This document shows positions 1 through 64,000 of a DNA stretch of 64,000 nt, one piece after another. The stretch's first letter is position 1. Each line of letters starts with the position of its first letter. A program made the translations under genes and the position numbers. The DNA is from Trametopsis cervina (Eukaryota; Basidiomycota; Agaricomycetes; Polyporales; Irpicaceae): assembly GCA_022385755.1 (NCBI GenBank), contig MU278354.1:822805-886804 (forward strand), in the 5' to 3' direction. The notes beneath the pieces are model-generated. The model did no database searches. It had not been told where the DNA came from and was given only the letters and a program-made list of their open reading frames with translations.

Positions 1-460
1 CGCGCTCTTCACACATCTGCGGCCTCGTGGACGCGGGCAGGGCGGAGGACAGGGACATATGGAGGCAGTGAGGGAGCGCGCGAGCGAGGAGAGTGATGCG
101 CTTGAGGCTGTTATGAGGGAGATGTATGGTGCTGGGTGGGATCCGGAGGGTGGGTATGCGTATGCAGGTGGGGTTGGGAGAGCCGCCAGGAAGGCGGAGA
201 AGGAAGTCAAGGTGAAGGAGAAAGAGAAAGAGAATGTGGACGAGAAGGAACGCAAGAAGGTGGAAGAGAGCGAGAAGAACGAAGAACAGGAGGCGAGCAC
301 GAAGGCGGGAGTGAAAAGACCGGGGACGGTGTACTCTGTCCCTGGGGAACCTGGGCTGACGGAGACGATGGCGCGGTCGAGGGGGCGACACGCGACGAGC
401 TCGACGCTGAGACTTGTGGACGCGATGGATCCTCCTGAGGACCGCGAGTTCGGGATCTGA
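1..460 (+). CDS. C-terminal part of an unrecognised, charged protein (5' end outside window)
   Basis: The reading frame is open from base 2 to a stop at 458-460, so only the C-terminal ~150 residues are present. The visible part starts Gly/Arg/Gln-rich, passes a short Gly/Tyr-rich stretch, then a highly charged Lys/Glu segment (about residues 60-95) likely to form a solvent-exposed helix or coiled coil, and ends in a Ser/Thr/Arg-rich tail. I recognise no domain, signal peptide or membrane segment. It faces the DUF218 gene tail to tail with a 300 bp gap. Frame and stop are directly visible; the product is unknown. Confidence 0.5.
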   Translation, partial: ALFTHLRPRGRGQGGGQGHMEAVRERASEESDALEAVMREMYGAGWDPEGGYAYAGGVGRAARKAEKEVKVKEKEKENVDEKERKKVEESEKNEEQEASTKAGVKRPGTVYSVPGEPGLTETMARSRGRHATSSTLRLVDAMDPPEDREFGI

Positions 461-760
461 GGAGGTTTAAATTCTGTGTTTTTTTGTGGCTTGAGGAGTC
501 TTGTGTTCTGTCCGTGTATGGTTATTGTATGTCTGTCAATGGATTATTTGGTCTTCAAGTACATTGTGCGCTGTGGACTACGGCGGAGTGGATATATAGC
601 GCGACGTGGCTGAGCACGTCTTTTGGGCGGGGTATACAACTAAGTTCTAAACATAACATAAAACACAGCGAACACAACACTGTCCTCAGCAATAACATCG
701 GTACCCATCCTCTTCATACACCTCTCCTTCCCTGCACCTGCCCCCGCCTGTCCATCGCAC
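461..760. other. intergenic spacer between convergent genes
   Basis: This 300 bp lies between two gene 3' ends. It is AT-richer than the flanking coding DNA. I see no gene or clear structured element; it presumably holds both polyadenylation regions. Confidence 0.5.
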
Positions 761-2014
761 CTACGCGAGCCCATCCCACGGCAACACGCCCGGAAAGACC
801 GCCGTGGGGTCATCCTCTGGACACCACGCAAGGAGGGGCGCGAGGGCGGGGGCGGAGAGCGCGTAGGGCGGGACGCGGTGATGCGGGTTGCGCGCGCGAC
901 GCTTGGAGGCGAGCGAGCCGTGACAGCCGTATGTGTCGTGCGTGAAGGGGGTGTAGCCGTGTGTCATCTGTAACCGTCAGGTTCAGTTAGCTTTCTTCAC
1001 AAAACACAATCTCGAACGGCAAGAAAACAGAGAAACACACCTCCCCATCCTTCGCCCCCTCCCCCTGCCCCTCAGCATCAACCCCTACATACACAAACCT
1101 CACACCAGGCCATCTCAGCGCAGCGCGATGTAGCCTCTCAAACCGCGGTTGCTTGAGCGCGAGCCCCACGACTGTGATGCGCGAGGGATAGTGTCCGCCT
1201 GTATGTTCGGCGAAACGGGCGAGGGCGAAGAGCAGGTTTTGGAGGGAGTCGAGCGCGTAGGGGTCTGTTGTTGTTCGGGTGTGGGGTGGGGGTAGGGAGG
1301 GGGTGTTAGGGGATGGGGAGGAGGAGAGGGGAGAAGAGGGAGAGGAGGAGAGGGAGGAGGAGGGGAAGAGGGCGAGGGCGAGTTGGTGGTATGAGGCTGC
1401 TTCCGTTAGCGGGGATGTCGGTTTTGTTTGACCCCTGCTTTTGCGTGAGCGTAGTATACGCTTAAGCGGTGAACGTGCTCACCCGCTGAAGACGAGGAGC
1501 GCGGTCGGGTCTTGCGCTGCGATCGCCACCCTGTCCAAGCGGTTCACTCACAACACACGCAGGGAATGGGATTCAGGGAGACTCACCCGCGTCGAACGTG
1601 CTCAGCATACGCCGCGGCCCGCGCATGCGCGTCGTCGCGCCCGAACGACTCCATCAGCCACGCGTCGGGGTCCGTCGCGTCCCCCGCGCGCGTACCAGTC
1701 CATATACCATGCGCGGGGACGAGGACGAGGTGTTGCAGCCGCGCGTCGGCTTCATCTACATGGTAGCCTAGCGTGTTGTTGCTTCCCAACTTCGGAGGTG
1801 TCTTCGGTGCGGAGGCATAGTAAGAGGAGGTAGGAGGGGAAGAGAACCACAACCGGAGGTTAAGCAGTACAGAAACAGCAGCGAGCGCTGCGAGGAGCGC
1901 AAGCCCGAGATTGGTGATGCGTGCGCGAGAGAGGAGGACCGCGCGTAAAGGGCGAGAGTGCCTTGTGCTTGTGTATCGGGAGGAGGAACGGAAGGAGACG
2001 GGCGTCGGGAGCAT
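761..2014 (-). CDS. DUF218 (YdcF-like) domain protein, N-terminally membrane-anchored
   Basis: Four exons (2014-1587, 1530-1483, 1434-1041, 967-761; introns 56, 48 and 73 nt, all GT-AG) give 358 residues in frame. A basic N-terminus is followed by one hydrophobic segment at about residues 35-52, which suggests a single membrane anchor. The DUF218 fold follows: LVLVPAHGIW, then the strand LLVFSGGQT split over two introns, TSPLTEAASY, and YALDSLQNLLFALARF, ending in TYGCHG and RRARNP blocks. I know these blocks from fungal DUF218 proteins. Bacterial YdcF binds S-adenosylmethionine; the role of the fungal branch is not settled. A Ser/Pro/Leu-rich low-complexity insert (about 1260-1380) interrupts the domain. 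Confidence 0.85.
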
Positions 2015-2089
2015 CGCGCGACGCGTACGGTGGCGGGATGCAATTATTGAGTGGGTGTGTGTGATCGTGTGCGAGGGGTGACTGTGACG

Positions 2090-5000
2090 CGCGTCAGGTC
2101 ACGGGATGTGACAGCCCGGTATGGTATGTTTGAATTTCGCTGATGTCATGACATGACATGACATGTATGTTTGCCTCGAATGTCATGTCGTTGTGTTGTG
2201 TCTCACGGTTCATTCTTACCACGAACGAAGGCTCTGAGTCGTCTCCAACTGAAAGCTTCCGGTGAATGGAATGTACAAGACTATGCACACTGGATATCTC
2301 TTCCTCCCTCTGTACCTGGAATCCTGGAACAATATACAAGGCGATGCATATCGGATATCTCACCCTCCCTCTGTTCCAGGATTCCAGGTACACACCGAAG
2401 CCGAGATAAACCTCGCAGCCTCAACATCATCTCGAAATTGCAGAAGCATTTACGTACGTGATATAAATGCGCGCTGTTGTTGTTTTGTGGTGGGTAACAG
2501 CGGTTCGTGGGTTGTCTGACAGATAGCTCGGTGGCATGTCATGATATGCATGTTGGCCCGAATACCACGTCTGCGTATCTCACGGTTTACGCTTGCGACA
2601 CGAATGAAGACGGACGTTACTGGGCTAGCAACAGAACATCACCAGCGGAGGGATACAGAAGACCACCCGCTCCTTCCAACCATCCTGGATATCTATCCCG
2701 TCCGTTGTTCCTGGTGCATACCGAAGATAAAACGCGCAGCCTGGAAATCTGTCGTGTCGAAATTATCGAAGCATCTATGTCCCTGATATGAATGCGCGCT
2801 TAGATTTTGTTGTGGGTAGCCGCGTTTCCTAGTGGGTGTGACAGCTTGGTATGTTTCTATCTCAAGTTCCAGCTAGATGTCAAGGACATAGTGTGCATGT
2901 TTGACTAGATCTTAATGCTTGTGGTGCGCGCTCGCTGCATGTACGGGGCAGCAATTACTGTTCTAAAGAATTAGGGCGTCGAAGAAACAATGTACAGCAC
3001 CTATGCATCCCTCCCTTTGTTCCCGAAACTTTGCCAGTGGTACACACGCAAAACGCAGGAAGCAAAACGCGCAGTCTAAACATCTCTCGAAATCGTCAAA
3101 GCATTTACGTACGTTATTTTCCGATTTTCCAGCTCCATGTCACGATATGACAAGCTTGTTTGACTAGATGATAGCTTACGCTGCGCGCTCGTAGCGTGCA
3201 TGGGAAGCCGCTGCGCCGCCGGAACAGAAAGTCGCAAGCGAGGCAATATCCGAGACGGATGCGTCTCCGTGTCTGTCCCTGGGATCCTGGTGCACATCGA
3301 AGATCCATGAAGTAGAACGCCCAGGTTCAATCGTTGGGAGCGTTGATGTGAATTAATTTGGGTGCTCAGGTGTGTTGTTGTGGGTTACACCGTTTCCTAG
3401 TTCATCTGACGAGAATCCCACAATTTCTGGCTGGTTGTTATGATATGACTTGTGTGGTTGACCAGATTTCAGTGCTCACGATAAACATATGGGAAGCCGT
3501 TACTTTGCCAGCAACACAAAGCTGCAAGTGGGGCAATATACAAGACAGATACATCTTCGTCCCTGTTCCTGGGATCCTGGTATACACCGAAGTCGCGCGA
3601 AACGAGATGTAAACCCCGACCCCCTCTCTCGATCGTCGGAGTACCTGATCGGAACACGCGCGTACTAGTGCATGTGCGTTGCGGGTTACAGTGTTTCCTC
3701 ATTTACTTGACAGGTATTTCTTGGCTTTCCTGCACGGTGTCATCGCATGCATGTATGTTCGACTTGATGTTATACTCAGAACCCAAGGCTAGGCTAAGCG
3801 GGTAGGAGAATACAGATGGTACTACGACGTACACGACGCACTGGGCATCTCCTCCTCTGTCCATGGCACACCCAGGCCAAAGGCGCGATCTCTCGGGTCG
3901 AGACGTTCGTCTCACCGACGTACGTGATTCAAATGCGCGCTCGGTTAGGCCGTTTCCTGGTTTATTTTATTTGACAGCCTAGTATGTTTCTATCGCAAGT
4001 TCTAGCATGGTGTCCTGATATGCTTGTTTTACTAGATGTTCTTAGTGCTCCCGATGCATGCCTGGACCACCTCACCTAGCAAGAGACGAGCGATACACAC
4101 GACGCATACGCATGTGCATGTGCTGGACATTCCCCCGTCTGCTCATACAGGTTACGGCAAGACGCGCAGTCTAGTCTGGTCCTCCGAGACCTTCGTACCA
4201 CCGGCGTACGTGATTCAGATGCGCGCTCGGGCGTTATTGTGGGCTACAGCGTTTCCTAGTCTATCTGACAGGTACTCTCACCAATATCCAGCTGGATGTC
4301 GCGATATGACTTGTATGGTTGACTCGGACTTGTATTGCTTAGTGTTCATGGGAAGCCGTGGCAACACAAAGCAATAAACAAGACGTGTGCGTCGTGCTCT
4401 TTGTTCCTGGGATGCTGGTATACATCGAAGTAGAACGCCGAGGCTCAATCGTCGGGAGTATTGACCTAAATCAATTTCGGTGCGTCGTTGTGGGTACAGT
4501 AACGGCGTTTCCTAGTTGAGGTGACACCCCGCCACCACGCTTCAATTTCCAGCTCGATATCAATCCCATGGCATGCATGTCCGATCTCTGCGCACAGCGG
4601 GCAATATGCGAGACGGATACGTCTTCGTCCCTGTCCCTGGGATCCTGGTATACATCGAAGATCTACGAAGCAAAACGTGCAGCCTGGGTATTTATCGACA
4701 TTTACTAAGTGCGCGCTCGTAAGTCGTTACTATCGGTAACGTCGTTTCCTGGTTTGTGTGACAGCTTGGTATGTCCGTATGTCGATGTCGTAGCATGCAT
4801 GTCTGACTTGATCTCATGCTTGGTGCTCATGGGAAGTCGTTACTCCGGTGGCAACAGGAAATTACTGGCGAAGCAATACACGAATCGGATACTTCCTCGC
4901 CCCTGCCTATAGGATCCTGGTACACATCGAAGATTACACGAAGTAGAACGCCGAGGTGCAATCGTCGGGAGTGTCGACGTTCATTAATTAATTTGGGTGC

Positions 5001-6960
5001 GCGGGTAGCTTCTGCTCACTGCGCGTTCGGGGCAGAGAGGGAGGCGCTGCAACACAAAGCTGCCGGCACGACAATACAACGCTGTCTATACTGGACATCT
5101 TGTCTTTGCTTCTCGCTGTGTTCCTGCGCAGCTTCGTTGTCTGGAGAGGCGAGATGGTAGAACATGATACGAATGCGCGTCCCGGTGTTCTGTGGTGGGT
5201 AAGAGCGTTTCCTGAACCGTATGACAGCCTCCTTATTGATTATTGATTTGCCAGCTTGGTGTCATGACAGGCATCTTGTGCACGCTACCGGAAAGCCGTT
5301 CCTCTGCTGCCTGGCAGCAGAACTTTGCAAGCGAGGCAATACACGAAACGGATGCATCGTGCTCCTTGTCCCTGGGATCCTAGCACGCACCGGAGATACG
5401 TGTTTTGAATGTCCCTCGGGTGTTTTGTGCGTTACAGCATTTTCTAGTTTATCTGACAGGTATCTCACAATTTTCTAGCTGGATGTTACGATATAACATA
5501 CGCGGTTGACTACATCTCATGCTTAGTGCTCATGATGCATGTATGGGAAGGCAGGTGACGCTCCGGTGGCAACAGGAGATTACTGGCGAGGCAAACGGAT
5601 ACACCTCCCTCCCTGTCCCTGGGACGCTAACATACATCGAAGATGCACTCAGCAGACCACCCAAGCTCAATCGTCGAGAACGCCCACACAAATTAATGTG
5701 GGTGTGCGCGTAAACGTGTTGTGAGTTACAGCATTTCCTCGTTCGTACAACAAGTGCGATATCAAGCTTCATTTCCAGCTCGATGTCATGCACGGGAAGC
5801 TGACACTCTGCTGACAACACAAAGCTCCAAGCAAGGCAACATGCAGGACGCAAATATCCCGCTCCCTATTCCTGGGATCCTAGCATACATCGAAGATTGT
5901 ACGAAGCAAGACAGGTAGGCCGGACATGTTTCGAGATCGTCGGTGCAATTAATTTGTGTGGTATAGGTGATGAAGTTTCCTGGGATGCATGACAAGCTTC
6001 AATTTCGAGCTTGATATCCCCTCCACAACACATCTTCTCTATCAGCTCACCAAGCACTTTTTCCGCGCAGGGCAATAACCACGCCAAAACCGTCGTGCTC
6101 CCAGTTCCTGGGGCCCTACAGTAGCACAAATCGAAGATTGCAGTCGCGCGAAGGCGAAGGCGTCGGGTGGCGACGTAGGGCATGACGCGCGCGAGGCATA
6201 AATTAATTCTGTGCGCGCTTAGGTGGCGGGATAGGAAAGGACGTTGCCAAGTACAGTTCGCGTTGGAATCTATTTCGAGCCAGCCCGATCGTCATGTCAT
6301 GTCAAGGGTGTTCTGCTCGATCACCCGTCGGGGGCATTGTATGACGCTCGCGTCTCGGGAGGCGGGGCTCTGTTAGCTGCGCGCTTGGACGCCGAGATTG
6401 GTGAGGACGTTGCCTACTGTAGTGCGTATTTGGGTTTACTTTCGGCACGACGTTCATGTCCTCGGACCAGATTTTCAGTTCAACATAGCACCACAGGGAG
6501 GGAGACGCTGCAACGCGAGCAGTAAAGCTGCCGGCGGGAGAACAAACAACGCTATCCATACCTGTCAGTGCTTCTCGCTCTGTGTTTGCGCAGCCTTGGT
6601 ATCTGGCGAGTCAAGACAGACGGCAGAAGCGGTTCGTTACGTACGTGATATAAATGCGCGCTTGGATGTGGTGGGTTCTGTTGTTGGAGTGTCTGACAGC
6701 GCGGTATGTTCTACATCTCAGCTTCCGTCTTGATGTTTGTTTGAGTGGATCTTAGGTTCGGGGCTTAGTATGCATTCGAAGCCTGTGTGTGGAGCCATAG
6801 ACACAAGGACTGGACATCCCTCTTATGTTCATAGCAAGACGCACGAAGCGCGAAGCAGAACCCGCCGAATGGCTATCTATCGAGTCAAAGCCGAGACGGT
6901 CGGAATCACCGAACGTACGTACGTACACGAATCATGAATCACGAATCACGCCTGCCCGAA
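2090..6960. repeat. degenerate long-unit tandem repeat array, about 17 units of ~250-330 bp
   Basis: The stretch is filled by diverged direct copies in one orientation. A CCTGGGATCCTGG...CATCGAAG block, or a decayed version of it, ends near 2400, 2726, 3050, 3302, 3592, 3875, 4150, 4430, 4660, 4932, 5140, 5395, 5645, 5895, 6136, 6610 and 6840. Between these, other blocks recur in fixed order: GTTTCCTAG...TCTGACAG (near 2827, 3400, 3692, 3951, 4252, 4507, 4744, 5207, 5442, 5731, 5974), CCAGCTNGATGTCATG, GACTAGAT, CATGGGAAGCCGT, GCAACACAAAGCTGCAAG, and a unit end that is either TACGTGATATAAATGCGCGC or an AATTAATTTGGGTGCG variant. A 25-bp version of the first unit end is identical at 2451-2475 and 6638-6662. 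No open frame persists through the units. I cannot assign it to a known element. Confidence 0.85.
2144..2167. repeat. short ATGAC/CATGA pentanucleotide repeat
   Basis: Consecutive CATGA units sit at the left edge of the long tandem array. They may be a locally expanded copy of the GTCATGACATG block that occurs inside the array units. Confidence 0.7.
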
Positions 6961-8461
6961 CTGACTGGCTGACGTTCGTACAGCGCATCTTACTCATTCC
7001 TCACTCAGCGTTCACCGTGGCAGCGTACCTCAGCGTCGGCGGCTGCGGCTGCGACTTGTCAGTGGAACCCACCCCGATAACCCTGTCCCTGCGTTCTGGC
7101 CCCTGCGCCCTTGTTGACGGGTTTCCACGGATGTAAGCCTCGCAGGGAGGGATGCCACGATGTACGCCTCCCACGGAGCCGTCCACCCTCCGCGTCGCGA
7201 ACGCCACGACGTGCCTGTACTTCCTTTCTTGATGGATGCGCACGTCCCGGGCGGACCGCGTCAACACCATCTTCTGCCAGCTTCTGTGGCTGGCCAGTGC
7301 ACTCGAAATCGACGGAGCGCCGGGTGCGTCGAGAGATCTCGCTCCCATGGCGTGTCACCCGCAGCCGAGTACTGTACGTCGGTCGGGGTCAATGCTCGCC
7401 GCGCTCGTCTGCTGTCTACCCAGCGTCAGAATGGAAGGGGACAAGGGCCCTGAAGATTATGCGAGCATGGATTATGGATTATGCGAGCATGCCGAGACGA
7501 TCTGCGCTGAGCTAGCAGGGGCGTGCGGTATGCTGCCTGCTCATGCTGATTGTGATGGTCCCTGCCTGTAGCGTGTGCTGCTGCGGTGGAGAAGAAGCTC
7601 GCTGGCTTTGCGTTTCGCCGGGATAGGGTACGAGGAACGAGGACGCTCAACATGCTCAAGCGTATGATAAACGTATGTATGTTTTCGCGTTCCATGTTCT
7701 CTCTGTCGTCATCATCGCCATCATCGTCTTCGGGGCCGCCGCTCACCGTTCATCGCAGGATAGGCATCGGGTGTCGGGCGTCGAGTCGAGCGGACGGACG
7801 TGGGTGGCACAATAAATCAAGGGTACACCGAATCTCCGTGCGCACGCCCCGACGAGATCGCGCAGCTGACGGGCGACAAACACCATTCGTCTCCCCTTCG
7901 CACACCGATTGGACGTCCGTCTGGTGATCCCGGCGATTATCCTGGCATCGAAGCACACGCATCCAAGAATTCGAAGAGCCTGTCAGATCACGCATCGCAC
8001 ATCACACATCATCTCATCTCATCCACCTCACCCTCCCGTCTGTCTCTCCCGCAGTACCCCGTTATTCATTAATGAATTCATTGTTTGGATTGTATACACC
8101 CGCCGACGTGCCTGTCTGTTCCTCTGTCCACCAGAGCTCTTCCGCCTACATCCCTGATCGGGCTTATCATCCCCCGCTGAACTCTCCCTCTCCTCGCCTG
8201 GGCTCGCTCGATATCGAATCAGAATTTATCATCATTTCGCGCTCGGTCCATGGGAAACAACACAACCGCGCGAACTCGAATGCAAAACAAAATTCTTTGT
8301 TCGTTGTTCGTCCGTTTCCTGTTTCCTGGTTCCTTATAACTACTGTGGCCCATCAGGAGGAGGGATGCTGTGGCCACCCCCTCCGCCCCCTCTCCCCATT
8401 TCACCTTTCCCTACCGTAGCTCGTCCACGCCCTCGCCCACCCACTCACATTCGTTTCAAGC
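6961..8461. other. long 5' region of the GT2 glycosyltransferase, no gene supported
   Basis: About 1.5 kb between the array and the GT2 start codon. Short frames exist on both strands, but none shows conserved protein features or splice structure. It probably contains the GT2 promoter and leader. Near 7700-7740 there is a short (TCATCATCG)-like run. No tRNA or other RNA gene was seen. Confidence 0.5.
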
Positions 8462-11400
8462 ATGGACTACGACGCGCACGATGCGCTGTTGCATCATATC
8501 TTCAGACAGGTACGTGTTGCCCTCATCCCCCCTGCATCCATATCCCTCCATCCTTCCATCTCCTCCCCTTTCCTCGCCTCCTCCTTTGCTTTCCCTCCCC
8601 CTTCCCTCCCCTCCCCTTCCATTCCCCTCACCTCCCCCCTCCGCCCTTCCCCTCCCCTCCCGCTTTCACTGTCCCCACCCCCTCCCCGCGTCCTTTCCTC
8701 TTCCTCTTCCCCCAATCCCTCCCCTTCCCCTCCCCCGTGTTCGCGCTCCTGATCGTTCGCTTACACCCCCTTACTTCCTCTCACTTACACGTCGCTTACA
8801 CTCCCCAGACGCAAGGCGACGCCTGGTTCAAGCCCTCCGAAGAGAACGTGCACGCCGGCGTATGCTTGCGCGTGTCCAACGGCCGTTTCCGCGTCTTCCC
8901 CTACGAGAACCGGCACCTCGAGCCCTTCGAGGCCGCCGTGCGCGCGCTGAACCCGGTTGTTGCGGTTAAGATTCGCAGCGCGGCGATACATGCTGCGTTG
9001 GCTGCTGTGTGAGTTCCTCTTCCTTATTTTATTTTATTGTTTCCTCTCCGCCTTTTCCCCCTGCTTTTTCCTTTCTGCCCCTCTGCCCTTTTGTGATTTT
9101 TGTGTATTTTTTGTGTGTTTGGGAGAACGAAAGCTAACAAATATTCGTGAATACAGTCGAGAAGATGAAGACGCGGTCTACCTCGACACAGATACGCGCA
9201 TCCAGATCCTCGACACCATCGGCTACCTCCCGCGCGCCGATAAGGAGCAGTGCGGGGCTTTCATCGTAAGTGTCCCCATCTCCTCTCCTCCCTCTTTCCC
9301 GTTCTCCCTCTTCCCTCCCTCCACCCCTCTTTTTCTTCTTTCTTCATCGCATAAAAACTCGGCTGACGCCTCGTAGCGCGACGAACGCGTGCTAATAGTC
9401 TGGGCCTACAACCTCGACACAATCATCGCCACCTGCCGCGACTTCGAAGACAAGCTCATCGCGCTCGTCTGGGCCCAACGCTCCCTCGCCCTCTCTGCCT
9501 CCCATCCTTCCTCCCATCCCTCCTCGCACTCTCCCTCTACCGCCAACCTCGGGAGCGCCACTAATTTGACCGAGAAACCCCCCGCTTCTTCTTCTCCGGA
9601 AGACGTGGCAAACGCGCTCAAAGAGCGCGAAGAGAAGAGGGACAAAGCGAGCAAGAACAAGAACAAGAAAGCAAAGGCGAGATCGTGTGCGCTCTTTGGG
9701 TACTTCGTCTCGAGCCGCGCGGACGTCGAGCAGCACGCGGCCGCGGGCGCGGGAGGGGCGATGGGGGAGAAGGGGCAGCAGCGCCGCCCGATGCGGTTGT
9801 TTGCGCCGCTGTATGGCGGGTTGACGCTTGCTATGGCTACCTGTATGTCCATTCCCCTCCTCTTCCTTTTTTCCTTTATTGTGTTTGAAAAGAGGGAAAG
9901 AGAAAGAGAACGCTGATGCGGGGACGGTGCAGATTTTGTGGGCAGTGGAGTCGCTACGCTCCTCGAAGAGTCCGTGCTCGACGGCTCGTTGACGAGGTTT
10001 TGGTTGTGTGTGACTACGCCGTTTTTGTTCTGCGTCTCGCTCGTACGTCCTCCCCCTCTTTATTTTAATTCAGTTCTCAAGGATTGTGCTGACACCCGCC
10101 CAGTTTTTCTGCTCGCAGATAATCGGAGACGTCGCCATGATGTAAGCCCCCTTTCCTTCCCTCCCAAAAAAAAGAGGAAGCAGACATGGTACTGACGTAC
10201 GATGTGATGATGGTGACAGAGTGGGCCCGGTAGCGCAGTACCACGAGAACTCGAAATACTACTCTGCGATCCCCGCCCCGCCCGACCGCCTCGTCGACAT
10301 GAACCTCCCGCATGTTACTGTTGAGATGCCGGTTTATAAGGAGAGTTTGCAGGAGACTATGTGAGTCCATCCATCACTGAAGCCGAGAGGCTGCCATATT
10401 GATATTCGGCGCTAGCGCGCCCTCGGTATACTCGCTCAAGAAAGCGATGCAGACGTACGCGCGCCAAGGCGGGACCTCCTCCATCTTCGTGCACGACGAC
10501 GGCCTCCAGCTGCTCCCCGAACCCGAACGCGCCGCCCGCATCGCCTTCTACGCAGACAACAACATCGGGTGGGTCGCCCGCCCGCCACACTCCTCCGCGC
10601 CCGACGGGTACAAACGCGCAGGCCGGTTCAAAAAAGCGTCCAACATGAACTTCGGCCTCGCGCTCTCCCTAAAGCTCGAGAAACACCTCGCGGCGATCCT
10701 AGCCGCCGAGGGCGAGGGCGCGGGAGATGATGATGATGGGGAGGAGGACGCGGAGGAACGCGCGCTTGCGCTTGCGATTGAGGAGACGTATGAGGAGAGC
10801 GGACGCCGCGTGAGGCCGTGGGCGCACAACGCGCGTGCGCTGCGCGTCGGCGCCATCATCCTGCTCGTCGACTCCGACACCGTCGTCCCCGAAGACTGTT
10901 TCCGCGACGCCGCGCGCGAATTATCCGCGTGCCCGTCCGTCGCGATCCTGCAGCACGAGTCCGACGTCGTCCAAGTCGCGCACCACTACTTCGAGAACGG
11001 GATCGCGCATTTCACGCGCCGTGTCAACCGGAGCATCTCGTTCGGGACTGCGAACGGGGAGGTCGCCCCGTTCGTGGGGCATAATGCGTTTTTGCGGTGG
11101 GAGGCGCTGCAGGATGCTGCGTTTGTGGATGCGGCGGATGGGGAGAGGAAGATATGGAGCGAGGCGAATGTTAGTGAGGATTTTGATATGGCGTTGAGGT
11201 TGCAGCTTGCGGGGTATATTATAAGATGGGTCACGTATTCGGATGGCGGGTTCAAGGAGGGCGTGTCGCTTACGTGCGATGATGAGCTGAATCGCTGGCA
11301 GAAGTATTCGTATGGTGAGTGCATTCTACACTCTTGCATAGTGCGCAGGAGCTGAAGGGGATGGTGGGTAGGATGCAACGAGCTGATATTCAACCCGCTC

Positions 11401-12422
11401 GTGAAATGGTGGTACATGGGCCCGATCACGAAACAGCTCCGCATCTTCCTGTGGTCAGACGCGCCGGTGCATTACAAGGTCAGCATGATGGCGTACATGT
11501 TCTCGTACTGTGAGTTTCCTCCTCCCTCCCTTCGTTGAGGTCGCCCGAGCTGACCGACCCTCTCCTCCTCCCCTCCTGCCGCGCTTATCATTCTCCCGCG
11601 CCTATCACTCCCCCTCCCTCTCCCCCTCCCCTCCCTCGCATCCTCCCCCTCCCCTCCCCTCCGTGCTCTCGCAGACGGCCTCGCCGCCGCCGCGGCCCTC
11701 TCGATCCTGAACTACCTCGTCCTCGGCTGGGGCACGAACATCGACGGCTTCTACCTGCACAGTTTCGAGATCTGGCTCGCCTGCACCGTCGTCTTCCCCG
11801 GCGCCGGCAACATCGGGTTCACGCTCCTTGAGTACCGGCTTGGACATCGCAATATTCTGGAGAGTCTGGTGGAGAATCTGACTTGGGTGCCATTCTTGTA
11901 CGTCCTCCTCTTCCTCCGTTCTTTCCCTTGTTTTCCCTCTCTCTCTCCTCGTTTCCGTAACTCGATGTGAGTGAGTGAGTGAAACCGCCGCTGACGCGCC
12001 GTCCGCAGCTTCTTCTTCTTCGGCGGCCTAAGCATCCACCTCTCCCAAGCACTCCTCGCGCACATGTTCTCATACGACATCCAATGGGGCGCAACCAAGA
12101 AAGAAGTCGAGCGCTCCAACTTCTGGCTCGAGGTCCCCAAGATCCTCAAACGCTTCTGGCTCGCGCTCGTCCTGTGTCTCGCAGCATTCGCCGCCGTCGG
12201 CATACTTGCGTCTGATATCGTACCCGTTGGATGGCAGATCCCTGGGATCGATTGGGCGCTGATTTTGCCGTTGGCTATTACGGCGGGGTGTCATATTCTG
12301 TTTCCGGTGCGTTTTTATCCCCTTCCTTCCTCCTCCCTCTTTTCGCGCGCTGTTTTGTGGGTGGCGAGCTGATGGAACGACAGATCGTACTCAATCCGTG
12401 GTTCATGATCTTCTCATACTGA
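8462..12422 (+). CDS. polytopic family 2 glycosyltransferase (fungal chitin-/cellulose-synthase-like)
   Basis: Twelve exons (8462-8509, 8809-9008, 9157-9265, 9377-9842, 9933-10042, 10104-10141, 10220-10360, 10416-11314, 11372-11509, 11675-11897, 12009-12306, 12384-12422) give 902 residues, every junction in phase. A soluble N-terminal domain is followed by hydrophobic segments (about residues 270-330), a GT2 catalytic core and C-terminal membrane helices. The core shows TVEMPVYKES, SIFVHDDGL, LLVDSDTVVPED (about 519), SEDFDMALRLQLAGY (about 622) and a DELNRWQKYSYG block where processive synthases carry Q..RW. An acidic insert (about 475-500) interrupts the core. Family knowledge predicts UDP-sugar polymerisation at the plasma membrane, but the product sugar cannot be told. 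Introns, especially the 299-nt first one, are almost pure pyrimidine. Codons are strongly C/G-ending. Confidence 0.87.
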
Positions 12423-12996
12423 GCGCACGACACGCACCGACGGACGCTCCTTCTCCTTATCATTATTACGCCCCCCGCGGGATTTCCTCTACAGAACAGA
12501 ACACTACTAGCCGGTCTTATTCGCGCGAACACTTTCTCTTGTCCTTTTATTCTCTTGGGTTGCTGATAGATTCTAGACGTGTTAGTTGAAGTTAATGGAC
12601 TGTGGCGTTGTTACGTCGTGTTTTTGCGTGTGGTGGTATAGCGGTTTGAGTGATGAATAGGAATAGATACATGCTGTATCATATATTCGGTTCGTGTCGC
12701 ACAGACACCATGATATATATTCAATGGATATGGATGATGACGTGAGCACTCGTTGGTTGTGATTGTCGATGTCTACTATGGTGGTACAGAGTGAGATAGT
12801 GAGAAGATGATGGCAGATGCTATGCTAGAAAGACAATGGACCAACAAGAAAGCGAGAACGATACAAGCACAACGTAACAGCAGTAAAAACCAGATAGAGC
12901 ACAGAGAAATCGACGGCGAATAAGTATTAAGCAGCTGAAATGTATACGTAGATCCATCCTTGAAGCTTAAGCTCCAAGTCAGAACGCGGAGCAGTC
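12423..12996. other. intergenic spacer between convergent genes
   Basis: AT-rich 574 bp between the GT2 stop and the stop of the opposite-strand hypothetical gene. It presumably contains both 3' UTRs. I see no gene. Confidence 0.5.
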
Positions 12997-14782
12997 TCAT
13001 GTCGTATCATCAGGAAAGAGCAGGTCGGTCGGGATAGAGGAGAATATAAAGTTGATGGCGTCCTCCTCGCGCACGGCAGTCTTTGGCGTCGGAGAGTCGA
13101 GCGGCCTGTCCGGTCGAGGCGGGGAGTCGAGCTCCCCGTGTTCGGAGACGTCGTCCGCGTCACTTCCCTCCGGATGCGAGGCCGCCGCCCTCGACTCCAG
13201 ATATGCGCTCGTCGTTCTCAACTCCGACGGGGTCGAAGGCGGAGAGGGCTGCGTCGCGGGGTGCCGCGAGAGCGAGAGCGGATGGAGAGACTCAGGCTTG
13301 AGGAACCGTACACGCCTCCGCACCTTCGACTTCGACTTCACACTAGCATTGCCAGTACCATCCGACGTCGACGTCGAGGACGAGCCGCTCTTCATGACGC
13401 TCCTCGGCACAGCAGCACTCCGATCCTGATCCTGATCCTCCACCTGCCTCCTCGCCCGTTGTGCGCGCAGGTCCTGCGAGTAGGGTCTGTGCGCGGATCG
13501 GTGGCTGTGCTTGCGTTCTCTGCGCGATTGCGATTGCGATTGGTGAGTGTCGACGCCGTCCCAGATCATCGACTCTGTGGCTCGAGTGCGGCGTCTTCTG
13601 GGCGGGGGAGTTGGGATGCGTGGAGGGGAAGTGGGAGGCGGAGGGGAGGGTGCGATGTAGGACGGGGCAGCAGGTTGCTGGGATGGGACAGTGGGTTGCT
13701 GGGATGAGATGGCAGGCTGTTGGGACGTGCTGGAGCCTGGACGTACGATGCGATACGATCAACATAGTGCACGAGAAACGAGAAAAGGCGGAAGCACGCA
13801 CCTTCGCCGATCTTGGAAAGCTCCTGAAGTTCTTTCAAAGCGTTTTCAATCTTCTCTTTAGAGACTGGCTTTGATTTCTTCGGCTTCACAAGGGTGCGGC
13901 TCTGATGGGAGAAAGCACTTGGTTGTCGCTTGGGGACGGGGCTCTTCGCTCGCACCACTGTCGGAATTTCGTCGATGGAGGCCTCTAGCTGCCTCATCAG
14001 CTCATCCCCGGAGTCGTCATCGTCCATCAGGGTAATAGTTGGTTCCGACAACATAGGCTGATGCTCATGAGGAATCGGCGTGCACCCAATATCATGAGGT
14101 GTCAGCGTGGAAAGGGGGAGGAGAGGCGTGGGCTGTGGGGTCAGAAGACCGGGCGATGAGTCGACACTGCTTGGGAGGTTGAAGGAGGCAGTGATCGGCG
14201 TGGATGGTAGCAATGCAGGTGGAAAGGAAAGGGGGCTGAAGGAAGCACTTGTAGAGGGTGTGCTGTACGCAATGGGGGCCACAAGGGGGAAAGGTGTCGT
14301 GTGGCCTGTATCCCGCATGTCAACTTCGTCCATAGACTTAAGTCGACCTTCAGCTAAATAACAAAACAAAAGAAACATGAACGAACCACATCCTCCCAGA
14401 CCATGCAGTCCTCGAGCGACAAGCGTTCCATACGTCCGATGAGGTAGGGAATAAGGTTATTCACTTCCTCGGCGTAAGTGTTACGGATAGCGGAGACCGC
14501 AGGATCCTCACGGGTCTGGGGGGCTGGTCGCTTCTGATAGCGAGGCAAGGGATATCGATGAGGTGAGCACTCAGAATGCTCATAGATTGGGTCCGGCCGG
14601 CTCTGTGGCAAAGTTTCCTCAATCTTCTTCGTCTTTGCTGTCAGTCGCATCAGGCGTTCAGAGTACGGAGAGTATTGTAGAGTCCTGGGGAGCACGCGTT
14701 TCGGCGTAGTGTGGCCCGAAGTCAAGTCACGCCCCTGACGTCGAGTAGGGGTTATCGGAATCGCAGAAGTTGTCTTCCACAT
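12997..14782 (-). CDS. unknown Ser/Pro-rich protein with an RVxF-type motif
   Basis: I do not recognise this protein. The last exon (13736-12997) and a 65-nt GT-AG intron (13801-13737, phase 1) are clear. A middle exon ends upward at 14353. The junction to the first exon is unsettled: one donor leaves only a 29-nt intron, another (14433) leaves 80 nt but drops a plausible helix. The start at 14782 has a CACCATG context. Length is about 546-563 residues. Visible: an N-terminal basic SP/TP-rich tract, a short predicted helix EEVNNLIPYLIGR, an acidic patch DDDSGDE, a basic KPKKSKPVSKEK segment, a Pro/Gln tract, and VRRRVRFLKPES, which fits the RVxF docking motif for protein phosphatase 1. Many SP/TP sites suggest a phosphorylated, perhaps nuclear, protein. 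Function is unknown. Confidence 0.6.
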
Positions 14783-15196
14783 GGTGGGAAGTAGAGTGTG
14801 GTACCCTTATGCGATGGTCGTGGTGGTTCGGGAAGAGGAAGGATTAGGCGTGGTCGGAGGTCCTGGCTGTGATGGCTAACGGACCAAGGGGAACATGAAC
14901 GTGACCGCGAATGAAAGAGCGCAAGTGGCGTTGTCACAATAACAGGCGCCTGTATACGGTCGCGGTTACAGCCCCTCCCGCCAGGTTAAAGCATCGCATA
15001 GTGCTTATGGACAAAGAGCGGCTGTTGTTACGCTGATGTGTGTCCTTGTTAGAAGCCCTTGTAGGAGGCACAGCCGGGGTTGCTAAAATAAACAAAGCAT
15101 TGTCAGGGTCTGAGCGCTCGGAGTCGGACTGCAAATAAGACATGAGCTGGGTCAAAACTTGGCGACGCTGGCTCATGCGCATTACCTCTTTATCGT

Positions 15197-16801
15197 TCAC
15201 ACCCCCTCCGATGCGACACCATCCATCTCATCGTCGTCCTCTTTTGGGCGGGTAGATACATAACATCCCAAGCCTTCACTCCACACATACTCATGCGAGA
15301 GGATCTTGGTCAACGTCTGGAATGCATGAAGGTTGGCAAATGGAACGCCAGTTCGAGGATCGCGGTACAACGCGACTTGTCCAGTGATGGGGCAGATCTC
15401 CCTCGGTCGGGCTGCAAAAGTTTATGAGAGCTAGTCCAAAGCCGAAGTAGCGATACTTACAAAGGGGGCGCCCTTTACCCGTGTAGACCTTAAGCTCTTC
15501 CCAGCGAACATGGTCACCAAACATAGCCGCCATAGTATCTTTCCAAAGCGGCTTACTCACACCCTCTCGCTGTGACAACTCATGTACAATGTAGTTCTTT
15601 GCCACAGTTTCAACTTTTTCCACGAGTGGTGGTGGCACGTACACAGGAGTAGGTGAGGGTTGTGCATAGGAATAATTGACAAAGGTCATCTGGGATGAAG
15701 ATGGCTGCGAGGCAATAGGTTGGTAAGATGAAGTGGGAGGTGGAGTATATACTGGATAGGATGGATTGACTGGCGGTGTACCGGGAGCAGGTTGGTAGGG
15801 ATACCCGTAGTGCGGGAAAGACGCAGGAGGTGCTTGAAAGGGCGCAATGGGTTGTGAAGGAGGTTGTACCAGTACCTTAACCTCTTCGGCTTTGCTGATC
15901 CAGCGGATGAGAGGACCTTCGACGGCAGTGCGAACGACCCTGGCACGTTGACGCTTCTCCTCTTCTATCTTCAGATAATTACGGTGTTCCTTGATATTCC
16001 CGTCTTCCATGTCAAGAGCGCGAGCTATGAGCTCATCTTGAGTTGGAGCGCGAGTTTTGACCTTCATTTTCCTTGGAACAGCTGACTATAGAAGGTTAGT
16101 GTTACCTCCTCACACGAGCGCAAGTACATTCTTATACCTTCTTCTCCAATTCATCCTTAGCACGGATCTCGGTCATAGAAGTGTTCAGCATTGTATGCCT
16201 TCGCAGGCTTTTTCGCTTTCGGCCTTCCAAGACAGCCCCGGTTTCTGCATCAACAGCTCCGCCTAACGAAACTCGTCTGTTCAACTTGGCCGCAGGAACC
16301 TTCGGTGAGGCAGTTTCTGGATTGAAAGTGGCTTTTTGTCGTGCATGAGCCGCAGCTGTAATCTTGTCTAGATGCGAGCGTGCTGTCTAGAAAACGATGT
16401 CAGCAAGCAGTTAGGTGGAGGTGGTGGTAACTTGCTTTCTTCGCCCGCTTGTCTTCCTCCCTCACGGTCTTTTCGGCCGTCATATCTACATCTTCTGCAC
16501 CAACCTCATCATCAGTGCTCTCAAAATCTGATTCAAAAGCATCTTGTTCGTCTAATTGAAATACCGTCAATACCGACGGACGCGATACTGGAATTCAGCG
16601 GCGACATACCGAGTGCCATAGTAAAATCTGCGTCTTCTTCTGCATCCTGGCCAAGTTCTTCGGCCTTGAACTCAGCCAAAGCGGCCTCCATCCTGACACA
16701 CATAAGCATGTTACGATGGTATGGACTGGATCAACTCACCTGTTTCCTGCTGTGCTACGCCTTGACCGGCGCATAACGAGGGGTGTTTCTTCATCGTCCA
16801 T
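15197..16801 (-). CDS. VPS72: YL1 family protein VPS72/SWC2, subunit of the SWR1 chromatin remodeler
   Basis: Six exons (16801-16740, 16692-16610, 16551-16436, 16386-16138, 16085-15461, 15411-15197) give 449 residues. The N-terminal YL1 domain carries the RRSRRSTAGNRMEAAL start, a strongly acidic stretch (EDADFTMALDEQDAFESDFE) and a basic region. This type of domain binds H2A.Z-H2B. A Pro/Tyr/Ser-rich linker follows, then the YL1_C domain with RPREICPITGQVALYRDP near the C-terminus. In the family it hands H2A.Z to SWR1 for insertion at promoters. Intron 3 (16435-16387, 49 nt) uses a GC donor (AAA|GCAAGT): the nearby GT would break the frame, while the GC site joins in phase 0. The gene is head to head with a mitochondrial ribosomal protein gene, 195 bp apart. 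Confidence 0.93.
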
Positions 16802-16996
16802 TATTTGATGAGGTTCCTGGCTTTCAGTGTCTAAGGCAGCCACGATATCACCGCCACGCAAAAGTGTGAAGACTATAACGGTTCGTTGAAAGAACGTGAA
16901 CTTGGACTTGAGTGTTGCTTGAGTGCTTGAGCGTGCACTGGCAGTTGCCGCTTGGGCGCCTCTCAGCTTCACCACTCACCACCGTCCACACTAACT

Positions 16997-17667
16997 ATGG
17001 GAGCTATCAAAGCAGCTAGCCAAGTGAATACGTTCATACCTCCTGTATCTCGGCTATCCAAAGTATTGCAAAACCTGCGGAGTGGCTATCAGCCGCAATT
17101 GACCGATGTGAAGAGCTTGAAGTTGAAATATGCGTTCCGGAATGACCATTGGGGTGCAAGGTTAGCGTCACACTTATTTTGTGCAGACTGCTGCTTATGC
17201 GCGAGACTGTAGACATTTCGCGAAGCATGATTTGCCGCGAATACGGTACGCTAACCCTAAGCTCAACATCGAGGTTGCCAGAATACCCAAGACCAAGGAC
17301 GAGCAATGGAAACCCGAGATGGTAGTCGAATTGCGTGCGTGACATATATACCCTGCGACCTCATACTATCTCATTGTTTTGCTTACACTTTGTAGGCGAT
17401 GGCACTCAGAAAACTTTTGACTTAGACCAGAAGTGGTCGTCCGTCATCCTCGAAGAGCTGTTGGAAGCTACAGGAGGCCCTTCATGGCAGCAATGGAAAG
17501 CAGAACGAAAGGCCGCAGGTCTCCCGGTAGTTGAGGTCCCTAAACCCAATCCAGCAACCGCGCGTGGTGCTGCAGCTGCAGCAGCGTTTGCAAAGGCAAC
17601 TACGAGCTCTACCTCGCCGTTCCACACAGGACCGCCAAAGACTGGTGCAGCAGCTGTACTACCATAG
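16997..17667 (+). CDS. mitochondrial ribosomal protein with L51/S25/CI-B8 domain
   Basis: Three exons (16997-17160, 17213-17334, 17396-17667) give 185 residues. The N-terminal ~110 residues match the thioredoxin-like L51/S25/CI-B8 fold: LKLKYAFRNDHWGARHFAKH, then DLPRIRYANPKLNIEV. The rest is a helix (WSSVILEELLEATGG) and an Ala-rich C-terminal tail. The closest relatives by eye are the Mrp49 (mL61) or mS25 branch of the mitochondrial ribosome; I cannot decide which. NDUFA2 of complex I shares the fold but is much shorter. It shares a 195 bp divergent promoter with VPS72. Confidence 0.8.
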
Positions 17668-17811
17668 ACTTCTTACATACATTCTTGTTGGCCTTATTGG
17701 CGGATCTAATCATAATTACCTGATTACATGACATACACTATAACTATTCTCACCCAGAGCGCTACAAGTTAAGGTGCTGTATGTATAGATTTACACAAGA
17801 TACAGGGAGAA

Positions 17812-18980
17812 TCAATTCACAAACCAACTGCAGATCCATATGATGAACCCTATCCCAAATAGTAGGACAGCAATGTCGTCTAGGAAGATCGTGCCAATCT
17901 GCCAATATTTCATTCCGTTGAGAACAACAGAAGGTATTGGGGGTGGAAGATGAGGGAGCGCGAGTGATACCAGCATATGCGGTCGTACTGGATCCTAAAG
18001 AATATGCCAGGAAAGTTAGAGATCATACACCGACGCATTAGCCTCAAGCGAGGAATACATACCAATCCCTTGAACACCCTCCACGTGTGTAGTATCAGAG
18101 TAAGAGTGGTGAACGCCCAAAAGAATGGCTGTATACAAATACGTCAATCAGCCACCAGAAACTGTGGTAATGTCAGCGAATAGAATGCTTACCACAAACT
18201 GAACGCCCCATCCGTCCTTTGGCCTTTCCCATCCTAACTCTGCCCATCTCCTCCACCCCCCGTCGTTTGTCAGATGCGGCTTCGAATTATATGCCGCGGG
18301 CTCCTTCCAAATAACGAAATATGCCAGCAGCGTCCACCCTGCTATGAGGTGGACAATCGGCATGAGTTTCTGCAGCAGCGTCCGCTCCGCTGGCGCAGCC
18401 GGCGGTGGAGGCCCGAACAGATTTTGTGGCATCATGCCTTGTCCAAAGGGGTTGGGAACGTCACCATTCTCTCCCTGAGGACCCATCATTGCCATGAGGG
18501 CCGCCAGGGGATCTCCCTCGGGAAGGGGAGCGCCACCACCATCGAGCGCGGGAGGTAGGGGTGTTTGTGCCGCAGAGCGTGTCTGTGACTGGGCAGCACC
18601 GGCCATGAGTGCATTCAACAGTCGTGATTGTTGTTCTTCAGACCATATGGAAGGGTCGGCGCCCGTTGCTGGCATTCCGAAGTTGGCGAACGGTGAAGGG
18701 CTGGCGGTACGCGCCCCATGAGGTGTGGGCAGGGAACTCTCCTCACCCACAAACCGCTCGAGGTTATTCGTTCGGGGTAAAGGAGCTAACGGGGGATCTA
18801 CATTCTCGCGAGTGCGTAAGCTACGTGCGCAAACACTGCCACGGAGACATACACACCGTCATGCATATACGCTGGCGCGTCTTCGCCTCTCGCGGAGGAT
18901 GTCAGTTTCGCAAGGCGATCTCCACGCCGAGCCAGTATTGCCTTCCGGCGAGCCTCCGCCCTCTCAGTAGCGGTGGCCAT
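17812..18980 (-). CDS. GET2: GET2 (CAML-like) subunit of the tail-anchored protein receptor
   Basis: Four exons (18980-18857, 18797-18193, 18128-18063, 17994-17812) give 325 residues. The N-terminus has the hallmark charged helix AEARRKAILARRGDRLAKL, which in Get2 captures the Get3-cargo complex on the cytosolic side of the ER. A long Pro/Gly/Met-rich linker follows, then three membrane segments: MPIVHLIAGWTLLAYFVIW, PFFWAFTTLTLILHTW and the C-terminal FLDDIAVLLFGIGFIIWIC. This is the expected Get2 topology. The gene starts 178 bp from the divergent ArfGAP gene. GET1 is not in the window. Confidence 0.9.
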
Positions 18981-19157
18981 TTTATAAGGGTATAGTGCAG
19001 CGGGACAGCTGTAGCTGTGGTGGTCAGGAAGCGAGATGGACCTTCCGCTTTGTGAGGTCGTGACGTGCCACCACGCAGGGTAAATAGGCGCACATATGCA
19101 TAGTCGCAAGCGTCTAGCACAGCGTGGCTGAGTACTGCTTTCATACCCCCCACCAAC

Positions 19158-20531
19158 ATGTCTGCAAAACAGGACAAGGCCACGACGGAGAGACATGCCA
19201 AGGTTCTCAGGGGACTACTGAAGAGTCCAGAGAACAAAGTATGTGCCGATTGCAAGCGAAATGGTGCGTCGGTATTCTCTGGTTGGATGTTGTGCGCTAA
19301 TCCAGAGCTAATGATTCTGGTAGACCCCCGGTGGGCCTCGTGGAATCTGTGAGGATGCACATCAGAGGAGCGAAGCTTTTACTGACGATTATTTAGGGGA
19401 GTATTCTTGTGTATACGATGCTCCGGCATACATCGCTCGATGGGTACGCATATCAGCAAGGTGAAGTCGGTTGACTTGGACGTGTGGACGGTGGAGCAGA
19501 TGAACGTGAGTTCCGATCTTCTTTTGGATCAGTCAATAAGTAGTAACATTTACAAACCTACAGTCGGTGCAAAAATGGGGAAACCGCCGCGCCAACATAT
19601 ACTGGGAGGCTCATCTCAAGGCAGGACATGTTCCCCCAGATCAGTATGTCCGACTTCTATTATCATGTCCGCTGCAATAGAATCTTAACACCCATCTTCT
19701 AGTAAAATTGAGTCATTTATTCGTTCAAAGTACGAATCACGAAGATGGGCGATGGAGGGTCCTCCACCTGCAGATCCATCCGTCTTGGATGGTGGCGACG
19801 GAGTCACACCTGAAGAAGTTGTACCACCACCCATCTCCGCCCCTCCATCATCGTCCACTGCTCGCCCTACCCACGCCCAGGCCCCATCTAGTGCTTCTTC
19901 CCGCTCTACCATAAACCGTCAGCCGCAGCCACATCAGCTACTCTCTGCAGGATTAGCAGGACGAACAGCCCCCTCTGCTACACCGCCTCCTGCAGCAGCA
20001 GTGCCTCAGACAGCTCAACCGGCACCTGCCCCAGCGGCACCCGTCAACGACCTCTTTTCGCTCGACTTTCATAACCCCACACCACCTGCAGCGCAAGCAG
20101 CACCCAAGAAAGACGTCAAGCAGGATATATTGTCTCTTTTCTCAACACCCGCCCAGCCTACTGCACCTGCCGCATCTGCATTCGGACAATACACGGCTAC
20201 CGCTCCTCCTGCGCAACAGAACGTCTGGGGTCAATATACCAGCGCCGCTGCACCACCTCCCGCCCAGATCAGCATGATGGGGAACGCAGGTACGGGAATG
20301 TGGGGTGTCACTTCGGGTTGGAACGCCCCCGCAGCACCTGCTCAGCCTGACTTGTGGGGTACGCCCGCGCCGGTACAACAGCAGCCTCAGCAGAGCTTGT
20401 TCAACACGAACGACATTTGGGCATCTGCGTCTGGAACTAATGGCGCGGCCGCTGGAGGCGACCTGTTCGGGTCTACCTTACCTCAGAAGAAAGACGATAC
20501 GTTTGGGGATCTGTGGGGCGGATTCAAGTAG
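19158..20531 (+). CDS. ARF GTPase-activating protein (AGE2/SMAP-like)
   Basis: Five exons (19158-19263, 19324-19348, 19397-19505, 19564-19643, 19703-20531) give 382 residues. Residues ~12-125 form the ArfGAP domain: the zinc finger CADC-x16-CIRC is complete and the catalytic arginine sits in [20 protein letters not shown]. The second exon is only 25 nt and lies inside the zinc finger. The C-terminal two thirds are Pro/Ala/Gln-rich, with NDLFSLDF and FGDLWGGF motifs of the kind that recruit clathrin or adaptor proteins. This supports a role in Golgi/endosome Arf1 inactivation like yeast Age2 or animal SMAP proteins. Confidence 0.9.
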
Positions 20532-20702
20532 ATGTCTTGTGTAATGTGATTCTATACTGTTGTACCAATTCGACCTAGGAATGCAGTTTCCACTTCTTCC
20601 ACTATGATGTGGACTCTATTGACGATACTACGTGGTTGTGCGCGTATGCCCTGAATATATCTTCCTTAGATAGGGTTATAGATGTGTGAATACCCATGTA
20701 TG

Positions 20703-21636
20703 CTAACTGCTCATGGACGGTAGCACGCAGTCGGTAATGAAGTACTCGTGAAAGCGGTTATCCTTCGTGAGCTCGGGGTGGAATGTGGTGAGCAGATGAA
20801 GCCCCTGGCGGAGAGCGACAATCGTCCGCGGATCTGTAGGATCTGTGTCGTCCTCGTCCAGTGGCCCCACGGATGCAGGTAGAAGAGATGCGGAAATACG
20901 AGATATGACCTGGATCGGAGGACCAATAAGTGTAGGCGTGAGCTCTAGTACGACCTGTTTATGGTGAGTCAGACGAGTCAGTAGGGAATATGACAGGGAA
21001 GACATACAGGTGCACGGATGAAAACTCCGTGGAACGGACGATTGGACTCTCGGAGACCTTCCACTTCTAGATCAGCTTCGAACGACTCAACCTACGAAGT
21101 AGCAACTGGTGTTAAGAAGGGTATGCCGACGAAAGGCATCTGAACGTACCTGGGAACCCCAGCCATTTCTTGCGATTTTAACAGATACCCCCGCAAGAAC
21201 TTCCTGCCCACCCTTCTTTGCACCTTCCACTGCCTGCGACAGCAAGATCGCGCCAGCGCATGTTCCCCATATCGGCTTGCTCTTCAAAAACTGACGCATT
21301 GGTTCAAGCAGCCCAGCAAGTCTGGCCAGTAGGGCGATGGTTGTCGATTCTATTGTGAGACACATGGTTCGGCAAGCAGAACCCTTTGCATGAGTATGGG
21401 AACATACCTCCGCCAGGAATGACTAATGCATCACATCTCTCGAGGTCCTCCGGCGTTCTAACAAGCACAATCACCACCTTCCTCTTTGCACTGACCTTCT
21501 GAAACATGACCTGGTGCTCCGCAAAAGCTCCCTGCAGAGCTGCGTAATGCATCAGCGTGAAGCTACGAGCAATGAAGGAAGAAGATTCACCTAGAATTCC
21601 AACCGTTACATCCTGACGAGCACCCGACTGCGACAT
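20703..21636 (-). CDS. pyridoxal 5'-phosphate synthase glutaminase subunit (PDX2/SNO)
   Basis: Five exons (21636-21591, 21539-21408, 21349-21150, 21091-21008, 20954-20703) give 237 residues, normal for the family. It is a class I glutamine amidotransferase that releases ammonia for the PDX1/SNZ synthase in vitamin B6 biosynthesis. Visible signatures are VGILALQGAFAEH, PGGEST, the nucleophile Cys90 in IWGTCAGA, and the His213/Glu215 pair in TFHPELT, so the triad is complete. Introns interrupt both the ALQGAF and PGGES motifs. The PDX1 partner gene is not in the window. It is divergent from MSH4 across 394 bp. Confidence 0.93.
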
Positions 21637-22030
21637 TTCAGTCTCAATGCTCCTTGACGTCGTGGCCAGTGAGAAAACTGTCTCCTACCCGATTTGGTAG
21701 AGGCATGTCGGATGCGTCCGATTGGTCAGATGTGCAAAACGACCTGTCCGGTACTTTCTCTTCCACATGTGCACAATAAGCAGACCGCGGGAACAGAGGA
21801 CAACTGGAGTTCAGCCCACGAATAGTAGAAGGTGACACAGCTCGAATATGATCACGCGCAAGGCACGTTACCAGTGGATGAGTTCAAATAAGGAAGCTGC
21901 GCGACGTTGTGGCGTTATACGCCTTCGTCAAGCGCTTACAACGCTTTGTCGGCTACTATTCACTCAAACAGTGAACGGATCGTGTTTAAGCAACTGGCAG
22001 CTATATCAAAGTTCTCTCGACCACTCAGAT
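21637..22030. other. divergent promoter region, PDX2 and MSH4
   Basis: 394 bp between two start codons. Short frames extend into it from MSH4 but lack conservation. I see no TATA box or other gene. Confidence 0.45.
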
Positions 22031-25000
22031 ATGTCTGTAACGACAGAATATTCCTTTGATGCGTCGACAATGTCCAATCCTGTACCTAGGCCCTGGACAG
22101 GCAGGTCATCCGCACGTCCTGGCACCGCTCAGTCGAGACCTCCTACAGCGCGACCACAAACTGCGCTATCTTCCAAAAATGATGCTAGCTATGTGCTTGC
22201 TATCCTAGAAAGTCGAGGTATAGGTCGTGAAGTGGGTATTGCCGCTCTGGATAAGGATACGGGGAAGGTCAACCTGATACAGGTAAGCTTATGCGCATAT
22301 ATGCACTGTACAACATCGTTTATTACTGTGCCTATATAGTTATCTGACGTTCCAACGTACGTGAAGACCTTGCATCAAATGCACCTGCATTACCCGTCAC
22401 TGGTGTTGGTTCCGGATACATTCCTCTCCCTATCGGACGCTTCAATCGTCTCCGGGGGAAAACGACCTCGTACTACCTCTCTTCTAGTGCAGAGCATACT
22501 TGAGGAGTTTGAATCCGTCCCTATTGAGCCTGTCCTAAGAAAGTGCTGGAGCGATACTGCTGGTGAGCGGCTACCGTTACACCTACCTAAGAAGCACTCA
22601 AAGCTTATGTTTACAAGGCTTGGAATTTGTGAATCAGCTAAGTGTTGAAGATGATGAACGCGCCGCAACGTTAGTTGCAGTATCCAACAAGTAAGCCGTC
22701 TCCGCATACATGCGTTCATCTGCCCAACGGAGTCTCTTCGTATTTCACAGATATTATGCGCTTTCAGCAGCAAGTGCGCTCTTTAAACATGCTGAGCTCA
22801 AGTTGAACATTCGATTTGCCGCCTCGTCTCTTCGTATCCGTTATGTCCAAGTTGAAGGCACGATGATGATAGACCCTGAGACTGCACGCAACTTAGAGCT
22901 CGTGAGCAATATGACCAGCAAAAGATCTACTCATTCGGTGTTTGGGTGAGCATGAGGCATAAATCTTCCAGTCATGCGTGTTCTGGGACTTACCTCAATG
23001 GACGCAGCATGCTCAACCACACATACACCGCCATGGCTGCTCGTCTGTTGCGAACTACGCTGCTTTCTCCAGTTACAGGCACGTTTTTACCGCTTCACAT
23101 CGCTTAAACATACCTCAGGATTGCGCCCCATAGTCCAGAGCGCAATTGATTCTCGTTTGGATGTTGTCGAAGGTGCCTCATACTTATCTCACTTCATACA
23201 TCAGTCAAAATTATATCCTGCATAGAACTAATCCAGACGGAGGAACGGTTTCATGAAGTGAAAGACGCGCTCAAGACACTCAATAAAATGGACTTCGACA
23301 AGTTGATTTCTTCCGTATGTTCTACTCACGACCACCTTTGCGATCCTCGTTTACCTGCAAAGTATAGCTAGCAGCATCGGAAGCTCGGGAGACGAGCACA
23401 GCCAAGTCTTCGGCCGCTCGTGTCTCCCAGATGCTCAGCCTTCGTGATATTGTCAAAAACGTGCCGCGCGTCGCGAAAGCTCTCACAGGCAGTCGCTCTC
23501 TGCTATTGCAAGTTATTCAAGATGTATGTGAAGTCTTTTCACGACCAGTTGACAATCCCTGAAATTGTGGCGGTGTAGTCGATTGTGGATGAGCGACTCA
23601 ACAGGATCGAGAGGCTTGTATCGGATAGCTTGAATGATAACGCTGCTATCCAGAAGGTTCGTCTCACTTGGAATGCAACCAATGAATTCAGCACTCAATT
23701 ACGTTGGCGTTCTAGGGAGGCCTAGGAGCAATGAATGCGCGAGTTTATGCCGTCAAGGTATGCCTGTCTCAAGTAAGACCCATGATGCTCCTCACTTCTC
23801 CTCTCAGGCTAATTGCAACCGACTCTTGGACGTTGCACGCGAGACTTACAAGGAGAACGTCGGGGATATTTTCGCCTTGAACAACGAACTTTCACAAGAA
23901 CACGATCTTCCACTCACCCTGCTCTACCAGGAAAATGGCTTTGTGTTCACCCTGAAAAAGAGCGATCTCGAGGACAAGGGGAGTGGTGAGCTCCCGAGGG
24001 GATTTGTGAACGTTGTGGCTAAGAAGGGAAAATGGGTGTTCTCGAGTGTCGAGTTGGTGCGCATCGTAAACACATTCCGCAGGTAGTATCGCTAATTCTG
24101 TTTCGTATGCCGTTGGACGCAGAAAAAGCGAAATGCGAGGATGAAAGATGCACTAGATGAGACACTAATCCTTAGTGACAGGATTATCCGGGATCTGGTG
24201 GCCGATATTATTGTGGATTTCGGTGCGCTCTATCAAGCATCAGAGGCCGTTGCTCTGTTGGATATGCTCTGGTCTTTCGCGCATGCTGCAATATGTGAGT
24301 ACCACGGTTCTGTCCCATATCTTACGTTAACGAACGCTGTGCGTAACGAACAGTGCGCAACTACAGTATGCATTCTTTTTCATCGGAGATGAAGTCCTGA
24401 TGTTTATAATTTTGAACTTGAGCAGTACGACCCGAATTCACCGGCACATTGGCTATCAAGTCAGGAAGACACCCTATTCTTGAAGGCGTTCAAGCGGCGG
24501 GAACCTTGGTACCCAATGACGTCTATTGCTCCGAAGCATCATGCTTCCAGGTTGTTCACGGGCCAAAGTATATTTGCATCGTTCTCTGCCTGTTCAAGCA
24601 CTTGCTAATAATCTCAACACAGCATGTCTGGTAGATTCTATCTATCCTCAGTAAAGGCCCATTAAATACTCACGGGCTTTGAAGGGAAGAGCACGTACCT
24701 ACGCCAGATTGGACTACTCGCAGTGATGGCAATGAGTGGAAGCTTTGTACCCGCGGAATACGCAAGCTTCAGGTCAGGAGCTCCCTTACCGTTTACTGCG
24801 GAATACTAACAGTACGGAACAGAGTGCATGATGCACTACTAACTCGGCTCTCTAACGACGACGACATGGAGAAGAGTTTGAGTACATTCGCTAATGAGAT
24901 GGCGTCTTCTGCCATGATCCTTGGTGAGATAATTGTTCGCCCTGTTTTGTGAATCAAAAAACTAACAAACGTCATGTCGAAGGGATCGCTTCCCCAAATT

Positions 25001-25920
25001 CGCTGGTCTTGATTGATGAGGTCGGACGTGGTACCTCGCCCAGAGAAGGCGTCGGGATCTCGCACGCCATCGCTGAACACCTGATCAAACTGAAAGTGAG
25101 TGTCTTGATTATGCAACGACAACCTCCCCTCATTTAATCTTCGTCTAGTCATACGTCTTTTTTGCAACGTGAGCTTTCGGGAAATTCATTTTGGTCCGAA
25201 GCGCTCTCACATTTGGCTAGGCACTTCAATGAGCTCGTTACAACACTGTCACGACAACCGTCGGTTGTAAAGTAAGTAAGCCAAATGATTGTTTGCGATA
25301 CTCACTGCGACCGTATTCTTGTAGCTTGCACTTGTCAGTTCAACGGACTCGTCAGACCAATACAAGTTTTGGCATGACTTTTCAATACAAGTCAGAAGAT
25401 CTATCTTTGTGTCTGCGTATCTGACAGACTTCTCCAGGATCGTCGACGGCGCGCCAGAAGACTTAGACCACTACGGTTAGCTGAACATTGCTTGTCGCCA
25501 TCCGCGCCGACTGCATATAGGAGCCTCGATTCTCACCCTTGAGCATCTAGGACTAGAACTTGCTCGCCTGGCAGACCTACCCGCGGAAGTGCTCACTGAA
25601 GCTCGCACTGTTTCCCTGAAACTCACGGAGCTCGAAGAACGCAAAAAGGAGGAGAGCAAATTTAATAAGGTGGCGATCAGGCGGAAGGCTCTGCTCAGGG
25701 TAATGTCTCTACTCTATCGCTTTCAGTTATCTTGGTCTCTGGCAAAGCTTCTGGACTTTTCATTTGCTCATGAGCGACTGTCTGCTTGGATTCTTGGCTA
25801 TAGCTTCGTCATCAACTGGTCCAAGTTCTTGATCACTCGAACTTGCCGGATGAGGAGCTGCTTGACTACCTGGGACGCATGCAAAAGGACATCGCGGCTG
25901 TTTTGCAGAAGACGCTCTGA
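22031..25920 (+). CDS. MSH4: MSH4, meiotic MutS homologue
   Basis: Twenty-four exons close in frame to 862 residues: 22031-22282, 22340-22562, 22618-22690, 22751-22945, 23008-23078, 23119-23172, 23226-23314, 23368-23523, 23579-23656, 23716-23757, 23808-24056, 24123-24294, 24354-24365, 24426-24567, 24623-24630, 24685-24772, 24823-24923, 24983-25095, 25149-25168, 25221-25271, 25325-25390, 25438-25475, 25521-25699, 25804-25920. MSH4 pairs with MSH5 to stabilise meiotic recombination intermediates. Seen: a short N-terminus without the mismatch-reading domain, the MutS core and lever regions, Walker [14 protein letters not shown] (about 601-612), Walker [13 protein letters not shown] (about 675), FFATHFNEL and the C-terminal dimer helix. 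Walker A is assembled from three exons, the middle one 8 nt. Intron 5 (23079-23118, 40 nt) appears to use a GC donor. No frame damage was found. Confidence 0.95.
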
Positions 25921-27579
25921 ACAAATCAACATCCGCGGACGCTTGGGTATTACCAAAGATCATCTCCGCCACTACAGACCCTTGCAAGATGAAATCCTCG
26001 GTATAGGCATAGATCCACACTCCGGGGATGAAGACGTATATGTACCTATGACTACCCCGCGATGGTCACGGTGTCCAATGTATGTCTTAAAAAACTAAAA
26101 TGATCATTGCATACATGAGATAACTATGACGGATACACTGATATGAATACAAGTTACGGTGGTATCAAGATGAATTATTTGACGCAGTGGGGGAAGAATC
26201 CATTTCTCCTGAGCAGCTCATGCACTTCTGGGGTGTCAGGCTTCATGTTCCCCCACATCGGCTGAAATATCTCTATTTTCCGGTGCCGGCCTTTACCATA
26301 CGCGACATACCACTGATATATGATCCCCTAGAGATGACGCTTACTCAAGAGGATCCTTTTCGACGTGTTTTAGACAGAACGACTTACTGTATCGTCAGTG
26401 AGCATATGACCCTCGTATTGAGCTACACCTCGACGCCATTGGCCGTCTGCGGGTCGAACCCAGACTATAGTCCCAGGCTATCAAATTCCAAGTGAGCATG
26501 CATGGCGTGAAAGCAAAAGGAGACACCGCACCCTAACTATGAAGTGAAAACCTTCATCAAGTTCGCTGGGATGAACGTCCTCCAACGTCTCTCTTAGAGT
26601 CAGGGGGACGGTATCCTTTGCGTTGCGTAACCTCATGGTGCGAATGATATCGGAAGGAGGTAGAATGGTGTGAAGTGGGCTGTATCGACGATACCGGGGG
26701 CAAGCTCGAATATATAAACCAACGGTGCACGTCCATGGCTAGTGACCCAAGGTTCTTGGCCACATCGTACAAAGGTTTGCCACCGCTCCAAGAGACAATC
26801 TTAGGACTGTTGCGCACGACGCCACCCCGTCGTGATGACCGTGCATGATACGCGAGGGACGGAGACAACAAGCCTTTCTTTCTGCAGTACTTGTCTTGTG
26901 GTTCATGGTGCGCCGTTCAGACATCGACCTTATTGTGTATACATGCGCAGTCCGCGGGCGCTGAGGCTGCCTTGCTTTGTTCCTGTATAATGCTCTGGCA
27001 TGACAACAACAGTAACTTGCTTGTTCTGTACGAGCGTACGCACTGTATGTGAGTGGCGGATTGAACATGTCCACTATCATTGCCAGAAAGTTGGTGTGAT
27101 ATGATCAGTGAGTAGCTCCCACCGTCTTCTGGCATGCGGCTCCGGCTGTAATGGCCGAAAGCTCAACGGCGCAATTCCCCATGGGTATAGTGGGCATACG
27201 TTGTGTGTCTTAGCTGCAGGGAGGTGTGCATGTCCGTAGTGTAAGACGTTGATATGGAACCACAACGCGGTGGCACAATTTAAATTTAGCGCTACACGTC
27301 TCCAAACCAGAGACGCCTCCGGACCGCGTCGATTGAGCGTCGAAATGGCATTGGGATGTCCAAAACCGCGACCATGGATTGCTCTACGAGCAAGAATACA
27401 GTCATCGAGAAACTGAGGATACGGTACATTGCAAGATCACACTTCCAGCCCCTACAGTATTGCTTTCAACGGGAGACAAACTACTTATAGCGAGACAATA
27501 ACACGAATTGCGATTCAGCAGTCTTAGTTTTACAAGGATCCGACCGTTGGCACATGCGGTCAGTATGACACGCCAGCTT
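25921..27579. other. 1.66 kb spacer with a possible unrecognised spliced gene or remnant on the + strand
   Basis: From about 25950 to 26090 and again 26155-26490 the + strand reads as plausible protein (for example ELFDAVGEESISPEQLMHFW and IRDIPLIYDPLEMTLTQEDP) flanking a possible intron near 26080-26152. I find neither a convincing start nor a domain, and the phase at that junction is not resolved. It could be a small hypothetical gene, a remnant, or chance. The rest (26500-27579) shows nothing I can support. Confidence 0.3.
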
Positions 27580-29000
27580 CTACTTGCCGTGGGGACGCAA
27601 GGCGGGCGCAGGGGGCCATTTGTCGAAGTGGCCTGCGGTCTTATACAGAGGACCATAGTCCTTTCCATCACCCTAATACCAATGTTAGTCTCAACCGGTT
27701 TTCGGGTGTAAAATACTCACAAAGAAGTCGTACGGGAACCCTTTCTTGAACGGTACAATGCTCTCCAGGTACTCAATTTGCTCTTGGCTCAAGGCAATTT
27801 CAAGAGCCTCGAGGTTGGAGTGAAGGTGTTCGACCTTCCGCCCTCCGAGGATAGGGAAGACGTATGGAACCTTTTGCATCAAGTACGCGATCGCAACTGC
27901 AACAGACTCCATTAGGACGATGACAAGAATATGGAGGAGCGAATCGCGGAGTATCTCACCTGAGGTAAGGCTTTGGGCTCCTACTTCGGCCGCAACTTTC
28001 TCAAGAGCATGACTAACTTTGCGCTCATCCTCATTACGTTCCCAAGCTATGCCCATGGTCGTACGCCCGCGTTCTCCGGTTTGGCGACGCCTCTCTTCTT
28101 CAGCATCGCTGCGGAGTTTTCCGCCCGCAAGGACACTCCAAGGCGCAATTGCCATACCTGATAGCCGCGCTCGGTAAGTAAGACGAGAAAGGAGTATACG
28201 ATAATATACCTTCAGAGACACACATCGGGATGATATCGCGCTCCATATCCCGTTCTAAGATATTCCATTGTCCCTGATATATGACGAAGGGCGTCTTTCC
28301 GCTCATTCTTGCGTAGTTATTCGCTCTGGAGACGATCCAAGCAGGAGTGTCAGACACGCCAAGATAAAGCACCTTACCCTGCACGACAAGGTTATGCAGG
28401 CTGTTCATGACTTCCTCCACGCTGGTAGCGTAGTCCCACCAATGAAGGTAAAGGATATCGATGTACGAGGTGCGCAGCTTTTTCAAAGAGGCTTCGACGG
28501 AGATGCGCAGCGACTTATTGCTATTGCCGACATAGTGCGAGCGTTGCGGGATATCTTCATGGCGCTTCCAGGAGTGCGAATACTGCATTATGATCTGTCA
28601 GAAACTTTGCCAGGCTGGAGCACAGTGAAAGCGCCATTACCTTTGTGGCGATCACCATCTGGTCTCGAATCCCGCGTTGTTCCATCCATTCACCGAGAAA
28701 CTCTTCTGAGGACTCGTTCTGGCTGCTCGCAATGTCAGAGCTCGGCCAAAACAACAGATTCACGGGGACGTACTAATTGTTTGCGGTGTCAATGAAGTTT
28801 CCGCCTGCTTTGTAGTAGGCATCGAGGAGCTTGAAGCTGTCTTCCTTATTCATCGCGCCCATACCGACATCGTTCCACTTATCACCGATGCTCATCGCAC
28901 CGAGCTGGATAGGCGAAACATGGACACCCGCCAACTGAGAGAGCTGACGATGGCGACCAAGCTTGGTGGCTGGCTCAGGAGGGGGCAACCAGAAGCTCAT
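27580..29000 (-). CDS. aldo-keto reductase, aryl-alcohol dehydrogenase (AAD) type
   Basis: Six exons (29000-28774, 28722-28641, 28582-28210, 28157-27960, 27896-27721, 27672-27580) give 382 residues, the usual AAD length. The AKR barrel motifs are present: [11 protein letters not shown] with the catalytic Asp and Tyr, MVIATK with the Lys, YLHWWDY with the His, [15 protein letters not shown], and the cofactor loop [15 protein letters not shown] that favours NADP(H). Family members reduce aromatic aldehydes to alcohols; in wood- and litter-decay fungi they serve aryl-alcohol redox cycling and detoxification. The exact substrate cannot be told from sequence. A TATA-like box lies 81 bp upstream. 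Confidence 0.92.
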
Positions 29001-29080
29001 GATGAATGGTTATGCGTGAGTTTGAAAGCTTGGGTCTGTGAACGGTGTTGACAATCGACAGCAGCCATCTCCCCAAGCTC

Positions 29081-29087
29081 CTTTATA
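29081..29087 (-). promoter_or_regulatory. TATA-like box upstream of the AAD-type reductase
   Basis: TATAAAG on the minus strand, about 81 bp before the ATG at 29000 and within a compact AT-rich patch. The position fits a core promoter. Assigned by sequence only. Confidence 0.5.
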
Positions 29088-30439
29088 CTTGATGAAGGCC
29101 TCGACCTTGGAATACCGGTCTGCGTTTTCATCGCAAGGTAGTGCTGCCGCACGATGCAGAACACTTAGTCAGCCTTGCGGCAAGGAGCTCAGCGATAGCA
29201 CGTCAGATGCCGAGTAGTCGATATACCGAATGAATCGGAATAGAGAATAAACGGACTGAGCTGCAGAACACCATAGCGATGCTTCCGCCCAATCTCGCAA
29301 ACCACTTCTGCGGCGTCAATTTTGCGGCTTATGAAGAATAATGAACACAATCTATGCCGTTGGCGAGGGCACGGTGCGGGATATGCTTGGCGAAGTAGCT
29401 TCTCTGAGTCCCGTATGGTGGCACAACTGGAGATCATGACAATAGGCCGTGACCTAGCCGTCCCGCACGGAGGACTTGATCATCGAGAAGCACTAGCAAA
29501 CTGTCCAGACACAAAGCAGACCGATGATCGTCAGAGCGACATCCATGACAGTACGCGGCATGACATACCTGCATGTCCGCGATGACGTTGTGACATCTCC
29601 CGCTGGCGGCGCCATTGTACAAACACGGCTGGAAACTCTCACAAGGACGTTTATTTTCAATGTAAGTAAGCAGTATATCGCGTGTACCGCCTCATGCATG
29701 GGGTGCGGCGTTGCGGGATGATTGGCGGGCTGGCACACTGTCATCGTGCTGTAACGTCAAGACTATCATGTTCGAATCGTGAACTTTCACAAGTATTATT
29801 GCTCGTGGTACTAACCTTACAGTTCTCGTCCAACGCGTACAGTCGTGGACAGGTCGGTGTATTTAACATCTCTGTGCGTAGATGTTCGAGGTGCCAGAAA
29901 ATGCGACAGACCTATCTCGGCAGAGACTTGTCCATGCCTCGGCTTTTATGGACGGCATGCCTGTGCGTGAGTGCAGCGTAAAGCGATACCAATGTCGCCT
30001 TCATTTCGAGGCCCGGATCCTCACGTACGGACCCCCTTCCCGCATCTAATAGCAATGCAGCCCTCAAGAGAATATAGTTGAAAAATTTGAGGGTTCTCAC
30101 CTTGGATGAAGCTAGACTGCCATCAGCAGAGCCGTATGTACAGAATTGTTATCCCCAACGATCTTGATCGTTGACACGCTGATGACTGATAGACTGTTGA
30201 CAATCACGGATACATAAGATCAGGAAACGTACGAGGTAGCAGAACGAGGTTGTCATGAGTGTATCTCTTCATGAGACATTTGATCACAATAATGCTTTCC
30301 ATATAATACACGGATTAACCAGAAGGATTCTTATCTTGTAAACAGAGCAGTGGTGAGGAGTGGGTATCTGATTCAAATGAGTGTGCAGAGGGTATATTCA
30401 ATGTTTGATAACGAGGGCAGTCCCACCCTTCCGGAAGGA
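29088..30439. other. 1.35 kb spacer without a supported gene
   Basis: It lies upstream of the reductase and downstream of the Sel1-repeat gene. Short frames on the minus strand at 29189-29740 include one hydrophobic stretch and a piece reminiscent of an aldo-keto reductase, but no start, splice pattern or full domain can be assembled. No RNA gene was seen. Confidence 0.45.
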
Positions 30440-32237
30440 TTATTGGAACTTCTCCTTGTATATCCACGCTAGGCCGACGTCGCTCACTCCTTGTGCAACC
30501 TGAACGCCAGATACTCTCAATCAGTAAGCGATAACCGCCAAAACGGACACTCATACCGCCGCCCGGTACCACTTTGCTGACTCCTTGCGATCTTTCTTGC
30601 AGCCTTTACCATTTGCGAGACAAAATGCAAGCTCCTGCTGCGCATCAGGGTCCCCTAGTTCGGCCGCCATCTTGAAGTATTTCTGGGCATGACCGTATTC
30701 AATACCGCGAATACAACAACCCGTAGCGAAGAAGCATACCACTGCCATTTTCTTGTCTTTCTCCACACCCCACCCTCGGAAAAAGCTTTGCCCAACTTCG
30801 TATATCGCTAGTATCAACTCAGACTATGGCGAAAGGTCAGGCTAGGCGGTGCGAGGCTGATGTATGAGCAACTTGCCTTTACAGCACCTGCATTCACGCC
30901 TGCACGTCCGGTCTCAAGATCATCTACCGCTAGCTCCGCTGCCTTCCTCAACCATCTGAATCCGGTAGACTCGCTTGGCTGGATTCCCCATCCATGTCGC
31001 TGCGTCAGACCCCACATCAACATCCCCATGCCACAGCCTCCGCCAACAGTTGCACTCTTCTCGAAGCACGATGCTGATTCGCGCAGTTCGTTGGCAAGAT
31101 GGTGCTGTATGCCGAGCTGTAGAAAGTCCTGTGCCGTGCGAGGTTCGCCCGTTGGGGTGATCGGAACTCCAGAAGGGCTTGCAGGCGGGGGCGGAGACGG
31201 AGGATGAACGGCGATGGTGGGGCTGGGTATTGTAGGAGAGAGATTCCTACTTCCTGAGGGCGATGGCAACTGTCCTTCGTATGGATAATACGAGTATGAT
31301 GAATACACACTCAGCTGGGAGTGTGAGCGTGATATAGGGGCGGAGGTACTGTGCTGAAATGTAGGTCGAACTTTCTCCGATGCGTTCGAGGGACGTCGAC
31401 TAGATATTGACGTTCCTCCATGCGAGTGTGCATTACGCATAAGCACTTGAAGTTTCTGCTCCTCTGAGCCGATAGGCGGTGGACCAGGGGCTCCTGCAGG
31501 ATATGTAATTGGGGTTCTCTGAGATGTGGGGTGGGGGTGTGAATAGTGCTGGGTTTGGGTATCGGTGGACACTACGACGGTGGGTATATTCGGAGGAGCC
31601 GTTGCTGATAGATCCTGAGAGGGCACACGATCGTAGTAGGAGTCTACGCTGTAGTGGGAAGCCATAGAAACCGCTCGTTCATCACTGGCTTGATCGAGTC
31701 GTCTATATTGCGGTGAACAGGAGCAACGAACAACAAACAATACTACATACCTCGAAGGTTCCTGCCTTCGACCCGGGGACTCCCACTGAATACTGGATAT
31801 GCTACTATCCGCCGTCGACCCTCCATCGTAGGTTGCTACTGATCCACGAAACTGGGTATGTAACAGTGGAGACGAGGGCGAATGTCCGAGTTCTTCAGGT
31901 GTTGGTTGTCCGAGTCGTGGAGGGGTGTAAGGCACGTTTAGTGCGTCAGCTAGCTTTGCAACTTTCGCTCTGCGAGATGAGGCGTGACGAACGAGGGAGT
32001 CGAGGGGTGATGATTGTTCAACGTGAAAAACCGGCGGCGCTGTATCGTCGTACATACTTGTATCGGGATGGACCTCAGCTAGTTGCAGGTATGCTCCAGA
32101 GCTTGCCGGGATTCGCCAACGGTCAACGTTGGAGAGGCATTCGAAAGCCGGGATTGATAGTCGTTAATACCAAGAGGAGTTAGCTTATTAGCGCGGTAAT
32201 CTAATCGTGGCGTCTCTGGCGCGGCAATCAATGTCAT
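30440..32237 (-). CDS. Sel1-repeat protein, DSF2/Nif1-like
   Basis: Five exons (32237-32171, 32078-31751, 31702-30877, 30823-30557, 30499-30440) give 515 residues. The first ~320 residues are Ser/Pro/Tyr-rich and probably disordered. A block of Sel1-like (TPR-type) repeats follows: DFLQLGIQHHLANELRESAS, GGCGMGMLMWGLTQRHGWG, GFRWLRKAAE, ILAIYEVGQSFFRGWGV and AQKYFKMAAELGDPDAQQEL, ending in VGLAWIYKEKF. This arrangement matches yeast Dsf2 and fission-yeast Nif1, which act in cell-size or cell-polarity control; that role is inferred. Intron 3 (30876-30824, 53 nt) has a GC donor (AAG|GCAAGT); using GT would create a stop. The first exon is inferred from splice fit; an alternative start is 32055. 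Confidence 0.82.
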
Positions 32238-32318
32238 TAAATCCGTGTAATGGCGACGTAGCAAAGGTCTTTACATTTTGAATGTACAGTACAAGAAGAG
32301 TAGAGCAATGAAAAGGGT

Positions 32319-34705
32319 CTAAAGATCAATCAACAAGGCTTCTCTTTGTGGCTCAGGCTGCGGGGAGTTTGACGCATAAGGCTGATAACCTTGCGGAGCA
32401 CCTGTCGGCACAATGGGGAAATTGGGAGTCTGATGAGGAACAGTGGTCGCCTGCAGCTGCTGAAGCTGTTGAGGAGTATGCGCATGTGACACTGTGTTTG
32501 CTCGGACTGGCGGTTTCGCTTGCGCGTTGACAAATGATGGGGGAGCAGGTGAGTAAGATGCGATGGTATTGTGACGGCTAAGAGGAGACTGCTGCGAGGG
32601 AAGGTGCGGAGAGGACTGTTGGTCCGCTAAAGGAGGAGGTTGGAGAATTTGCTGAGTATATGTAACTCCGGACTGTTGCAGCGGGGGTGCAGGGGTATTG
32701 GGTTGGTACGGGTCTGCTACAACATGATTCAGCGAATGGTATTGGGATGTGGACACAGGCGGTGGAGATGCGACGGCGTAAGGCTGCGGTTGCGAGTACG
32801 AAGGATATTCAGTCCCAGGGGACTGAGCTGAAATCGATACTGGGTAGGAGTTGTTAGAGGTTTGTACGTATGAGCTGGTGGAAGGAGAGGATATGTAGGG
32901 AGGATTCGACGAGAGTGGCTGTGGCTGGGAGTTAAAGTAGGATGGCTGAGCTGACTGCATAGGGGTAACGGGAGCCTGCTGAGAGGTTGTTGCCCATTGT
33001 CCGTATGACGTAGGCTGTTGGTAGCCTGCGTTTTCGAGTCTAGAGGGAGCTGCACGCCATGGCGGATGGGAGACTTGTTCGGTCAGCAGTTTGTCGTACA
33101 GTTTCACCGCTTGCGACAACTTGTCGTGCATATCAGTCAATAGCTCTGCATCATCGTGTTAATGAATGCTCTCATGAATGAACAACTAAAACTCACGTTC
33201 TTTACGTCCCGCATCGCTGAGGTTCATAGCTAGCTTTGGCCTCAGCCCACTAGCCTTGTCGTATAACTCTGTCACTGCGGGGTATCGTGATAGATCGCGG
33301 CCACCTTGTTGTTGTAATTGTTCCACTGTTTGACTGAAAGTAAGAATTGCATCTTCTTCTAAGGGCTCCAGGTCGTAATTCGGTAGAGCGGGTACAATCG
33401 GTTTCGGAGTAGGAGTATGAGACGGATAAGAGTGAGCATATCCTGTATAGGCGAATGCCGGCTGTTCAATGCGTGGGGTTTCCATGCTGATAGGTGCACT
33501 GGGTTTCGGTGCGTTAGCTTCGCGCAAACTTGCCTCAATTGCGGCTCGCAAATCCGGATCATCGTCTTCTTCGGCAGGAGGTCGAGATTGACCGTTCGGA
33601 CGTGTCCCCTGATCAACCAGAGGGGGCTCAGACGCCTGCCATGGCGCGGAGGGAGCGTAGCTTGGTCGGCTCGAACTAGCGGCACCGACTTCTTCGAGAG
33701 ATAACTGAATGGCACGTTGTAGTTCCGCGTCAGCAAACTCCCTCGCTGAACGATGACGAGAGTTAGATACACTCTGCGATGAGCGATGTGTGCTGGGACA
33801 GTGTTAGGTTGACGTCGCAATAGTTAGCAGTGAGACTACGTACGCTTGCTTCTTACTGAGCTTTGTGTGGCAGCTATCGCACACGCGAACCTCTTGAGCA
33901 ATTCCGAAGTGAGGCAGAGCCATGGATTTCGAGGAGCATTGTTGATCAAAGACTTGACCACAATTACGGCAATGATGCTTTCGGTTCGTGAAGGAAAATG
34001 CTGTACGGCATCGAAGGCAGACGTCCGAGTCTATCCATTCTGGTGCTGTCTGCGTGTCAACCATGGCCGTTGCCACAGCAGGATCACGAGGCGGGAAATT
34101 GAAACCTGAAGGACAGTAAGATAAACCACTACTGGACATACACTGAAGACGTACCCTCATTCTGCAACGTCCTGTATACCTCCACCACGTAGCCTAGATT
34201 TCCTTTCCCCTCAAACGCGATGGCCCAGTTCTGGATCAGGCGTAATATCTTGCTCTTGACATCGTGGTTCAGCAATGGGATCTTCAAGATGGAGACCAGG
34301 TTGTCCATAAACTCGCGGGAGGCTACTTCGACCAAAAAGGGGTCTCCGCCGTTCTTGATACACGTATCGGTGAGCTGTGTCCGGAAGACAATCAGCGCAC
34401 TAAAGCACATAATCTCTGTGGCTACATACACCAAGTGCCAGTAATTGGACATTCGGGTTCTTATGATTGAGACGTCTCTTCAACGCGCGCATTGCGTCCT
34501 TAGGAGATACCGACTTTGAACGTATCTGGTCAGATATCTCGAGGCTTAGTGCGATGTCCTCTGCCCCGGACGGTAGGAGTTCAGACGTAGCCTTGTCTGA
34601 TAGACGTCTTGGTCAACACACCTATGCGAGCAAATACGTGAGCTTACCAACTGCATCGTCGAGCTGAGACGTTCCCCAAAATAGCGTACTAAGATACGAG
34701 GTCAT
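32319..34705 (-). CDS. VPS27: VPS27, ESCRT-0 subunit (VHS-FYVE-UIM)
   Basis: Six exons (34705-34648, 34596-34430, 34374-34155, 34105-33844, 33792-33197, 33145-32319) give 709 residues. Order: VHS domain (about 5-145; [11 protein letters not shown] through [11 protein letters not shown]), FYVE zinc finger (about 170-230) with [16 protein letters not shown] and RVCDSC, so the PI3P-binding signature is complete. Two ubiquitin-interacting motifs follow ([14 protein letters not shown] and [15 protein letters not shown]), then a helical Hse1-binding region, a long Gln/Pro/Tyr-rich tail and a C-terminal clathrin box LLIDL. This is the endosomal adaptor that gathers ubiquitinated cargo for multivesicular bodies. 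It is divergent from RPB1 and lies only 81 bp upstream of the Sel1-repeat gene's probable start. Confidence 0.95.
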
Positions 34706-35256
34706 AGCGGACGTGGTTGTCGTTCACGACGTACTGCGCCGACGCTGGAAGGTGTGACGAAACTGGAATGCTTACATACGACACTCAAGGCGCAGCCGTA
34801 ACAGATGTGACAGCGCGCGGCCCAATTCGGCGCCTGTATTGGATCTCCGATTGGAATGTGTGGTTCAAGCTGTGACAATGGCCGGGGCCGCCTGACGTGA
34901 CTTGCTCAACAACCACCTTGACGTTGTCGACCTTGTCGCCGTCGGTGCCTCTTCTTGCCTTCATACTCTTCTCGTCGACGCGGCTCATACTGCTGGTGGA
35001 ACTGCAAGCCCTGTGCCGGCTTCTACGTGATCCGTGGCCTGTTTGAACGTGGTTTACTCAGCTTGCGTGGCTGGGACAAAAGCTCGAAAAAGCCTTCTGA
35101 ACGGCCTGCAACGAAAATATATCCTGTCAGCCTTCGCGGACGACCATAATCTAGACCTTGGACTTTCCGTAGCATAATCTCTATCTAACTGTTGTCGCAC
35201 ATATCTGGCATCTCTTCCCCGCCCACTTTCCCATATTCCTCTGCCACTTTTACACC
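34706..35256. other. divergent promoter region, VPS27 and RPB1
   Basis: 551 bp between two start codons. No coding frame is convincing, and I see no TATA box at a typical distance from either gene. Confidence 0.45.
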
Positions 35257-41807
<6,551 letters not shown>

Positions 41808-42216
41808 TTGCTCGACGTGTTTGGTATACAATCTTTCGCTTTCGTTTGTCAACGGTGATTCAGTCTTGCTCTGCTTGTCGCACATATGTAGATTATCCAA
41901 CCCGCTATAAATTCTATTGCTCATTCCATTGCCAATAATCTACGGTTGTGATGATGCCTGTGTGTGCCACTACTTAGTACAGTGCTCTCAGCTATTGAGA
42001 GTGATAAGGATAAGTGAACGCTCAGTCACAATTTGTTATGCGGCGCTTCGGGAATTCTTATCTGCCCCTTACAACCAATACCAACGCGGCTAAGACAGTG
42101 ACGTTAGGAGCACTCTGCTACTCCCTTCCAGTCACGTTCCCCAACTTCACTTTCTTGCTGCAACCGGCGTACTGTTCTAATATCCTCCACGGCCGTCTGC
42201 ACACTCAACCAGTAAG
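41808..42216. other. spacer between RPB1 and VPS35
   Basis: 409 bp holding the RPB1 3' UTR and the VPS35 promoter. It is AT-rich near 41840-41960. No gene was seen. Confidence 0.45.
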
Positions 42217-45200
42217 ATGGCTACACCGGCAGCCGTTCCGCCCGTGGTTGAAGAAGGCAAACTGCTCAGCGAGTCCTTGAGCACAGTTAAGATACAGGTT
42301 CAGCAAATGCGACGGTATCTGGTGCGTGCATTGCCTCCTGCTAGCAGGATAGCGAATGCTCACATCGCAATCGTAACTGCCAGGAATTGGACCAGCTCAT
42401 GGATGCACTGAAGAGTGCGAGTCTGATGCTCGCTGAGCTGCGCACTTCGTCCCTTTCACCGAAGCAGTATTATGAACTCTGTGAGTCGCGTTAGCACTTC
42501 TAGGACAAAGCGTTGACCTCTTTCGCATAGACATGGCCGTATTCGATGCTCTACGTCATTTATCGAACTATTTATACGATGCACACACTCAAGGTCGTCA
42601 CCACCTTGCCGATCTGTATGAACTTGTACAATACGCGGGCAACATTGTTCCACGACTCTACCTCATGATCACGGTTGGCTCTGTGTACATGTCTATCCCG
42701 GATGCGCCTGTCAAGGAGATTATGAAGGATATGATGGAGATGTCGCGAGGAGTCTTGCATCCGATCCGTGGACTCTTCTTGCGGCACTATCTTAGTGGTC
42801 AGACCAGAGATCATCTACCGGTGGGCGATGACCAAGGGTATGTGATTTTGTCTACCAGTGGTGGTGTTGCTAATATCCAGTAGGCCTACCGGCAATTTGC
42901 AAGACTCGATATCATTCGTACTCACAAACTTCATCGAGATGAACAAGCTATGGGTCCGGTTACAACATCAAGGACATTCACGCGATCGCGAGAAGCGAGA
43001 GATGGAACGCAAAGAGCTGCGGATTCTCGTTGGCACAAACCTGGTCCGCTTGAGTCAGCTTGACGGCGTCGATCTGGACATGTACCAAGGTCATATCCTA
43101 CCAAGCATTCTTCAACAGGTCGTCAGCTGTAAAGATGTGATTGCGCAGGAGTATCTCATGGAAGTCGTCATTCAGGTGCGTACCATGCGCTACATACATA
43201 TATTGCAACCCTAGAAGAAATATTTCTGTAGGTGTTTACAGACGAGTTTCACCTACACTCCCTTGGTCCCTTCCTTTCAGCGACTGCTCAGCTGCACCCG
43301 AAGGTGAATATCAAGCAAATTGTAATTGCATTGATCGATCGACTGGCTGCGTACGCTGCACGGGAAGCAGAGAACGAGGACCCGGAAGAGACAAAGCGGC
43401 AAGAAGAGGCCGCAGCTCGTCGTCTAGCTGAGAAAGTCAATCTCCAGAAAGCACGGCTGAGGCAGAATGGTGTTGTAAATGGTACCAACGGCTCTCACAC
43501 TCCCGCCACCGAAGTCAGCGGCTGGGGTTCTGCACCTCCAAGTCCGACGACGGAGAAGTCGTTCGCAGAGACGGAGACATCTACTATCGCACCTAGCATA
43601 TCCACAGCTACGGAAACCGGAGATGAGAAGATAGATAAGGGTAAAGAAAGAGCGGAACCCGTGAAGAAGTTCAGAGGAATCCCCGAGGACGTCAAGCTTT
43701 TTGAGGTCTTTTGGGCACAGGTTGTAGAATTGATCACTGTAGGTCAGACGACTCTCCCTCCTTCCCCGATACTGAAGTTATTCTAGGCCCGCCCTGATCT
43801 TTCCATTCAAGATATCACGGCCTTGCTCGTATCGTTGACTAACCTCTCTTTGAGCTGTTATCCTGACCGTTTGGAATATGTCGACCAAGTTCTTGGTTTT
43901 GCTCACACCAAGATAGAAGGTTTCACCACAAGGTAAATTGGTTTGTTCCTTTTCTCGTTCACTTTACTAATGTTACCCAGCCCCGATCTTCATGCTCCGC
44001 AAACAACGGCCAACCTCGCCGCGTTACTACTGGCGCCGATTAACTCGTACCAATCTGTCTTGACCCTTCTTGCCCTACAGCGATATTCACCATTACTTAC
44101 GCTTCAACCATTCTCAACTCGCCGCTCACTAGCGCATGCCGTCATATCTTCTGTACTCAAGAACGAGACGATAATCGAAGCTCCTGAAGATGTGAACGGC
44201 ATATTTGAGCTGTGCCATGTACTCATCAAGGATCAGAAAGACGGTGTGACACCCAATCCGAGTGCGTTCTCCTCTCAAGGCGCTGGTCGGGAACGAAGGA
44301 GTGGACCATACTTGCACGAGAAGGAGGAATTAGCGGAGGAGCAGGGTTGGATTGCCCGTATGGTACACCTCTTCCGAGCGGATTCCCTTGACGTCCAATT
44401 CGAGGTATGGTCTCCGTTTCGCTTTAGAAAGCATCACTGAGCATAGTTCAACAGTTACTACAAACAGCACGACGCCACTTCGAGACTGGTGGTGAACGGA
44501 TGAGATTCACTTACCCTGCTCTGATCACTTCCGCCATAAAGCTATGTCGAAGATACAAAAACAGAGAACATGTGGTATGCTTCACCTTCTGTTTGTGAAT
44601 GTACCTCTGGGTTGACGATGTGTTCAGGAGGAAGATTGGCAGACCAAGGCTCAGACAATCCTGAAGTTTGTTCGCCAGCTCATCTCGATTCTAGCGACGC
44701 AAGTCGAGGCACCATCAATAGCTCTGCGCCTCTTTCTCCTGGCCGCCCAAATCTCTGACGAATGTGGCTTCGAGGACTTGACGTATGACCTCTACGTACA
44801 GGCGTTCTCAGTGTATGAAGACAGCATATCTGAGAGTCGAGCTCAACTGCAAGCAATCACCCTGATCATTGGCACGCTACAGGGTGCGAAAGTGTTCAGC
44901 GAGGATAATTACGACACCCTCATCACGAAGGCGGCGCTGCACGGTGCAAGATTGCTGAAGAAGCCCCATCAGGCCGCTGCTGTCAATTTGGCCAGCCATT
45001 TGTGGTGGCAGGAGATCCCTTCAGAGGAAGAGGGTGCAGTATCCCCAGTAGTTCCGAAGGAGTCTGAGAAACCTGCTTCGCCCAAAGAAGACGGCATCGA
45101 GAGTCCGAAAGCCGTGAGCACCTTTTCTCGTTTGCTCCTCGTAGCTCCGCCTTACCTTGAATCGCCAGTATCCCCATCAAGATAGCAAGCGAGTGTTGGA

Positions 45201-45640
45201 GTGCTTACAAAAGGCACTGCGCATCGCGAACTCTGCCATAGAGGAAATTGTGACGGTGCAGTTGTATTGTGACACCCTCGACAAGTATTTATTCTACCTT
45301 GATCGTGGGACTCCTGCTGTAAGCCTGGTTCACACCTTCACGACGAGGAGAAAGCTAACATTTCGCACAGGTGACTCCGAAGTTCGTCAACAGCCTTGTC
45401 GAACTCATCACGCAAAACATAGACAACATATCTTCCCCCGACGTACATCCCTCACAACGTGCGCCGCCTGGGCTGCTCGAAGGCGTTCAGACCCCGGAGA
45501 TGATAACGCGTCACTTCCGGAACACTCTAGTGTACATACAAAGCAAGAAGGCTGCCGCCGCGGCCGAGTCAAGTGCTAGTTCGCGATGGGAGGAAGTCGA
45601 CGTTGTAGGGGCCACGCTCAAGATGGGGCTCACACGATGA
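42217..45640 (+). CDS. VPS35: VPS35, cargo-selective core of retromer
   Basis: Eleven exons (42217-42321, 42384-42480, 42531-42837, 42884-43175, 43232-43738, 43787-43932, 43981-44404, 44455-44574, 44628-45113, 45169-45318, 45371-45640) give 967 residues. It is a long alpha-solenoid that binds Vps26 near its N-terminus and Vps29 near its C-terminus, returning receptors from endosomes to the Golgi. The highly conserved [14 protein letters not shown] (about 107-120) is intact, as are SLQ-type helices such as [10 protein letters not shown] and the C-terminal [18 protein letters not shown] and [20 protein letters not shown] blocks. Two low-complexity acidic/Ser-rich inserts, near residues 330-430 and 790-830, look lineage-specific. 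It is convergent with BCP1, 154 bp apart. Confidence 0.95.
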
Positions 45641-45794
45641 ACATACCTCACTCCCACCGTCATTCTTCTCTGCTTTTGACGTTCGCCGTCATGCATGTTT
45701 ATTCCGGTTATCGGTGCATACATACAATATGCTACGTTACGCCAGCTTATGTATCTAATACCCTTTTCTCACCAAGATAGCTCAACTTTCTACC

Positions 45795-46867
45795 CTATTG
45801 CGGAGCGGGGTGGGCCTCCGTCAGAGCTTGCACGAGCTGGGGCAGCCGCTCAGCGGGCATGAGCATAAGTCGGCCCCCCAAGTCTAGTCCGAAAGACTCG
45901 CTATCTCGAGGAAGGGCAGTAGAGTAGTTAAAGTCGGTGGTGAACGTTGCGAGCTATAGATGATGAACAAGCAGACCAAGGCCACAGGATATATAAGTTC
46001 TCACCTGCCCAATTTGCTCGTCTTCGGGGTGTACTGATATTATTTTTGGTTGGCTGTGTTGCGTTACTGCTCTTTGCCTCTTTGTTGGAGGTACTCGAGC
46101 CTCTAACTCAGCAGCTTCCTCCGCGGAAAGCTTGTAGATCTGGGACAAGAAGATGTAGTGTGTGAACCTGAACGGTGCATTCTGCAATTGCGTTAGTTAT
46201 ATGTAGGCTCGACGCCAATTCTACATCGCCTACATCGTCTACTGCCCATTGCATCTCCTCCGCGAGCATCTTGTACATGACAGGCATTATCTGCACAGGC
46301 ATGTTTACCAGCCGCTCTGAGAATACAAATCCTACGTGCGCTTGCGATTGAAGACCCTGTGTTCCTAGAAGACTCTTGAGCGTTTCGTGGAAGGCTTTAT
46401 TCCCTGTGGACTTCTGAAGAACAAACTCGACCAACGCTTTCACAAATGGCCGGCTCTGAGTGGACACTGAGCTGTCTTCAAGGATATGAAGATGTTCATA
46501 ATCACCTGATGTACGTGGATATTTATCACTGTCAGGAACGCGTACGGATCGCTTTCCTTCCCATCACATTTTACCGTGGTCCCGACCTGCGGCTGGCTGA
46601 GTACTAGGTCGGCGAGATCCTGCAGCTGCATTGACTCTGCATCACCCTGCCAAAGCTGATTTGCCAAACGTTTCACGGCCAGATAGTCCACATCCGGATT
46701 TGGGTCAAAAAAGTCAAACTCGACGTCGATGAGGCTCTACTAGGTTTGTTGTGAGTCAGATTGCAGGATGGGGATTTGCGGGCGCGGAGAATGATTGAAG
46801 CTGCGAGACGTACAGCATCGCTTCCGTCTTCTTCCATCTCATTAACGGCCTGCTTTCTTTTGGACAT
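45795..46867 (-). CDS. BCP1: BCP1 (BCCIP family), nuclear chaperone/export factor
   Basis: Five exons (46867-46814, 46736-46506, 46455-46234, 46181-46005, 45953-45795) give 280 residues, the usual length. It has a short basic then acidic N-terminus, and the start of the BCCIP domain VDVEFDFFDPNPDVD-like (SLIDVEFDFFDPNPD). The core FVFSERLVNMPVQIMPVMYK, RFTHYIFLSQIYKL and the Leu-rich C-terminus follow. Yeast Bcp1 escorts ribosomal protein uL14 and supports nuclear export of Mss4. The exon 2-3 junction was chosen by phase and similarity; the 3-4 donor could sit 6 nt further in. It is divergent from the RdRP gene across 423 bp. Confidence 0.9.
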
Positions 46868-47290
46868 GTCTGGATATCTGACGAGAGACTTGGAGGACGG
46901 GTGGCAACAAGGACGAGAAAGATAAATTTCGCCAGACGCTCAATTAACGTCGCGCTGGGCGTCTGATCCTCACCGTTACGGACGCGGTGGCTTGTGTCGA
47001 GTTCATGACATTCTGACGAAATCGCACATTGAACAATGACCTCCAACATAACGGATGAACCTGCCCAAGTGATTGAAAGGACAGGCTCCACTTCCTCAGT
47101 TTGCTCACATGTAAGTAGTTCCTTGTGGCAGAACGCCTAAACCCGCGACCGATAATACGATTCGCGCCATTAACATCAGGGGAGCACTCAGTACTCCTAC
47201 GGGCCAGATCTCCCATGGGAGCTCGCAGCAGGTACGTCTATTATGTCTACTCAAGTGGTAGCTCATTGAAGTCCGTGGAACGCCGTAGAA
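46868..47290. other. divergent region between BCP1 and the RdRP
   Basis: 423 bp. A GT...AG pair at about 47231-47290 ends just before the RdRP start codon and could be a leader intron (CAG|GTACGT ... CCGTAG). No other gene was seen. Confidence 0.45.
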
Positions 47291-50200
47291 ATGGAGGCCG
47301 ACTATGAACCAGTCCCATCTCAATCTATAACAATATCGTCGTCGTCGTCGTCATTGAAGCGGAAACGCGAACTCTTCGATGAATCCCAAGAAAGTGACTC
47401 GCCATCGAAAGTAGCTAAGACGGTAGAGCCGGCAAACCCTTTTTCCTCGGGCTCAGGAGAGAGCTTGCCCATTGACAGCTTTCCAAAAGCTCACCCTGAG
47501 AAACCGTATGTTATTGTATGTGTATCGTATGCGTGTTGAGTCTTCACCCTATGCAGTCTTCTAACCTATGCATAGGCACATGACATTCGATTTATCAGGC
47601 TTCTTGGTGAGATGCCAGTCGGATTTTGGTGGGAAGTAGCAAGGGAGCTCTCCCATGGGACTCCTAAGGGCAGAATACCTATGACGCTGAAGGAAGAGAC
47701 CACTAATCTCAGCAATGCTTACCTTGCACCGGGTGTTTCTCAAGGGGTCAAACTTGCAGGCCCACACGACCCCAATCTGGACAGAGCTTTTACCCAAGAG
47801 AAAGCAGCAAAGGCGTGTGGATCCACGTGAAACCCAATTATCGCTAACTATTGTATTTCAGGCTCCGTGGGAAGAGCTAGACCGGGAAGAGGAGCATGAA
47901 AAGCGTACTCGAGCCTCCAGGCCTCCCCATACGCTGTATATGCAAGACACAGACAAAGGCTGGTACGGTGGGAAGGTCCATTTTACTGGGAAGCTAGTAA
48001 AGAACGAAGACAAGAACCCCGAAAAAGAAAGATACAGGATCAAGCTTGATACTCCATACCTCGGCTCTTCGAACAGGTTTGCGAGGCGGTTTGGCTCGAA
48101 GCGCCTTTTTCGCGTACGGCTTTCCAGCGAGGTGCTGTTCCAAGACGTGATGCAGTTTTTCATGAGGCCTGTCATTGTCTTCACTCGGGTCTTTCGTGCG
48201 TTCTTTGCAAAGGAAGGAACCATTTTCTACATCGAAACAAATGAAACCGTGACGGCTGACGGTGAAACCTCCGAGCTCAAGGTCAAACAGCCACTGTATT
48301 CTGCATGGAGCCCCTCAGGACACAATATTCCGTTTCTGGACTTCCTCCAGTGGCATAATCCCTTGGAATTGAATTCTGATCAAGTAGGCCCACAACATAA
48401 CTTGAATGTGTATTCAACAGGCTGATAGGACCGTCGAAAATACACAGGCCATGGCAAAGTATGCCTCCCGCTTTGCCCTTGGGCTTTCCAATTCTGTCCC
48501 CGGAGTAAGACTCACGAAAGATCAACTTGAATATATTGATGATATAGGTGTGAAAAATCTTTATAAGACGTTACATTATCGAGCTCACTGGTGTGTAGTT
48601 GCGGAGGAGTATCTCGGTAAGGCAAAAGTGCCTGCGGAATACACTATGACGGATGGTTGTGGTCTTGCGAATGCCAACCTCTTCCGCCTACTCCAGGAGA
48701 CCTTCAATTGGGATACTTACCCAACCGCGGTGCAAGTCCGTATCAACGGTGGCAAGGTAGGACCATGCATTCCCATTAATCAAAAGCTCACATTCACTCT
48801 AGGGACTCCTTACACTGCACCCAACCCATGCGTTTCCTACCGCAGATAGGCAGCCGCGGGTTTGGCTAAGGAAGTCACAACGCAAAATTGTCTACCCTCT
48901 GACTGATGACGACGTCGCGCACTACACCGTCGAAGTGCTGCGGTCCTCTCACATGACGACCCCGTCGAAATTATCCACTGAAACGATCATCAATCTCGCA
49001 GAGAATGGCGTAGGTGCGCAGCTATTTGTGGATCTGTTGAAGGAAACTTTCACACAGAAAATTGACTCGCTCACACAATGGGACGGCCCTCAAGGCCATT
49101 ATCGTCTCTGGGCAAATATCGAAAAGGCTCACTCTGTGGTTAAGGCTCGTCTTGCTCGCCATAACGCTGGCTCTGCTCGCGCCCAAGGATTTATATTCGA
49201 AGACACAGAGGAGGTTGATGACGAGGACGTTATCACCGACGAAACTGTAGCTGCTGGAGCAACTGCATCCGCAGCTGCAGAGCGTTCCACTGCATGGTGG
49301 GAAGACCCGGTTAGTGGACAGCCATCCTCGCTGGAGGAGACGTGTATGGGTCTGCTTGATGCTGGTTTCAGCCCGTCGACCTGCTCGTTACTCAGGGCGA
49401 AGCTGATGGAAGTTGCGAAGAACTCGCTGAAACCCCTGGCAAAAAAGTACCACATAAAAATTGATATGTCTTGTACAGCTTTTGTTGTCCCTGGTCGGTT
49501 ATGAGTACACCTTTGCAGAAGGCTCAATGCTCACCCGGTTTACTATCAGATCCACTGGGTGTTCTTGAACCAGGCGAATGTCAGGTTCTCTGCTCTAGCA
49601 ACAGACTTACAAATGCGGATGGGACACGCACCCACATGATCCTCGGCGACCTTCTGGTGCGTCATCACTCGAGATCATTGACAGGGACCCATGAAACTAA
49701 AGAGCTTTTAGCTTACCCGACATCCTTGTAAGGTTCCATCGGATGTCCAGCGTGTCAGTGTGAACTGAGTGTATACAATCATATAACTGACCGACGTAAT
49801 GACAGGCCAAAGGCGTGCTTAGACTTGAGCTCAGACACTATGTCGATGTCATCGTGGTATCAACAAAGGGGCACCTCGTGAACGGCGAAACGCTTTCTCG
49901 TCATCTTGCCAGCATGACTGGTGGAGGTGGGTCAACCTGTTGTATCAAGCATGCTCCTGTTTACTAATTTGCAATGGAGGTGACTTTGATGGTGATACAA
50001 TGTCTGCGTATTGGCAACCTGAACTTGTTGCATCATTCAACAGTGCAGACAAGATGTTTGCGGATGAACCGAAAGCTGTCTCCGATTATATTGTCAAGAC
50101 TCAAGAAAGTGGCCGCGAATTTCTCGAGCGAGTTCCACCACATGCCCCTTTACTTTACCGTATCACAGAGCTTCAGAAATACCTTCTCGCACCCTTGAAA

Positions 50201-51136
50201 GAAGGCTCTATGGCAGGTCTTTACTCAACCTGGTGGGAGAACTCAATCTACATGAATGGATATGATCACCCAGAAACAATCCGTCTTGCATATATGTAGG
50301 TGGCTACTTCTTCTTAAGTGCTATTCTCACTATTCGGGCCTTCTAGATTCTGTGCTGTCCTAGACGGTGCAAAAACTGGTGTCACCGTCAAACCTGAAAA
50401 GAAGAGATCTGACACTGCGAGATACAGCAAGACTGCTGCTGCTTGGAAGAACGCCGTCCCGGAGTTGGCGCCATCCAGAACGGACGACACGAATGTTCCT
50501 TCTCCGAAGAGAGGACCGGGACTTCCTGTCTTCATCATGGACCACTTGCGCGCTGCGGTGAAGCAAGAGTATTCTGAACAGCGCGCCGTCATCGAGGCGC
50601 GCCTTCAAATTACTGAGTTCCAGGTCGACGCCGACCTGACGACTCCGTGGCACGAATTCGAGAAGAGGGTATCTGAAAAGGAATCTACCCTTGGAGGCCC
50701 AAGTCAGGTCAACATGAAGGCAGCCATCGAGACCCATGTCCTCTCGGTTTTCGAGGAGTGGTCCAACCTACTCAAGGGTCAGAACGACAACCGGAAGGGC
50801 AAAGGTCGAGTCAAGAAGAATGAGGATAAAGCAGTGAAATTCACGGCGATGGACATTCGTACACGACAAGATGGCCTCCGGGCCATATCGCAGATGTTTG
50901 CAACTGGCCCAGCCTTCGTTGAATCTTACTTTGATTCTACAGAAGCTAATCGACTCAAAGCTTCGTATGCGTACATTGTTGGATGTGCAAGGAAGAAGCA
51001 CCGGTTCCCTTTTGACGTCGCATATCGTGTTCTATGCGGTATCAAAGCCCATGCAGTTTCAAATGGAACGGAGAAGCCGGTAGCCTCGGACTTCTATGCT
51101 AGGTTCATCCTACACAAAGCCTGCCTTGGCGATTGA
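47291..51136 (+). CDS. cellular RNA-dependent RNA polymerase of the RNA-silencing family (QDE-1/Rdp1 type)
   Basis: Ten exons (47291-47515, 47576-47812, 47862-48383, 48421-48756, 48803-49493, 49550-49656, 49733-49759, 49806-49926, 49980-50295, 50347-51136) give 1123 residues. The eukaryotic RdRP core is clear: TMTDGCGLANANLF, TAVQVRINGGKGLLTLHP, VWLRKSQRKI, VVPDPLGVLEPGE, and the catalytic loop GGGDFDGDTMSAYW (DFDGD about 757-761), then RLAYIFCAVLDGAKTGV. These enzymes copy single-stranded RNA to feed Dicer. The N-terminal ~75 residues include a hexa-serine run from TCG repeats. One exon is 27 nt. The intron after 47812 seems to use a GC donor (AAG|GCGTGT). The start is the first in-frame ATG; an upstream leader exon is possible. 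Confidence 0.92.
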
Positions 51137-51720
51137 ACATTCAACACATGTTGAGTGGACTCGATAACCTTTCATATTTCCATTTCACGCTCTTGATATT
51201 CTCGCCTCCGATTTCCATCCCACATTTCTTCATCTCCTCGTCGTGCGTTCAGATATCACGCCACACTTCTTGATGCCCAGCACTATTTCTTGGATACACT
51301 CACATGTTGTTTAACTAATTCTGGAGCGGATCGTTTACGCCCCGTCGATGTAATAGACAAATAATTCATTGTACGACCAGACACTATAAAGAGAGCTCGA
51401 GCATGATATAAACACCAGTTAGCGAAGAGTGGGCAGCTTCCACAAAGTCCGTCCCATATTTGATCAGATGCAAGAGAGAGGATAGCCACGATGGATGGAG
51501 TGCACGTCGTGCGTAATAAAATTACACATGAGGGTTGACCAATGACTGAAAATTGAGGGGTATAACTTGAGATGAGATCGCGGATATCTGATCCAAACGG
51601 GCATTGAACATGGGAGAAGACGATGAGCGGAGGGGATGGCGATAGAATAAAATAGTAGATTTGATATTGTGAGTTTTGAAGGATCGCAAGGTAGCGAGAC
51701 GCACGAGGCTTCGACGAAGC
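51137..51720. other. spacer between convergent RdRP and BNI4-like genes
   Basis: 584 bp of non-coding DNA holding two 3' UTRs. No gene or structured element was seen. Confidence 0.45.
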
Positions 51721-54481
51721 CTATACGAAGAATTGAGTGCTACAGACAAGTGTTATGTTAGTTATTGAAGACACGACGCAGACAAGCAAAAACCAAACGT
51801 ACTGGATGCGACTCGAGGCGTGCACCTCCATCTCTTCCATCTTGTAGGAGTTCAACTCTTCCTTGATACGCTGCGCCAACGCCGGTGTCAACCGACTCCA
51901 AGTAGCGGGTTCACTACGTCTGTCGTACACGGCCGCTGGGAAGGTATCATAGACCGAAAGGTTGGTCGCGAATGCCAACCGCTTCGGAGTCGCGGCAGGA
52001 CGTTGAGTCAGAGTCGGCGGGTTCGAGGAGAATACGGTGGACAGAGCTGGCGCAGACGAGTTAGGATGACTGAAGAACGTCTTTTCCGGCGTCGGGGCCC
52101 GTATGGTGCTCGCGTCAGAGTCTTTCGAGGGTTCAGCCGTCAGGCCTTTCGAGTCAAAGGACAAAGGCGGCAGGAACGGCGACGGAGAGGCAGAAGCCGG
52201 AGGGTGAGTGTGCTTGTGCAAACCATCGATGTGATCGGGATCAGGCGAAGGGATATGAGCAAGTGGACCCAGTTCACCGTGCGACGGCGTAGAGTCGTAC
52301 GAATTCGAGCGGTTGCGACCGAACGCTGTGTTCGACCGTCCAGAGTACATATCCTGGTCGTAAGTTGATCCGTCTGAGCGCACTGAAATTAAGGTGAGAT
52401 AGAGACAATAAGAATAGGTGACGCTTACTCTTCAGGATACCCTTAGCTGGTTTGCGCGTCCGCTCTACGCTTCGTCGAACGTTGATAGCCCATGGCTCCA
52501 TCTCCGCTTCGTCAAGGCTAGTCCTTTCCAGTGCCTGACGGATAGTGACGTCCTCATCCTGCGCCTCTCCCCATTCATCATCGTCTTCATCCCAGCCCTC
52601 CATGTTCTGAGGATACATACCAGAACCGTCGTGTCCATCCTCGCTGTCGGAGTCATCCTCCACAAACACCCTTGATCCGTCTTCGCTAATCCTGGTCAGA
52701 CCTTTGCCCGGAGCGTTATCACCTTGACGAGTCGAAGTGTTCTTCTCCCAAGGACCAGGGACACCAGCTCCCTGAGAAGCTGTTGCGTTGGCGGCTTTGG
52801 CCTCTTGTTCTGCCTTGGCTCGGGCAGCGGCCTCAGCATTGCTTTTGAGCGTGTGCTGTCTCGCAAGTCGAGCGGCAGGACTAAGGCCAGTCAAGTCCGC
52901 TGACCACTCAGCGGGGTCCAGCTCCGCAGTGGCATGGGATACACTAGGTTCCAAGGCCGCTCCCTTGCTATCCTTCTTCTTCTTCGATTTCTTCCCCTCT
53001 TCCTCGCCTCCCTCTTTGTCCTTTTCCTTCTTGTCCTTGAATAGAGACGTGATACCAGCAAGCGAGTTGCGCCTTGTCAGCTTCCCGATGTTGCCCAGTT
53101 TGCGAATGACCATGGAAGCGGATGACATTGTAGAAGATAGAGAAATGTTGTCCGTGGAACGGTTCAACCGCGAATTGAACAACGATTTCGATTTCTTCTT
53201 CTGCACAGTCGCCGTGCTTTCGTCGTCGCCCAAAACTGTCGAGCTCGAGCTGCTGACCGCGGCAGGTCGTCGAGAGCTTCCGGTGGGTGGTTGCTCATCC
53301 TCGTCCTCTTCGCGTAGCGTCGAACCAGCATTTAGCGACAGCGCCCGTCGCAGTCTTCCCTTGAGACCACCACTTCGAACACCAGGCGCAGGCTCAAGCA
53401 TCGCAGCTAGATCGCTATCATCCCTAGACATTCTCTTCTCCGCAGCTGTAAAGTTGCCCTGAGATAAGGGCGACGGCTTCCGCAGCGTGGACGCAGCTTG
53501 GGAGGAATTAGACGTGGCAGAGGTAGATGCTACTGAAGGACGAGACGTGGCTGACGAAGATACAGATGATGATGAGCCCGTACGCTGGTGAGGTCGGGGA
53601 GTAGGAGCTGCCACCGGTGCCAAGTTCGGCGCAGGAGCGTTACCGCCTCTCATGCTTCCACTGGTCGATCCAGACTTTCCCCCGCTGCCAGACGGTGCGG
53701 TGGAGCTCTGAAGACTATTTGTACGATGGCGGGAACTCCCGGAGTGGGATGAGTTGACCGACGTTGACGAACCAGCGGCATCCGTGCGGGCATATGGGGG
53801 CTGGAATGGCCCCGCACGCCGATCCCCAGGAGGAGAGGCCTGCGGGGGCTCCTGGTGCTGGGAACCCTGTCGATTTGGACGACGATAAGGGTGGTAACCA
53901 TTGTATTGGGTGGTATGGGATGACTGGTCAGTCTGGCCGGCTGCATATGCAGCGGGTAGCTGGGACGGATGTGCAGGGGGAGTGCCACTAGGGAAAGGAC
54001 TGTAGCCCGCCATTTGCGGAGGGACAAAGTAGTCGCCTGTGCTGGCGCTTCCGGTACGACTACGTTGACCAGGATGTGGTTGTGGTGAGGGAACGTGGGA
54101 CATTTGATGAGCCTGGTGCGCGTTATACATCATTTGCTGATAAGCCCATTGCGCGAGGTGAGCATTAGTGGGGTCATAATAGGGAGTTTGAGTATGCATC
54201 GGGCCCTGGCCTGGGTGAGCATGGAGCTGGTAAGCTTGCTGGTGAGGATTTTGGTAATAAGAGGGGTAATATGGTTGTGGAGGGTGCGGCTGCGACCATC
54301 CTGCCTGTTGCTGCTGTACAGGGTACGGATACGGCGGTTGTGAGATAGGCGTCGATGTGGCAGAGTGATCGTTCGCTGGCGAAGAGCGCTGTCGTGGCAC
54401 AGAGGTGTTGATTGCGTTGGGAGGCGCGTCCATTGAAAGATCTCGTGGTGGATGCCAGTCTTGAGGAGCGAGAACGGCCAT
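51721..54481 (-). CDS. BNI4-like scaffold with conserved C-terminal phosphatase-docking region
   Basis: Three exons (54481-52429, 52382-51803, 51739-51721) give 883 residues. The last coding exon is only 19 nt. The first ~300 residues are Gln/Pro/Tyr/His-rich; a Ser/Thr-rich zone, a Lys/Glu-rich helix (FKDKKEKDKEGGEEEGKKSK) and an acidic patch (EGWDEDDDEWGEAQDED) follow. The last ~65 residues carry KRLAFATNLSVYDTFPAAVY then DRRSEPATWSRLTPALAQRI and KEELNSYKMEEMEVHASSRI. That C-terminal signature is shared by yeast Bni4/Afr1-type proteins, where it docks protein phosphatase 1 and places chitin synthase at the neck. Function at septa here is inferred. Starts at 54433 and 54481 are both possible. 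Confidence 0.75.
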
Positions 54482-55542
54482 TGACTGGTCGCAGTGCAGA
54501 TTACCTACACGAAGAAGAAAAGACACGCAGACCCAAAGGAAAAGAGTCTGTCCTCGCTATCAGGACGATACGCAAGGGACGAATCGCAGCGATGTCAGCG
54601 TTGAGCACGTTCAATTATAAGCTGCGGTGGAAGACGCACAGAAATACCAGCGATTTTTTGAAGAAGATGAAGGAAAGATGACGAAACACAAACGAAACAG
54701 AGAGTGATCTGCTCGAAGCCGTCTGGACGACGAGCAACACGCTGTGGTCGACAACAACGACAACAACAACGGCAAGGTGGAAGATTGAGGCTTCAGGCCG
54801 GAAACCGGTGACAGAGACGTGACAAACATCACTGTAGGCGTGACGGGGGCATAGTTACCGATTGCGATCGTCTACCGTCACGATGCGTTACTTGGGGCGA
54901 GCTTCAGAGAACGCCCTCTTGTTCCCGTTCTTTTCTAACAACCTTCATTCGTCTCATCTACCCTCGCAGCTCATCCGCTCTTGAGCTTGCCGACTGTATG
55001 CCTGAATTCTATCGCCAGCCGTGCCTTCAATACGTGGGTTCCGCTCGTAACTATCACATCGAATTGTATCTTCCAATTAGGGAGACAGCATCAATCGCAG
55101 ACACTTCGTTCTATCAGCGTACTCAGGCTATGCCTGCTTGGGACGGTCGCAACATTCGGTCACCCCGCCCGCCTTGAGTTTGATACGTCATGCAGCTGAG
55201 CAGAGCAGCAGTCTGGACTTCGATGAACCGGAGTACAGTACTATGGGTTTGTAAGGCAGAAGGTATGTGCCCATCTACACACCCTTTATCAGCGTTCTAT
55301 GCAAGCTTTGCTATAAGACCAGTCATGGTTGACGCAATCGCTTCGCTGTTGCCCTGGCTTTCGTTCTTTGAACACTGTAGAAAGCGTCTAATGCTATTGA
55401 GTGTACGAACGGAAGAATCTCAGATAGCTCAATCGCATTTGTTCACACGGATAGTGTGGATGATTGATTTCTCCCGCGACGGGTCCACTTGAGCGCACGC
55501 GGGACCAACCTGTGTGTTTATCGACTCTTTTGTTATTCCACC
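54482..55542. other. 1.06 kb divergent region, BNI4-like gene and amidase
   Basis: It contains the promoters of both genes. It has several chance frames on the + strand (54981-55492) without conserved content. Near 54750-54770 there is a short ACAACAACAACGAC-type run. No gene is supported. Confidence 0.45.
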
Positions 55543-57826
55543 ATGTCGCCGAAGGACTGGCAAACGTTGTGCGCTGAACGCAAGCAGAAGCAGGTAGACT
55601 CTATTCCGCCCGAATGGATCATCCGTCTACCAGAACAGCAATATAGCAATGTCCAGAATATCCCTGCAGAATGTGGCTTGCTCGACGCTCATGAGTTAGA
55701 GATAACTGAAACGACAGATGTCGATGTCCTCTTAAGCAGGCTTGCTACAGGCATTTGGTCTTCAGTCGAAGTGACCACAGCTTTCTACAAACGAGCCATC
55801 ATTGCTCATCAACTTGTACGCATAACCCGTCAGCTCCATGTTTACCTGATATCAGCTCACTCTAAGCCATTAGACTAATTGTCTCACTGAGATCTTCGTC
55901 GAACGCGCGCTTTCTCGCGCGAAAGAGGTCGATGACTATCTGCGAAATACGGGCAAAGTAATGGGCCCGCTACATGGCCTACCAATCTCGCTAAAGGACC
56001 AGTTCTGCATGAAAGGGCTCGAGACTATCATGGGTGAGCGCAGACCACCGCTGCGGTGTAATGACGTCTTATCAAATTCGGCCAGGGTACGCCGCCTGGA
56101 TCGGGCAGCCCTCCAACATCGACAGCGTCCTTGTCGAGGTCCTGTACGAGCTGGGAGCAGTTCCGTTCGTACGGACGAATGTCCCTCAGACGCTCATGGT
56201 ATGTCACCTTAGCCATCATAAACGCTATCATACCCCTAATGACCGGTGCGCAGTGGGGGGAGACACACAATCATGTCTTCGGTCGTACGACAAACCCATA
56301 CAACCGCTACATGACCCCCGGAGGATCTAGCGGTGGGGAAGGCGCCTTGGTCGCTATGCGTGGCAGCCCTCTAGGTGTCGGCACGGATATCGGCGGGTAA
56401 GCTCTTTTCTGTCCTACAGACAATTCGTACCAGAGATAGCTAACCGCCGTATGTCTATGTACTTCGCAGGTCCGTGCGCATCCCCAGCGCATTTTGCGGC
56501 TTGTACACACTTCGTCCTAGCTACGAGCGCCTGCCGTACGCAAACGCCGTCAATGCGCAAGAAGGCCAAGAATCGATTTCTTCGGTGCTCGGGCCGATGA
56601 CGAATTCTCTTTCTGCTGTAAAGCGTTTCACGAAGGCCATTATCGACAACAAACCATGGAACCGCGACCCCCTGGTTGTGCGGAAGCCTTGGAATCACGA
56701 CGAGTACGCTCTCATTGACCATGGCCACGGCATTGGAATGTGCTTTGCAATTATGTGGGACAACGACGTCGTCAAACCACACCCGCCTCTCATCCGTGCA
56801 ATGGAAATTACAAAGAAGGCGTTACAGCATGCTGGCCACAGAGGTAATGGATTTAACCAATATGTCATGTACACGCGCTGACGTATGATAGTTATCGACT
56901 GGATACCACACCGGCATATGGAAATATACAAGAATGCGGTATGTGATGCCCTTTTCCTCCGTGATTGTACGGCAGGTATGACTGATGCTCTACAAAACTG
57001 AATGCAGGAAAGCATATTCGCTGCGGACGGTACACACGATTATCAGACCGAGTGTGACAAGTCGGGCGAACCGCTTCTCCGAAGCATGCTCCCCACCGAT
57101 GAGCCGGCGCACCACTACCCGCTCGAGAAGCCTTACGCCAAAGTTCTCGTTGGGGAGCCCAGGCATCTCTCCGCATACGACGTACGTCGGCCACATGCCA
57201 TGCTTTTTCTGTTTGTCTGCTTACAATCTGTGTATTAGTTATGGCAGCTTCACAAGGAGAAACGAACCTTGCGAAAGTCTCATCTTGATTATTGGCAAGC
57301 GACCGCTTCGTCGACGGGAACTGGCCGCCCGGTGGATGCTATCATAAGCCCAGCGGTAGGCAGTACTGCTTGCCCTCACGGCACCAACTCGTACGTCGTC
57401 TTCTGCCAGAGACCGGATGAAAATATGTTTCTGAACCTGGCTGTGCTTATTGATACTCGCTGATTTCTTCTTCAAATTGCACAAGCAGTGACTCATTCTA
57501 CACCACAATATGCAATGCTCTGGATCTAACAAGCGGCGTATTCCCCGTATGCTTCTCAAACAAGGAGCTGGACAAGAAACCACCACCGCACACGTTCAGA
57601 CACGACGAAGACGAGGCGATCTATAATTTATGTACGTGTCGATCATGCGTTGCTTCATCTCCAGTTATTAACTTGAGGCTTGAATTAATACTGCGCAGAT
57701 GACGCAGAGCTATTCCACGGGCTACCAGTAGGATTACAACTGATCGGTAGGACGCAAGAAGAAGAGGCGGTAATTGCGATGATGGAAGTAGTGGACAAGG
57801 CCTTGAAGGCCTACACTCCGGCATGA
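55543..57826 (+). CDS. amidase-signature family amidase
   Basis: Ten exons (55543-55815, 55874-56033, 56086-56198, 56254-56396, 56470-56843, 56892-56938, 57008-57181, 57239-57390, 57489-57631, 57699-57826) give 568 residues. The Ser-cisSer-Lys triad is complete: Lys132 in GLPISLKDQF, Ser207 in TPGGSSGGEGAL and Ser231 in GTDIGGSVR, with the 24-residue Ser-Ser spacing typical of the family. Pro/Gly-rich turns and the C-terminal GLPVGLQLIGRTQEEE also match. It hydrolyses an amide to acid plus ammonia or amine, as in fungal acetamidase- and FAAH-like enzymes; the substrate is not readable. The start has a CCACCATG context. It converges on a FAD oxidoreductase gene 162 bp away. Confidence 0.94.
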
Positions 57827-57988
57827 GTTTGATGCAATGCACAAGGGGATTAAGTACGGAAGGATAGAAACCGTTGTACAATTACAGACAACAGTGTTGC
57901 AACACGAGGCGCATATCCGAATACTCAGTATTAAATGTACATTTCACCGAGCACAACCATTGAGTACAATCCTGGACACAAAGAATGT

Positions 57989-59774
57989 CTATAGCTTCCG
58001 CGAGATGAAATCTTCGAGGTTCGCCTTCTTCCACCTCTTCTCTGTGATGCGTAGAATCTCCGGAAACCACGACTTGATTTCGTCGTCAGCCCCTAGAACC
58101 ATATGTGCCGCCGCCTTTCCGCTCATCCACGCATGAACCATGCCTTCACCTGTATAACCCGCCGAGATCCATTCACCCGGCGCGGCGGTAACAGGAGCAG
58201 GGGCCTTGATCGCTAGTTTCGTTTCTTTCTGTGTGTAACGCGGCGTAGGCGCAGATGAAGGAGGTGGCTCATTTCTCCCAGAGAGTTTAGAAGACAGACG
58301 GCCGACCCAGGGCAACCCATCAGCGGAGATACCGAGGATCCCACTCCACTGCGACTTTGTTCTCCCCTGCCCCCATTCAACGCTCTCACCCGAGTACGAG
58401 TCTGCGACAGGCTCCTTCTCTCTTCCCCACGCACTGCTTCTGAAATAGTATGGGAGTAGACCCGCGAGATGTCCAGCCGTGTTGAAGTTGAATACCGAAT
58501 CATCCGAGCAGCCTATCTCTGATAAGATGGAGTCAACGCCGGAGGCCCAGCCGCCGCCGAACATGAGCTCGTGCTCGCCCGAAGGCAGCTGCGTGAGGTA
58601 GTCGTAACCCATGCCACCGGGATGGAAAACGTAGGAACGCTGTCCATCGAGCGTCGTGGGGCTGAGCGATGTGCCTGGCCTCTGAGCGGACATCGTGCCC
58701 CGAACAGGGATAACCTTCTCCCTCATGGGTTCCAGGAGATGCGACACCCAGCCATTCGTAGCGTGGACGATATGAGGGGCTGTAATGTCCCCGTTTGGCG
58801 TGCTGATCGTGTAAAATGAGTTCGACGGTGTTGGTTCCTTAATAGCGGTACACGGAGTATGCGTTGCAATGAAGAAGCTATCGTATGTTTTAATATCAGC
58901 AGTCTCGAAGATAATATGAACAAGACTGACTTCTCTCCGTGCCGGCCGAGCAGGTTCGCGAACAGCGAGGTCACGAAACGATACGGGTGAATGGCTCCTC
59001 CCGGGCCCCATATACAGCCTACGACATTGTCTGACAGCTCGAATTTCTGTTGAGGGCGATCAGACCCTGCCCTTGGTACTCTGTTATTGTGTACTCATAG
59101 TACTGGCGTACCTGTATTGCGTCGACTCCATACGCGAGGAATCCCTCTGCTTCATCAGGCATGTCAGCCTTCCATGCATTCAAGTCCCTGACGGCCTCAT
59201 CAAATGCATCCTGGGTGTAATACACCTCAAGATGTTCCGTAGTCCGTACTTGAGACTGTTTCAGGATGTCTTCCGCAGACGCAATAGCTTGCAGCTCTCG
59301 AATGTGAGCGAGGCGGAACCGTATGAGGGTCTTTGCTCCGTCTTCGCCATATTGCTTCTTGGTCTCTTCCCAGTCTTGAGATAGTGGCGGATTGATGTGG
59401 CCGCCATTTCTGAGTAGCGTAAGGATATACGGGTTAGAAGTTGAGGCAGTTACGACATACCTGCCTGTTGCCCCTGAGCAAACCTCCCTCGCTTCTAGTA
59501 CGACAACCTTCAGCCCACTATTTCGCAAAAGCGTGTAATATGCCACAGATGCCCCAGTAATTCCGGAGCCAATTATCACTACGTCTGCATGTTTGGGTAG
59601 TTGTTTGCCCTCTGATGAAATTGTCGACTTCGGTATCGTCCAGAAAGGCAGGGTAGGGTTCGGCACGGGAAGACCAGGCGAAGTCTTCAGCCGTTTTGAC
59701 AAGGTGTCCAACGCCCTGTTCAGTACGATAACCGCACCAACGATAATTTTCGCCCTAGAGAGTGCAGAGCCCAT
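57989..59774 (-). CDS. FAD-dependent oxidoreductase, DAO/glycine-oxidase type
   Basis: Four exons (59774-59461, 59409-59112, 59046-58931, 58877-57989) give 538 residues. An N-terminal hydrophobic patch (IIVGAVIVLNRALD) may target it to a membrane or organelle. The FAD-binding Rossmann motif VVIIGSGITGASVAYY is at about 66-81, followed by LEAREVCSGATGRNGGHINP, the DAO-family flavin contact block. The C-terminal half has HIVHATNGWVSHLLEPM, GHLAGLLPYYF and GYTGEGMVHAWMSGKA, which closes the FAD site. Family members oxidise amines or amino acids to imines with release of hydrogen peroxide; the substrate is unknown. The last intron (58930-58878, 53 nt) was placed by phase and by continuity with relatives. 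Confidence 0.9.
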
Positions 59775-60402
59775 AGTTCAAGCACTTAGACAGATTGCAA
59801 GGGTATCGCGGATGAAGGTGTATTCTCGTTATCAGCTTGCGAAGTTCTTCCCAGTTAGCTGATCCCACCGTCGGAAAACGACTGATAACTTGCTACCGTT
59901 GCTTTTGTCTTCGCATGGTGAGGGGTTCACATCATATGAGACGAGTTTCACCACGATCACGGCCAGGTTCCGCTTTGCGAGTTGTCATGAAGAGCCACAA
60001 ATCAAAGAAAATGCACAAACGAGGCCAGATAAAGAACATAGCTTTGTATCATTACAAATACAACAGGCCACATTCACAGCTTGATATAATAGATATAGAA
60101 ACAAGCTAACCGTAGCTTTCTAGATGTACCGCGGAATATTCTGCAGCCCACCCATTCGACAATGCTGTAAGCGCCCATCCGCGTGGCCACACTCAAGTGA
60201 GTTTGCAAACATCATTCCCATGCCACATTGAACTTTCAACATTTGAACAGCAACAGAGGGACAACTTGAATAATTTCCGATATATAAACAACCTTGTAGC
60301 CAATACACCCATGTTATGCTATATGTTCAATGGTGATACCAAACCCGTTCCTGCAGAAACTCTAATGATAGATGTGAAATCAAGGGACCACACTCGCGCA
60401 AG
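59775..60402. other. spacer between MFS permease and FAD oxidoreductase
   Basis: 628 bp of AT-rich DNA containing the promoter of the oxidoreductase (minus strand) and the 3' UTR of the permease. No gene was seen. Confidence 0.45.
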
Positions 60403-62728
60403 CTAGTAAGAGAACCGGAAGTTCAATCTTTTGTTGCCCTTGTCCGTGGTGGTATCAAGGTACTCCTGTTGTTGCTGAAAGGTTGCGATGAGTGATGAGA
60501 AGACCCAGAGTTACGTGAAGGTTCCAAGACTCACTTCGGGCGTCATGTTATTCCAGATACGATCCCTGCGTTTGTTGATACCTCGATAGAAGAACCATGT
60601 AAGGCAGTAAAGGAGGATGTTCATGACTGTGACAGCTATCAACGCCCGATTGCCGCGTTTATCTGTGATCACGAATGTCAGAAATAGCCTCCGAAAGGAA
60701 GCATCTGAGGAGGCTCACAAAGAGGCTTATCATCATTGCGGTAGATGTTCGACTGAGTTGTGTCACGGTCACGTCAGCACTATATCCATGGCGCATGCGG
60801 AAGCATTGAGCACTCACAGAAACAATACCGCCCGCCTGCACAAACATGTTGTAGAGCGAGGCCGAAACCGTCCTCCCTCCGACACTATATGAGTTCGTGG
60901 ACGCCCAAGCAACTTGTACCGGATGGACATCGGGATACGCGGTGATCAACGTGACAACTGCGAAGTACACCCAGTTTGACGTTTTACTGGTAAACGTATA
61001 TAGGGCGATGAGGAGCGGAAGGGCCCAGATCTGGAGTGTGAGCATTGCACCGACACGACTGTCAATGATCTCGCTCATGTAACAGAAAATAAGGAGGTTG
61101 AGCGTGCCGAGCATAGTGGACGGGATTGTGAGGAGGTTGGACTGCGTCGTGTTGAAACCGAGGCCGCGCAGCGATAACGTCAAATAAGTCTGAGGAGGAG
61201 TAACCGGGACTAAGAGGAGGTGTTAACGTGGTTCGATGTGCAAGCGGATATGACGCACCTTGGAAGGTGAGACCAAGTAGATAAATAGGCCACTGCCTCC
61301 AATCCATTATGAGAGCAATGATGTTCTTAATCGTGAGGCCCTGACGGTTGTGCATCCCTGACTTCGAAGGATCATCACGCAGAACTCTATGGGCGCAGAC
61401 TTAGATGGTTTGGCGCTACATAATATCATGAAACGCACCTGTTGACGATGAGTTTCTCCTCCCTGAGTAAATGAATGTGTGAGTGCGGGGGATGTATTAG
61501 GACGAGAAGAACATACCGTTCGTTAAACCAGCCTTTTGGACGCCACCACGCCTTAGTCTGCGTGGGACCCGGTGGCATCATGAAAAACGAGGCGACTCCG
61601 CATGCGAAGGTCAAGACGCCTTCGATGAGGAATAAGTATCTCCAACCCGCTACACCGTGAACACCTCGCAGCTTGAGGATACCGGTTGCTAGAAAGGCAC
61701 TGACCAACTGCGCCATGTAGTTCGATACCCAGAACCAGGCCAAACGGATGGGCAGCTCGTTTTTGGTGTAGAAGTATGAGAGATAAAGGATGACGTCGGG
61801 GATAAATCCGCCTTGCATGAAGCCTAGTAGACATCTATGAGGCTGGTTAGTACAGTCTACACGAGATTATGAAGCCAGCGGTACTCACCTGATCGCTAAG
61901 AATGACGCGCGACCTTTTAGCCAATACTGTGATAAGGAGACAATACTCCAGAGGATCATCTATGGAAATTAGTGTCAATTAGGGGTGCAGCAATCTGACC
62001 ACCAACCTGAGTAGGAATCCAGCGATCGGGTCCTATGAGTGGTTTACGAACGTAAACAAATATTCTAGTGTCTTCACTTCAATATGACGTACCTATACGT
62101 TTGGATACTAGCTGAGAGGGTAGCTCCGCAATCAGGAAACATAGCTGCAAAGAAACGTGAGCTGCGGCAGAAAACCATGTAGCAACTGCCTTACCTTGAA
62201 TAATGTATTGCCTAGGTTGAAGTCATTAGTGTTCATGTGCAAGTCGTTCAGGAAGTTGTCGGTGTTCGCTTGGGATATGTTGACACGGTCCAAATCCAAG
62301 CTGAAGAACATGATCCACGCCCAGAGCATGATTCGTAGATCCATCTTCCTCACAATGGCCTACAGACATAGTGAGACCGGAGCGTAGCCAAAGGTCATAT
62401 CACGTACGAATTCCTCTTTCCATGTCCACCTGAAGCCAGGATCAAAGCGGTGAGCGTTCTCGTATTGTGGGGGTGGACGGTAGATCTCAAGGCTTATGGG
62501 GTCATCGAAGACGGACGGCTGCGTTGCGATGGCTTCGGGAACTCTCTTCTTCGTCTTCCAGAAGGGCCTTCGCGCGCTATCCGCCGAGATGGGTTCACCA
62601 AGGGGAGGGGCTTCCAACACTATCGTAGAGTCGATTTCCTCCTTCGTATCGGAGAGCTTGTCGGATGAGTCGTCGGCCACGAGCTTCTCATCGCGTCTTA
62701 AGACGGACTTCGGTATAAGGGTTGTCAT
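60403..62728 (-). CDS. MFS transporter, anion:cation symporter/allantoate-permease type
   Basis: Twelve exons (62728-62408, 62359-62195, 62144-62093, 62032-62007, 61959-61889, 61834-61517, 61462-61439, 61386-61259, 61209-60818, 60752-60719, 60662-60535, 60474-60403) give 576 residues, including 24- and 26-nt exons. A ~105-residue cytosolic N-terminus leads into about twelve membrane segments. The ACS/DAL5-TNA1 hallmarks are DLRIMLWAWIMFFSLDLDRVN-like at helix 1, ELPSQLVSKRIGPDRWIP at the 2-3 loop, GFMQGGFIPDVILYLSYFY at helix 4, and GWRYLFLIEG at helix 6. The family moves small organic anions such as allantoate, nicotinate, or other carboxylated nitrogen compounds; the exact cargo is unknown. 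A TATA box lies 66 bp upstream. Together with the neighbouring amidase and FAD oxidase it may serve nitrogen use. Confidence 0.93.
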
Positions 62729-62793
62729 GATGTCTGCCCAAGGAAGCGGATTTGCGAGACGTGAACGAAGCCATTTTGAACAGGGCTGAGCTT

Positions 62794-62800
62794 TTTTATA
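62794..62800 (-). promoter_or_regulatory. TATA box upstream of the MFS permease
   Basis: TATAAAA on the minus strand, 66 bp before the ATG at 62728. The spacing is right for a regulated fungal promoter. Sequence evidence only. Confidence 0.55.
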
Positions 62801-63914
62801 CACGCAAGCAAGGAAGATTAAGATACGAGATGCGTGCACGTTCACGAGCACTCACGACGGATTGCGAATGCGAACATGCAATGGCGTATAGCGGCACAGG
62901 GTCGCATAAACGCTGCGAACCACTCGTCATGTGACGTTTGCCTACTTGATAAGAAGGTGTGCGTCGCTAGCATTCGACATCAACGAAGACGATTGCGTCT
63001 CAGGGGTATGCGAGGACGTCGCAGTTATCGGCGGCCCTAGTTTGAATGCTACGACCTAGTAGTTTCGAGCGCTGCGACGAATCTGTTCTGCTCAGAGCGC
63101 GCGCAACTTGCGAGGGTACTGTAAGCCTTGATTATTGAGACGTGCGCACGCTACAGCGCCAGAAACGGACCTTCGAACATTTTTGAATGCGCATCAACGC
63201 GAGTCCTGTTCTCAAGGTGCCTATGGCATGCTTGTACAGGTCCCACGAATAACTATTTTGACCGGCGCGCAGTCAGACAGCTTCGTCAACGAATGGAATG
63301 AATGCACAGAAAACGTAAGGCTGACGTTATCCTAAGCAGGTTGGTAGTTTTAGCCTTAGTACGCTCCTAGTGTACTGCATTGATTGCAAACTATCGAGAT
63401 GACCATTGGATGGTTTCATGTACGGCGCGACGCTTGGGGTTCGAACCGTCTGTGGACTGTGGCGAACAGAAACAGTGAATAGAGTGGTGCACACCGTGAC
63501 GTACGGTGGGAACCAAGCTCCCGGCGACCCCGGCGTCGAAAATAGGAGATCAAACATTCGATCTCGCAGTAACGCCACAACGCTAGTCACGTGCGTCATG
63601 TTTCCGGGGAGAAACTCCGACCTCGCTAGCTGCTGTTTCACCTCATCAAGGTCCGTGCTTACTCCGTACTCCTTCATACTCGTGCATCCAAACCCGGTTA
63701 TAGTTCTGGTCTGCAGCAAAGGCAAACGTCAGATATCAACGGCTCTTCGGCCTGTAGTACGGGTATGGTACGTTAATTCACAGGCTTCATGGAGCATCAA
63801 CGTGCTGAACAGATACATAGGTTTTCGTTAACGACAAGAAGTTTGCATGGTCAGTGTTCTCTGAAGGTGACGCTCATTGAAGCAGTTTTAACCCCTCGTC
63901 TACAGCGAATCCTG
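62801..63914. other. 1.1 kb upstream region without a supported gene
   Basis: Short frames on both strands between 63135 and 63831 have no recognisable domains or splice structure. The stretch separates the permease promoter from a probable promoter at the right edge. Confidence 0.45.
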
Positions 63915-63921
63915 TATAAAA
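63915..63921 (+). promoter_or_regulatory. TATA box near the right edge, for a gene beyond the window
   Basis: CCTGTATAAAAGGACACC is a strong TATA context on the + strand, followed by pyrimidine-rich DNA to the window end. It probably drives a gene starting after base 64000. Confidence 0.5.
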
Positions 63922-64000
63922 GGACACCGCTCGTCTTCGTGCCATCACACCGAAAGGCCCCTCTTCGAGATTAAAAAGAAGGGACGACCAGTATCGCAGT

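What the first reader, a model, noticed from the sequence alone, without database searches (positions are those of the whole stretch)
2090..6960. Degenerate tandem array of ~250-330 bp units with two alternating unit ends
At least seventeen diverged copies of one unit fill nearly 4.9 kb of otherwise gene-free DNA, all in one orientation, with block order kept. The copies fall into two subtypes by their end: one with a TATAAA-containing GTGATATAAATGCGCGC block (near 2455, 2785, 3920, 4205, 5165, 6645), one with an AATTAATTTGGGTGCG block (near 3350, 4475, 4985, 5690, 5945, 6200). Some blocks decay while others stay near-identical over 4 kb, which suggests constraint or repeated conversion rather than neutral drift. 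I know no fungal element with this structure.
Basis: seen in the sequence. Interest (0 to 1): 0.8.

Follow-up and report, generated by a model that had tools for sequence, protein, structure and literature searches.

The report
Fossil tandem repeat array, single locus
A stretch of about 4.8 kb beside a gene in a wood-rotting fungus is an old, one-off tandem array of some 17-18 badly decayed copies of a roughly 270-bp sequence; it is real, but it looks mostly like an eroding relic rather than a new kind of working element.

Summary
The array is real: 17 secure units and one doubtful, all on the + strand, between 2103 and 6924. RPB1 matches Trametopsis cervina at 100%. DNA and pattern searches of the genome find no second locus. 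The array starts about 90 bp upstream of the ATG of an intact DUF218-type gene. I found no coding, RNA-structure, transposon, rDNA or RIP signal. Two claims fail or weaken. The end types do not alternate (7 runs in 12, P = 0.61). The 'conserved blocks' are mostly near what uniform decay gives: best 12-column window 0.702 against 0.672, 9 of 60 simulations as high. Most likely a low-copy satellite-like array that grew by unequal exchange, froze, and decayed nearly neutrally. A multimerised upstream regulatory element under weak constraint is not excluded. No related species' DNA could be reached.

The parts
2103..6924 (+). whole array: first to last base matched by the unit profiles
   Evidence: self-BLAST
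2077..2488 (+). unit u01 (cut point at 2077 is arbitrary; first profile match at 2103), T-type end; holds an internal 61-bp duplication (2270-2392) and an imperfect palindrome (arms 2295-2331 / 2372-2408)
   Evidence: leave-one-out 72.2 bits after one 61-bp copy was left out
2489..2810 (+). unit u02, T-type end
   Evidence: leave-one-out 119.9 bits
2811..3103 (+). unit u03
   Evidence: 98.4 bits
3104..3378 (+). unit u04, N-type end
   Evidence: 155.2 bits
3379..3679 (+). unit u05
   Evidence: 155.0 bits
3680..3938 (+). unit u06, T-type end
   Evidence: 71.7 bits
3939..4237 (+). unit u07, T-type end
   Evidence: 82.8 bits
4238..4493 (+). unit u08, N-type end
   Evidence: 136.8 bits
4494..4730 (+). 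unit u09
   Evidence: 118.7 bits
4731..4999 (+). unit u10, N-type end
   Evidence: 156.1 bits
5000..5193 (+). unit u11, short, T-type end; closest to u17
   Evidence: 26.2 bits; pair score with u17 95
5194..5425 (+). unit u12
   Evidence: 101.6 bits
5426..5719 (+). unit u13, N-type end
   Evidence: 157.0 bits
5720..5961 (+). unit u14, N-type end
   Evidence: 116.1 bits
5962..6221 (+). unit u15, N-type end
   Evidence: 31.4 bits
6222..6398 (+). unit u16, doubtful (truncated or not a unit)
   Evidence: 5.7 bits leave-one-out, near the background best of 3.3
6399..6666 (+). unit u17, T-type end
   Evidence: 41.7 bits
6667..6964 (+). unit u18, last
   Evidence: 20.9 bits
2450..2475 (+). 26-bp stretch identical to 6637-6662 (T-type end block of u01 and of u17)
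   Evidence: 2 of 60 simulations as long or longer
6637..6662 (+). second copy of the 26-bp identity (T-type end of u17)
761..2014 (-). left neighbour: intact gene for a 358-aa DUF218-type protein, spliced by eye in four exons; its ATG (2014) is 89 positions from the first array match (2103)
   Evidence: the spliced reading equals the deposited Trametopsis cervina protein BDW22DRAFT_1327305 at 100% over 358 aa; UniRef names several relatives DUF218 domain-containing; Pfam itself gave no match at E<=0.01; ends read
8365..11355 (+). right neighbour: glycosyltransferase family 2 gene with DUF7928 (exon span seen; true start and end not determined)
   Evidence: PF25550 and PF13632

Best explanation
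A relic of a low-copy, satellite-like tandem array. A roughly 270-bp non-coding sequence next to the start of the DUF218-type gene was multiplied in place by unequal exchange (or a similar slippage) into 17-18 head-to-tail copies, with two end variants arising as subfamilies on the way. Exchange then stopped, plausibly because the copies had become too different to recombine (inference from general knowledge), and the units have since decayed by substitutions and indels at a nearly uniform rate. Shown: tandem homology, orientation, no second locus found, no whole-unit recent homogenisation, decay close to uniform with mild rate variation, no coding or RNA-structure signal. Inferred: unequal exchange as the growth step, divergence as the brake, and lack of function in most units. 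The left gene's promoter probably lies in or against the first units (inferred from position), so some units may still carry its signals.
For: 63 same-strand against 3 inverted self-matches. No second locus in 29.4 Mb: BLAST of the whole array returns itself and one inverted match inside itself; a 318-nt consensus gives 15 of 15 matches inside the array; three block patterns with up to 3 mismatches give 14 places, 12 inside the array and 2 elsewhere at 3 mismatches, against one hit of the backward controls. These searches score only best candidates and skip common words. Tree with tips of 0.13-0.71 on internal branches of 0.01-0.21, most of them weakly supported (26-92%). Block statistics mostly near simulated uniform decay, alpha about 5-6. 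Units near the array edges fit the family profile less well (bits per nt against distance to edge, Spearman 0.53, p 0.025; raw bits 0.40, p 0.10), as expected for an array that once exchanged in its middle. No coding signal: stop-free lengths as in shuffles, gap lengths not multiples of three (440 of 1627), no clear 3-base periodicity. No RNA structure: mean fold z 0.33 and 0.05 on the two strands, lowest single value -2.7 for the palindrome-bearing u01, and 0 predicted consensus pairs. No credible Rfam or tRNA match. CpG o/e 1.09 and ordinary RIP indices.
Against: Rate variation among columns is greater than in any of 40 uniform simulations. Column variance, the fifth-longest shared word and lag-1 autocorrelation are reached by 1, 1 and 3 of 60 simulations, and the 26-bp identity between u01 and u17 by 2 of 60. 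A simulation set with slightly lower mean identity leans further toward conservation (see Tried and rejected). The simulations use a tree inferred from the same units, ad hoc indel settings and a scale chosen to match identity. Keeping about 18 copies at mean pairwise identity of about 53% in a 29-Mb genome is not what fast deletion of junk would predict (general expectation, recalled). No relative's DNA was available, so the age is not measured.
Confidence: 0.7

Rival explanations
1. A multimerised upstream regulatory element of the DUF218-type gene (or of the divergent pair): each unit carries protein-binding sites, multiplication changed expression, and weak selection slows decay of some blocks.
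For: The array begins about 90 bp upstream of the left gene's ATG and fills about 4.8 kb of the divergent spacer. Rate variation beyond uniform decay is real, and column variance and the fifth-longest shared word are each reached by 1 of 60 simulations. Tandem enhancer units are known upstream of a fungal gene (126-bp x5 at PdCYP51A, passages of PMC8471628).
Against: The best conserved blocks are within simulated uniform decay (9 of 60 and 5 of 60 runs as high), the most conserved window is not in the end blocks, and TATAAA is kept in 2 of 6 T ends. No expression data.
Confidence: 0.17
2. Internal tandem repeats left from a transposable element or from satellite DNA carried by one.
For: Tandem sub-repeats inside elements are known in general (recalled). 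The genome has reverse-transcriptase elements (31 RVT_1 matches).
Against: No second copy found in the genome. No inverted or direct repeats bounding the array among those listed (9 inverted pairs and the 20 largest of 40 direct families). None of the 10 longest stop-free stretches of the array has a Pfam match above cut-off. The two RVT_1 matches on this contig lie about 383 and 396 kb away.
Confidence: 0.08
3. A cluster of small non-coding RNA genes, each with its own TATA box.
For: TATAAA-containing ends in two units and head-to-tail arrangement.
Against: No Rfam match at gathering score; the single match up to E 5 is a microRNA model at E 0.78, 21.9 bits against a cut-off of 93.5. No consensus structure, mean fold z near zero on both strands, TATAAA absent from 4 of 6 T ends and all 6 N ends.
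Confidence: 0.03

Closest known systems
Low-copy / euchromatic satellite DNA arrays that escape concerted evolution (review PMC5615363, passages read)
   Same: Head-to-tail units of some hundred bp, subfamilies, more diverged units toward the array ends, low copy number with little homogenisation.
   Different: No other copies found in the genome, and copies far more diverged (mean 53% identity) than is usual for a recognised satellite (the last point is recalled).
Tandem enhancer units upstream of a fungal gene (PdCYP51A 126-bp x5; passages of PMC8471628)
   Same: Multi-copy units directly upstream of one protein-coding gene.
   Different: There the repeats are linked to overexpression; here the units are heavily decayed, 17-18 in number, about 270 bp, with no expression evidence.
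rDNA intergenic spacer subrepeats
   Same: Degenerate tandem units in non-coding DNA (recalled).
   Different: No rRNA gene match in the window; the flanks are protein-coding genes.

Membership tests
satellite DNA array | head-to-tail units of one family in one orientation | tested here: met
   63 of 66 self-match rows same strand; 17 of 18 units above background
satellite DNA array | homogenised copies (concerted evolution) | tested here: not met
   mean pairwise identity 53%, long terminal branches, no recent whole-unit copies; short patches of 89-94% exist
satellite DNA array | further arrays or dispersed copies in the genome | tested here: not met
   only this locus by DNA and pattern search of 29.4 Mb; profile search of 200 kb of flank: 0 matches with either model.
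tandem upstream enhancer | repeats lie directly upstream of one gene | tested here: met
   first match at 2103, ATG of the 761-2014 gene at 2014
tandem upstream enhancer | unit or copy number changes expression | not testable with these tools
   no expression data
tandem upstream enhancer | conserved binding-site blocks in the units | tested here: inconclusive
   mild rate variation; block-window statistics within simulated uniform decay, some other statistics beyond it
transposable element | other copies, terminal repeats or element proteins | tested here: not met
non-coding RNA gene cluster | conserved secondary structure or match to a known family | tested here: not met

The most novel reading that the evidence does not exclude
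The array is a multimerised, sequence-constrained upstream control region: some short blocks (GTACACATCGAA-like, GCGTTTCCT, TGCGCG) are kept by selection across 17-18 units for a very long time while the unit frame decays, and the array length itself is retained between the divergent genes.
Probability: 0.13. Interest if true: 0.55.

Novelty: new member of a known kind. Interest (0 to 1): 0.27.

Why it matters
If the plain reading holds, it is a clear example of a low-copy tandem array frozen after divergence in a compact fungal genome, beyond the reach of a standard repeat finder: within the array Tandem Repeats Finder reported only a 61-bp repeat. It also shows by simulation that eye-visible 'conserved blocks' in diverged repeats need a decay model before they are read as constraint. 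If the regulatory reading held, it would be an unusually large and old multimerised fungal promoter region.

Tried and rejected
Coding repeats: rejected (stop-free lengths, gap lengths, mismatch periodicity, Pfam). The ten stretches given to Pfam are the ten longest of 31 listed, leaving out the one that belongs to the left gene's exon; the one weak row, Ntox30 at E 0.12 and 13.1 bits against a cut-off of 25, is chance. Small RNA genes and structured RNA: rejected. Splice-like motifs (GTACGT ... CTGACAG) as the reason for the junction block: considered by reading only and dropped, because the branch-point-like site lies against the AG and GTACGT is found at only 6 of 18 unit ends. RIP or CpG decay: no sign; the two retroelement stretches meant as a depleted control were not depleted either (CpG o/e 0.99, 0.98), so that control says nothing. 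Higher-order repeats: weak signal only (diagonal coherence r 0.19, p 0.037; neighbours slightly more alike, rho -0.20, p 0.03). Origin of the unit from the right spacer (6900-8800): best matches 2.4 and 1.3 bits.

Simulation sets. Tree scale 1.0-1.15 (72 runs) gave mean identities of 0.42-0.47, far below the observed 0.535, and were set aside as uncalibrated; there 0 of 72 runs reach the observed 12-column window or count of conserved columns. One search had three sets: scale 0.72 (20 runs, identity 0.551): 1 of 20 as high for the 12-column window, 6 of 20 for the 20-column window, 9 of 20 for conserved columns; scale 0.78 (20 runs, identity 0.525): 0, 0 and 1 of 20; scale 0.75 (60 runs, identity 0.532, closest): 9, 5 and 18 of 60. 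The verdict rests on the last set; the 0.78 set leans more toward constraint. A mutation bias by base context was not modelled.

Literature: seven searches. Among the rows listed (10 of 20, 15 of 60, 10 of 10, 4 of 4, 8 of 72, none held, 8 of 847) no title or abstract start describes this array; the unlisted papers were not seen. Only PMC5615363, PMC8471628 and PMC4352252 were opened, and only passages of them. Not tried: synteny by locus tags of relatives; a third protein search.
Full report
What was checked. The window is positions 822805-886804 of contig 7 (1,306,329 bp) of a 29.4-Mb, 59-contig genome. The RPB1 exon at 37856-41335 is 100% identical, over the 500 residues searched, to the Trametopsis cervina protein, and the spliced left neighbour is 100% identical to T. 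cervina BDW22DRAFT_1327305 over 358 residues. So this is T. cervina, a white-rot polypore, or a near-identical strain.

The array is real. Self-comparison gives 63 same-strand and 3 inverted rows. I cut 18 units at a shared block. Profiles built from 17 units find the left-out unit with 20.9 to 157 bits in 17 of 18 cases; u16 scores 5.7, and the best score in 259 kb of neighbouring DNA plus a shuffled array is 3.3. Models of the unit junction and body hit 18 and 18 places in the window, all on the + strand between 2103 and 6924, and 0 places in 200 kb of flank with either model. Fifteen and 16 of those window places are training sequences, so the leave-one-out test is the more independent evidence. 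Among 104 overlapping 5-kb tiles across 264 kb, 2 have more than 1000 bp in same-strand self-matches, and both lie on the array.

They do not alternate: the order TTNTTNNTNNNT has 7 runs, as expected by chance (P = 0.61). They look like subfamily marks: the six N-type units (u04, u08, u10, u13, u14, u15) fall, with u05, in one group of the tree, and no T-type unit falls in it, but support is only 53% and the end block was part of the alignment. TATAAA is present in only two T ends.

No second locus was found. The whole array, a 318-nt consensus and three block patterns with up to 3 mismatches match only this locus in the genome, apart from two 3-mismatch hits to one pattern (C10 and C14), where the backward control pattern gives one hit.

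It is not a gene, an RNA or an element that I can name. The longest stop-free stretch is within shuffle expectation, gaps are not multiples of three and mismatches show no clear period of three. Ten stop-free stretches have no Pfam match above cut-off. Rfam and ARAGORN give nothing credible, consensus folding predicts no pair, and single-unit folding energies are ordinary on average on both strands, with u01 at -2.7 on the minus strand, where it holds a palindrome. No bounding terminal repeats were listed. CpG is not depleted and RIP indices are ordinary.

Is there constraint? I simulated uniform substitution plus indels on the tree inferred from the units, realigned each set with the same program, and compared. 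In the best-calibrated set (60 runs, mean identity 0.532 against 0.535 observed) the best 12-column window was as high in 9 of 60, the best 20-column window in 5 of 60, the number of columns conserved at 85% in 18 of 60 and the longest shared word in 2 of 60 runs. Against my reading, the fifth-longest shared word was reached in 1 of 60, column variance in 1 of 60 and lag-1 autocorrelation in 3 of 60, and a set with slightly lower identity leans further that way (see Tried and rejected). The gamma model gains 11.0 log units against at most 7.2 in 40 simulations, with alpha 5.8 against at least 8.5. Mild rate variation is therefore real, while strikingly conserved blocks are not established. Base-context mutation bias, which I did not model, could also produce mild variation.

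How it most likely arose. The tree has internal branches of 0.01-0.21 and tips of 0.13-0.71, and the units nearer the edges fit the family less well (Spearman 0.53 for bits per base, p 0.025; 0.40, p 0.10 for raw bits). A review states, in passages read, that exchange acts better on long arrays, that low-copy remnants can escape homogenisation, and that array ends hold divergent variants (PMC5615363). I infer growth by unequal exchange next to the left gene, followed by a freeze and near-uniform decay. No recent whole-unit homogenisation is visible; short patches of 89-94% over 34-61 nt between units could be conversion tracts or chance and were not tested.

Setting. The first profile match (2103) is about 90 bp upstream of the ATG (2014) of the intact DUF218-type gene on the minus strand, and about 1.4 kb without unit matches above chance separates the array from the first exon-like stretch of the GT2 gene. 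The left gene's promoter therefore probably lies in or against the first units, which keeps the regulatory rival open. Tandem enhancer units upstream of a fungal gene are documented (PMC8471628 passages).

Verdict. A real, unusual-looking but probably ordinary relic: a single-locus, decayed tandem array. What is not settled is whether a few short blocks are under weak constraint; comparison with related species would decide that, and no related fungal DNA could be reached here.

Noticed in passing
window 2270-2408: Inside u01 a 61-bp duplication at 79% matches; 37-bp arms here (2295-2331 / 2372-2408) are 84% complementary, an imperfect palindrome.
   Followed up: partly
window 2450-2475 and 6637-6662: 26 bp identical between the ends of u01 and u17, 4.2 kb apart, in an array averaging 53% identity; 2 of 60 neutral simulations do as well.
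   Followed up: partly
window 3533-3593 / 4601-4661, 3899-3944 / 4185-4230, 4843-4876 / 5561-5594: Local patches of 89-94% identity over 34-61 nt between units that are otherwise much more diverged; possible conversion tracts.
   Followed up: no
window 37856-41335: RPB1 main exon; the 42-bp tandem repeat at 41135-41253 lies in the part that encodes the C-terminal heptads.
   Followed up: no
window 8552-8736: Long CT-rich tract just upstream of the DUF7928 part of the GT2 gene.
   Followed up: no
C7:932801-940300 (flank loci L041-L042): The only other same-strand self-similar stretch among the 264 kb tiled (7 pairs, about 420-470 bp).
   Followed up: no
contig 7: The contig is 1,306,329 bp here but the protein database lists 1,307,065 bp for the contig of the matching T. 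cervina proteins, so the two assemblies may differ slightly.
   Followed up: no
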